From Bdellovibrionota bacterium (GTDB lineage Bacteria; Bdellovibrionota; Bdellovibrionia; Bdellovibrionales; JAMPXM01), in the NCBI GenBank assembly GCA_963170185.1, contig CAUJGS010000007.1, positions 1 to 37,820 on the forward strand: a DNA stretch of 37,820 bases. Reading direction: 5' to 3'. The notes below the pieces were generated by a model. That model saw only the letters and a list, made by a program, of their open reading frames with translations, did not search any database and was not told the origin of the DNA. Shown here piece by piece: positions 1 through 37,820 of this stretch (its first letter is position 1; each line of letters begins with the position of its first letter). The translations under genes were made by a program, and so were the position numbers.

Positions 1-641
1 ACTTGGTCTAAATGGACTTCTACTTGTCGGTCACTCGCGAAGGTATCACTTCTCTTCAGATGGATATCAAAATCGACTCGATCTCGTTTGCGGTTATGGA
101 ACAAGCTCTGACTCAGGCGAAAGATGGCCGTCTCCATATCCTCGGTGAAATGGAAAAGACGATCTCGCGCCCTCGTGGCGAAATCAGCCCCTACGCTCCT
201 CGCATCGAGACGATCAAGATCAAGCCAGAAAAAGTTCGTGAAGTTATCGGCGCTGGCGGAAAAGTCATTAAGGCGATCGTCGAAGAGACGGGCGTTAAAA
301 TCGACATCGAAGACGACGGAACGATTCATATCGCTTCGAGCGATCCTGTAAAGACCAAGCGTGCAATCGAGATCATCAACGGCATCTGCGCGGAAGCAGA
401 AGTCGGTCGCGTCTACAATGGTCGCGTCGTGAAGATCATGGACTTCGGTGCGTTTGTTGAGGTTATGCCGAACACGCAAGGTCTCTTGCATATTTCGGAG
501 ATCGCCAACGAGCGCATTCGTCAGGTCACAGACGTTCTTAAAGAGGGCGATCTGATTGACGTAAAAGTTCTCGATATCGACCGTGCTGGACGCATTAAGC
601 TTTCACGCAAGGCGATCTTGAACGACCAGGCGCCGAACTAA
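1..641 (+). CDS. pnp: Polyribonucleotide nucleotidyltransferase (PNPase), 3' part only
   Basis: PNPase is the phosphorolytic 3'-to-5' exoribonuclease of mRNA turnover. Only its C-terminal part is here. From about base 33 the frame reads TREGITSLQMDIKI, which matches the end of the second RNase PH-like domain. A KH domain follows with its GxxG-type loop (VIGAGGKVIKAI, about residues 78-89 counted from the ATG at 12), then an S1 domain (from about GRVYNGRVVKI to IKLSRKAIL), ending at the TAA at 639-641. The C-terminal acidic tail is short. The reading frame is broken at the extreme 5' end: a TAA lies in frame at 9-11, just where the family has Gly-Asp before Met-Asp-Phe. The ATG at 12 is therefore an internal Met, not a real start. 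The M16 protease gene follows after 21 bases, probably co-transcribed. Confidence 0.93.
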
Positions 642-662
642 TAATGGCTGAAAGGCTCAAGA

Positions 663-2069
663 ATGAGCTCTAAGCAGCCATGGACCAAGTATCGCTATCG
701 CAAGTCGACACTTTCCAACGGTGTTCGGGTGGTGACGGAGTCACACCCGAATGCGGTAGCGGTTTCTGTCGGAATCTTTGTCGGAAAAGGCACGAGAGAC
801 GAACTCAAAGATGAGGCGGGTTTGGCCCATTTCGTCGAGCACATGGTTTTTAAACGAACCAAAAACCGCTCGGCTTTTGAGATCTCGCGAGACATGGAAG
901 AGGTGGGGGCGGATATCAACGCTTTCACTTCGCGTGAAACCACGACCTTTGTGGCTTTCGGTTTGGCGGAGCATCTTAAACGTTATGTCGACGTACTCTG
1001 CGACGTTGTCACGCGTCCGACATTTGCCAAGAGCGATGTTGAGATGGAGCGAGATGTGGTCATCCAAGAAATTCGCTCCAGCGAAGATCAGTTGGAAGAC
1101 TGTGTTTACGATCGTCACTTTGAAAAGGCGTTTAAGGGTTCAAGCTTAGCGCTTCCTATTCTTGGTTCGTTAGAGTCGATACAGTCTATTTCGCGTGAGC
1201 GTGTTGCGAAATTTTACCGCCGTCAGTATGTGAACCAAAATCTTGTGGTCGCGGCCGCAGGGAAAGTGGATCACGATGAGCTTTGTTCGCTTCTTGAAAA
1301 GTACTTGAGCGCGCTTCGCGGAACGGCCGAGCGAGAGCTTCCGGCTGGGACTTTGCCAGCTCAGCTTTTGGGTGCGCCGTTCACGCAAGTGATCAAGCGT
1401 CGCGCCGAGCAGGCGCATGTCTTGATCGGTGCAAACTCTCCTGGGTTTCGTGATCATCGCCGGTTTGATTCGATTATGCTTAACGGCATCATCGGTGGCG
1501 GGCTCACGTCGCGACTTTATCAAGAGGTGCGCGAGAACCGCGGTCTTGCGTATTCGGTGTATTCTCATCTGTACTCGTTCGTCGATGCTGGCGTGATGTT
1601 GATGTATGCCGGAACCGAGCCGATGAAGGTGCCGGAAGCGGTGAAGGTAGTTTTCCAAGAGCTTGGAAAGCTTCGTATGAAAGGCTTTAAGCGAGAAGAA
1701 CTTGAGATGGTACGAACCCAAGTTCGTTCGGCGACGATCTTGGGGTCGGACGATCCGGAGAGTCGCATGCAGTCGCTTGGGATCAATGAGTTGGTCTTTG
1801 GGCGCTATCGCTCTTTGGGTGAAGTTTTGGGTGAATACGAGCGCGTGAAGCCAGAGGGTGTACGAGCACTGATGGAAGAGACGTTGAAGTTCGATTCGCT
1901 TGGTGTGACGGTGATGGGGCCGATGCCCGAGAAGCCTGTCGCGGAGTGGATCAACAAGGCTCGGGTTTCGGCAGAGAAAGCTTTGAAAGTATCTGTTCGT
2001 TCTTCTGGCCGATCTTCCGTTAGGTCGTCGTCAAAATCAGTCGCGGGCTCGCGACGTAAGAAAAAATAG
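663..2069 (+). CDS. M16 family zinc metalloprotease (pitrilysin/processing-peptidase type)
   Basis: This 468-residue protein has the inverted zinc motif HxxEH as HFVEH at residues 56-60. The third ligand Glu is at 136 (in VVIQEI), the 76-residue spacing typical of family M16B. The second half carries the inactive-domain signature GGGLTSRLYQEVRE with the conserved Arg-Tyr pair. The length suits a single-chain M16B peptidase of the MPP-beta/YmxG group, expected to degrade peptides. It lies directly downstream of pnp, an arrangement common in many bacteria, and abuts dut. No signal peptide is visible, so it is probably cytoplasmic. Residues about 440-468 form a Ser/Arg/Lys-rich tail ending in RRKKK, which is not part of the family fold and may be a disordered nucleic-acid or membrane-contacting extension. 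The substrate cannot be inferred. Confidence 0.92.
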   Translation: MSSKQPWTKYRYRKSTLSNGVRVVTESHPNAVAVSVGIFVGKGTRDELKDEAGLAHFVEHMVFKRTKNRSAFEISRDMEEVGADINAFTSRETTTFVAFGLAEHLKRYVDVLCDVVTRPTFAKSDVEMERDVVIQEIRSSEDQLEDCVYDRHFEKAFKGSSLALPILGSLESIQSISRERVAKFYRRQYVNQNLVVAAAGKVDHDELCSLLEKYLSALRGTAERELPAGTLPAQLLGAPFTQVIKRRAEQAHVLIGANSPGFRDHRRFDSIMLNGIIGGGLTSRLYQEVRENRGLAYSVYSHLYSFVDAGVMLMYAGTEPMKVPEAVKVVFQELGKLRMKGFKREELEMVRTQVRSATILGSDDPESRMQSLGINELVFGRYRSLGEVLGEYERVKPEGVRALMEETLKFDSLGVTVMGPMPEKPVAEWINKARVSAEKALKVSVRSSGRSSVRSSSKSVAGSRRKKK

Positions 2070-2071
2070 GG

Positions 2072-2539
2072 GTGGCTATGGCTATGTTCCAACGAGTTCC
2101 GTTGAAAGTGAAACTTCTCCCGCATTTCAAAGGCGAACTTCCTCGCTATGAGACGATTCACGCTTCGGGCATGGATGTGCGTGCATCTGTTGAAGCAGCG
2201 ATGACAATTGCTCCGGGTGCACGTGCGATGATCCCGACCGGGATATCCATGGAGATTCCTCCTGGGTATGAGATCCAAGTGCGTCCACGTAGCGGGCTTG
2301 CGGCGAAACAAGGTGTTACGGTTCTTAATACCCCAGGCACTGTCGATGCGGACTATCGCGGCGAAGTGAAGGTCATCGTGATTAATCTTGGCGACACGCC
2401 TGTTGAGGTTCGTGATCAAGATCGCATCGCGCAGTTTGTTCTTTGCCCTGTCGTGCAAGCCGAGATCGAGGTTGTTTCGGAACTCGGGACCACGGATCGC
2501 GGCGCAGGTGGCTTTGGCTCCACCGGTGTTCGCGCGTAG
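2072..2539 (+). CDS. dut: Deoxyuridine 5'-triphosphate nucleotidohydrolase (dUTPase)
   Basis: dUTPase hydrolyses dUTP to dUMP and PPi, keeping uracil out of DNA and feeding dTMP synthesis. All five trimeric-dUTPase motifs are visible, numbered from the GTG at 2072: motif 1 ASGMDVRA (31-38), motif 2 PRSGLAAKQGV (72-82), motif 3 GTVDADYRGE (89-98) with the catalytic Asp92, motif 4 RIAQFVLCPV (118-127), and the C-terminal P-loop-like motif 5 RGAGGFGSTG (143-152). The 155-residue length fits the family. The start is uncertain among GTG 2072, ATG 2078 and ATG 2084. The AGGGG at 2068-2072 is best spaced for ATG 2084. The gene sits two bases after the M16 stop codon, so translation is probably coupled. 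It converges with the minus-strand gene ending at 2562. Confidence 0.96.
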   Translation: MAMAMFQRVPLKVKLLPHFKGELPRYETIHASGMDVRASVEAAMTIAPGARAMIPTGISMEIPPGYEIQVRPRSGLAAKQGVTVLNTPGTVDADYRGEVKVIVINLGDTPVEVRDQDRIAQFVLCPVVQAEIEVVSELGTTDRGAGGFGSTGVRA

Positions 2540-2561
2540 AAGCGCTTACGCGAAGCAGCGA

Positions 2562-3218
2562 TCAACCGGCGAAGTAGCGGCCGATCGACCAGAGCGCGGT
2601 GTGAACGATGCCGATGACGGCGAACCAGCGAAGGACAAGCGGGCGCGGAAGGCCGAGCTTTGTCATGTAGCCGACGGCGGCTATCGCGAGTGATGTGAAA
2701 AATCCGACCAATGCCAAGTAAGGGAGCTTCTCGGAAGCTCCGATTGGCACCCACCAGAAAATATTGGCAAAGGCAAAGATGCTAGCACCCGAACGGTAGC
2801 GGTATCTCAGGCCATGCGCACCGCGAAAGACGAGCTTTAGGATCGAGTTCGTGGCGAAGACGGAAAGAAAACTTCCAAGCGGCAAAATGAAGAGTGCTAC
2901 CAAGAAGCGTAAAATACTCTGGTAGATGGCCGCGTTTATCATGGCACCCACGACACCGCTTGCGATTGCGAGCAGCACCCAGCTGATAGTTTTGAGATCC
3001 GGAGTGGTGCGGATGAATTTAAAAGGGTTTGTGACGAACTTTGCGACCATCAAGGGAAGGTGGGCGAGTTCACCCGCGCGGTCCTTGGCCCCATCGACGA
3101 TGTCATGAGAGATCTGTGCGGAGACATCGAGGATCGTCTCGGTTGCTTCATCAGAAGAACCGCTCGACTCTGTTCGAGATTTCTCGGCCTGAGATTTCTT
3201 CGAGTCGTGTTGTGACAT
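2562..3218 (-). CDS. YIP1-like multi-pass membrane protein
   Basis: This 218-residue protein begins with about 50 polar, Ser/Glu/Lys-rich residues. It then has an amphipathic stretch and roughly five hydrophobic segments (about 79-98, 102-123, 145-160, 165-185 and 195-212). A cytosolic polar head, a phrase like NPFKFIRTTPDL before the first helix, and five membrane spans resemble the bacterial YIP1 family. The role of that family in bacteria is unknown, so no function is proposed. It is the last gene of a minus-strand run beginning with the barrel gene at 4607, 12 bases after the previous gene's stop. No frameshift is visible. The family assignment rests on topology and a short motif only. 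Confidence 0.7.
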   Translation of the reverse strand: MSQHDSKKSQAEKSRTESSGSSDEATETILDVSAQISHDIVDGAKDRAGELAHLPLMVAKFVTNPFKFIRTTPDLKTISWVLLAIASGVVGAMINAAIYQSILRFLVALFILPLGSFLSVFATNSILKLVFRGAHGLRYRYRSGASIFAFANIFWWVPIGASEKLPYLALVGFFTSLAIAAVGYMTKLGLPRPLVLRWFAVIGIVHTALWSIGRYFAG

Positions 3219-3230
3219 GCACCTAGTGCA

Positions 3231-3872
3231 TCATCGCAAGCCGGATTCTGCAAGCTCGGATTCTGCCAGACTGACGAAGTGCTGAAGTGCTGAGAGTTCG
3301 GTCGCGAAGTCGTTGGCTGTTGGTTGCGGGCGAAGATCGGGGCGAGGGTAGTAGGGAATTCGTGGCGGCGTGAGGCGTAGGCTGGTGGCGCGGCCTCTTT
3401 TGGGGTTTGTTTCGGTAGCTTCTTTGCCGAAGATCGTGAGGCTTTGCAGGTGACGATCGCCTTCAAACGCGAGCTCATACGCGGATGCCGAGAAGGCTTC
3501 GCCTAAAACGAGATGAACTTTTGGCGCCGAAAAGGGCGGGTTTGCTAAAAAGCGTCGAATGAGTTCGGTGGTCTGCGTTTCCGAGAGATTTCGATCGCGG
3601 ATTTCGATTTCCTCGACTTGATAGCCGTGCTCGCGAAGAAACACCGGCAGCTCAAAAAATTCTCCACCCATGCGAAACAAGCTCCGGGCACGGCCGATGA
3701 AAAGGATCGGGTGTCTTGTGAGGAGAACGTTTGGTACGAGGCTTAGGCTTTGAAAGCGTTTAAGGCGACGCTTGGTGAGCACTCGTTGCCACATGACGAC
3801 CGCAATCGCCGTGAAGACGGCGGCGACCGCGGCGAGAGCAAGAAAGCTGATGGAGTTGAGAGTGCCTTGCAT
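3231..3872 (-). CDS. Membrane-anchored protein with a degenerate alpha/beta-hydrolase-like core
   Basis: The 213-residue product has one N-terminal membrane anchor (about residues 7-28) followed by a basic stretch. The soluble part alternates strands and helices in the order expected at the start of a lipase-type alpha/beta hydrolase: a strand HPILFIGRA, a helix ending LREHGYQ, a strand VEEIEIRDRN, a helix, and then KVHLVLGEAFSAS where the nucleophile elbow would sit. The usual G-x-S-x-G is absent (LGEAFS instead), and the C-terminal half of a full hydrolase is missing. Any enzymatic activity is therefore doubtful. It lies between the outer-membrane barrel gene and the YIP1-like gene in a minus-strand unit. 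The ATG at 3872 is preceded by AGAGG. The fold suggestion is my inference and needs a profile search; otherwise this is a hypothetical protein. Confidence 0.6.
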   Translation of the reverse strand: MQGTLNSISFLALAAVAAVFTAIAVVMWQRVLTKRRLKRFQSLSLVPNVLLTRHPILFIGRARSLFRMGGEFFELPVFLREHGYQVEEIEIRDRNLSETQTTELIRRFLANPPFSAPKVHLVLGEAFSASAYELAFEGDRHLQSLTIFGKEATETNPKRGRATSLRLTPPRIPYYPRPDLRPQPTANDFATELSALQHFVSLAESELAESGLR

Positions 3873-3902
3873 GGTTTTTTATGCCTCTAAGGGGGGATCG
3901 TC

Positions 3903-4607
3903 TTAGAAATGGGTGTCTAGACGGATCGTGCCGTCGTAGCTTGTGCGGTCGAAGGTCTCCGAGATCATGGCTGTGCGAGCGGAGAGATCAAGACCGACAC
4001 TGATCGATTTGGTGATATAAAGATCGCCGCCAAGCTGAAGCACGCTTGCGGGAGTGGTGACTTCAAAGACATCTGTCGGCGTTTTCGCAGTCATGTAGCG
4101 CGCCGAGAGTCCGGCACCGCCACGCACGCCAAAACGGCCTTCGCGATGTTTGGCGAAGATCTTGAGATCAAATTCTTTGAGCTGAACTTTTGAGGCGGAG
4201 TCTTCGGTTTCACCGAAGTTTCGAACGGTGCCTTCGGCGGCGAGGTTGGGGCCGAGAATGTCGATACCGATAGCGGCTTGAATTCCGCGAGCCGCCATGT
4301 GCACCGAGCCTCCAGAGGGAAGATCGATATTCGCCGTGGTTTGCGCGAAGCCAACACCAGCGTGAATCCAGACATTTTCAAACGGGTCGGGGCCGAGATT
4401 TGAGACCTTGGAGCGCATCCGATTGGTTGCGCGGGTTTGGCGTTTTGATTCGCTTTGCAGGTCGTCCACGATGCGGTCGTAGGAGATATAGTCCTCGTCC
4501 GCTTCACTGGTGGATTGAGCCGTGGCGAGAGTGGGTGCGAGCAGGTTCAAAGCGCCAATGGCGAAGAGGGTGGCGAGAGCAGAAAGTGTGAGTTTCTTTT
4601 TCAGCAT
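3903..4607 (-). CDS. Secreted outer-membrane beta-barrel-like protein
   Basis: The 234-residue protein starts with a clear signal peptide (MLKKKLTLSALATLFAIGAL, with a cleavage site after about residue 30, ATAQ). A charged, coiled-looking segment (about 35-70) contains many Ser, Glu and Arg. The rest consists of alternating amphipathic strands with Gly turns and ends in Phe (IRLDTHF), as expected for BAM-dependent barrel proteins. About eight strands would fit. No ligand or enzyme motif is visible. It is the first gene of a three-gene minus-strand unit. Its ribosome binding site is AAGGA five bases before the ATG. It is divergent from the zinc-ribbon gene at 4777. The barrel call is based on pattern, not on sequence homology. 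Confidence 0.75.
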   Translation of the reverse strand: MLKKKLTLSALATLFAIGALNLLAPTLATAQSTSEADEDYISYDRIVDDLQSESKRQTRATNRMRSKVSNLGPDPFENVWIHAGVGFAQTTANIDLPSGGSVHMAARGIQAAIGIDILGPNLAAEGTVRNFGETEDSASKVQLKEFDLKIFAKHREGRFGVRGGAGLSARYMTAKTPTDVFEVTTPASVLQLGGDLYITKSISVGLDLSARTAMISETFDRTSYDGTIRLDTHF

Positions 4608-4776
4608 GAGAATCCTTCTTCATGAACCTCCCATGAACGAGGAGGTGACCGTCCTTTACTAAGACTAGCATCGGAGCTCATAAGGTGAGGGCCTTTGGTC
4701 GCGTTTTCTTAAGGAGAACTGGACGTGGGTCGAGCCTCGACTCGAAGCCATCCGGTAACCATCGGTAGAATAGGTT

Positions 4777-5181
4777 ATGCGAAGAGAGTCTCGGTACTGT
4801 GCGTTCTGTGGTCATCGACATCGGATTTACACGAAAGCTCACGTGGGTATTTTGGATGTCATCCTGGCGCTGGCGTTGGGGTTTCTTGTGCTTTCGCCGT
4901 TTGCAAATGGCCTCGACGCTCGAGGGATCGGACTTGCGGCGATTTTCGTCGGGGTGGCGGAGCTGTTTACGGTCATCCGGCACCGTATGAGTCTTCGTTG
5001 TGGTCGCTGCGGGTTTGATCCCATCATCTACAGGCGCTCGCAGGAAGATGCGGCCAAACTGGTTCGTACACACTTGGCAAGGCGAGCGGCGGACCCGCGG
5101 ACCTTGTTGGCACAGCCGATTGCCCCCTATGGAAGAAGGCGCGAGCGCCATTCCCACGAGCAGCGTTCCCCCGAGGTATAG
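4777..5181 (+). CDS. Small membrane protein with a split zinc ribbon around a transmembrane hairpin
   Basis: The 134-residue product has CAFC (Cys8, Cys11) at the N terminus and CGRC (Cys75, Cys78) after two hydrophobic segments (about 24-42 and 49-68). The two CxxC knuckles would lie on the same side of the membrane once the hairpin forms, giving a four-Cys zinc-binding site next to the bilayer. The tail (about 85-134) is basic and low in hydrophobic residues, with HSHEQRS near its end. I do not recognise a named family. The Shine-Dalgarno sequence before the ATG is poor (AGGTT directly upstream), so the start is only moderately sure. The gene is followed after 73 bases by the glycosyltransferase on the same strand. 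Confidence 0.66.
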   Translation: MRRESRYCAFCGHRHRIYTKAHVGILDVILALALGFLVLSPFANGLDARGIGLAAIFVGVAELFTVIRHRMSLRCGRCGFDPIIYRRSQEDAAKLVRTHLARRAADPRTLLAQPIAPYGRRRERHSHEQRSPEV

Positions 5182-5254
5182 CGCCTTGCGGCATGCGGCC
5201 GAAAAGCTCTGCTGAAGATGTCCAAAACGCCCGATATTCGCTAGGCTCCCGCCC

Positions 5255-5995
5255 ATGCGCGCACTCGTTATTATCCCGACCTACAATGAACTCGAAAACG
5301 TTCGTCCTTTGACCAAAGAAGTCTTTGCGGCCGTCGACCAGGCGATCGCCGATGGGCGTCTGAGTGGGGTGGAGTTTCAATGTCTGGTTGTCGACGATAA
5401 TTCGCCGGACGGGACAGGTGCGGCGGTTCAAGATATTCAAAAGACGGCGAGCTTTGGTTCGCGTCTGAACCTACTTTCTAGGCCTGGCAAGCAGGGCTTG
5501 GGCAAGGCCTATATCGCGGGATTTCGCTGGGGGCTTGAGCGCAAGTTCGATGCGCTGGTTGAAATGGACGCCGATTTTTCTCACCGCCCGGTGGATCTGG
5601 TGAAGCTGCTTGAGGCGCTGAAGGCGGGAGCGGATTTTGCCGTCGGCTCGCGCTATGTCGAAGGCGGTGGAACGAAAAACTGGGGGCTTGGGCGCAAGAT
5701 CATCAGCCGCGGTGGTAGCCTCTATAGTCGCACGATTCTTGGCCATCCTTTGAATGATTGGACAGGCGGGTTCAACGCGTGGACGGCCAAGGTGCTGGAA
5801 GGTATTGGGCTCGATCGCGTAAAGTCCGAGGGCTATAGCTTTCAGATTGAACTGAAGTACAAGAGTCTTGAAGCGGGTTTTAAAGGAATCGAGGTTCCGA
5901 TTTTCTTTGAAGACCGTCGCGTCGGGCAAAGCAAGATGAGCGCGCGAATTGTGTTTGAGGCGTTCGGGCGCGTTTGGGGCATGCGATTCGGATGA
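5255..5995 (+). CDS. Polyprenol-phosphate glycosyltransferase (GT2, Dpm1/dolichol-phosphate mannose synthase type)
   Basis: The 246-residue protein opens with the GT-A sequence ALVIIPTYNELENV. It has VVDDNSPDG at 46-53 and the metal-binding DxD region EMDADFSH at 103-110, followed by the conserved block GSRYVEGGGTKNW and SEGYSFQIEL. These are hallmarks of polyprenol monophosphomannose synthases, which transfer a sugar from a nucleotide donor to undecaprenyl or similar phosphate at the cytoplasmic face. It lacks the C-terminal membrane helices of the longer ArnC/GtrB-type enzymes, so it is the soluble Dpm1-like class. The stop codon overlaps the start of the next gene (ATGA at 5992-5995), which implies translational coupling with an envelope protein. 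The sugar cannot be determined from sequence. Confidence 0.9.
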   Translation: MRALVIIPTYNELENVRPLTKEVFAAVDQAIADGRLSGVEFQCLVVDDNSPDGTGAAVQDIQKTASFGSRLNLLSRPGKQGLGKAYIAGFRWGLERKFDALVEMDADFSHRPVDLVKLLEALKAGADFAVGSRYVEGGGTKNWGLGRKIISRGGSLYSRTILGHPLNDWTGGFNAWTAKVLEGIGLDRVKSEGYSFQIELKYKSLEAGFKGIEVPIFFEDRRVGQSKMSARIVFEAFGRVWGMRFG

Positions 5996-7014
5996 ATCGT
6001 TTTCGCGAGACGTTTCTATTTCTAGCGTTCGTGATGCTGGCGTCTTTGCTGGCCTCGTGGTTGGAGCCGGTTCACGCCCAGACAAGTTCGTCGCGAACTT
6101 CCGATCGAACTCTTAAGTCAAGATCACGTAACAAGCCAACCGAGAAGTCTTCGGAAAAGTCGTCTGCCGGTTCGCCAAGTGGTTCGTCTAACTCGTCGAA
6201 CAAAAAAAACACGAAGGCGCGATACTTTGTCGTCGTAGCGCCCGAGACCTACGTGTATGAGAAGCCCGATCTAGACTCAAAAGCTTTCGGACTATTGCCT
6301 CAGGGGACGCGGCTTCCGGTTTCGCGAGGGACACGTGGAGAGTACGCGAAGTTCTACCGCACGCGATTTAAGGGAAAGCTCGGATGGGTTCTTACGATTG
6401 ATGTAAAGCCGGAAGCTGTGGTTCGAAAGGCGATCGAGGAATCCAAGTCCAGACCGCCGCCCAAAGGGCCGTTTGCGGCCGAGCAAGAGGCGGCTGCTCA
6501 AGAAAACGATCAGAAAAAACCGTTCATCTTCTCGCAGTCGGCGAGCTTTGTGGCTGGCATGAGTCAGTTCAAAGAAGGTGTCGAGGGTGTTTCGCACGAT
6601 GTGCAGCTGCCTGTGTATGGCATCCGTGTTTTGGGGCCGGATGTGATTCTTTCTGGGCCTATTGTCGACTTCGGTTTGTTGCTGCATTACGGGGCGCCGT
6701 CTTACTATGCGCAGGCTTCGTCGACGACCCCGAATGGTTTTCTACTATGGACAGAAGCGCTTTTGATGATGCCGATTCGCATGCGTGAGACGTCGTGGCT
6801 GGGTGTCGGCGCGGGCCCTGTGCTTGCGATGTCGAATATTCAGACCACGCGTGGGCTTGAAACGAATGACAGTTTCGACGCACGTATCGGTGTGACCTTG
6901 AGTTTTACGGGAGCGATTCGCTTCGATGAGTTTCTGGTGCGCGGTGATCTGCGCTACGTCTGGGCGGGAGAGTCGTATCCGCAGGCGACGCTCGGTATTG
7001 GAACGGTTTTCTAA
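5992..7014 (+). CDS. Exported protein with an SH3b domain and a C-terminal beta-barrel-like region
   Basis: I chose the ATG at 5992, inside the ATGA overlap with the preceding stop, because it gives a clean signal peptide (MNRFRETFLFLAFVMLASLL, cleavage near PVHAQ). An upstream TTG at 5974 would add six residues and spoil the peptide. Of 340 residues, about 31-75 are Ser/Lys-rich linker. About 76-141 form a bacterial SH3 domain (YVYEKPDLDSKAFGLLPQGT and GKLGWV are typical). A second polar linker follows, and residues from about 180 to the end look like beta strands ending in Phe (LGIGTVF). SH3b domains often bind peptidoglycan, so an outer-membrane barrel tied to the cell wall is a reasonable guess. 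Coupling to a lipid-linked sugar transferase hints at envelope biogenesis. Confidence 0.8.
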   Translation: MNRFRETFLFLAFVMLASLLASWLEPVHAQTSSSRTSDRTLKSRSRNKPTEKSSEKSSAGSPSGSSNSSNKKNTKARYFVVVAPETYVYEKPDLDSKAFGLLPQGTRLPVSRGTRGEYAKFYRTRFKGKLGWVLTIDVKPEAVVRKAIEESKSRPPPKGPFAAEQEAAAQENDQKKPFIFSQSASFVAGMSQFKEGVEGVSHDVQLPVYGIRVLGPDVILSGPIVDFGLLLHYGAPSYYAQASSTTPNGFLLWTEALLMMPIRMRETSWLGVGAGPVLAMSNIQTTRGLETNDSFDARIGVTLSFTGAIRFDEFLVRGDLRYVWAGESYPQATLGIGTVF

Positions 7015-7025
7015 AGAGGGGAAGT

Positions 7026-8957
7026 ATGGAGAAAACGCAAGTCGACCCTAAACCGATTTCTGTTTTGCCTTCCGAAGTTGTCGATCAGATCGCGGCCGGC
7101 GAAGTCGTCGAGAGACCGGCTCATCTGGTAAAGGAACTGGTTGAAAACGCCGTTGATGCCGAGGCGACGGAAATCGAAGTGGAGTTTGAGCAAGGCGGTC
7201 GTTTTGTACGAGTCGTCGACAATGGGCGAGGCATTCGACCCGAAGATCTCGACAAGGCGTTGGCTCGTCACGCGACCAGTAAAATCAAATCGGCCGATGA
7301 CTTGTGGACCGTGAGAAGTTTTGGATTTCGCGGCGAAGCGTTGGCGTCGATCGCGTCGGTGAGTCGACTCGAGTTGATTTCTAAGCCACATAAAGCCACT
7401 GCTGCCTCTAAGGTTGCTGCCGAGTTTGGTCGCATGGGAAATGTCGAGGCGAGTTCTGGAAACAATGGCACCGTCGTTCAGATTGCGGATCTTTTCGAAA
7501 ATGTTCCGGCACGCTTGAAATTTATGAAGTCAGAAAGCGCCGAAGGCTCGCAGATCAAAAACGTCGTGCGAGCGATGGCGATGAGTCACCCGGAGGTTGG
7601 ATTTCGTCTGCGCTCGAAGGGAAAAACAGAGGTCCTTGCCAAAAAGAACGAAAGCTTTCTTGAACGAAGTCGTGCGATTTTGGGAGTAAAGCTCCATCTT
7701 GCCGAAGGCGAGTTCGAGGGGATTCGCGCGGAGATCGCGTTTTCGGGACCGCAAGATGTAACCGGGAACTCGAAAGGCATGTGGTTTTTCGTTCAAGGTC
7801 GCTGGGTGCAAGATCGCTCGCTTCAGGCGGCGGTCATGGAGTCTTACCGAGGGCTTTTGATGCACGGTGAGTTTCCCTATGTCGTGGCAAAGCTTTGGGT
7901 GCCTGACGGGGAAGTCGATGTGAATATTCATCCAACCAAGTCGGCGATCAAGTTTCGTGATCCTTCGCGTGCGTTTCGGGCTCTTAGTCGCACACTTCGT
8001 GCGAAGCTTGAGACGGCGCCGTGGGTGGATGCTTCAAGCCGCGATGTCGGACGTGGTTCGGCGACGGTCGGCGAAGGCAGTATCGTGCGTGACGCATATT
8101 CGGTTAAAGACTTTAGTCGCCCTTATAAGCCGCCAGAAAAAACGGGTGAGAAATTCAATGAAGAACTCAAAGAAAGACCGGCGGCCGAGCTTACTTTGGA
8201 GGCGACGCCTCGGGTGGATCAAACGATCGCGGCGCGTTTTGATTCGTTGGAACTCGATCGCGTGCAGTTTAAAAAGAAAGACGTGCCGGCCTTTCCGGAC
8301 GCTGTGAAGCCGAGTGCGGCCGACGGCGAGTTCGTGGCTTCGATGTCTCCGGCGCGAGGTGTGTGGTCTCGTTTGGAGGTTTTGGCGCAAGCGCACGAGA
8401 CCTATATCTTGTGCCAAGATGAAACCAAACTTGTGTTGGTGGATCAGCATGCGGCCCATGAACGCGTGGCCTATGAACGCTTGATGCGTGCTTGGAAAGA
8501 AAAGGAAAAAGGCGGCAAGATCGAAACTCAGATGCTGCTCTTACCGCTTCTTATCGATCTCGAGGAAGAACTTTTGGAAGAGCTGCTTAAACACCAAGGC
8601 GACCTAAAGGCGATCGGCATTCAGATTGAGCGTATGGGGCCGCGTGTGGTGGCCGTGCAAGAAATCCCAGTGATTCTTAAGGAGAAGGTCTTGGCAAAAG
8701 CGCTTCGGCAGCTCGCCGAGGCATCGCTGGAGCGAGGTGGAAGTTTTGTTCTCGAGGAGAAAATCGGCGACATCTTTGCGACGATGGCTTGTCATTCGGT
8801 GGTGCGCGCGGGGCAAACGCTCTCGCTTCAGGAAATGCGAGAGCTGCTGGAGCAGATGGATGAATTTCCTCTTTCTAGTTTTTGTCCCCACGGTCGGCCG
8901 GTGAGCATCGAGTATCCGTTTGCTCGCGTTGAACGTGATTTCGGTCGGTTGGTTTAA
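7026..8957 (+). CDS. mutL: DNA mismatch repair protein MutL, endonuclease-competent type
   Basis: MutL couples MutS mismatch recognition to strand incision. The N-terminal GHKL ATPase is complete: Glu40-Asn41 in KELVENAVDA, DNGRGI at 65-70, HATSKI at 82-87 and FGFRGEAL at 99-106. The C-terminal domain carries the metal-binding endonuclease motif DQHA-xx-E-xxxx-E (Asp473 to Glu484), with ACHS (588-591) and CPHGRP (620-625) completing the site. It should therefore nick DNA itself and need no MutH, like MutL of Bacillus or eukaryotic PMS2. The linker (about 340-440) is variable, as usual. The 643-residue length is normal. The ATG at 7026 follows AGAGGGG at good spacing. miaA follows, a common mutL-miaA pairing. 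Confidence 0.98.
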   Translation: MEKTQVDPKPISVLPSEVVDQIAAGEVVERPAHLVKELVENAVDAEATEIEVEFEQGGRFVRVVDNGRGIRPEDLDKALARHATSKIKSADDLWTVRSFGFRGEALASIASVSRLELISKPHKATAASKVAAEFGRMGNVEASSGNNGTVVQIADLFENVPARLKFMKSESAEGSQIKNVVRAMAMSHPEVGFRLRSKGKTEVLAKKNESFLERSRAILGVKLHLAEGEFEGIRAEIAFSGPQDVTGNSKGMWFFVQGRWVQDRSLQAAVMESYRGLLMHGEFPYVVAKLWVPDGEVDVNIHPTKSAIKFRDPSRAFRALSRTLRAKLETAPWVDASSRDVGRGSATVGEGSIVRDAYSVKDFSRPYKPPEKTGEKFNEELKERPAAELTLEATPRVDQTIAARFDSLELDRVQFKKKDVPAFPDAVKPSAADGEFVASMSPARGVWSRLEVLAQAHETYILCQDETKLVLVDQHAAHERVAYERLMRAWKEKEKGGKIETQMLLLPLLIDLEEELLEELLKHQGDLKAIGIQIERMGPRVVAVQEIPVILKEKVLAKALRQLAEASLERGGSFVLEEKIGDIFATMACHSVVRAGQTLSLQEMRELLEQMDEFPLSSFCPHGRPVSIEYPFARVERDFGRLV

Positions 8958-8979
8958 CGAGACGGGGCGGGAACTTCGC

Positions 8980-9957
8980 GTGGCAAATCTCTTGTTTGTC
9001 GTCGGCCCGACGGCCTCTGGAAAAACGGATCTCGCCATAGAGATTGCCAAACAGGCAGATGCCGAGATTATTTCGGCGGACAGCGTGCAGTTTTATCGTG
9101 AACTCGTTATCGGCTCGGCGCGTCCGACGGCTGAGCAGCTAAGCGAAGTTCGCCACCACTTGGTTGGGCATGTTTCGGTCGCCGACGACTACACGGCTGG
9201 CGCGTTTGAACGCGACGCCATGGAATTGATCTTGAGCAATCCAACTCGTTCCTACGTGATCTGCGGTGGGAGTGGATTCTACGTTCAAGCGCTTCAATAT
9301 GGAATGTACCCAATCGAGAAAGCGGATCTCGGCGTGCAAGAGAGGATCGAGAAGGATATCGACGCGCGAGGACTTGAAGCCGTGTATGCGGACCTTCAAG
9401 CCCTGGATCCGGAAACGGCCGCGAAGATTTCTGTTCAAGATCGCTATCGCGTTGTTCGGTCTTTGGAGGTTCTTCACAGTCTGAATGGCGAAAAACTAAG
9501 CGATGTTCGGCGGCGATTTGAGGCGAGGCGAGAGCACCGTTTTCCCGGAAGAAAAATTCAAAACTTCGCGATTCACGCCAAGCGCGAAGCGCTGCAGGCT
9601 CGCATTGAAAAACGCACGGAGCTGATGCTAGAGGCCGGACTTGTTGAAGAAGTAAATGCACTTCTTAAGGCGGGATACGGCGAGCGCCCGGCGTTGCAGT
9701 CGGTGGGTTACAAAGAAACTCTTGAGTTCCTGAAATCCGCTCCTGAGACAGCGTGTGCCGGGGAGTTTGGCGACCTGACGGACTTGGCTGGTGAAATCAC
9801 CAAGGGCACTTTGCGCTTAGCGAAGAAGCAGCGCACGTGGTTTTCGCGTTTGGCCTCTCAGCAGGCCGAGAACACCCGGTGGATTGAGCTAGCCGAGCTT
9901 TCGAGTCTCGAGACGCGAAAAAACTGGGTCCAAAATGGTGCGGAATTTTTGTCTTAG
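8980..9957 (+). CDS. miaA: tRNA dimethylallyltransferase MiaA
   Basis: MiaA adds a dimethylallyl group to N6 of A37 in tRNAs that read UNN codons. I chose GTG 8980, which is preceded by a G-rich ribosome binding site (GGGGCGGG) and gives 325 residues, close to the family length. A longer in-frame start at 8920 would overlap mutL and add residues unlike the family. Visible motifs are the P-loop GPTASGKT (9-16), the tRNA-recognition Asp region DSVQFYRE, GGSGFYVQAL, the RYR motif in QDRYRVVRSLEV, and near the C terminus QSVGYKE and LAKKQRTWFSR. It follows mutL with a gap of 22 bases, so they are probably one transcript. Confidence 0.97.
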   Translation: MANLLFVVGPTASGKTDLAIEIAKQADAEIISADSVQFYRELVIGSARPTAEQLSEVRHHLVGHVSVADDYTAGAFERDAMELILSNPTRSYVICGGSGFYVQALQYGMYPIEKADLGVQERIEKDIDARGLEAVYADLQALDPETAAKISVQDRYRVVRSLEVLHSLNGEKLSDVRRRFEARREHRFPGRKIQNFAIHAKREALQARIEKRTELMLEAGLVEEVNALLKAGYGERPALQSVGYKETLEFLKSAPETACAGEFGDLTDLAGEITKGTLRLAKKQRTWFSRLASQQAENTRWIELAELSSLETRKNWVQNGAEFLS

Positions 9958-10035
9958 ACGGGTCTTAGAAATTGGGCTGGATTGCGTGAAGCGGACGCTT
10001 GACTTGAACCTCTGGTTCGCTAGAGGATTCGCCGC

Positions 10036-10998
10036 ATGAAGAGCATGACCGGCTATGGTCGATCCAAATCCAACGTCAAAGGCGCAAAAAACATTGCCGA
10101 ATCGTGGGTGCGTTCCGTAAACGGCCGCTTTCTAGAAGTGCGTGTTCATATCCCGCGCGAATGGGCCGAGCTTGAACCGCAAATCCGCACGATGGCGCAA
10201 AGTGTACTTAGTCGCGGCACGGTCGATCTTCATGTCAATCGGGTTCGCGGTGCCATGCAAGAGGCTCATCTCGAAATCGATGAGCGTCTTGCCAAGCAGT
10301 GGACATCGGCATTGCGAAAGCTAGCAAAGAGCGCCGGTTTTGATGCGTCCGCGGTTCCTTTTGAACTTGTCGCAAAAGCCCCGGATGTCGTGCGAGTCGT
10401 CAACGAGGAGACACTCTCATCGCCTGACAAGACTCGGATTATGCAAGTGGTGTCCGAAGCGCTTGCCGCTTTGGAGCGAGAAAAGGAGCGCGAAGGCCGC
10501 GCGACCCAGATGGAACTTCTCGATCTTCTCACGCAGCTTGATGACGTTGTTGTTCGTGTCGCCGAGCTTGCGAAAGCGGCTCCGGATGATTTGCAGGCGC
10601 GATTTAAGAATCGCATGGAGCGTTTGGAATCGACGGGCATTAAAGGGCCAACCTCCGAAGATGCGCGCTTTCATCAGGAAGTAGCACTGTTGATTGATCG
10701 CGGTGATATCCGCGAGGAAATCACGCGGCTGACGGCTCACCTTCGCGTTTATCGCGACTTGGTAAAGACGCCGGTTTCTGGAAAGCGCAAGACGAAGGTC
10801 GCATCGAAAGAGCGGTCGGCGGGGCGCTCGGATGATCAGGGGGCTATCGGTAAGACCCTGGATTTCTATGCGCAGGAACTGCTTCGCGAAGTCAACACGA
10901 TCGGCTCCAAGAGCCAGACGGCCGAACTCACGCGAATCGTCGTGGAAGCTAAGACTCTCGTGGAAAAGATCCGAGAACAGGTTCAGAATGTCGAGTAG
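10036..10998 (+). CDS. yicC: YicC-family endoribonuclease
   Basis: The 320-residue protein starts with the family signature MKSMTGYGRS, followed by NGRFLEVRVHIPREW near the N terminus. It ends with the conserved C-terminal block containing REVNTIGSKS and VEKIREQVQNVE. E. coli YicC is an RNase that acts on regulatory RNA. Before the C-terminal domain there is an insertion rich in Lys, Arg and Ser (about KTPVSGKRKTKVASKERSAG) where most relatives have a short linker ending in a Gly-rich phrase. The start ATG 10036 has AGAGGA nine bases upstream. It lies 12 bases before gmk, an arrangement found in many phyla (yicC-gmk-rpoZ). Confidence 0.95.
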   Translation: MKSMTGYGRSKSNVKGAKNIAESWVRSVNGRFLEVRVHIPREWAELEPQIRTMAQSVLSRGTVDLHVNRVRGAMQEAHLEIDERLAKQWTSALRKLAKSAGFDASAVPFELVAKAPDVVRVVNEETLSSPDKTRIMQVVSEALAALEREKEREGRATQMELLDLLTQLDDVVVRVAELAKAAPDDLQARFKNRMERLESTGIKGPTSEDARFHQEVALLIDRGDIREEITRLTAHLRVYRDLVKTPVSGKRKTKVASKERSAGRSDDQGAIGKTLDFYAQELLREVNTIGSKSQTAELTRIVVEAKTLVEKIREQVQNVE

Positions 10999-11010
10999 GG
11001 AGGTCCCACG

Positions 11011-11580
11011 GTGAAATCCGGCGTGCGAATGATCATCGTCGCAGCCCCCAGCGGAGCTGGGAAGTCGAGCTTTGTCGACAGGATTACGCGCGAGTTGCCG
11101 ATTCTCGTGGATACCGTGACCTATACCACACGCGCCATGCGTGAGGGGGAATCCGAGGGGATGCCCTATCACTTTGTCAGTCGTGAGAAGTTTCAGGAGC
11201 TGGTGGAAAAGGGCTTTTTTGTCGAATGGGCCGAGGTTCACACCAATCTCTACGGAACCCCTTTGCATCAGCTCGAGGATGCCTGGGCGCTGAACAAGGT
11301 CATTATTATGGACGTTGATGTTCAAGGGGCGGCGACCTTTAAGGCCAAGTACCCAGATGCCGCGACGGTCTTCATTTTACCCCCTTCTATTGAGGAATTG
11401 CGGCGACGCGTCGAAAGGCGTGACAAAGGCCGCACCCAGAATCTCGAGGTCCGGATGGCCAATGCCTCTCGCGAGATCGCCAGGGCTCATGAGTTTGACC
11501 ACCAACTCGTGAATGATGACTTTGAACGCTCCTATAACGAGTTTAAGAAACTGGTTGAATCTCTGGTCCGGGCCAGTTAA
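11011..11580 (+). CDS. gmk: Guanylate kinase
   Basis: Guanylate kinase converts GMP to GDP with ATP. The P-loop is APSGAGKSS (residues 12-20, counting from GTG 11011). The GMP-binding and lid regions follow: TYTTRAMREGESEGMPYHFV, FVEWAEVH, NLYGTP, IIMDVDVQGA and the lid RRRVERRDKG. At 189 residues it is of normal size. The GTG start has a strong AGGGAGG seven bases upstream. An internal ATG at 11029 is possible but would trim the first strand. It sits between yicC and rpoZ and ahead of rel. This links GMP/GDP supply to (p)ppGpp metabolism in one cluster. Confidence 0.97.
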   Translation: MKSGVRMIIVAAPSGAGKSSFVDRITRELPILVDTVTYTTRAMREGESEGMPYHFVSREKFQELVEKGFFVEWAEVHTNLYGTPLHQLEDAWALNKVIIMDVDVQGAATFKAKYPDAATVFILPPSIEELRRRVERRDKGRTQNLEVRMANASREIARAHEFDHQLVNDDFERSYNEFKKLVESLVRAS

Positions 11581-11608
11581 TTTGCCCCTTTTACGGAGTG
11601 TATAGAGA

Positions 11609-11842
11609 ATGGCACGCGTCACGGTTGAAGACTGTCTCGATAAAGTAGAAAACCGCTTTGCTTTGGTCCTTCTTGTGGCTAAGCGCTCTAAGCAGCTCCT
11701 AAAAGGTGCTTCGCCGACTGTATCAGGTCGAAACAAGTACATCGTTACATCGCTCCGTGAGGTTGCAGCCGGCTCGGTTCGCTTCGAAGAGGTCAGCGAT
11801 ACGGATCAAATCGCTCAGGTCGAAAAAGACTTGAATCGCTAA
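11609..11842 (+). CDS. rpoZ: RNA polymerase omega subunit
   Basis: This 77-residue protein begins [20 protein letters not shown] and continues with [10 protein letters not shown], the conserved core of RpoZ. It assists beta-prime folding and forms part of a (p)ppGpp-binding site in proteobacterial RNA polymerase. The ATG has ACGGAG upstream. It follows gmk by 28 bases and precedes the Rel/SpoT gene by 120 bases, the usual gmk-rpoZ-rel order. A short dyad (TGGGC/GCCCA around 11860-11876) follows but lacks a good T-run, so a terminator is not certain. Confidence 0.96.
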
Positions 11843-11962
11843 TTCCAAAAAACAGGGAATGTGGGCGGCTAGCCCATAGAGAATTTTGCCAGTTCTTCCG
11901 ATATGCTAGAAGGATGGCTGCGTGAGAGTGCGCAGTGACGTTCGGAGTGTATTAGGCGGTTC

Positions 11963-14191
11963 ATGGTAGATCATTCGGCAGCATCAGCAGCAGACCTATT
12001 ACCACAAGGTGCGACGGAAACTCTCGAAGACCTTCTCGAGCGTGTGAAGGTGTATGATCCGTCCGCTGATCTTGAACTCATCAAAAAGGCCTATCGTTTT
12101 TCAGAGAAAGCTCACGAAGGACAGTTTCGTCGTAGCGGCGAGCCGTACGTCACGCACCCTCTTGGGGTGGCGGGGATTTTGGCGGAACTTCGTTTGGATA
12201 CGGCGACTGTCATTACGGGGCTTTTGCACGACACGGTCGAAGACACACATGCGACTTTGGAAGATGTCGAGCGTGAGTTTGGTCGCACGGTCATGGAGCT
12301 TGTCGACGGCGTCACCAAGATCTCTCGCCTAGGGTTTCGCAACACGCACGAAAAGCAGGGCGAGAATATTCGTAAGATGATCGTCGCCATGGGGAAGGAC
12401 GTTCGTGTCGTTCTCGTGAAGCTCGCGGACCGTTTGCACAATATGCGCTCGCTCACACACATGCCGTACGAAAAGCAGGTGCGGATTGCGCAAGAGACGC
12501 TCGATATCTATGCGCCGCTGGCGGGCCGCCTTGGTATCATGTCTTTGAAGATCGAGCTTGAAGATCTCTCGCTTCGCTATTCGAAGCCCGACATGTACTA
12601 CCAGCTCGCCCAGCAAGTGGCGAAACGAAAGACCGAGCGTGAGAAGTACATCGACGATGTAAAACGTCTTTTGTCGCAAGAAATTTCCACGCGTACGAAG
12701 ATCAAGTTCGAAGTCTTCGGGCGACCAAAGCACTTGTTTTCGATCTATAAAAAGATGCAGGTTCGTCAGCTTGATTACGAACAGATCCATGATCTTCTGG
12801 CATTCCGGGTGGTCGTTGGTTCGGTGAGCGAGTGTTACGAGGTTTTGGGACACGTGCACTCGCTTTGGAAACCAGTGCCTGGGCGTTTTAAAGACTTCAT
12901 CGCGATGCCGAAGGTGAACAATTATCAATCGCTACACACGACGGTGATTGGTCCCGGTGCCGAGCGTATTGAGATTCAAATTCGCACGCGTGAGATGCAC
13001 CTTGTTGCCGAGCGCGGGATCGCGGCCCACTGGAAGTACAAAGAAGGTGGCGGCAAGGTTTCCAGCGAAGAAAAGAAGTTCGATTGGCTTCGCGATCTTG
13101 TCTCGCTTCACCAGCAAGTTGGAAATCCCGATGAATTCTTAGAGACGGTGAAGAAGGATCTCTTTGATCGTGAGATCTATGTCTTTACTCCGAAGGGGGA
13201 AGTGCGCGAGCTTCCGGATGGCGCGACACCTATTGATTTTGCGTTCGCGGTTCACACGGACGTCGGTCTTCGTTGCTCAGGAGCCAAGGTCAACGGTCGC
13301 ATCGTTCCTTTGAAGCACAAGCTTCGTAACGGGGACACGGTCGAGGTCATTACTAGTGCCAACCAGCAGCCGACAAAGGATTGGCTTAAAAACTGCGTCA
13401 CGACCCGTGCGAAATCAAAAATTCGTTGGTTTGTTACCAACCAAGAGCGAAAACGCGCGGCCGAGCTTGGGCGTGATCTCTTGGATAAGGAATTTGCGAA
13501 GTTTCGTCTAACGAAGGACAGATACCTACGTCCTTCTTCGGAACTCGATCGGGTTGTTCGTCATTTTAAGGCGCATGACTTGGACGATATCCACGTGCAG
13601 GTGGGGTATGGGAAGATCGTTGCAACCGACGTCGTTCAAGCGTTTGAACCAGAAGTAAAGATTCCGGTTCCGGAAGAAGAGAAGCCCAAGACGTTTCTTG
13701 AGAAGGTCTTTTCCAACGTCAACTCGTCAAAGAAGAGCGTCAAAGGGAAGTCGATCATCAAGGTCGACGGAATGGAAGATCTCTTGGTGCGATTCGCACG
13801 TTGTTGCAACCCGATTCCGGGCGATCCGATTTCGGGCTTCATCACCAGAGGTCGTGGGATCACGGTGCATCGTGCGGATTGCGAGAAGGCTTTTGAAGTC
13901 GATGACCAGCGTCGTATCGATGTCGATTGGACGGTTGATACGACTCCCGAGGGACAGACGAGAAACGTTCGTTTGCGCGTGATCAGCCAAGATATCCCAG
14001 GACTTTTAAAGAGCATGTCCGAGGCATTTGCTTCGCGCAGTGCGAACATCCTAAACGTCCAGGCGCGTACCACCAAAGACAAGAAAGCTGTTTGTCAGTT
14101 TGAAATCTCGGTTCGCGACAAGAGCCACCTCACTCAAGTGATGGCGGATCTTCAAAAAATCCCAGGCATCATAGCCGTCGAAAGATTCTAA
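11963..14191 (+). CDS. relA/spoT: Bifunctional (p)ppGpp synthetase/hydrolase (Rel/SpoT, RSH family)
   Basis: This 742-residue long RSH makes and degrades the alarmone (p)ppGpp. The N-terminal HD hydrolase domain is intact: His65, His89-Asp90 in LLHDTVEDT. The synthetase domain has GRPKHLFSIYKKM, HDLLAFRVVV and the RFKD motif in PGRFKDFIAMPKVNNYQSLH. RFKD, rather than EXDD, marks bifunctional Rel/SpoT enzymes instead of synthetase-only RelA. TGS (IYVFTPKGEVRELPDGATP), a zinc-finger-like region with Cys-Cys (about 613-614, FARCCNPIPGD) and a C-terminal ACT domain complete the regulatory half. AGGCGG precedes the ATG. It appears to be the only long RSH here and lies behind rpoZ. The cysteine block and all domains are uninterrupted. 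Confidence 0.97.
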   Translation: MVDHSAASAADLLPQGATETLEDLLERVKVYDPSADLELIKKAYRFSEKAHEGQFRRSGEPYVTHPLGVAGILAELRLDTATVITGLLHDTVEDTHATLEDVEREFGRTVMELVDGVTKISRLGFRNTHEKQGENIRKMIVAMGKDVRVVLVKLADRLHNMRSLTHMPYEKQVRIAQETLDIYAPLAGRLGIMSLKIELEDLSLRYSKPDMYYQLAQQVAKRKTEREKYIDDVKRLLSQEISTRTKIKFEVFGRPKHLFSIYKKMQVRQLDYEQIHDLLAFRVVVGSVSECYEVLGHVHSLWKPVPGRFKDFIAMPKVNNYQSLHTTVIGPGAERIEIQIRTREMHLVAERGIAAHWKYKEGGGKVSSEEKKFDWLRDLVSLHQQVGNPDEFLETVKKDLFDREIYVFTPKGEVRELPDGATPIDFAFAVHTDVGLRCSGAKVNGRIVPLKHKLRNGDTVEVITSANQQPTKDWLKNCVTTRAKSKIRWFVTNQERKRAAELGRDLLDKEFAKFRLTKDRYLRPSSELDRVVRHFKAHDLDDIHVQVGYGKIVATDVVQAFEPEVKIPVPEEEKPKTFLEKVFSNVNSSKKSVKGKSIIKVDGMEDLLVRFARCCNPIPGDPISGFITRGRGITVHRADCEKAFEVDDQRRIDVDWTVDTTPEGQTRNVRLRVISQDIPGLLKSMSEAFASRSANILNVQARTTKDKKAVCQFEISVRDKSHLTQVMADLQKIPGIIAVERF

Positions 14192-14214
14192 AGGTGTCGC
14201 TACGCCCTTAAGGG

Positions 14215-15105
14215 CTAGAACCTGAAGCCGAGGCCGCCACGTACGGCGATGAGGCTTGTCGAAACGTCGTTAGATGGCGGGAACATACCGTACTCCGCCG
14301 TGAGCTGGAAGTATGTTGAGCCGCCCATGACGAAGTTAAAACCAGCACCGCCGTAAAAGACCGTCGTCGAGGAGACGCGGTTCACGTCGAGGATGTTGGA
14401 CGCTTTCGAAACAGGGAAGTGAAGACCGAGGCCACCCATGACGAATGGAACAAAGCCGGTGGGGGCAAACGAGTACTTCAGCATGAGGTCGACGACGGCA
14501 TAGAGAATCTCACTAGCGAAGTCGTCTTTTTTAACGTTGAACGATTCGGCACCGACGCGTGAAAGAAGCGCGAGGTTTCCGGCAACTGGAATATCAGCAA
14601 AACCGCGAACACTGAAGCCAGCGCCAGACATGGCTTGTTCGGCTGCGTTTCCGATTTTGATGGATTGTGAGTCCATGGCGTAACCACCAAGGATCCCGAT
14701 CGTCATGTCTTTAAAGATAGTCGCCGCGCCGGCATTGCGTGGGCTTCTGCGTTTTTTGCCGCTTGTGTCTTCGGCCATTTCGTCGCCGCCGGACTTCTTG
14801 CCGCCACTTCCGCTACTACCAGAATTGGCAACCTCCATACCGGCTTTGGCTTTACCTTTGGTGACTTTGACTTTGGCTTTGCCATTTTTGAACTGAAGAA
14901 CTTCGAGGACAGCACGTCGTTTGCCACCTTCTGTAGCAAAGAGCTTGGCACCAACGGCCACGTCGCCTTCGTCTTCGCCAAACGAAACAATGGCTTGCGA
15001 GCCTTTTACGCGTTCAACGGTGCCGGCATCGGCCATCGAGGGAATGACCAGCAAGAGCGTCGCGAAAAGAGATGTGGCTGCCGAATTTTTCAGGTGTACA
15101 AGCAT
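14215..15105 (-). CDS. Exported outer-membrane beta-barrel protein with an N-terminal SH3-like segment
   Basis: The start was placed at ATG 15105. It has GAGG seven bases upstream and gives a clear signal peptide (MLVHLKNSAATSLFATLLLV, cleavage near MADA). A longer frame to 15213 is not needed. The 296-residue product then has a small beta-rich domain (about 29-90, with VGAKLFATEGGKR and repeated KVK/KGK), and a Gly/Ser/Lys linker (GSSGSGGKKSGGD). A region of about 190 residues with barrel-like alternation follows, ending in Phe (RGGLGFRF). It probably sits in the outer membrane. No enzyme motif is visible. It converges with rel (23 bases between) and lies downstream of ssb but beyond a terminator, so it is probably transcribed from its own promoter near 15160-15189. 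Confidence 0.78.
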   Translation of the reverse strand: MLVHLKNSAATSLFATLLLVIPSMADAGTVERVKGSQAIVSFGEDEGDVAVGAKLFATEGGKRRAVLEVLQFKNGKAKVKVTKGKAKAGMEVANSGSSGSGGKKSGGDEMAEDTSGKKRRSPRNAGAATIFKDMTIGILGGYAMDSQSIKIGNAAEQAMSGAGFSVRGFADIPVAGNLALLSRVGAESFNVKKDDFASEILYAVVDLMLKYSFAPTGFVPFVMGGLGLHFPVSKASNILDVNRVSSTTVFYGGAGFNFVMGGSTYFQLTAEYGMFPPSNDVSTSLIAVRGGLGFRF

Positions 15106-15159
15106 GGTGGACCTCGCTTCTCTCATTGTAGGAGAAATGACGGACTTGAGGCATCGCTG

Positions 15160-15189
15160 AGAATACAAATAGCTAGGAAATCCAGACAA
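15160..15189 (-). promoter_or_regulatory. Candidate sigma-70-type promoter for the barrel gene starting at 15105
   Basis: On the minus strand TTGTCT (15189-15184) is followed after 18 bases by TATTCT (15165-15160). Each box matches the consensus at four of six positions. A start near 15153 would give a leader of about 48 bases with GAGG ahead of the ATG. The site lies between the ssb terminator and the gene, where a promoter is needed. It is a pattern match only. Confidence 0.35.
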
Positions 15190-15240
15190 TTGGCGAGCGT
15201 AAAACGGGCTCAAACGAAGCGTCGATTTGCGGTGAGACCA

Positions 15241-15279
15241 CGGAAATAGAAGGCGGAAATAGAAAGCGGAAATAAAAAA
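15241..15279. repeat. Three tandem copies of a 13-bp unit
   Basis: Three head-to-tail units of 13 bases (CGGAAATAGAAGG, CGGAAATAGAAAG, CGGAAATAAAAAA) run from 15241 to 15279. The last one merges into the A-tract of the terminator. On the minus strand they read as T-rich steps, 50-90 bases upstream of the candidate promoter of the barrel gene. They could be slippage-derived, an UP-like element or binding sites. No open reading frame covers them convincingly. Confidence 0.85.
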
Positions 15280-15302
15280 CCGCCCTCGTGAGGCGGTTTT
15301 TT
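15274..15302 (-). terminator. Intrinsic terminator after ssb (possibly bidirectional)
   Basis: The sequence AAAAAACCGCC - CTCGTGA - GGCGGTTTTTT forms a GC stem of five pairs extended by six A-T pairs. It has a T-run on either strand. It lies 60 bases downstream of the ssb stop on the minus strand, so it probably ends the ssb transcript. The symmetrical A and T tracts would also allow termination of plus-strand transcription. Confidence 0.85.
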
Positions 15303-15362
15303 ATTTCAGCGAGTGCCGCGATCGATCGATGTCGCTCGGGCTTTCAGGCTAAGTGCAGTTTC

Positions 15363-15833
15363 TTAAAACGGAATGTCTTCCGATGTGTCGAAGCTTGGCT
15401 CCGGACTGAAGTCCTGGAAGCCGCCGCCATCGTCTTGTTGGCTTGCGCGTGAGCCACCACCGCGTGCTGGTGCTCCGCCGTAGTTGCCGGCTTCCGCACG
15501 CTCGCTTGGTCCACCCAAGAACTGAACGGTGCTTGCGACGATTTCTGTCGAGTATTTCTTCTGACCTTGATCTTCCCACGAGCGAGTTTGCAGGCGGCCT
15601 TCGACGTAAACTTGACGACCCTTCGCAAGGTGACGACCGCAGATTTCTGCGAGCTTTCCCCATACGACGATGCGATGCCACTCTGTGCGCTCTTGTTTTT
15701 GTCCCTCTTTGTCGATCCAGTTTTCACTGGTCGCGACACTGAGTCGGGCCACTGTTCCACCGTTGCCGACTTGACGTGTTTCAGGATCAGCTCCCAAGCG
15801 TCCAACGATGATGACCTTATTGACTCCTGCCAT
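15363..15833 (-). CDS. ssb: Single-stranded DNA-binding protein
   Basis: The product binds ssDNA during replication, recombination and repair. I took ATG 15833 ([18 protein letters not shown]). The upstream in-frame ATG at 15848 lies on the Shine-Dalgarno GAGGGGA itself, so it is unlikely. The OB fold is visible ([47 protein letters not shown]). A Gly/Ala-rich linker follows, and then the acidic protein-interaction tip EDIPF. At 156 residues it is of normal size. It stands alone between the secretion operon, whose last gene gspN ends 177 bases upstream of its start, and a terminator. The leader contains an inverted repeat that includes the ribosome binding site (see separate entry). Confidence 0.97.
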
Positions 15834-15840
15834 GACTATT

Positions 15841-15924
15841 CCCCTCATACCGGCTTCAGTTGTTTTATTTTCGGGTGCCGGAAACCCATGTTTTCAAACT
15901 GCCAGCCAGACTAGATATGAGGGG
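15841..15924 (-). promoter_or_regulatory. Inverted repeat joining the ssb leader to its ribosome binding site
   Basis: On the minus strand CCCCTCATA (15924-15916) and TATGAGGGG (15849-15841) are perfect nine-base complements separated by 66 bases. The second arm contains the GAGGGG Shine-Dalgarno sequence of ssb. If the transcript begins upstream of 15924, the arms could pair and hide the ribosome binding site, giving a means of translational control. A weak TTGCCA lies at about 15936-15931, so the real start could also fall downstream of the first arm. The stretch 15834-16010 has no other gene. Confidence 0.35.
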
Positions 15925-16010
15925 ATGGGGTGGCAACCGATCAGCGCGTTGATGCCGCGCGTCTGTTAAGGTTCTTGCCGGGGCTCGGAGCGCAAAGTCA
16001 AGCCAGTGGC

Positions 16011-17036
16011 CTAATCGAAGGCGGAGGCTTCTGAGAAGTTGGGGTTCATGCCGATCTGCGGAAGTCGTAGGCGGAAGCGGTATTTTGTTATGGACGCCGT
16101 TGCGGCCGCTTTCTGCTTATATTTTGAGATCATCAAGTCGATGGCCTGTCCCAAAAACGAGCCCATGAGTTTGTCGGAAACGCTGAGCTCGATGTTGAGA
16201 TCGACATCCGAGACGTTGGCATTCACACGGCCACCGGCACCGCGAAGCGCGAGTCCAAGTTTACCGCGCATCCGACCGGAGAGGGCATCGGTCGATTGCC
16301 CGAGCACGAGATCCTCGATGTTGAGATTGCCTTCTTGAAGTCGGCCTTTGAAATCCAATTTGCCAAATTGCAAAGAGGGAAGTTGCACAGGTCCCATTCC
16401 GGGAAGAGGGATGGAGATGGCGGGGATCTCGATCGCGGATCCAGAAAGAGAAACTGCGCCAGCTGGGTTGGATTGGAAGCTTGGATCGATGGAGAGATCA
16501 AAGTCTGAAGAGAGTTGCCCCTTGGCGGTGAGTCCCAGAAGGCCGGCGCGTTTGAGCGACGAGGTGAGGGCTCCTACTTGGACATCGGAGAGCGAGCCTT
16601 TGATGTCGTGGCGAATCGAAGGTGGAGCGCCGTCTTTTCCCTCTTTGGACGACGTCTTAAGCGCGGCTTCCAGCGAGCCTTCAAAAAGGCCCGAAGCCGA
16701 AACACTGCCGCCGGGCGAGCCGCCCAGCAGCGCGCCGATGGCCGGCGAGGCCGAAACCCGATCGGCTTTGAGGGCCGGGGTTCCTGGGCGTTCAAATTCG
16801 ACCTCTTCCAGTACGATGGCGACGGGCGCGCCAAAGCCAAGCGAGACATTTTGAAAATCCAAAGAGGTGCCCGGCATCAGTTTGGAGACCTGCGAAGAAG
16901 CAAGGCCGCGAAGATCGCCGTAGGGGAAAATGACAAGAGCCCAGACGAGCGCGATAAACGGGAGCGCTAGGATTTTCCATTTGTGACGAAGAGGAAACTG
17001 CACGAGAGCTTTCAAGACGGTGAGGAGTGAGTCCAC
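16011..17036 (-). CDS. gspN: Type II secretion system protein N
   Basis: This 341-residue bitopic protein has one N-terminal membrane segment (about residues 22-40, WKILALPFIALVWALVIFPYG) and a long periplasmic part. That part is rich in beta strands with repeated LSG/LKG phrases, like AsmA-type and GspN domains. GspN is an accessory inner-membrane component of some type II secretion systems, thought to act with the L-M-C platform. Its position as last gene, 11 bases after gspM, supports the call. Sequence signatures for GspN are weak, so the assignment depends partly on context. No terminator with a good T-run follows. Confidence 0.88.
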   Translation of the reverse strand: MDSLLTVLKALVQFPLRHKWKILALPFIALVWALVIFPYGDLRGLASSQVSKLMPGTSLDFQNVSLGFGAPVAIVLEEVEFERPGTPALKADRVSASPAIGALLGGSPGGSVSASGLFEGSLEAALKTSSKEGKDGAPPSIRHDIKGSLSDVQVGALTSSLKRAGLLGLTAKGQLSSDFDLSIDPSFQSNPAGAVSLSGSAIEIPAISIPLPGMGPVQLPSLQFGKLDFKGRLQEGNLNIEDLVLGQSTDALSGRMRGKLGLALRGAGGRVNANVSDVDLNIELSVSDKLMGSFLGQAIDLMISKYKQKAAATASITKYRFRLRLPQIGMNPNFSEASAFD

Positions 17037-17047
17037 AAAGTGCTCCT

Positions 17048-17707
17048 TTACTTGCTCTTGCCTGCGCCCTTGGCGGCTGGCGCGGGGGCGGGGATATCAA
17101 ACGTCACGACTTTGTAGATCACGTCAAAGTAGCTACCGGGATTGGTTCCGGGTTTTACTTCGAAGCCGACGATTTTAGTTGAGGTGCCGAGATTGCTGAG
17201 GCCGTGGCCGATATCGACAATCTGAGTGAGGTTGAGATTCGCCAGGCGAACTTCGACGCCATTTTGCCGAATCTCTTTCGGGATGAAGCGGCTCGCGCGA
17301 GCGCCGGCGTTGTCGTAAAATGAAATGGCCTTGATCTGCTCGGGCTGCACGCGGGCTCCCATCACGGCACTTCGCGCACGTGACTCAAGCATGGCGTTGT
17401 CCATGGCGGGGGTGGCGGGCGGAGCTGACGCGGATTTTCGTTTAACACGATAGAGATCTAAAACGAGATCGCGGTTTTCTTCAAAAAGTGCGAGGTTCTC
17501 GCTGGCGCGAGAGTAGTAGGCCATCGGGACTTGGAACAGGACATAGCCGACGAGGAAAATCGTGAGCGCCAGAACGGCTTTTTGACCGACCGGGGGGAGA
17601 AGCTCGTAACGTTCGCGAACTTTTTGATAAAGTTCCGACTCGTCGAGCTGGCTCTTGGCTCCCTGGAGCGATTCAAAAATCTTTTCGCGAATCTCGTCAA
17701 AGGCCAC
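17048..17707 (-). CDS. gspM: Type II secretion system protein M
   Basis: GspM is a platform protein of the inner membrane that binds GspL. The 219-residue product has a cytosolic N terminus (about 1-42, with an acidic heptad-like run) and a single membrane span (about 43-62, AVLALTIFLVGYVLFQVPM). A periplasmic coiled stretch (ENLALFEENRDLVLDLYRVKRK) and a ferredoxin-like domain follow, with a Pro/Ala-rich Lys tail. That topology and its place between gspL and gspN support the call. The N-terminal cytosolic segment is longer than the very short one of E. coli- or Vibrio-type GspM. Primary-sequence conservation in the family is low. Confidence 0.85.
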   Translation of the reverse strand: MAFDEIREKIFESLQGAKSQLDESELYQKVRERYELLPPVGQKAVLALTIFLVGYVLFQVPMAYYSRASENLALFEENRDLVLDLYRVKRKSASAPPATPAMDNAMLESRARSAVMGARVQPEQIKAISFYDNAGARASRFIPKEIRQNGVEVRLANLNLTQIVDIGHGLSNLGTSTKIVGFEVKPGTNPGSYFDVIYKVVTFDIPAPAPAAKGAGKSK

Positions 17708-17746
17708 TGCTTGATCCTTCGCCGGGGCCCAACCCGGCTTTGCTGG

Positions 17747-19456
17747 TTAGTTCTCCGGTTTGCGATCGATTTTCATATTGAAGGCAAAAGGCTGTCCTGG
17801 CGCACCGGCGCGCAGATGCGAAGGTGTTCCTTTTTTGACTGTGCCTTTGCGTGCAATACTTTGAAGTTCTTTTTCCACGGCGGCGGCGAGATCGGGCCCA
17901 AGCACACGTCCTTCGATGATGAGATCGTCATTGTCGAGTGCGATGTGATCGACTTCAAGGCCTCGGCCTTCACGCGGGGGAAGTTGAACTGGGAACTTTT
18001 CCGCCATGCGCACGACAAAGTCCATTGCCGAGGCGTATTCGTCGAGCTGAGCCAGGGTTTCGCGGTTTTTGATCGCGCGTGTTTCCGTGGTGATGTAGCG
18101 CTGAATGCCGTCTGGCGTAGCTGAAGATCCGCGAAGGCCCGCAACTTGTTGTGCTGCTTTCGTGAGAAGCGCATCGGACTCGTCGACGAGGCTGAGTGAG
18201 GAGTTTTCTCGCATCACCGAATAGACGGAGAAAACCAAGAAGATCGCGAGTGCCACCTGCATTGTCGTGCCCCAGGTGTCCCAGAGCAGCTTGAGGTTTT
18301 CATTGCGCTGAATGAACGGGCCCTTAAGAAGATTGATAGCCGGGTTTCTTGTCTTACGGTGCCCTTCGAGCGCTAGTCCAATAGCCGTGGCGCCGGAGTT
18401 TTCGATTTCCGGCGATTGCTGCAAGCGAAGTTGCACCCGTCCCGAAGACTGTAGCGCGCTGAAGTAGTTTAAGGAGTTCGCGCTGACTTCGATGGCCTGG
18501 GTGAGCCATGCGCCGAAGTTCTGAATTTGCGAAGCGCCGCCCGTTAGACGGAGGCTTTGGATGTCAGCACCCGCGGACGTTCTCAGATCCAAGATCGTGG
18601 TCTTTAGCTCTCGTAAAAGTGGGGTCGCGGATTCCGCAATGGCTTTGTGCATGGCCATTTGGTCGCGCGAGACGCCATCTGTGTTGAGAAGCACAAAGCT
18701 CTTTGTTTGGAGAACCTTGATCGCCTCGATATAGGGGATTTTGAAAGTGGTCTCGATCGCGAGCACGACATCGTGCCCACCCCAGGGGATCGAGCGCGTG
18801 GCAACGACGATGCCTTCGCGGAAAACGATGAGATTGGCTTGAGTGTGACCGATCTGCAAAATCGCTTGGGCCGCTTGGACGTCTTGCGCACGAGATGCGT
18901 CTTCGCCAAGTGCGACCTGCTTCGGAGAAGCGGGTGGTGCTTCCCACCAGCGGTCGAGCACGTTGGAAAGAGCCAGGCCTTCGGCCGCTACGATATGAGC
19001 TTCAAAGCCGCCGTCTTTTGCTTGTTGCAAAGCTTTTTCGATGGGGCCGTGCGGGCTTGCGACGGCAAGAACATCCGAGCCGTTGCCAAAAACTTCGACC
19101 ACGCGGGCATCGAAAATGGTTTCGCTTGGATCAAAGGGGATGTCTTCTTCGAGTTCAAAGGGAAGACTCTTAAGGATCTTCGCTCGGTCGGAGAATGGAA
19201 AACGTCTTAGACGAGAGGAGATGGACTTTTGTGGAACGCCGATGATCCAACGCACATCGCTTTGTCTTGAAACGCTTGCGAGATATTGGCTAGAGAACGA
19301 GCGTAGCTTTTCGATGATTTCAACGGTTTGATCTCGGCCTGGATCCGTTGAAAGCGGCATCTCCCAAACGTTGGTGACGACAACGCTTCTTCGGGAACTT
19401 TCTGCTTCTGCGATCTTGATGCTGCTGCTGCCGATGTCGACGCCGAGACACTTCAT
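17747..19456 (-). CDS. gspL: Type II secretion system protein L (PilM-like actin fold plus PilN-like domain)
   Basis: GspL links the cytoplasmic ATPase GspE to the inner-membrane platform. The 569-residue protein begins MKCLGVDIGSSSIKIAEAES, a phosphate-1 loop of the actin/PilM fold. The cytosolic domain runs to about residue 385, one membrane helix lies at about 393-412 (TMQVALAIFLVFSVYSVM), and a periplasmic domain of about 155 residues follows. It is longer than the classical GspL (about 400 residues) and reads as a complete PilM-like domain joined to a PilN/GspL-like periplasmic domain. The intact DIGSSSIK loop suggests that nucleotide binding may be kept, unlike in some GspL proteins. 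It lies 20 bases after gspK. Confidence 0.9.
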   Translation of the reverse strand: MKCLGVDIGSSSIKIAEAESSRRSVVVTNVWEMPLSTDPGRDQTVEIIEKLRSFSSQYLASVSRQSDVRWIIGVPQKSISSRLRRFPFSDRAKILKSLPFELEEDIPFDPSETIFDARVVEVFGNGSDVLAVASPHGPIEKALQQAKDGGFEAHIVAAEGLALSNVLDRWWEAPPASPKQVALGEDASRAQDVQAAQAILQIGHTQANLIVFREGIVVATRSIPWGGHDVVLAIETTFKIPYIEAIKVLQTKSFVLLNTDGVSRDQMAMHKAIAESATPLLRELKTTILDLRTSAGADIQSLRLTGGASQIQNFGAWLTQAIEVSANSLNYFSALQSSGRVQLRLQQSPEIENSGATAIGLALEGHRKTRNPAINLLKGPFIQRNENLKLLWDTWGTTMQVALAIFLVFSVYSVMRENSSLSLVDESDALLTKAAQQVAGLRGSSATPDGIQRYITTETRAIKNRETLAQLDEYASAMDFVVRMAEKFPVQLPPREGRGLEVDHIALDNDDLIIEGRVLGPDLAAAVEKELQSIARKGTVKKGTPSHLRAGAPGQPFAFNMKIDRKPEN

Positions 19457-19476
19457 GTCGTTAGTCTAACCGCAGG

Positions 19477-20838
19477 TTATTGCTCGTTCCAATAGACAAT
19501 CTTTGGTCGACGTAGAGGGGCCGGGGCTGGACTTTGATCCTTTGTTGCACCCGTTCCGTCTTTTTTGCCGGAATCTCCAGAACCACCGCCGGAACCACCG
19601 CTTCCAGAACCTGAACCACTGGCTCCAGAATCCGCTCCAGATGTGCCTTTCGTGGCTTGTTCGACCAGGGCTTTTTCCAGGCGCGAGCGAACCTTGTCGG
19701 CATCGTAAACGATTGCGACGATGTCGCTCTGTGCTTGGCCAGCTTTTCCGGTCGCACGGATGCGGAACATGGTTTCTGGCTCAAAGACCAGGGGGACTTT
19801 GGCGCCATCGCCAAGGTCAAACGGGTTTCCACCAATGCCGATGGAACTTAGGTATTGCACGAAGTCGTCTTCGTCTTTAAACGGACCACGTTTTGGATCT
19901 TGTCGATCCGCAAGGATGCGATCGATTCGCTCGTCGGTGAAGGCCGTACCCATGGCTTTGAAGACTTCCTTGCCGGCCTGATTCACGTTGATCCCTTTCC
20001 CGCCATAGAGGGTGACAGCCGGGATGATGAGGTCATAGAGCGTGTCGGTCATGCCGGCGACCATGTGAAGCTCGCCAAGTGTTCGCAGCGGTTGATTGGT
20101 CGGAAGAAAATCTGATCGCGGGCGCTGATTATAGAGCTGTTTTTCCGAACCGCCGTTTCGGCTTTCGTCGTCGGGATCAATCCAGTCTGCGATGTTGTTT
20201 AAAACTTCCTGGAAGTTGAAACCTCGAAATTTGGAAGCGAAGTCTTCGTCATTTTCCATTTTGTGCTGAAAGAGCTGCAAGAGCTGTCGATTGGCCGCTT
20301 CGGCCATGATCTTCGAGGGCGAACCGAGGTCGTTGATGTCAACCTTGGCGCCCTCGGCTTCGATCGTCGTGAAGTAACTGACCTTCAAAGTGGTGAGGTC
20401 GCTGGCACTGACAGCTTTTTTGATTTCGTCGCCATCAACCATCGAAATGCCTGGTGGAATCGGTGGCGGCCACAAAAATGGCTGGCGCCAGATTTCGTCG
20501 AGAATGCGAGGGTCGGGAAGTTTGTCGGCGCCAAGCGCCAGTGCCTGACGATAGATGTGGATTCGAAGCAGGCTCATCTCAACACCAGCGCGCGAGGCCC
20601 AGTACGCGCGAACCTGATTCACCGATTGTGATGAGACGACGTACTCGACACTGGTTTCAAACATCACTTCGGTTGCGATCACCAAGAGCAAAGTCGTTGC
20701 CGAGAGCGCCAAAATTAGCGCCGCCCCTTTTTCAGACCGAAGGCCAGAGCGGCCGAAGCGACGTAGAGAGATCGTTTCGCGCTTCTGCGCGAAAAGCAGC
20801 GCAGGCCAACGGCCGAAGCGACGTAGTAGCCCTTTCAT
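19477..20838 (-). CDS. gspK: Type II secretion system minor pseudopilin K
   Basis: GspK caps the pseudopilus tip with GspI and GspJ. The 453-residue product has a prepilin-type helix (AALILALSATTLLLVIATEV, from about residue 39) after a Gly, with no Glu at position 5, as is usual for GspK. It continues through the large alpha-helical domain (DINDLGS, NIADWIDPDDESRNGGSE, LRTLGELHMVAGM, ININ-type helix-hairpin-helix VNQAGKEVFKAMG). The leader before the cleavage site is about 38 residues, unusually long, and holds a duplicated LRRFGR phrase from a 60-bp in-frame insert. A Gly/Ser-rich tail (about 395-435) precedes a short conserved-looking end (PKIVYWNEQ). The start ATG overlaps the gspJ stop by four bases. 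Confidence 0.93.
   Translation of the reverse strand: MKGLLRRFGRWPALLFAQKRETISLRRFGRSGLRSEKGAALILALSATTLLLVIATEVMFETSVEYVVSSQSVNQVRAYWASRAGVEMSLLRIHIYRQALALGADKLPDPRILDEIWRQPFLWPPPIPPGISMVDGDEIKKAVSASDLTTLKVSYFTTIEAEGAKVDINDLGSPSKIMAEAANRQLLQLFQHKMENDEDFASKFRGFNFQEVLNNIADWIDPDDESRNGGSEKQLYNQRPRSDFLPTNQPLRTLGELHMVAGMTDTLYDLIIPAVTLYGGKGINVNQAGKEVFKAMGTAFTDERIDRILADRQDPKRGPFKDEDDFVQYLSSIGIGGNPFDLGDGAKVPLVFEPETMFRIRATGKAGQAQSDIVAIVYDADKVRSRLEKALVEQATKGTSGADSGASGSGSGSGGSGGGSGDSGKKDGTGATKDQSPAPAPLRRPKIVYWNEQ
20751..20826. repeat. 16-bp direct repeats flanking a hairpin inside gspK
   Basis: GGCCGAAGCGACGTAG occurs at 20751-20766 and again at 20811-20826, exactly 60 bases apart, so the spacing is in frame (20 codons). 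Between the copies lies a perfect eight-pair hairpin, TTTCGCGC - TTCT - GCGCGAAA (20775-20794). The whole block encodes the extended, basic leader of GspK. It looks like a small in-frame palindromic insertion with a target duplication, or a local duplication. Confidence 0.8.
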
Positions 20839-21797
20839 TGCTGTCGCCCTCCGCTTTGACCGCCGGCTGGTGTCGGGCTTGCCTGAGCTTCTTTGTCGGA
20901 TTCATCCGGGTTGTTGGAGTTTCTAATCGGCGCAAGCCAGGTGAGGGATTGTGGCTTGGAGTTTTTGTCTTCCTTGTTGTGAAGCGTGAGCGAGATTTCG
21001 ACGGCGTCCGGGAAATTGCCACGTGTGACAGCATCCGTGCTTTCCGCGCGAGAGTCCCAGGATTCCGTGAAGTCGCTCATGCCGGCGGCGATGTAGCGAA
21101 GTTTGAATTCCGTCACGAAAGGAACCAAGACTTGAGTTTGCACATCGTCTTCGCTAGCGGCCCCGAGGGGAAAGTCATTGCTGGGTTCCACACGCTCGGT
21201 GCGATTGAGGCATGTTGAGAGATATTTGTTGTTTTCGCCAGAGCGACAGCTGCCGAGGTAGTAGAAGATGGTGGCTTGATCGCTTTCCGGTGCATCGACA
21301 TAGCGGCGGATATGGTTTCGCGTGGTGAAGGTCATTTGTTGGGAGTTTCCGACAAAAGCCGTGAGCTGAGCGGGGGTCGGCATCGGCGTCGCGGACGCAA
21401 GCGGGTCTGGCGCTACCTGAGGAGTGGCTGACGGCGAAGGTGCGCCTGTCGGAGGTGTCGCTGTCGGTGACGAGCCTGGTTGTTTTTGTTCGGCCGCTTT
21501 TTTCTTTCGAAGCTCCAGCACTTTATTGTAGGACGCGATCGTGTAGTCGCGGTGGTGAAATGCGGCGCCGACGTCTGATGCAAGAAGTCTCATCGCGTCT
21601 CTTAGGCGAGACTCTTCGGCAATTTGTCGCTGCACTTTTTGGCGGCTTTGAAGGCCTGAGCGAACACTTTGCGCCATCAAAACACTGAGCCCTGCAAGGA
21701 TCAAAAGTGCGACCATGATTTCAATGAGCGTGAAGCCGCGTTGGCTGTAAAACGCGGCGATGCTTACAGGACGTGATGACGAGAGAGCCTTTTTCAT
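20835..21797 (-). CDS. gspJ: Type II secretion system minor pseudopilin J
   Basis: This 320-residue protein has the prepilin cleavage motif SQRG-FTLIEIMVALLILAG with Glu5, followed by the usual start of the pseudopilin helix (MAQSVRSGLQSRQKVQRQIA). The mature part matches GspJ by length class and by its position between gspI and gspK. Two low-complexity stretches are inserted: a Pro/Ser/Thr/Ala-rich one at about 112-145 (PTATPPTGAPSPSATP) and a tail ASPTPAGGQSGG. The leader of about 20 residues is moderately long. Both the start and the stop overlap neighbouring genes by four bases (ATGA), implying tight translational coupling. Confidence 0.92.
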   Translation of the reverse strand: MKKALSSSRPVSIAAFYSQRGFTLIEIMVALLILAGLSVLMAQSVRSGLQSRQKVQRQIAEESRLRDAMRLLASDVGAAFHHRDYTIASYNKVLELRKKKAAEQKQPGSSPTATPPTGAPSPSATPQVAPDPLASATPMPTPAQLTAFVGNSQQMTFTTRNHIRRYVDAPESDQATIFYYLGSCRSGENNKYLSTCLNRTERVEPSNDFPLGAASEDDVQTQVLVPFVTEFKLRYIAAGMSDFTESWDSRAESTDAVTRGNFPDAVEISLTLHNKEDKNSKPQSLTWLAPIRNSNNPDESDKEAQASPTPAGGQSGGRQQ

Positions 21798-22357
21798 TGG
21801 GCGCTCCCGCTACCACCGGTGGCACCGCCAGCGGCACCGAGGCCGGGGACGTTGACCGGTTTCGTGTAGTCGACAAAGTAGGTGGCAACGGATTGCTGCA
21901 TCTCTTTGGCTTTGGCGCGTTTGCTCTTAAAGTAGACGGTAACAGTCACTTCTTTGACGGAGGTTTTAACGTATTCGGTCACGGTGCGCGCGATCAGGGC
22001 TAGCATCTCGGCTTGCGAGCTGTCGGTATTGTTTCCGCCAAGTGCGGAGGTGAGGTTTGGCATTTCAAATTCTTTTGAGCGCATCTCCCAACGGTAGCCG
22101 GGAAACTCCTCGGTGAATTCGCCGCTGTCTTCTTCTTTGATCTCGTTGAGTGGCTTTCCACGGTAGAGCAGATCGAGTTCCGTCATCTTGCGTTCGAGGA
22201 GTGCTGCCATATTCGCGTTCACGCGCGCTTTTTCGATGCGCATGAGGTTGCTGCTCCAAGAGCTGCCGATCACGATGAGGCCGCCTGTCATGATCATCAC
22301 GGCCACGAGGGTTTCCATGAGCGTGAATCCAAGCTGGGAGGAGCGCGAGATTCTCAT
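21794..22357 (-). CDS. gspI: Type II secretion system minor pseudopilin I
   Basis: The 187-residue product has a short leader and the cleavage motif QLG-FTLMETLVAVMIMTGG with Glu5. The helix continues into NMAALLERKMTELDLLYRG, a typical GspI phrase. GspI initiates the pseudopilus tip with J and K. The tail ends in a Gly/Ala/Ser-rich run (GAAGGATGGSGSAQ) that is likely disordered. ATGA overlaps occur with gspH upstream and gspJ downstream. Confidence 0.93.
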   Translation of the reverse strand: MRISRSSQLGFTLMETLVAVMIMTGGLIVIGSSWSSNLMRIEKARVNANMAALLERKMTELDLLYRGKPLNEIKEEDSGEFTEEFPGYRWEMRSKEFEMPNLTSALGGNNTDSSQAEMLALIARTVTEYVKTSVKEVTVTVYFKSKRAKAKEMQQSVATYFVDYTKPVNVPGLGAAGGATGGSGSAQ

Positions 22358-22977
22358 TTCGCTTTAAGCTCCTTCAGCGTCACCGAGCGATTGAAGATTT
22401 CAGCGGCGCCGGTGAGGGGATGGATCACGATGGACCAGTGCTGATTTTTCCGGTCGCCGAGTTTGATAACGGCTTCATCGGAAAGGCCTTGCGGGAAGAA
22501 GTGAACGTAGGCGCGGCCTTCGGTAAATTCTTTTGAGCGTCCGTTGATTTCAACACCCTCGATGAGCAGGCCACCATTGAGGGCGACCTCTTTGTGTTTC
22601 TGATCTTTCTCAAACTTTGATCGCCCTTTGAGAGCTTCTTCGCGCTGAATTTCGGTGAGTTTCTCGAGTTCCTCTTGTTGCTCTTCGGAGAGTTGCAAGG
22701 CCTGGCCGGCGGCACTTTCGATCCAATACCGATGGCCCTTTTCGTCGTTCATATCAAACACGATTCGAAACGTTGCGTTCTGCAGACGTGCGGAGGTGCG
22801 AAGTTCTTTGGTCTGGATCGCAAGCTTTCGAACCTGGCTGCGACGATTCTCATTGGGATTAAAGAGGCGTGTGCCACCAACGGCGAGTACGCCCGCGACG
22901 ATGAGAATCACGACCATGATCTCAATCAATGTAAAGCCGGCTTGGTTGGCTCTTGGGCCTATGAGCATCCGTGCCAT
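22354..22977 (-). CDS. gspH: Type II secretion system minor pseudopilin H
   Basis: I placed the start at ATG 22977 (MARMLIGPRANQAG-FTLIEIMVVIL). An in-frame extension to 23241 would overlap gspG and has a non-prepilin character. ATG 22968 is also possible, and neither has a strong Shine-Dalgarno sequence. The 207-residue protein has Glu5 after the cleavage site and a class III prepilin helix. An unusual charged, probably coiled-coil stretch (about 105-142, rich in Glu, Gln and Lys) precedes the beta-rich C-terminal part (HFFPQGLSDEAVIKLGD resembles GspH). It is separated from gspG by an 89-base gap containing a hairpin. Confidence 0.88.
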   Translation of the reverse strand: MARMLIGPRANQAGFTLIEIMVVILIVAGVLAVGGTRLFNPNENRRSQVRKLAIQTKELRTSARLQNATFRIVFDMNDEKGHRYWIESAAGQALQLSEEQQEELEKLTEIQREEALKGRSKFEKDQKHKEVALNGGLLIEGVEINGRSKEFTEGRAYVHFFPQGLSDEAVIKLGDRKNQHWSIVIHPLTGAAEIFNRSVTLKELKAK

Positions 22978-23032
22978 TCGTCTAGAGAATAACACGGCAA
23001 GCGGTGGGGGGAAGCTGTAAGTTGGCAAAACA

Positions 23033-23059
23033 GCTCCCCGCGCCGGATGCCTGGGGAGC
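23033..23059 (-). terminator. Hairpin between gspG and gspH (possible attenuator)
   Basis: On the minus strand GCTCCCC (23059-23053) and GGGGAGC (23039-23033) form a perfect seven-pair stem with a 13-base loop, followed by TGTTTTG. The T-run is too short for a strong terminator. It could reduce read-through into gspH or protect the 3' end of a gspG message, making the major pseudopilin more abundant than the minor ones. Confidence 0.45.
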
Positions 23060-23066
23060 GAAGTCG

Positions 23067-23546
23067 TTAGTTCGCGTCTTTGCTGGAAAGATCTTTTGCT
23101 GTACCGCCGCCGCCAGCTTTGCGATCCGAGCCAAGCGAACGCAGCTCGAAGTCTGTACCATCGGATTCGTAAATCAGTGCGCGCTGCCAAGCATCCTTGG
23201 GCATTTGCTTGAGGTAGGGATTTGGTCCCCAGTTGGCACACACGTCCTTGCCGGGGTCTTCCATCAGAACTTGGAGGCCTTGATCGGTGGTCGGGAAACC
23301 GCCGCAGTCGGCGTTGTACATCTCAAGCTGTTTGGAAACCTCTTGGAATTGCGCGCGCGTGGTTTTGACGTTGGCGTTGCCAAGGTTGTCGAAAACCGAT
23401 CGTCCAAGGACAGCCGCCAAACCACCAATGATAACGATGACGACCATGATCTCGATGAGAGTGAGACCCTTTTGGTTCTTAAGCAGCTGAGGACGGAAGG
23501 TCGATGTTTTTGAAGTTTCAGAGGTTGGGCTCGTCATTAGGTTCAT
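23067..23546 (-). CDS. gspG: Type II secretion system major pseudopilin G
   Basis: GspG polymerises into the pseudopilus. The 159-residue precursor has a leader of about 27 residues and the cleavage motif QKG-LTLIEIMVVIVIIGG with Glu5. The hallmark GGFPTTDQGLQVLMEDP follows, and then YLKQMPKDAW, both diagnostic of GspG. Two Cys (in DCGGFP and DVCANW) flank this region and could form a disulfide. The leader is longer than usual and lacks basic residues at its beginning; ATG 23537 is an alternative start. A Gly-rich tail (AGGGGTAKDLSS) ends the protein. Upstream lie a good promoter candidate and direct repeats, and downstream a hairpin. These suggest extra expression relative to the rest of the operon. 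Confidence 0.97.
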   Translation of the reverse strand: MNLMTSPTSETSKTSTFRPQLLKNQKGLTLIEIMVVIVIIGGLAAVLGRSVFDNLGNANVKTTRAQFQEVSKQLEMYNADCGGFPTTDQGLQVLMEDPGKDVCANWGPNPYLKQMPKDAWQRALIYESDGTDFELRSLGSDRKAGGGGTAKDLSSKDAN

Positions 23547-23583
23547 GGCTTCTTAGGATCCTTTCCGAAAAACGTGCTTACCG

Positions 23584-23612
23584 AGTTTACTGGCGGATGG
23601 CGAATATCTCAA
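23584..23612 (-). promoter_or_regulatory. Candidate internal promoter for gspG
   Basis: On the minus strand TTGAGA (23612-23607, five of six to the -35 consensus) and TAAACT (23589-23584, four of six to the -10) are 17 bases apart, the optimal spacing. Transcription would begin near 23577, giving a leader of about 30 bases before the gspG ATG. It lies in the 117-base gap between gspF and gspG, the largest gap inside the operon. It is a pattern match only. Confidence 0.5.
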
Positions 23613-23631
23613 TCACTAGGGTGCTGACTGC

Positions 23632-23657
23632 TTGCGTTAAGTAAGGTATTGCGTTAA
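23632..23657 (-). repeat. Two 9-bp direct repeats upstream of the gspG promoter candidate
   Basis: TTGCGTTAA occurs at 23632-23640 and 23649-23657 (TTAACGCAA on the minus strand), 17 bases apart. The pair lies just upstream of the candidate gspG promoter, about -55 to -80 relative to the likely start. The spacing and position would suit a tandem activator-binding site. The copies are exact, in non-coding sequence between the gspF stop and gspG. Confidence 0.6.
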
Positions 23658-23663
23658 TCGCGC

Positions 23664-24884
23664 CTACATGCCACCGAGTTGAGACATTTGGAAAATCGGG
23701 ACCATGATCGAGAAGACAATGCCTCCAATCAAGACACCCATGACGACGATCAGAAGGGGGCCGAGAGCCGAAGTGAGCCCTTGGATCTCGGTATCGACCT
23801 GGAAATCGAAGCTCGTGCTAACTTGTCCGAGCATCTGTTCGAGTTCGCCGGTTTTTTCCCCGATGTTGATCATGTGAATCACAATCGGTGGAAACTGGCT
23901 GGAGCGTTTCAGCGGAGCCGCGATGGATTCCCCTTCGCGAATATTGTTTCGGGCTTCGTCAATTGCTTCGGCGATCATGGCGTTGCCGACGACGTTGCGA
24001 ACGATGTCCATCGCTTGCAACATGGGAACGCCGCCGGCAAGCAATGTCGAGAGCGTGCGAGCAAAACGGCTAACAGCGATCATTCGCGACAATCGGCCAA
24101 CAAGAGGAAGCTGAAGAATGATTTGGTCCCAGCGTCTTGAACCGGCGGGTGTGCGTTTCCAGTTGAGGAAGAGAAGGTAAATTGCGAACGCGGCGCCGGC
24201 GATGATGTACCACCATTCGACGAAAAAGCCGCTGGCGGAAATCACAAGCTCTGTGTACCAAGGAAGTTCCATCTCCGCGCTCTCGAAAATCGCCGTCATT
24301 TTTGGAACGACGAAGATGAAGATCACGGAGAGCATGCCCAAGAGAAAGATAGTCATGATGATCGGGTAGAGAATCGCCGAGCGAACTTTTGCCATCAGGG
24401 CGTTTTGCGCCTCGGTGAATTCCGCTAGGCGAATCAAGATGATGTCTAACGTGCCGGTCGCTTCGCCCGCTTCGCACATCGTGAGGTAGATGTTGTTAAA
24501 GACATTGGGGTACTTCGACATCGCTTTGTGCAGGGTCGACCCCTCGTTGACCTGGTTTTTAACATCGGAAACCGTGTCGCGGAGAGTGGGGTTTTCCATC
24601 TGCTCGGCGACGGCAATGAGACTGTCGACAAGCGGGATATTGGCTTTCAAAAGTGTCGCGAGCTGCCTTGTGAGATTGGCGAGGTCTTGAATCGACACTT
24701 TTCCGCCGCTAGCTCTTGAGCCTCGAGCTTTGGCGGCCTGAAGTTTGGATTTGTCGACGATATCGGTGACATAGATACCGTCTTTTTTGAGCTTAGCTCG
24801 CGCCGTTTTGACGTTGTCGGCATCGATCGTGTTTTTGACCGATTTTCCCGCTTTGGTTAAGCCTTTGTACTCAAAAACTGGCAT
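23664..24884 (-). CDS. gspF: Type II secretion system inner-membrane protein F
   Basis: GspF is the multi-pass inner-membrane protein at the centre of the platform. It contacts GspE and GspL. The 406-residue protein begins MPVFEYKGLTKAGKSVKNTI and carries two T2SSF domains. Each has the family phrases: LTRQLATLLKANIPLVDSL then MCEAGEATGTLDIIL, and FARTLSTLLAGGVPMLQAM then MINIGEKTGELEQML. Three membrane segments are visible (near 170-190, 215-235 and 375-400). Length and domain order are normal. It lies 52 bases after gspE, followed by the 117-base gap before gspG. Confidence 0.97.
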   Translation of the reverse strand: MPVFEYKGLTKAGKSVKNTIDADNVKTARAKLKKDGIYVTDIVDKSKLQAAKARGSRASGGKVSIQDLANLTRQLATLLKANIPLVDSLIAVAEQMENPTLRDTVSDVKNQVNEGSTLHKAMSKYPNVFNNIYLTMCEAGEATGTLDIILIRLAEFTEAQNALMAKVRSAILYPIIMTIFLLGMLSVIFIFVVPKMTAIFESAEMELPWYTELVISASGFFVEWWYIIAGAAFAIYLLFLNWKRTPAGSRRWDQIILQLPLVGRLSRMIAVSRFARTLSTLLAGGVPMLQAMDIVRNVVGNAMIAEAIDEARNNIREGESIAAPLKRSSQFPPIVIHMINIGEKTGELEQMLGQVSTSFDFQVDTEIQGLTSALGPLLIVVMGVLIGGIVFSIMVPIFQMSQLGGM

Positions 24885-24936
24885 TGCGATATCTTTGCAA
24901 TGCTTTTAAGCGAGCGCAAGCCGATATGCGATCGAC

Positions 24937-26628
24937 CTAAAGGTCAATTTGCGTATTTGAGAGAACTTCTTCGACGGTTGTGATGCCTTTAAGAACCTTC
25001 TCGATGCCATGGTCGCGGAAGGTCTTCATGCCTAACTCAATGGCCTTCTTTTTAATCGCGCCGCCATCACGCCGCTGCATGATCATCGAACGAATCTCGT
25101 CCGTGACCAGCAAAAGCTCTTGGATATTGGTTCGGCCTAAGTAGCCTTTGCCGTTACATTGATCGCAGCCGATAGCCTTGTACATGGTGGCGCCGCGAAC
25201 TTGCTCGCGTGTGAGACCAAGGCTTGCGAGATCCACATCGGTGGCGACATGGGGCTGTTTGCAGTGTGGGCACAAGATACGCACCAGGCGCTGCGAGATC
25301 ACGCCCTGGATGGAGGTGGCGATGAGGAATGGTTCGCAGCCGAAATCGATGAGGCGCGGGAAGGCGCCGGCGGCATCGTTTGTGTGCAGGGTAGAGAACA
25401 CCAAGTGACCGGTGAGCGAGGCTTGCACGGCAAGTTCCGCTGTTTCCAAGTCGCGAATCTCACCCACCATGATCACGTCGGGATCCTGACGAAGAAAGCT
25501 TCTCAAGCCCGCGGCGAAGGTGAGTCCGATCTTGGAGTTCACCTGAACCTGGCCGATGCCGTGGATTCGTTGTTCCACCGGGTCTTCGACGGTGAGGATG
25601 TTCAATTCCGAGTTATTGATCCGAGACAGACACGCATAAAGTGTTGTCGACTTACCAGAGCCGGTAGGTCCGGTGACGAGCATGATGCCGTACGAGCGCT
25701 TTAAAAGATCCTCACGAAGGGCATCGAGGCTGGATTCGCTAAATCCCAGCTGTTCGAGCTGCAATACGACGTTGGATCGGTCTTGTAGACGCATGACGAT
25801 GCGTTCGCCAAATGCCGTAGGCACCGTGGAGAGACGAACGTCGATGTCTTTTCCGCCAAGCTTTAGTGGGATCCGGCCGTCTTGTGGAAGGCGCTTTTCG
25901 GCGATGTTCAAATTCGCCATGACCTTGATACGAGACGTGATGGAATTTTGCAGTTTCTTTGCGGGCTTAAATATATCAAACAAGACACCGTCGATCCGAA
26001 ACCGAACGGCCATGTCGCGTTCGTAGGGCTCGATGTGGATATCACTGGCTTTTTCTTTAACTGCGCGGAAAAGCAGGGTGTTGACGAGCTTAATCACCGG
26101 AGCGTCGTCGTCTCCCGCTTCCAAGAGATCGATAATTTGGTCATCGAAGTCGAGGTCGTCGTCTTCGATGCCATCTAGTCCGCCAAGGCCAGCTGTGCTC
26201 TTTTCATAGACTTTGTTGATCGCATCTAAGATGCGCGTTTTTGAAGTCATGACGGGCACGATGCGCTTATTAAAGATCACGCGGAGGTCGTCTAGGATGC
26301 GCGTGTTCAGTGGGTTCGTGACGAGGACCTGCACAGAGTAGCCGTCTTCCTTTAAGGGAAGGGCTTCGTGTTTTTTTGCAAACCCGATGGCGATATCACG
26401 CACGAGATCGGCGTTGATATCGTTGACCGGGATGTCTTTTAGATAGGCGATACCAAGCTGCGCGGCGAGATCCCCTAGGATTTCATCCGGAGTCATGCCG
26501 TCTTTGCGCGTAAGCAGATCTCGCATCGGCGTACCTGTCGCCGATGTCTGATTGAGAAGCAGTTCGACCTGCTCCTCGGTAAGGCTCGTGTTCTTAATCA
26601 GAACGCTGTCGATTTGGACCGCAGCCAT
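24937..26628 (-). CDS. gspE: Type II secretion ATPase E
   Basis: GspE is the hexameric cytoplasmic ATPase that drives pseudopilus assembly. The 563-residue protein has an N-terminal GspE/PilB N1-like domain, then the AAA-type core with Walker A GPTGSGKST (about 316-324), the Asp box, Walker B in DPDVIMVGEIRDLETAE, and the His box STLHTNDA. The C-terminal zinc domain has two CxxC pairs (CPHC near 454 and CDQC near 490), as in classical GspE. No residue appears missing. It starts 21 bases after the gspD stop and precedes gspF, the canonical order. Confidence 0.98.
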   Translation of the reverse strand: MAAVQIDSVLIKNTSLTEEQVELLLNQTSATGTPMRDLLTRKDGMTPDEILGDLAAQLGIAYLKDIPVNDINADLVRDIAIGFAKKHEALPLKEDGYSVQVLVTNPLNTRILDDLRVIFNKRIVPVMTSKTRILDAINKVYEKSTAGLGGLDGIEDDDLDFDDQIIDLLEAGDDDAPVIKLVNTLLFRAVKEKASDIHIEPYERDMAVRFRIDGVLFDIFKPAKKLQNSITSRIKVMANLNIAEKRLPQDGRIPLKLGGKDIDVRLSTVPTAFGERIVMRLQDRSNVVLQLEQLGFSESSLDALREDLLKRSYGIMLVTGPTGSGKSTTLYACLSRINNSELNILTVEDPVEQRIHGIGQVQVNSKIGLTFAAGLRSFLRQDPDVIMVGEIRDLETAELAVQASLTGHLVFSTLHTNDAAGAFPRLIDFGCEPFLIATSIQGVISQRLVRILCPHCKQPHVATDVDLASLGLTREQVRGATMYKAIGCDQCNGKGYLGRTNIQELLLVTDEIRSMIMQRRDGGAIKKKAIELGMKTFRDHGIEKVLKGITTVEEVLSNTQIDL

Positions 26629-26649
26629 TATGCCTCTCTACTTTAAGTC

Positions 26650-29160
26650 TTACCTAGTGGCGTTGACCGGTTCGTTGCTATTGATCTTCTTCGAGCGCGG
26701 CTCTCCGCGTTTTGTCGTACGGGGGAGAGAGTCCATCTTCGCACCGTGCGGATCGCGACCGTCGAAGTTTCTCTTGATCCAGTCGACGCGTTCGTTCACT
26801 TTTTCGCTGGTGAGCTTCTGGCTCTCGCGAACGCCGCGGATGATGCGCGGAGTGATGAAGACGACGAGGTTGATTTTCTTCTTCGTGCGGCTGCGTGACT
26901 TAAAGAGCCAGCCGACGACGGGGACGTCGCCAAGAACTGGGATCTTGGTTTCATCAACGCCTTCTTCGTCGCGGATCAAACCGCCAAGCACCGCCGTATC
27001 GCCAGAATTGACGACGATATTGGTTTTGATCGTGCGATCCGAGATCGTCGTTGCGACGTTCTTAAGCGCGTCTGCAACACCGGCGTTTGGGTTCACCTGG
27101 CGAACACTCTGCGCAAGCTTCAAGCGCACGACATCCGAGTCTGGGCGAATGTAAGGTGTCAGCTCAAGTTTGATCGTCGCAGGCTCAAATTGCGTCGTCG
27201 AAGTCGTACCAGCTGCCGTGCTTGTCGAGTTCGTCGCGACAGGGACCTTGTCGCCGACTTCGATCACGGCTTCCTCGTTGTCGAGCGCCATGATGCGTGG
27301 AGTGGAGAGGATGTTTGATTCGATATTGCTCTGTAGGAACTTAATGAACGCCAAGAGCGAAGGAATTCGCACGGTTTGAGAAGTTCCAGGGAGCGTGAAA
27401 TCAAACGAAGCACCGCTTCCGAAGCCCAAGACAGCGCCGCTGTCGGTGCCAGGGTTCATGATGCTGGTGAGACTTCCTTGCGAACCGAAGCCGGCCCGGC
27501 CGACACCTTTTGAGCTTGGATCGAGGTAGTAATAAGTCGGATTCCACGACCGTGTTTTGTTGGCGTTCATCTCCATGATGATCGTTTCAACAAAGACTTG
27601 ATCGCGAGGAATGTCGATCTTCGCCAAAAGCGAACGCACGGTTTCGTAGTCTTGCTTGGAAGCCGTGATCACAAGCGAATTCGTGTTTTTGTCGGCATTG
27701 ATCTTCACGTCGCCGCCAAAGATGTTTTGGCGATCGAGCGGGGAGGCCATGCGATTTGCTCCGCCGCCAAACGCCGAGTTGCCGACTCCACCAAGGGGGC
27801 TTGCCGCGCCACTTGAGGACGCCGACGAGCCAGAGGCGAGGCCGCCAATGGTTTGTGCGATCTTTTCTGCTTCGCCGTAGCGAACATAGTACACAAAAAC
27901 GCCGCCGGCTTCCGCTGGGTCGAGTTTGTAGTCGAGTTTGCGAACAAGATCGCGAACCTTTTCGATTCCCGCGCGGTTTCCGACCACGATCAGCGCATTG
28001 GTGCGGTCGTCTGGAGCAACAAGCGAGAGTTCCTCTGGTGTGCCGCCGGCCGCCGTGCCGCCACGTGAACGGAAACGCGGAACGTTGGCGCCAAATGCCG
28101 GCTGAGCCGCGCCTGCGCCACGGGGGTCTTTGCTGATGATTTGGTTGATGAGATCAGCAAGGTCTTTTGATTTCGCGTAGCGAATTGGAATCACTGAAAG
28201 CTGTTCTTCAAAGCCAGGGCGATCGAGTTCCTTGATGATCTTCATCATGCGCTCGACGTTGGCGCCGTAATCGGTGATCAGAAGCGAGTTTGTAGGCTCA
28301 TAAGGTGTCATCTCGCCGTCTTTAGAAGGAAGAACGCGAAGCCGCTTGTTTACTTCCTCGGCCGAGATGTGTTTGAGATGCACGATGCGAGTGATGTAGA
28401 TGTCGCTCGTTGGCGCATACTCACCGGTGTAGGTTTCAATCGAATCTCGCTGCGCGTTTCGTGAGGCTTTAACTTTTAAGAATTTGCCGTAAGGAACAAC
28501 CGTGAAACCGTTGATCGCAAGTGCGGCTAAAAACGCTTTATAAGCTTCGGCGACAGTGACTTTGCTCGGGGCAATGATCGAGATCTTGCCGCGAACGCCC
28601 GGGTCGATGATAAAGTTCTTTCCCGTGAGCTGGCCGATGGCTTTCACGACGTCGGTGATTTCCGCGTTCGGGAAGTTGGCTTCCACAAGATCCGGATAGT
28701 TTTCGTCGGTCATGTCCTCGATCTGTGCATCGGCGAGGGATGGTGCGCCTCGCGATTTGGTCTGCGACGGGCTTGTCGGTGTGGTTGGAAGCTGGCTTGG
28801 TCCGCTTGAGATCGAGCTTCCGCGTGAGCCGCCGTTTCCACTGCCGCGCGAGAAGCGGTCGTCATTGCCGTTTCCGCCAAAGTTTGGCTCGGATGGTCCG
28901 CTAGAAGTTGCCGCGCCAAAATCGGGTGGAGTCGCAGGCGGTGCCGGTGGAGCGTCGCTGAAGTTGCCAACCGACTCGTCGAGCTCTTCGTCGTCAAACA
29001 GGCGATCGATCTCTTCGTTACTTTGAGCAAACGCACGTGAAGGTGAGAGGAAGATCGCACTTGGCGGCAGGGCCATCGCAGAGAACGCAAAGTTCATTGC
29101 AATTGAAGAAATGATGGCTTTTCGCGCCGTCGATGGTTTTTTAGACTGTTTCATAGACAT
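26650..29160 (-). CDS. gspD: Type II secretion secretin D
   Basis: GspD forms the outer-membrane channel. The 836-residue precursor has a long positively charged signal peptide (first about 45 residues, with a cleavage region near AFAQ). Mature N0-N3 domains follow, beginning near VEANFPNAEITDVVKAIGQ. The C-terminal secretin domain contains VPVLGDVP-type sequence (KIPVLGDVPVVGWLFKS) and VVFITPRIIRG. Before N0 there is an added segment of about 110 residues that is acidic and Gly/Ser/Pro-rich (such as GNGNDDRFSRGSGNGG). Another Gly/Ser-rich insert (GSSASSSGAASPLGG) lies in N3. The protein ends soon after the secretin domain with a basic tail, without an obvious S-domain for a GspS pilotin. It follows gspC by 30 bases. 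Confidence 0.97.
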   Translation of the reverse strand: MSMKQSKKPSTARKAIISSIAMNFAFSAMALPPSAIFLSPSRAFAQSNEEIDRLFDDEELDESVGNFSDAPPAPPATPPDFGAATSSGPSEPNFGGNGNDDRFSRGSGNGGSRGSSISSGPSQLPTTPTSPSQTKSRGAPSLADAQIEDMTDENYPDLVEANFPNAEITDVVKAIGQLTGKNFIIDPGVRGKISIIAPSKVTVAEAYKAFLAALAINGFTVVPYGKFLKVKASRNAQRDSIETYTGEYAPTSDIYITRIVHLKHISAEEVNKRLRVLPSKDGEMTPYEPTNSLLITDYGANVERMMKIIKELDRPGFEEQLSVIPIRYAKSKDLADLINQIISKDPRGAGAAQPAFGANVPRFRSRGGTAAGGTPEELSLVAPDDRTNALIVVGNRAGIEKVRDLVRKLDYKLDPAEAGGVFVYYVRYGEAEKIAQTIGGLASGSSASSSGAASPLGGVGNSAFGGGANRMASPLDRQNIFGGDVKINADKNTNSLVITASKQDYETVRSLLAKIDIPRDQVFVETIIMEMNANKTRSWNPTYYYLDPSSKGVGRAGFGSQGSLTSIMNPGTDSGAVLGFGSGASFDFTLPGTSQTVRIPSLLAFIKFLQSNIESNILSTPRIMALDNEEAVIEVGDKVPVATNSTSTAAGTTSTTQFEPATIKLELTPYIRPDSDVVRLKLAQSVRQVNPNAGVADALKNVATTISDRTIKTNIVVNSGDTAVLGGLIRDEEGVDETKIPVLGDVPVVGWLFKSRSRTKKKINLVVFITPRIIRGVRESQKLTSEKVNERVDWIKRNFDGRDPHGAKMDSLPRTTKRGEPRSKKINSNEPVNATR

Positions 29161-29190
29161 CCTTGTCTGTTTTCAGTTTCCCAATACCGT

Positions 29191-30090
29191 TTATTCTGTG
29201 ATCGAGAAGTTCGACGATTCCTTTCGTCCGCCTCGCTCGAATCCTAGATTGATCGTTCCCGGGTCGTTCCGCAGCTTCTGGAAGATCTCCATGGCTTTTG
29301 CCGGTGAATCGATCTTTTCTCCGTTCACGCTCTCGATGCAATCGCCGCGGCGAACGCCGAGGGCTTCAAAGATACTGCCAGCCTGCATTTCCGCAATATT
29401 GAAGCACTCGATCAGGCCATTGGCACCGATGCGAGGAACCGCGCGGGCTTGTTGCAGAATCGAGGGGAGATCTTGGAGGTAGCGATTGAGATCATCGCGT
29501 CGAACCGAACGATCGTTTTCCGAAGTCGCGGTGATGCCAGGAGCGACAGCCGTTGCGGTGACGACGTTAAAGCCCACGGCTCCGCCCTCTTCTTGCATTT
29601 GCACGTACTCAAGGCGGCCGCTGGCATTGTTGCGAAAGATCATCTTCGAGCGTTCGATTTTCGTGACGGTGCCTAAGCCATCTGGAATCTCGCCATCGAC
29701 GCGAACGGCGACAACGTCGTTTTTGGAACGCAGATTGAGTGTCGCAACAGATCGGCCAGGGTTGGCGTGCACCAGGGTCCCAACCAAGGAAATGGCAAGC
29801 TGAGTGGGAACCGGGGCATCGTCTTGTTGTTTTGCAGGCGCCCCGCCCAGCGGATCTGGGATCTTCTGATCGCGCGCAAAGATATTGCGGCCGGTGATGA
29901 CCTGGAATTTCTCTTTACCAAAATAAGAGTTGCGAGAGGTATAGACGGGCGTCGCTGTCGGTGGATCGCCAGGCAGCATAAAGCCGCGATAATTCAGGAT
30001 TGTCAGGTCCGCTGCGGCAAAGCCGATTACCAACAAGAGGGCAATCACAGCAATTGACTCAAGACGTGGTCGCGGATTCTCGGAGTTCAT
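29191..30090 (-). CDS. gspC: Type II secretion system protein C
   Basis: GspC joins the inner-membrane platform to the secretin and helps select substrates. The 299-residue protein has one N-terminal membrane span (about 12-32, IAVIALLLVIGFAAADLTIL) and a homology-region domain. The homology region contains RNIFARDQKIPDP and AISLVGTLVHANPGRSVATL, typical of GspC. A C-terminal PDZ domain follows (from about residue 215, with GSIFEALGVRRGDCIESVNG), in the class that uses PDZ rather than a coiled coil. It is the first gene of the operon. AAGGGG lies upstream of the ATG at slightly long spacing. The promoter is probably in the 511-base gap before 30602. Confidence 0.95.
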   Translation of the reverse strand: MNSENPRPRLESIAVIALLLVIGFAAADLTILNYRGFMLPGDPPTATPVYTSRNSYFGKEKFQVITGRNIFARDQKIPDPLGGAPAKQQDDAPVPTQLAISLVGTLVHANPGRSVATLNLRSKNDVVAVRVDGEIPDGLGTVTKIERSKMIFRNNASGRLEYVQMQEEGGAVGFNVVTATAVAPGITATSENDRSVRRDDLNRYLQDLPSILQQARAVPRIGANGLIECFNIAEMQAGSIFEALGVRRGDCIESVNGEKIDSPAKAMEIFQKLRNDPGTINLGFERGGRKESSNFSITE

Positions 30091-30353
30091 TCTCGGTCGT
30101 GCCCCTTAAGCTGCTGAAACCCTTGGATGTTAAACTCTTGGATCAGCGTATCAGACAGTCGGCGAGTCGCGGCACTGGATTTCCGTCTGACCGGACCTTA
30201 AGTCGGGTGGCTACCCTTTCAATCGCCATTGAATTCCCTTCACGGCAAGTGTCGGGTTTCTGAACAGTCATGGTGATTGAGGGGGAGCCGGCCTCGGTCA
30301 AGGGTGTGGCAAATGGGGGTGGTGGTCGAGTCGGAAAATCCCGTTCTCGCCCC

Positions 30354-30381
30354 CGTATATTGCCGTTCGGCTTGCTGTCAG
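30354..30381 (-). promoter_or_regulatory. Candidate sigma-70-type promoter for the gsp operon
   Basis: On the minus strand CTGACA (30381-30376, five of six) is followed after 16 bases by TATACG (30359-30354, four of six). Transcription would start near 30347 and give a leader of about 255 bases before gspC. The long leader makes it less certain. No better-spaced site was seen closer to the gene. Confidence 0.35.
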
Positions 30382-30473
30382 TTTCCTTTTGTCCCTGTTT
30401 CAGAAGTGTTTCTGTTTCTTTTGAGGCCTGTTTTCGACGGTCTTTTGCGGCCGAGACTTCGAGCTCATCGGGT

Positions 30474-30489
30474 TGGCACGCAGGATGCT
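30474..30489 (+). promoter_or_regulatory. Near-consensus sigma-54 (RpoN) promoter
   Basis: TGGCACGCAGGATGCT matches the sigma-54 consensus TGGCACG-N4-TTGCW at all defined positions but one (A for the first T of TTGC). It has the exact GG-to-GC spacing. It is on the plus strand, with transcription expected near 30500, about 100 bases ahead of the gene at 30602. The match is much closer than chance resemblances elsewhere in the window, and its position in a divergent gap is right. Confidence 0.55.
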
Positions 30490-30601
30490 GAGCTTCTTGG
30501 TAAGTGACGTTTCTTGGCCCCGGGGTTGAAAAGTCGAAACTCCCAAAGGGGATCGACGGGCTGAGACGGCGAAAACGAAAATGATGGGAATAGGGGCGAA
30601 C

Positions 30602-31510
30602 ATGACAGTCGTTCATGCGGGATTTAAGTCGGTTTTCACACAGTCATCAGGCGCCGTGTTTGCGGGGCGAAACGGTCTGGACTTCTTGGAACTTCGGTTG
30701 GGTACGGTTCGCATTCCAGAAGTTTCGCTCCGCATACGCGAAGCCCAGCGCATTTTGGATGGGCAAGAGGTCAATCGCATCGATCTCTTGGGCGCGATCG
30801 TGGCGGACGACGATTCATTCTTTAGAAACATCAAATTAAAAAGTCTCTTATCTGCAATTGTTCAAGTAGGACTTTATGACCGTCTCTTGCGCTCGCAACG
30901 AGCACCAGAGGTTCTTCTTGGCGCGGCCAATGGTGATGCCGCCCTCATGGTCTGCGCAGGTCAAATGACGTTTGAGCAGATGGTGCTTCAGTCGCCAGCT
31001 CTTCAAACGCTTCAACCGCGCTTGGTCGCGGTTCCTGGTCAGGCGACGAGCGACTCTTCAGCTGCGACGGCATCGACGCCGACCGGTTCTGGGCTCTTGC
31101 CCGTTCCTGGAATGCAAGCGCCCTTGGCTCCGCTTCCGGCACTGGTTGCGGGGGACTCGCAGGCGGCTCAGGCGCCTCAGGCGCCTCAAGTAGGAGTTGA
31201 ACTTCCTTCTTTGACGGGTCTTAGTCTCACGGAGTTTCGTGCGTTCATGCGCAATGAAGACGGCACGTTTGCGGAGCTTGGTCAGCCGACGATGGATCTG
31301 AAGAAGCTGATTTCAGAGATCGTCGAGCACCAGAGTGTGCTTCGTTATATCAACATCGGGCCGGCGCAAACGATTCAGCCGCTCGAATACAGCCAGATTG
31401 CCGATGCGACGGGCGCTGATGAAGTCACGGTTATCGATTCGATCGATCTCGACCCAATGTTAAACTGGTTCTGGAAGCAAATGCGCCCAGTAGCTGGAAT
31501 CGCTCAGTAA
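30602..31510 (+). CDS. Acyltransferase-like protein lacking the catalytic motif (probable pseudoenzyme)
   Basis: I took ATG 30602, which has AGGGG five bases upstream, giving 302 residues; ATG 30581 is possible. Residues about 40-130 resemble malonyl-CoA acyltransferases (FabD type). There is a helix IPEVSLRIREAQRIL, a middle region LLSAIVQVGLYDRLL, and then PEVLLGAANGDAALMVCAGQ at 102-121. This aligns without gaps to the FabD nucleophile block (GHSLGE followed by AG). The catalytic His-Ser become Ala108-Ala109, so it should not be an enzyme. A Pro/Ala/Ser/Gln linker (about 138-195) leads to a C-terminal domain of about 105 residues with no family I recognise (LSLTEFRAFMRNEDGTFAELGQ). No signal peptide is seen. 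A sigma-54-like site lies upstream. Confidence 0.7.
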   Translation: MTVVHAGFKSVFTQSSGAVFAGRNGLDFLELRLGTVRIPEVSLRIREAQRILDGQEVNRIDLLGAIVADDDSFFRNIKLKSLLSAIVQVGLYDRLLRSQRAPEVLLGAANGDAALMVCAGQMTFEQMVLQSPALQTLQPRLVAVPGQATSDSSAATASTPTGSGLLPVPGMQAPLAPLPALVAGDSQAAQAPQAPQVGVELPSLTGLSLTEFRAFMRNEDGTFAELGQPTMDLKKLISEIVEHQSVLRYINIGPAQTIQPLEYSQIADATGADEVTVIDSIDLDPMLNWFWKQMRPVAGIAQ

Positions 31511-31536
31511 TTTCACTAAGACCTACGGGTGCTCGG

Positions 31537-32184
31537 CTATTTCTTCTCGGGCATCCACAAAGGCTCGTCGCGGCTTTGCAGACGATTTAGGTGACGGGCC
31601 AAAACAAAAAAGTAGTCATTGAGTCGGTTCACTTGGGTGACGACTTTCCCTTGCCACTCTGTCGGCTGGTCTCCCGCGGACGCCACGATCGCACGCTCGG
31701 CACGACGTGCGACGGTCCGAGCCAGATGGGCGTAGGCGGCCGGTCTGGTCCCGCCTGGAAGTACAAAGTTTTTTAAGGGTTCGAGTGAGACCGACATGCG
31801 ATCCATGGCGGTTTCAAGCTGTGTGACATAATCGTCCTTTAGCGGCGGCAGCATGTCGCGAAATTTCTGATCAGAGGCCGAGCCGCTAGCGCCGGTTGCC
31901 AAGTGTGACCCCAAGACAAAAAGCTGGGCTTGAGCTTCGGAGAGCTCGGTTTTCACGCGGTCGACTTCCATGAGGCTTGAGCCCGACCAGATTTCGTTTT
32001 CGATCTCCGCGATCAAAACTCCTACCAAACTATTGAGTTCGTCGAGGGTGCCGTAGGCCTCAAGGCGAAGGTCGTCTTTGCCGACGCGTGCTCCGCCAAA
32101 GAGCGAAGTCGTGCCTTGGTCGCCTGTTCGCGTATAGACTTTGGGAGCGGACTTTGATTCGTTGGGTTTTGCAGAGTCTGTCAT
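31537..32184 (-). CDS. pduO: PduO-type cob(I)alamin adenosyltransferase
   Basis: This enzyme transfers the adenosyl group of ATP to cob(I)alamin to form adenosylcobalamin. I took ATG 32184 (215 residues). A TTG at 32202 would add a few residues but overlaps the region of the divergent gene's ribosome binding site. Family motifs are present in order: the ATP-binding YTRTGDQGTTSLFGG near the N terminus, EAYGTLDELNSLVG, FVLPGG, ARRAERAIV and VNRLNDYFFVLAR. These match the trimeric PduO/ACA family rather than CobA. The C-terminal residues are short. No cobalamin riboswitch is visible. The gene is head-to-head with the amidohydrolase gene, with 20 bases between the start codons. Confidence 0.95.
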   Translation of the reverse strand: MTDSAKPNESKSAPKVYTRTGDQGTTSLFGGARVGKDDLRLEAYGTLDELNSLVGVLIAEIENEIWSGSSLMEVDRVKTELSEAQAQLFVLGSHLATGASGSASDQKFRDMLPPLKDDYVTQLETAMDRMSVSLEPLKNFVLPGGTRPAAYAHLARTVARRAERAIVASAGDQPTEWQGKVVTQVNRLNDYFFVLARHLNRLQSRDEPLWMPEKK

Positions 32185-32204
32185 TACGAAACAGGGGGCC
32201 AAAG

Positions 32205-33068
32205 GTGAGTCAGGCCGTCAAGACAAATGAGTGGATTCCATCGCTGGGCGGTAGCCAAAAGCCGTTGATGGTGACGATCCCACACTCCGGCGAAAACATT
32301 CCGCCAGAGGCGCCGTGGCTAAATGGGCTTCCCGAAACTTTATTGATGTTTGATGTCGATCGGTATGTCGATCAGCTCTATGCGCCGGCGTTGGCGAAGC
32401 TTAGGTTGCCTTGGGTGACGACAAAGTGGCATCGCTACGCGTGTGATCTCAATCGACTTGCAACCGATGTCGACCAAGACAGCGTTCTTGGGTCGTCCAA
32501 TAGTGCGGGAAGCTTTCCGCGAGGTCTGCTTTGGTCGATGACGACCAAGGGCGAAAAGTTGATGCCTTCGGCCATCGATCGCGCGACCTACGACAAGCTT
32601 CTTGAGAGGTGTTTTCATCCATTTCATCAAGCGGTGCATTTTGTTGCAGAGAACGTGGTACCGGTTGCCGCGCGCCAGCCGGTGAACCATAACGGTCGTA
32701 CTCTTTACCACTTGGATCTTCACTCGATGCCAAGCCTTGGGACGCGCGAGCATCGCGATCCCGGCGAGGCGCGGGCGGATCTGGTGATTTCCAACCAAGA
32801 CGGGAAAAGCTCTTCGGCCGAGTTTTTCGCACTTGTGGTGGAAGCGGGCCGCGCGGAAGGGTTTAGGGTTTCGGAGAACTGGCCCTACAAAGGTGGTCGT
32901 ATTACCGAAACCTACGGCCGCCCAGGTGAGGGATGGCAGACGATTCAGATTGAGCTCAATCGCAAGCTCTATATGAATGAAGAGACCAAGCGTCCGTTGC
33001 CGAAAGTGTTTGAGGAAACGCAAACCCGCGTCGGTCGCGTGCTGGAATATATCGCGGCTCGGGTGTGA
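32205..33068 (+). CDS. N-formylglutamate amidohydrolase family protein
   Basis: I chose GTG 32205, with AGGGGG seven bases upstream, giving 287 residues. A longer in-frame start at 32088 would run through the opposite gene. Family features are present: VTIPHSGENIPPEA (His near the metal site), DVDRYVDQLY, ACDLNRLATDVD, YHLDLHSMPSLG and NWPYKGGRITETYG, with EL N-R near the end. Classical members hydrolyse N-formyl-L-glutamate in histidine degradation (HutG), but no other hut gene lies nearby. The substrate could therefore be another formyl- or acyl-amino acid. Length is normal. Confidence 0.9.
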   Translation: MSQAVKTNEWIPSLGGSQKPLMVTIPHSGENIPPEAPWLNGLPETLLMFDVDRYVDQLYAPALAKLRLPWVTTKWHRYACDLNRLATDVDQDSVLGSSNSAGSFPRGLLWSMTTKGEKLMPSAIDRATYDKLLERCFHPFHQAVHFVAENVVPVAARQPVNHNGRTLYHLDLHSMPSLGTREHRDPGEARADLVISNQDGKSSSAEFFALVVEAGRAEGFRVSENWPYKGGRITETYGRPGEGWQTIQIELNRKLYMNEETKRPLPKVFEETQTRVGRVLEYIAARV

Positions 33069-33127
33069 CAAAGTTTTCTTACTTTTTGGTCGGTGATAGG
33101 CTTAAGTGAAGGCGTTTAGCGAAGCGT

Positions 33128-34570
33128 GTGGGGGCCGAGTTGAGTTCTGAGTCGAATCAGCCTGAGGTGAGTTTGGCATGGTGGAAAACCTTTCGTAAGG
33201 TCGTTCGTGTTTTAGCGAGTTTAAAGCTTGCCGTGGTTATCATTATCGCCCTCGGGATCGTTACGGCCTGGGGCACGATCGTGGAGGCGCAGTACGATGC
33301 GCTTGCGGCCAAGAAGATCGTCTACAATTCGATTTGGATGTGGGGCACGATGATCTCTCTGATCGTGAGCCTGACGGCTGTCATGATCGATCGTTGGCCT
33401 TGGCAAAAGCGTCATACGGGTTTTGTTTTGGCCCATATCGGAATCATTATCTTGCTGTTTGGCTCTTGGGTGACCCAGCGGTTTGGAATCGATGGCTCGA
33501 TCAGCTTTGGCATTGGCGAAAAGCAAAAGAGCGTGATTCTTGGGGAGACGGACCTTGCGGTGTATTCGACCTTCGATGGATCGCAATTCACCAAACTGTT
33601 TGATCGTGAAGTCGACTTCTTCTTAAAACCTGCGCAGAAAAAACCTCTGGCAATCGAGATTCCCAACGGAGCGATCAAGATCGTCGAATCGCTACCGTAT
33701 GCGATTCGTGAGCAAAAGTTCGTGGAGTCAACAGACCCCAAGTCGGGCGTCGCGATTCGTTTCCAAATGCAAAATCCGAATGTGAATATCACGGAGTGGA
33801 TGCTGCAGCCGTCGAAAGAGGGTTCGGAGACAAAAGATCTTGGACCGGCTCAGGTCTTGATCGTGGCAAACTTTCCTCGGGACTTTGGCGGCCGCAACGC
33901 GATCTTGTTTCGTCCCGTCGACAACGAAAAGCTTGAGTACAATATCCACACGGCGCGCACACGCGACGTGAAAAAGGGGTTTGTTCGCGCAGGCGAGATG
34001 ATTCGCACCGATTGGATGGGGCTTGAGTTTCGTCTTTTGAAATACATGCCGCAGGCCAAAGAGGAGATCACGTACCGTCCTGTCGACAAGCCAACGCCAC
34101 TTACGACGGCGGCGATCCGAGTCGAGTACACGGCGCCGGGGCAGACGACCGTGAGCCATCAGTGGATGGGGCTTAATTCGCTTTTAAAGCTTTTTGGGAC
34201 GAGTGAGGCCTACGTCGTGTCGTATGCCAATCGTCGTTGGCCCTTGGGTTTTGATGTGAAGCTTAAGGAATTTCGAATCGGCCGTTATCAGGGGACACTT
34301 CGCGCTGCCAGCTACGAGAGCGTGGTGACGTTGCCGGACGGTTCTGATCAGTTGATTTCGATGAACGAACCGTTGAAGCACGCCGGGTTTACCTTTTACC
34401 AGGCGAGCTTTGAGAGTGACCCGTCGGGGCGTCCGACGGCTTCGGTGCTCTCGGTGAATAAAGATCCGGGACGTGGGCTGAAGTACTTTGGCTCGCTTCT
34501 TATCGTGCTTGGTTCGCTTCATTTGTTTTACTTGAAACGGCGAGCGTGGATGCAGGGGCCGCGAAAGTGA
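33128..34570 (+). CDS. resB: Cytochrome c biogenesis protein ResB (Ccs1)
   Basis: ResB acts with CcsA in System II to deliver and attach heme to periplasmic apocytochromes c. The 480-residue protein has membrane spans near residues 32-52, 70-86 and 99-116, and a fourth near the C terminus (about 453-470, YFGSLLIVLGSLHLFYLK). A large periplasmic domain lies between the third and fourth. Typical phrases are SLKLAVVIIIALGIVTAWGTIVE and, near the end, PLKHAGFTFYQASFE. The start is uncertain: GTG 33128 lacks a good ribosome site, and TTG 33140 has GGGGGCCGAG upstream. ccsA begins 14 bases after the stop, and the pair is almost certainly co-transcribed. Confidence 0.95.
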   Translation: MGAELSSESNQPEVSLAWWKTFRKVVRVLASLKLAVVIIIALGIVTAWGTIVEAQYDALAAKKIVYNSIWMWGTMISLIVSLTAVMIDRWPWQKRHTGFVLAHIGIIILLFGSWVTQRFGIDGSISFGIGEKQKSVILGETDLAVYSTFDGSQFTKLFDREVDFFLKPAQKKPLAIEIPNGAIKIVESLPYAIREQKFVESTDPKSGVAIRFQMQNPNVNITEWMLQPSKEGSETKDLGPAQVLIVANFPRDFGGRNAILFRPVDNEKLEYNIHTARTRDVKKGFVRAGEMIRTDWMGLEFRLLKYMPQAKEEITYRPVDKPTPLTTAAIRVEYTAPGQTTVSHQWMGLNSLLKLFGTSEAYVVSYANRRWPLGFDVKLKEFRIGRYQGTLRAASYESVVTLPDGSDQLISMNEPLKHAGFTFYQASFESDPSGRPTASVLSVNKDPGRGLKYFGSLLIVLGSLHLFYLKRRAWMQGPRK

Positions 34571-34584
34571 TTGGGGTATTGTCT

Positions 34585-36372
34585 ATGAAGAACTGGATTT
34601 TTACCGCTTTGATTTTGATGATGGCGGGTCCTGTATGGGCCGAGGGCGAAGTCGGCCGGGACGTGAAGGCCAAAGAAGGCATGGAGGCTCTTAAGCGGCT
34701 TCCGATTCAAGATTCGGGTCGGATTAAGCCGTTTGATACCTTTGCTCGTGAGACATTGCAGTTGGTGTACGGTCGCACAAGCTATCGTCCGCCGGAACGC
34801 TCATCTGAAAAAGGTGGAGAAGGTTACGACAAAGCTGAGGGCGAAAAACGTGACCGTCGCGCTCGCCCGGCGATGGAGATTATTGTCACCTGGTTTTTGG
34901 CGCCGCAGTTTTGGGATGAACAGCAAATCGTGGAGATCAAACTTGCGGCTTTAAAAGAGGCCCTGAAGGTTGAACTCACGCGCGATCGCTTTTCTCCGCG
35001 TGAACTCGTTGCCAATGACCGAATCGGTCTGGTGCTTCAGGACTTGGCGGCTTTTCGCGAGACCAAGGCGAAGTTGACGCCGTATTACCAGGCTGTCGCG
35101 CGTTTGGAGAATCAGCTGGGTATGTATCAGGCGATCAAAGCGGGCACGATCCTTCGTATTGTGCCGCCGACGCTTGAGGCATCGGCGCAAAAAGCGGAAC
35201 GTGAAAAAGCGGATCCGCTGTTGCCGAAGGAGCCAGATATGTGGCGCTCGGTTGCGGAGGTTGACGGGCCACTAAAAGAGTCGTTTTCGGTTGTCGCCAA
35301 GGCGTTCATTCGTGAGCTTCCCGGCGGCGAAGCGCCCGTGGATGGTTCGGTTCCTCGGCTTCAGGACGCGGTGAAGTCCTTCATGGAACTGGCTCGCGCG
35401 GAGAATCCGACACTTTATCCGGATGGCAAAGATATCGGAATCGAAGTGCACTTCGAGGAGCTACATCCGTTTCGGTTGGCTTGGATCTTTTATGTCTTGG
35501 CGGCGATTGCGATCAGCGCGGCTTGGATTTCTAACCGTAAGGGGTTGATGACGGCGGGTTGGGCGCTATCCTTTGTGGCGTTCTTGATTCACACCTATGG
35601 GTTTGCTTTGCGGGTTTATCTCACGGGCCGTCCGCCGGTTTCGAATATGTACGAGTCGGTGATCTGGGTCTCTTGGGGAACGATCTTGTTTGCCTTCTTC
35701 TTTGAGTGGAAGCAGAAAACGAAATTCGTTCTGCTCTCGGGGGCGATCGTTGCGACGCTTTGTAACATCGTAGCCGACAGCGTGCCGCATGTTTTGGACG
35801 CAAGTCTTCAGCCGCTTGAGCCGGTTTTGCGCTCAAATCTCTGGCTCACGGTGCATGTTCTGACAATCACGATTTCGTATTCCGCCTTTTTCTTGGCGTG
35901 GGCGCTTGGCAACTTGGGACTTGGGTTTGTGATCCGAGGTGACAAGGCGACGAGTCCTCGGATTGAAGCCATCAATATCGCGATTTATCGCTGTATGCAG
36001 ATCGGTGTTGTGCTGCTTGCGGCGGGAACGATTTTGGGTGGCGTCTGGGCTGATTATAGCTGGGGCCGTTTCTGGGGTTGGGATCCAAAAGAGACTTGGG
36101 CACTGATCGCTCTCTTGGGCTACATCGCGATTTTGCATGCGCGGCTCTCGGGATGGGTGAAACAGATCGGCATGTTGATGGGCGCCGTGGTGTCGTTCAA
36201 TCTCGTGATCATGGCCTGGTACGGCGTCAACTTCGTCTTGGGTGCGGGGCTTCACTCGTACGGCTTCGGCGCGGGTGGCGTGGAATACATGTCGGCCTTC
36301 GTGCTCGTGAACCTAGCTTACGCCGGCTACGCGTTTATGCTGGCGAGAAGCCGCGACGCTGCGAAATCTTGA
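34585..36372 (+). CDS. ccsA: Cytochrome c biogenesis protein CcsA/ResC with a large N-terminal periplasmic extension
   Basis: I chose ATG 34585, with GGGG eight bases upstream and a clear signal peptide (MKNWIFTALILMMAGPVWAE). An earlier in-frame start at 34546 overlaps resB. The protein has 595 residues. The first about 290 are mostly hydrophilic and would be periplasmic, with a phrase typical of fused CcsA proteins (LPIQDSGRIKPFDTFARETL). About eight membrane spans then follow from residue 305 on. The heme-handling WWD-like motif WGRFWGWDPKETW (WGWDPKE at 497-503) is intact, as are the conserved His residues in the membrane part. CcsA is usually about 300 residues, so the N-terminal half is an extra domain. 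Alternatively it is the second half of a ResB-ResC pairing arrangement. Confidence 0.94.
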   Translation: MKNWIFTALILMMAGPVWAEGEVGRDVKAKEGMEALKRLPIQDSGRIKPFDTFARETLQLVYGRTSYRPPERSSEKGGEGYDKAEGEKRDRRARPAMEIIVTWFLAPQFWDEQQIVEIKLAALKEALKVELTRDRFSPRELVANDRIGLVLQDLAAFRETKAKLTPYYQAVARLENQLGMYQAIKAGTILRIVPPTLEASAQKAEREKADPLLPKEPDMWRSVAEVDGPLKESFSVVAKAFIRELPGGEAPVDGSVPRLQDAVKSFMELARAENPTLYPDGKDIGIEVHFEELHPFRLAWIFYVLAAIAISAAWISNRKGLMTAGWALSFVAFLIHTYGFALRVYLTGRPPVSNMYESVIWVSWGTILFAFFFEWKQKTKFVLLSGAIVATLCNIVADSVPHVLDASLQPLEPVLRSNLWLTVHVLTITISYSAFFLAWALGNLGLGFVIRGDKATSPRIEAINIAIYRCMQIGVVLLAAGTILGGVWADYSWGRFWGWDPKETWALIALLGYIAILHARLSGWVKQIGMLMGAVVSFNLVIMAWYGVNFVLGAGLHSYGFGAGGVEYMSAFVLVNLAYAGYAFMLARSRDAAKS

Positions 36373-36404
36373 GACGTTGGCTTTGAGATGTTTGGCTCGT
36401 ACTG

Positions 36405-36427
36405 AGACGGCTTGGTTAATGCCGTCT
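36405..36427 (+). terminator. Hairpin after ccsA
   Basis: AGACGGC and GCCGTCT form a perfect seven-pair stem with a nine-base loop, 33 bases after the ccsA stop. The T-run that follows is poor (TCAAATCTGTT), so termination is uncertain. It could instead be an operator in the 135-base gap ahead of the HD-GYP-like gene. Confidence 0.35.
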
Positions 36428-36507
36428 TCAAATCTGTTAACATTGTCTCAACGAGGTCGCTTGGTGGCTCAGCCGATAAGAGGCTTTGACTGCGGAGGGC
36501 TTCCAGA

Positions 36508-37539
36508 GTGACATCAGGACCAGCGGAAAACTTGGCATCGGGTGAGTCTCCGGACACTCGTGAATTGGAAGAGGCAAGGCCACAGTTTATTTCTATTCCA
36601 CCGGAGACCATACTCAACGGCCAAAAGGCCCCATTTGATCTCTATGTCATCATCGGCTCCAAACAAGTTCGGGTTTTTAAGCAGGGCGAGCCTCTCGAGC
36701 GCGAACGGTTTGAACGCTACCTAGAAAAAGGGGACGAGGCCTTGATGGCCAGAGTCGATGGGATCGACAGCTTCTTCGAAACAGGAATCGTCGAGATGTT
36801 GGCGCAAGCGGCCGACCAATCGCTAGGGCCCGCCGTGCGGGCGCGTGGCGCTGTTCGGGCTCTGGAGTTTGCGGGCTTGGATCTTTTTTTGTTTGGCTTT
36901 GATCGCGACAACTTCTTTACCAAAGTGGACCGAGTTCATCAGATTTTGCAGGTCACATTAGGCTTGATCCAAGAAGACCGAACTCGGCCATACTTGATTG
37001 CCTCACGGCAAACCGAAAAGATGCCAAACTCCGTGATGCAAATGGTGGGCGCCACGCTCATCGGCGGCGCACTTCTTCACAAACTTCAAAGTGTTCCGAT
37101 TCCCACTTTCCAAAGCTTCCTCTTGGCGACTTACTTTCGCGACATCTCGCTGATGAAAAATGGAATCTCGGATCGGCCGTCCTACGATATGCATCCCGAG
37201 GCATCGATGCGAATCATGGAAGGTTATCCGGCCATCACTGAGCAGTTTCGGCTGGTGGTGCAGCAGCATCATGAATCGCCCGGTGGTTCGGGATTCCCGA
37301 AGGGCCTTCGTGGGCTCGACATCTTTTTGTTGGCGAAGATTCCGCTGGCGGCCGAGAAACTGACCGAACTGTTGAAGCTCACGGATTTGAGTCCGTCCGA
37401 CGAAACCGACATTTTAGAAGACATCGCGCTGGAACGATTTAGTCGGGACTCCGGAATTTCGCCGGTGCATCGGATGCGTGAGCTGCTTCGAGAAGCGCGC
37501 GAGGCGCAGCGAATGAGAACAGTTCGCACTCGCGCTTAA
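36508..37539 (+). CDS. Degenerate HD-GYP-domain protein (cyclic-di-GMP-related)
   Basis: HD-GYP enzymes hydrolyse cyclic-di-GMP. The 343-residue product (GTG 36508, with GCGGAGG upstream) has an N-terminal domain (about 25-140) of the DUF3391-like type seen ahead of HD-GYP domains (PFDLYVIIGSKQVRVF). The following helical domain aligns to HD-GYP but is degenerate. The HD pair is Arg211-Asp212 (YFRDIS instead of LHDIG). HP (His229) and HHE (254-256) are kept. GYP is replaced by Gly262-Phe263-Pro264. The later Asp motif (VaDxyDAL) is absent (AAEKLTELLKLTD). Loss of metal ligands argues against normal phosphodiesterase activity. Bdellovibrio is known to have an unconventional HD-GYP protein lacking the Tyr of GYP, so a binding or scaffold role is plausible here. 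Confidence 0.85.
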   Translation: MTSGPAENLASGESPDTRELEEARPQFISIPPETILNGQKAPFDLYVIIGSKQVRVFKQGEPLERERFERYLEKGDEALMARVDGIDSFFETGIVEMLAQAADQSLGPAVRARGAVRALEFAGLDLFLFGFDRDNFFTKVDRVHQILQVTLGLIQEDRTRPYLIASRQTEKMPNSVMQMVGATLIGGALLHKLQSVPIPTFQSFLLATYFRDISLMKNGISDRPSYDMHPEASMRIMEGYPAITEQFRLVVQQHHESPGGSGFPKGLRGLDIFLLAKIPLAAEKLTELLKLTDLSPSDETDILEDIALERFSRDSGISPVHRMRELLREAREAQRMRTVRTRA

Positions 37540-37770
37540 GCTCGTCGCCGTGGCCGACCCTTTCGGTCCACTTCCAAAACTGCTGATCAGATAAGCAGGA
37601 ATGGAGAAAATCGCTGCTTGCTTAGGCGCTTCCACGCCAAACTTGTTCAAGCTGTTAGCAGTCCGCAGAAAGTCGCCCGGAAATGGGTGATGACATGCCG
37701 CAAAAGGTTGCATGTCCATTTTCAACGTCGTCTCAATTTCCTCGAGAAATGGTTTCTCAATTCGTGGCAT
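37540..37770 (-). CDS. Possible short hypothetical protein at the window end
   Basis: An open frame runs on the minus strand from ATG 37770 (MPRIEKPFLEEIETTLKMDM). It continues past 37540 into the antisense strand of the HD-GYP-like gene, ending at 37414. The first about 70 residues look protein-like, with a Cys-His-His phrase and hydrophobic stretches, but no family is recognised. The overlap of 126 bases with a convergent, well-supported gene and the weak ribosome binding site make the frame doubtful. A TATAAG box lies a few bases upstream. Nothing else is seen in 37572-37820. Confidence 0.22.
37550..37571 (+). terminator. Possible terminator-like hairpin after the HD-GYP-like gene
   Basis: GTGGCCGA and TCGG-T-CCAC pair as an eight-pair stem with one bulged T and a five-base loop, 11 bases after the stop codon. 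The following bases (TTCCAAAA) do not form a T-run, so this is weak evidence of termination. Confidence 0.3.
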
Positions 37771-37820
37771 TTCGCTTACTTATAGCATCACGAAGAAAAT
37801 TTTGTGCGTGTGCCCATAAC

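Follow-up and report, generated by a model that had tools for sequence, protein, structure and literature searches.

The window, the whole 37,820-nucleotide stretch of DNA analysed here, comes from a genome of 3.54 Mb in 136 contigs. At positions 30602 to 31510 of its forward strand lies an open reading frame of 302 amino acids, which ORF reading, homologue searches and a 34-row alignment lead us to describe as a short acyltransferase-like pseudoenzyme (hereafter the short protein); an in-frame ATG upstream, at 30581 instead of 30602, would give 309 amino acids. The N half (residues 17 to 135; 30650 to 31006, forward), delimited by hhalign alignment to a longer paralogue, corresponds to the N-terminal acyltransferase core and holds a RIPEV stretch, a QxGLxxR helix and the former nucleophile elbow. 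In sequence and alignment, that elbow reads G-A-A-N-G-D-A (residues 107 to 113; 30920 to 30940, forward), with Ala109 at the Ser position. A linker rich in Pro, Ala and Gln follows at about residues 136 to 203 (31007 to 31210, forward) and, judging from the distance between the elbow and a downstream GP loop, takes the place that the small subdomain and the His loop have in acyltransferases. The C half (residues 204 to 302; 31211 to 31507, forward), also delimited by hhalign, corresponds to the C-terminal acyltransferase core with its INIGP loop (Gly253-Pro254), and it carries at residues 280 to 291 (31439 to 31474, forward) the motif SIDLDPMLNWFW, which the 34-row alignment marks as family specific.

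The short gene lies next to the genes of a type II secretion system (T2SS). Its divergent neighbor is gspC, the first T2SS gene (29191 to 30090, reverse strand), recognized by a PDZ domain and by a T2SSC match below the cut-off; the rest of the run (17048 to 29160, reverse) comprises gspD, E, F, G, J-type and K-type genes, two genes with only the pseudopilin-type N-terminal methylation motif, and genes for a PilM/T2SSL-type protein and a 219-amino-acid protein without a Pfam match. On the other side lies a PduO-type cobalamin adenosyltransferase gene (31537 to 32202) on the reverse strand, opposite to the short gene. Scans for sigma-70 promoters and terminators around the short gene found nothing. 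Between gspC and the short gene, most of the intergenic DNA is taken up by a 157-amino-acid open reading frame on the reverse strand (30143 to 30616), which also runs into the start of the short gene; because clustering of the open reading frames of other loci yielded no homologue of it, it is probably not a gene.

The original prediction read the protein as a FabD-like acyltransferase whose nucleophile block (P-E-V-L-L-G-x-x-x-G-D followed by AG) aligns without gaps to FabD, with His-Ser replaced by Ala-Ala, and which is joined through a Pro/Ala/Gln linker to an unknown domain. The motif reads PEVLLG-AANGDAALMVC-AG, and when the elbow, PEVLLGAANGDAALMVCAG, is set against that of the genome's own FabD, GHSVGEYAALVHAG (locus L065), the ungapped correspondence and the change from His-Ser to Ala-Ala are both real: GAANG stands in the place of the nucleophile GHSxG. 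This FabD (G000:C33:40006-40737), flanked by genes that by eye resemble fabH and fabG, is the only PF00698 match in the genome at E values up to 1. The linker, too, is present. Taken by itself, the window protein says little more about its descent. It matches no Pfam family, and its NCBIfam matches are at chance level (arsC, E 0.12; rpoN, E 0.22), in keeping with the view that no described family fits it. BLASTP against its own FabD gives no significant match (best E, 2.8). A sequence search of the PDB at E values up to 10 returned eight matches; six of these, weak without exception and none better than E 0.47, are acyltransferase chains of the FAS/FabD kind, and interspersed with them are two unrelated chains (E 0.82 and 1). 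AlphaFold2 models built from 3-row alignments had a mean pLDDT of 34 for the whole protein and 49 for the N half alone, too poor for use, which leaves fold and surface to inference.

Given a protein without a Pfam match, without a significant direct match to FabD and without a usable structure, one could propose that the resemblance is due to chance and that there is no acyltransferase kinship. We give this proposal hardly any credence in view of significant links, in both sequence and profile searches, that run through the long paralogue and of controls that came out clean. With single-sequence evidence so weak in Pfam and BLASTP searches, it is the family that gives the case for homology its strength. 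By sequence, the window protein finds long paralogues such as that at G011:C594 (E 1.1e-10, residues 17 to 131), a place that itself matches PF00698 at 42.3 bits, above the cut-off of 32.7 bits. In hhalign comparisons, the short profile (34 rows) aligns with the long one (7 rows) over both halves at 99.9% (E 2.1e-30), and the long profile aligns with FabD (13 rows) at 99.6% (E 9.6e-24). With 9 long rows, the full-length comparison of short and long covers the N half only (99.7%, E 7.8e-27); compared separately with the long paralogue, the N half reaches 99.5% (E 7.3e-23), and the C half, against 9 long rows, reaches 95.7% (E 8.6e-9) over 38 columns. As controls, both halves compared with nine neighboring gene families gave at most 3.0%, and for the C half 50 column shuffles gave at most 2.1% and the reversed profile 0.3%.

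Compared directly with FabD (13 rows), the short profile yields nothing at full length, and its halves are not significant (C half, E 0.0046, 7.6%; N half, E 0.0056, 6.5%); the link to FabD therefore rests on the long paralogue. Among single members, the short protein of locus L009 matches PF00698 below the cut-off (E 4.1e-5, 23.7 bits), as does another homologue (12.0 bits). In a tree built from 119 columns of the N half and 45 rows (13 FabD, 9 long and 23 of the 34 short rows, with the small forms of family f9 excluded), the short proteins group in one clade (100/99), a split with support of 100/100 sets short plus long apart from FabD, and the long rows are not gathered in a single clade. 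Since this tree is unrooted, descent of the short form from a long-type ancestor is its simplest reading and not a demonstration. Based on these alignments, we conclude that the short protein is homologous to the FabD-type acyltransferase core by way of the long paralogue, as the original prediction of acyltransferase descent had it, and that, by sequence profile, the two parts of the alpha/beta core, the N half and the C half with its GP loop, are kept in the same order. The domain that the original prediction could not place thus turns out to be the C-terminal part of the same core, since it aligns to that core in the long paralogue, and we reject the idea of an unknown second domain.

What, then, has been lost? 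As described in the accessible text of PMC4207774, acyltransferases have a small subdomain inserted in an alpha/beta-hydrolase core and a catalytic His some 100 residues beyond GHSxG, and the small subdomain and His loop border the CoA/ACP substrate site. The distance from the elbow Gly to the GP loop has a median of 97 residues in the short form (range, 47 to 153; 34 rows), 182 in the long paralogue (9 rows) and 196 in FabD (9 of 13 rows, the pattern having missed 4). Set beside the layout given in that part of PMC4207774, this shortening identifies the missing stretch: judged by length alone, some 85 to 100 residues with the small (ferredoxin-like) subdomain and the catalytic His loop are missing from the short form. 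The linker columns in their place (residues 136 to 203) hold from 1 to 75 residues across the 34 rows, and 41 or more in only six (the window, L033, L034, L035, L031 and L032); a long Pro/Ala/Gln linker is therefore a trait of the closest relatives of the window protein.

The catalytic residues went as well, as the original prediction held. Position 108, where the His should precede the nucleophile, is His in none of the 34 rows (conservation rank, 172), and no column of the alignment has 12 or more His, so that no conserved His, such as that of the YASH-type motif of acyltransferases, is found. Position 109 ranks 135 of 224 in conservation and holds S in 11 rows, I in 7, A in 5, V in 5, K in 2, T in 2, and others, Y included. 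The Ala-Ala pair occurs in a single homologue of the 34 and must be dropped as a hallmark of the family. Could the Ser found in part of the family serve an enzyme that is still active, its catalytic site having been rebuilt? The 11 rows with Ser (9 from f1, the family of the window, plus L038 and L063) speak for it, but I, V, A, K, T, Y or other residues stand there in the remaining 23, a His is conserved nowhere, and the smallest members lack a recognizable elbow; we regard such an enzyme as very improbable. With no constraint on the nucleophile, no catalytic His and no small subdomain, both catalysis and a classical CoA/ACP site seem unlikely for the short protein.

Loss of the active site does not seem to have been followed by decay. 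In five pairs with relatives, pN/pS is 0.19 to 0.35 in the N half, 0.23 to 0.38 in the C half and 0.63 to 0.80 in the linker; pS is near saturation, which makes the values rough, and the contrast between halves and linker is consistent. Purifying selection acts on the N and C halves and far less on the linker. We therefore reject pseudogene decay, and the gene looks functional. Invariant in the 34 rows are R32, R37, P39, V41, G90, L91, R94, G253, D284, P285 and L287, and W289, F290 and W291 are kept in 32, 33 and 29 rows, respectively; the C-terminal motif (D/E)SI(D/E)xDPMLxWFW, specific to the family, is among its most conserved parts. The motif outlasts the elbow in family f9, where the open reading frame shrinks to about 157 to 193 amino acids (189 in L061, counted from the conserved Met; L098, L106 and L107 are longer by upstream extension only). 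The f9 members, the smallest of all, have no recognizable elbow (LRRINHRN in L096_3, for example), and DPxLxWFW is exact in 12 of the 14 f9 copies (L061, L096 to L107 and L112, the exceptions being L105 and L112). Based on their conservation, we suggest that the RIPEV/QxGLxxR and DPMLxWFW patches may be surfaces of protein-protein contact.

The binding or regulatory role proposed originally is plausible. One form of it would be a sensor of acyl-CoA or acyl-ACP, a dead acyltransferase still able to bind the ligand of its ancestors and to signal the fatty-acid status of the cell. Descent from acyltransferases favors this form, and several pseudoenzymes do retain ligand binding. Against it, elbow residues vary freely, the smallest homologues have no recognizable elbow, and the missing stretch with the small subdomain and His loop is one that, in the portion of PMC4207774 available, borders the substrate site of acyltransferases, which weakens the case for acyl-CoA or ACP binding. 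We consider a sensor of this kind improbable.

Searching with the window protein found relatives in 46 of 59 genomes, its own included, some of them the long paralogue; the 34-row profile found matches in 54 of the 59. In a sample of the phylum, 85 of 290 genomes match, 78 from the order of the window genome and 7 from outside it. The short type, judged by the length of the open frame and by reading of the ORF where the locus was fetched, is found in 77 of the 96 sampled genomes of the order; genome G202 has a long-type match only, and 18 others have no match. Outside the order, the three matches that were read (G110, G092 and G162, of the 7) are all the long paralogue. A scan of viral contigs found no relative (four pattern stretches, none confirmed).

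The long paralogue, of about 315 amino acids (e.g., L052:5735-6682), retains both catalytic residues, Ser and His, in all 9 rows, with the motifs GCSLGD (once GVSLGD and once GCSMGD) and P[AVL]HS, and 3 of the 3 copies scanned match PF00698 above the cut-off. In L052 (5735-8013), L053, L055, L056, L113, L114 and L115, the paralogue, its Ser-His dyad to all appearances intact, adjoins a gene for a protein that we call c13; this two-gene unit recurs in several families of the phylum, and no gspC was seen in these seven loci. The one c13 protein scanned, that of L052, has weak matches to DUF455 and rubrerythrin, below the cut-off. At L049:6475-7428 (genome G016), the short gene has a tandem neighbor, an open reading frame of 317 amino acids with an N half related to both the short and the long form (97.7% to the long), an unmatched remainder and a degenerate elbow (MPQGDSF). 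This frame is possibly an intermediate or a duplicate.

The position of the short gene is conserved along with its sequence. In 66 of the 77 genomes, it and gspC point away from each other at a distance of no more than 2 kb, and a median of 224 bp separates the matched stretches (range, 159 to 1,485); among the other 11, it lies on a different contig from gspC in 6, and in 5 it is within 5 kb in another arrangement or farther away. Across the 43 short-gene loci, which vary in length and in 42 of which the short gene itself was scored (one was hidden by ORF choice), gspC is found in 33, the PduO-type gene in 27, an FGase gene in 24 and a gene that we call c7 in 23, so that gspC is the most constant neighbor, though also the nearest. 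Two side observations belong to these loci. The c7 protein (L038:4948-6063, with homologues elsewhere) is conserved, has about 370 amino acids and is encoded between the short and the cobalamin adenosyltransferase genes; the copy scanned has no Pfam match at 1e-3, and its PDB matches are at chance level, among them a chain of the aminoglycoside acetyltransferase type (AAC3-I, E 0.91). In one f9 genome (L096:6575-8065), a methyl-accepting chemotaxis protein gene (PF00015, E 3e-50) directly follows the short gene.

Does this position identify a partner? The same remodelled core could bind a partner elsewhere in the cell, its T2SS neighborhood being inherited gene order. The block gspC / short gene / c7 / PduO-type / FGase / ResB / CcsA recurs across the order, as inherited gene order would have it, and 11 of the 77 genomes depart from the divergent arrangement within 2 kb. 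Further, in 20 stretches upstream of gspC (1.8 to 5.8 kb, from 17 of the 18 order genomes without a match, from G202 and from two genomes of the class), the short profile matches no open reading frame at E 0.1 or better (best, 0.11), and c7 and the PduO-type gene are each present in 8 of the 20; the short gene can thus be missing from a block that is otherwise kept in part. A gspC-type match occurs in 276 of the 290 phylum genomes, and so, across most of the phylum and in 19 of the 96 genomes of the order, this T2SS gene is present where the short protein is not. The short protein matches no Gsp family: the window protein has no Pfam match, and hhalign to gspC, D and E profiles gives at most 3.0%. 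Set against inherited order are the divergent arrangement, kept at so short a distance in 66 genomes, and the constancy of gspC as neighbor. We regard a partner outside the T2SS as a minor possibility, yet one that deserves weight.

In total, these observations are consistent with a model, to which we assign a probability of about 0.6, in which the short protein is a non-catalytic, remodelled acyltransferase core that would act as a cytoplasmic protein-binding module, perhaps for the T2SS. We posit that an ancestor close to the long paralogue lost the small subdomain together with the catalytic His loop, that a linker then came to connect the N-terminal and C-terminal parts of the alpha/beta core, and that the nucleophile Ser was freed to vary. 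The core and the N-terminal RIPEV/QxGLxxR surface would have been retained, and the C-terminal (D/E)SI(D/E)xDPMLxWFW motif would be new. In this model, the short protein would now bind other proteins in the cytoplasm and would dock most probably through its DPMLxWFW end; both this role and the order of events are what we infer. Its conserved place divergent from gspC leads us to favor as partners inner-membrane or cytoplasmic parts of the T2SS, or T2SS expression, a link that gene position, and gene position only, suggests. We speculate further, and with considerable doubt, that a FabD-type enzyme without its lid subdomain and dyad may have been recruited once, early in the order, whose bacteria are of the predatory type, to serve the T2SS specifically as its adaptor or regulator in the cytoplasm.

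How does such a protein compare with what is known? Two features link it, by way of the long paralogue, to FabD (PF00698), and their order is unchanged: an N-terminal core that extends to the elbow and a C-terminal helix-strand-GP loop. FabD, however, has the catalytic Ser, the His before it, the His loop and the stretch of the small subdomain, all of which the short form lacks, and the short form has the additional DPMLxWFW motif. The long paralogue is its closest relative in sequence, with a similar N terminus, where LPEV replaces RIPEV, and a similar VxRFVNIGP loop, but it keeps Ser, His and full length, whereas the short form is shortened and has no dyad. Pseudoenzymes in general have lost catalytic residues while their sequence is still under selection; unlike them, the short form has also shed the stretch of an inserted subdomain. 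A literature search on acyltransferase pseudoenzymes found no such case, none of the matches listed being by title about a pseudoenzyme, and the available part of PMC4207774, on acyltransferase subdomains, describes no protein like the short form. The short gene goes unmentioned among the matches listed on the T2SS, GspC and acyltransferases of Bdellovibrio and Bdellovibrionota, in a body of literature that mostly excludes subscription journals, and in the text available of PMC8067016, and the open portion of a Bdellovibrio transposon paper (PMC12034629) holds nothing on it.

Selection thus appears to maintain an acyltransferase core that has neither small subdomain nor catalytic dyad. A stepwise series from enzyme to binding protein may be represented by FabD, by the long paralogue, by the short form and, at about 157 to 193 amino acids, by the minimal forms. 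It seems that in Bdellovibrio-type bacteria an enzyme of the fatty-acid-synthesis type has turned into a smaller, conserved, non-catalytic protein, usually encoded beside the genes of the T2SS.
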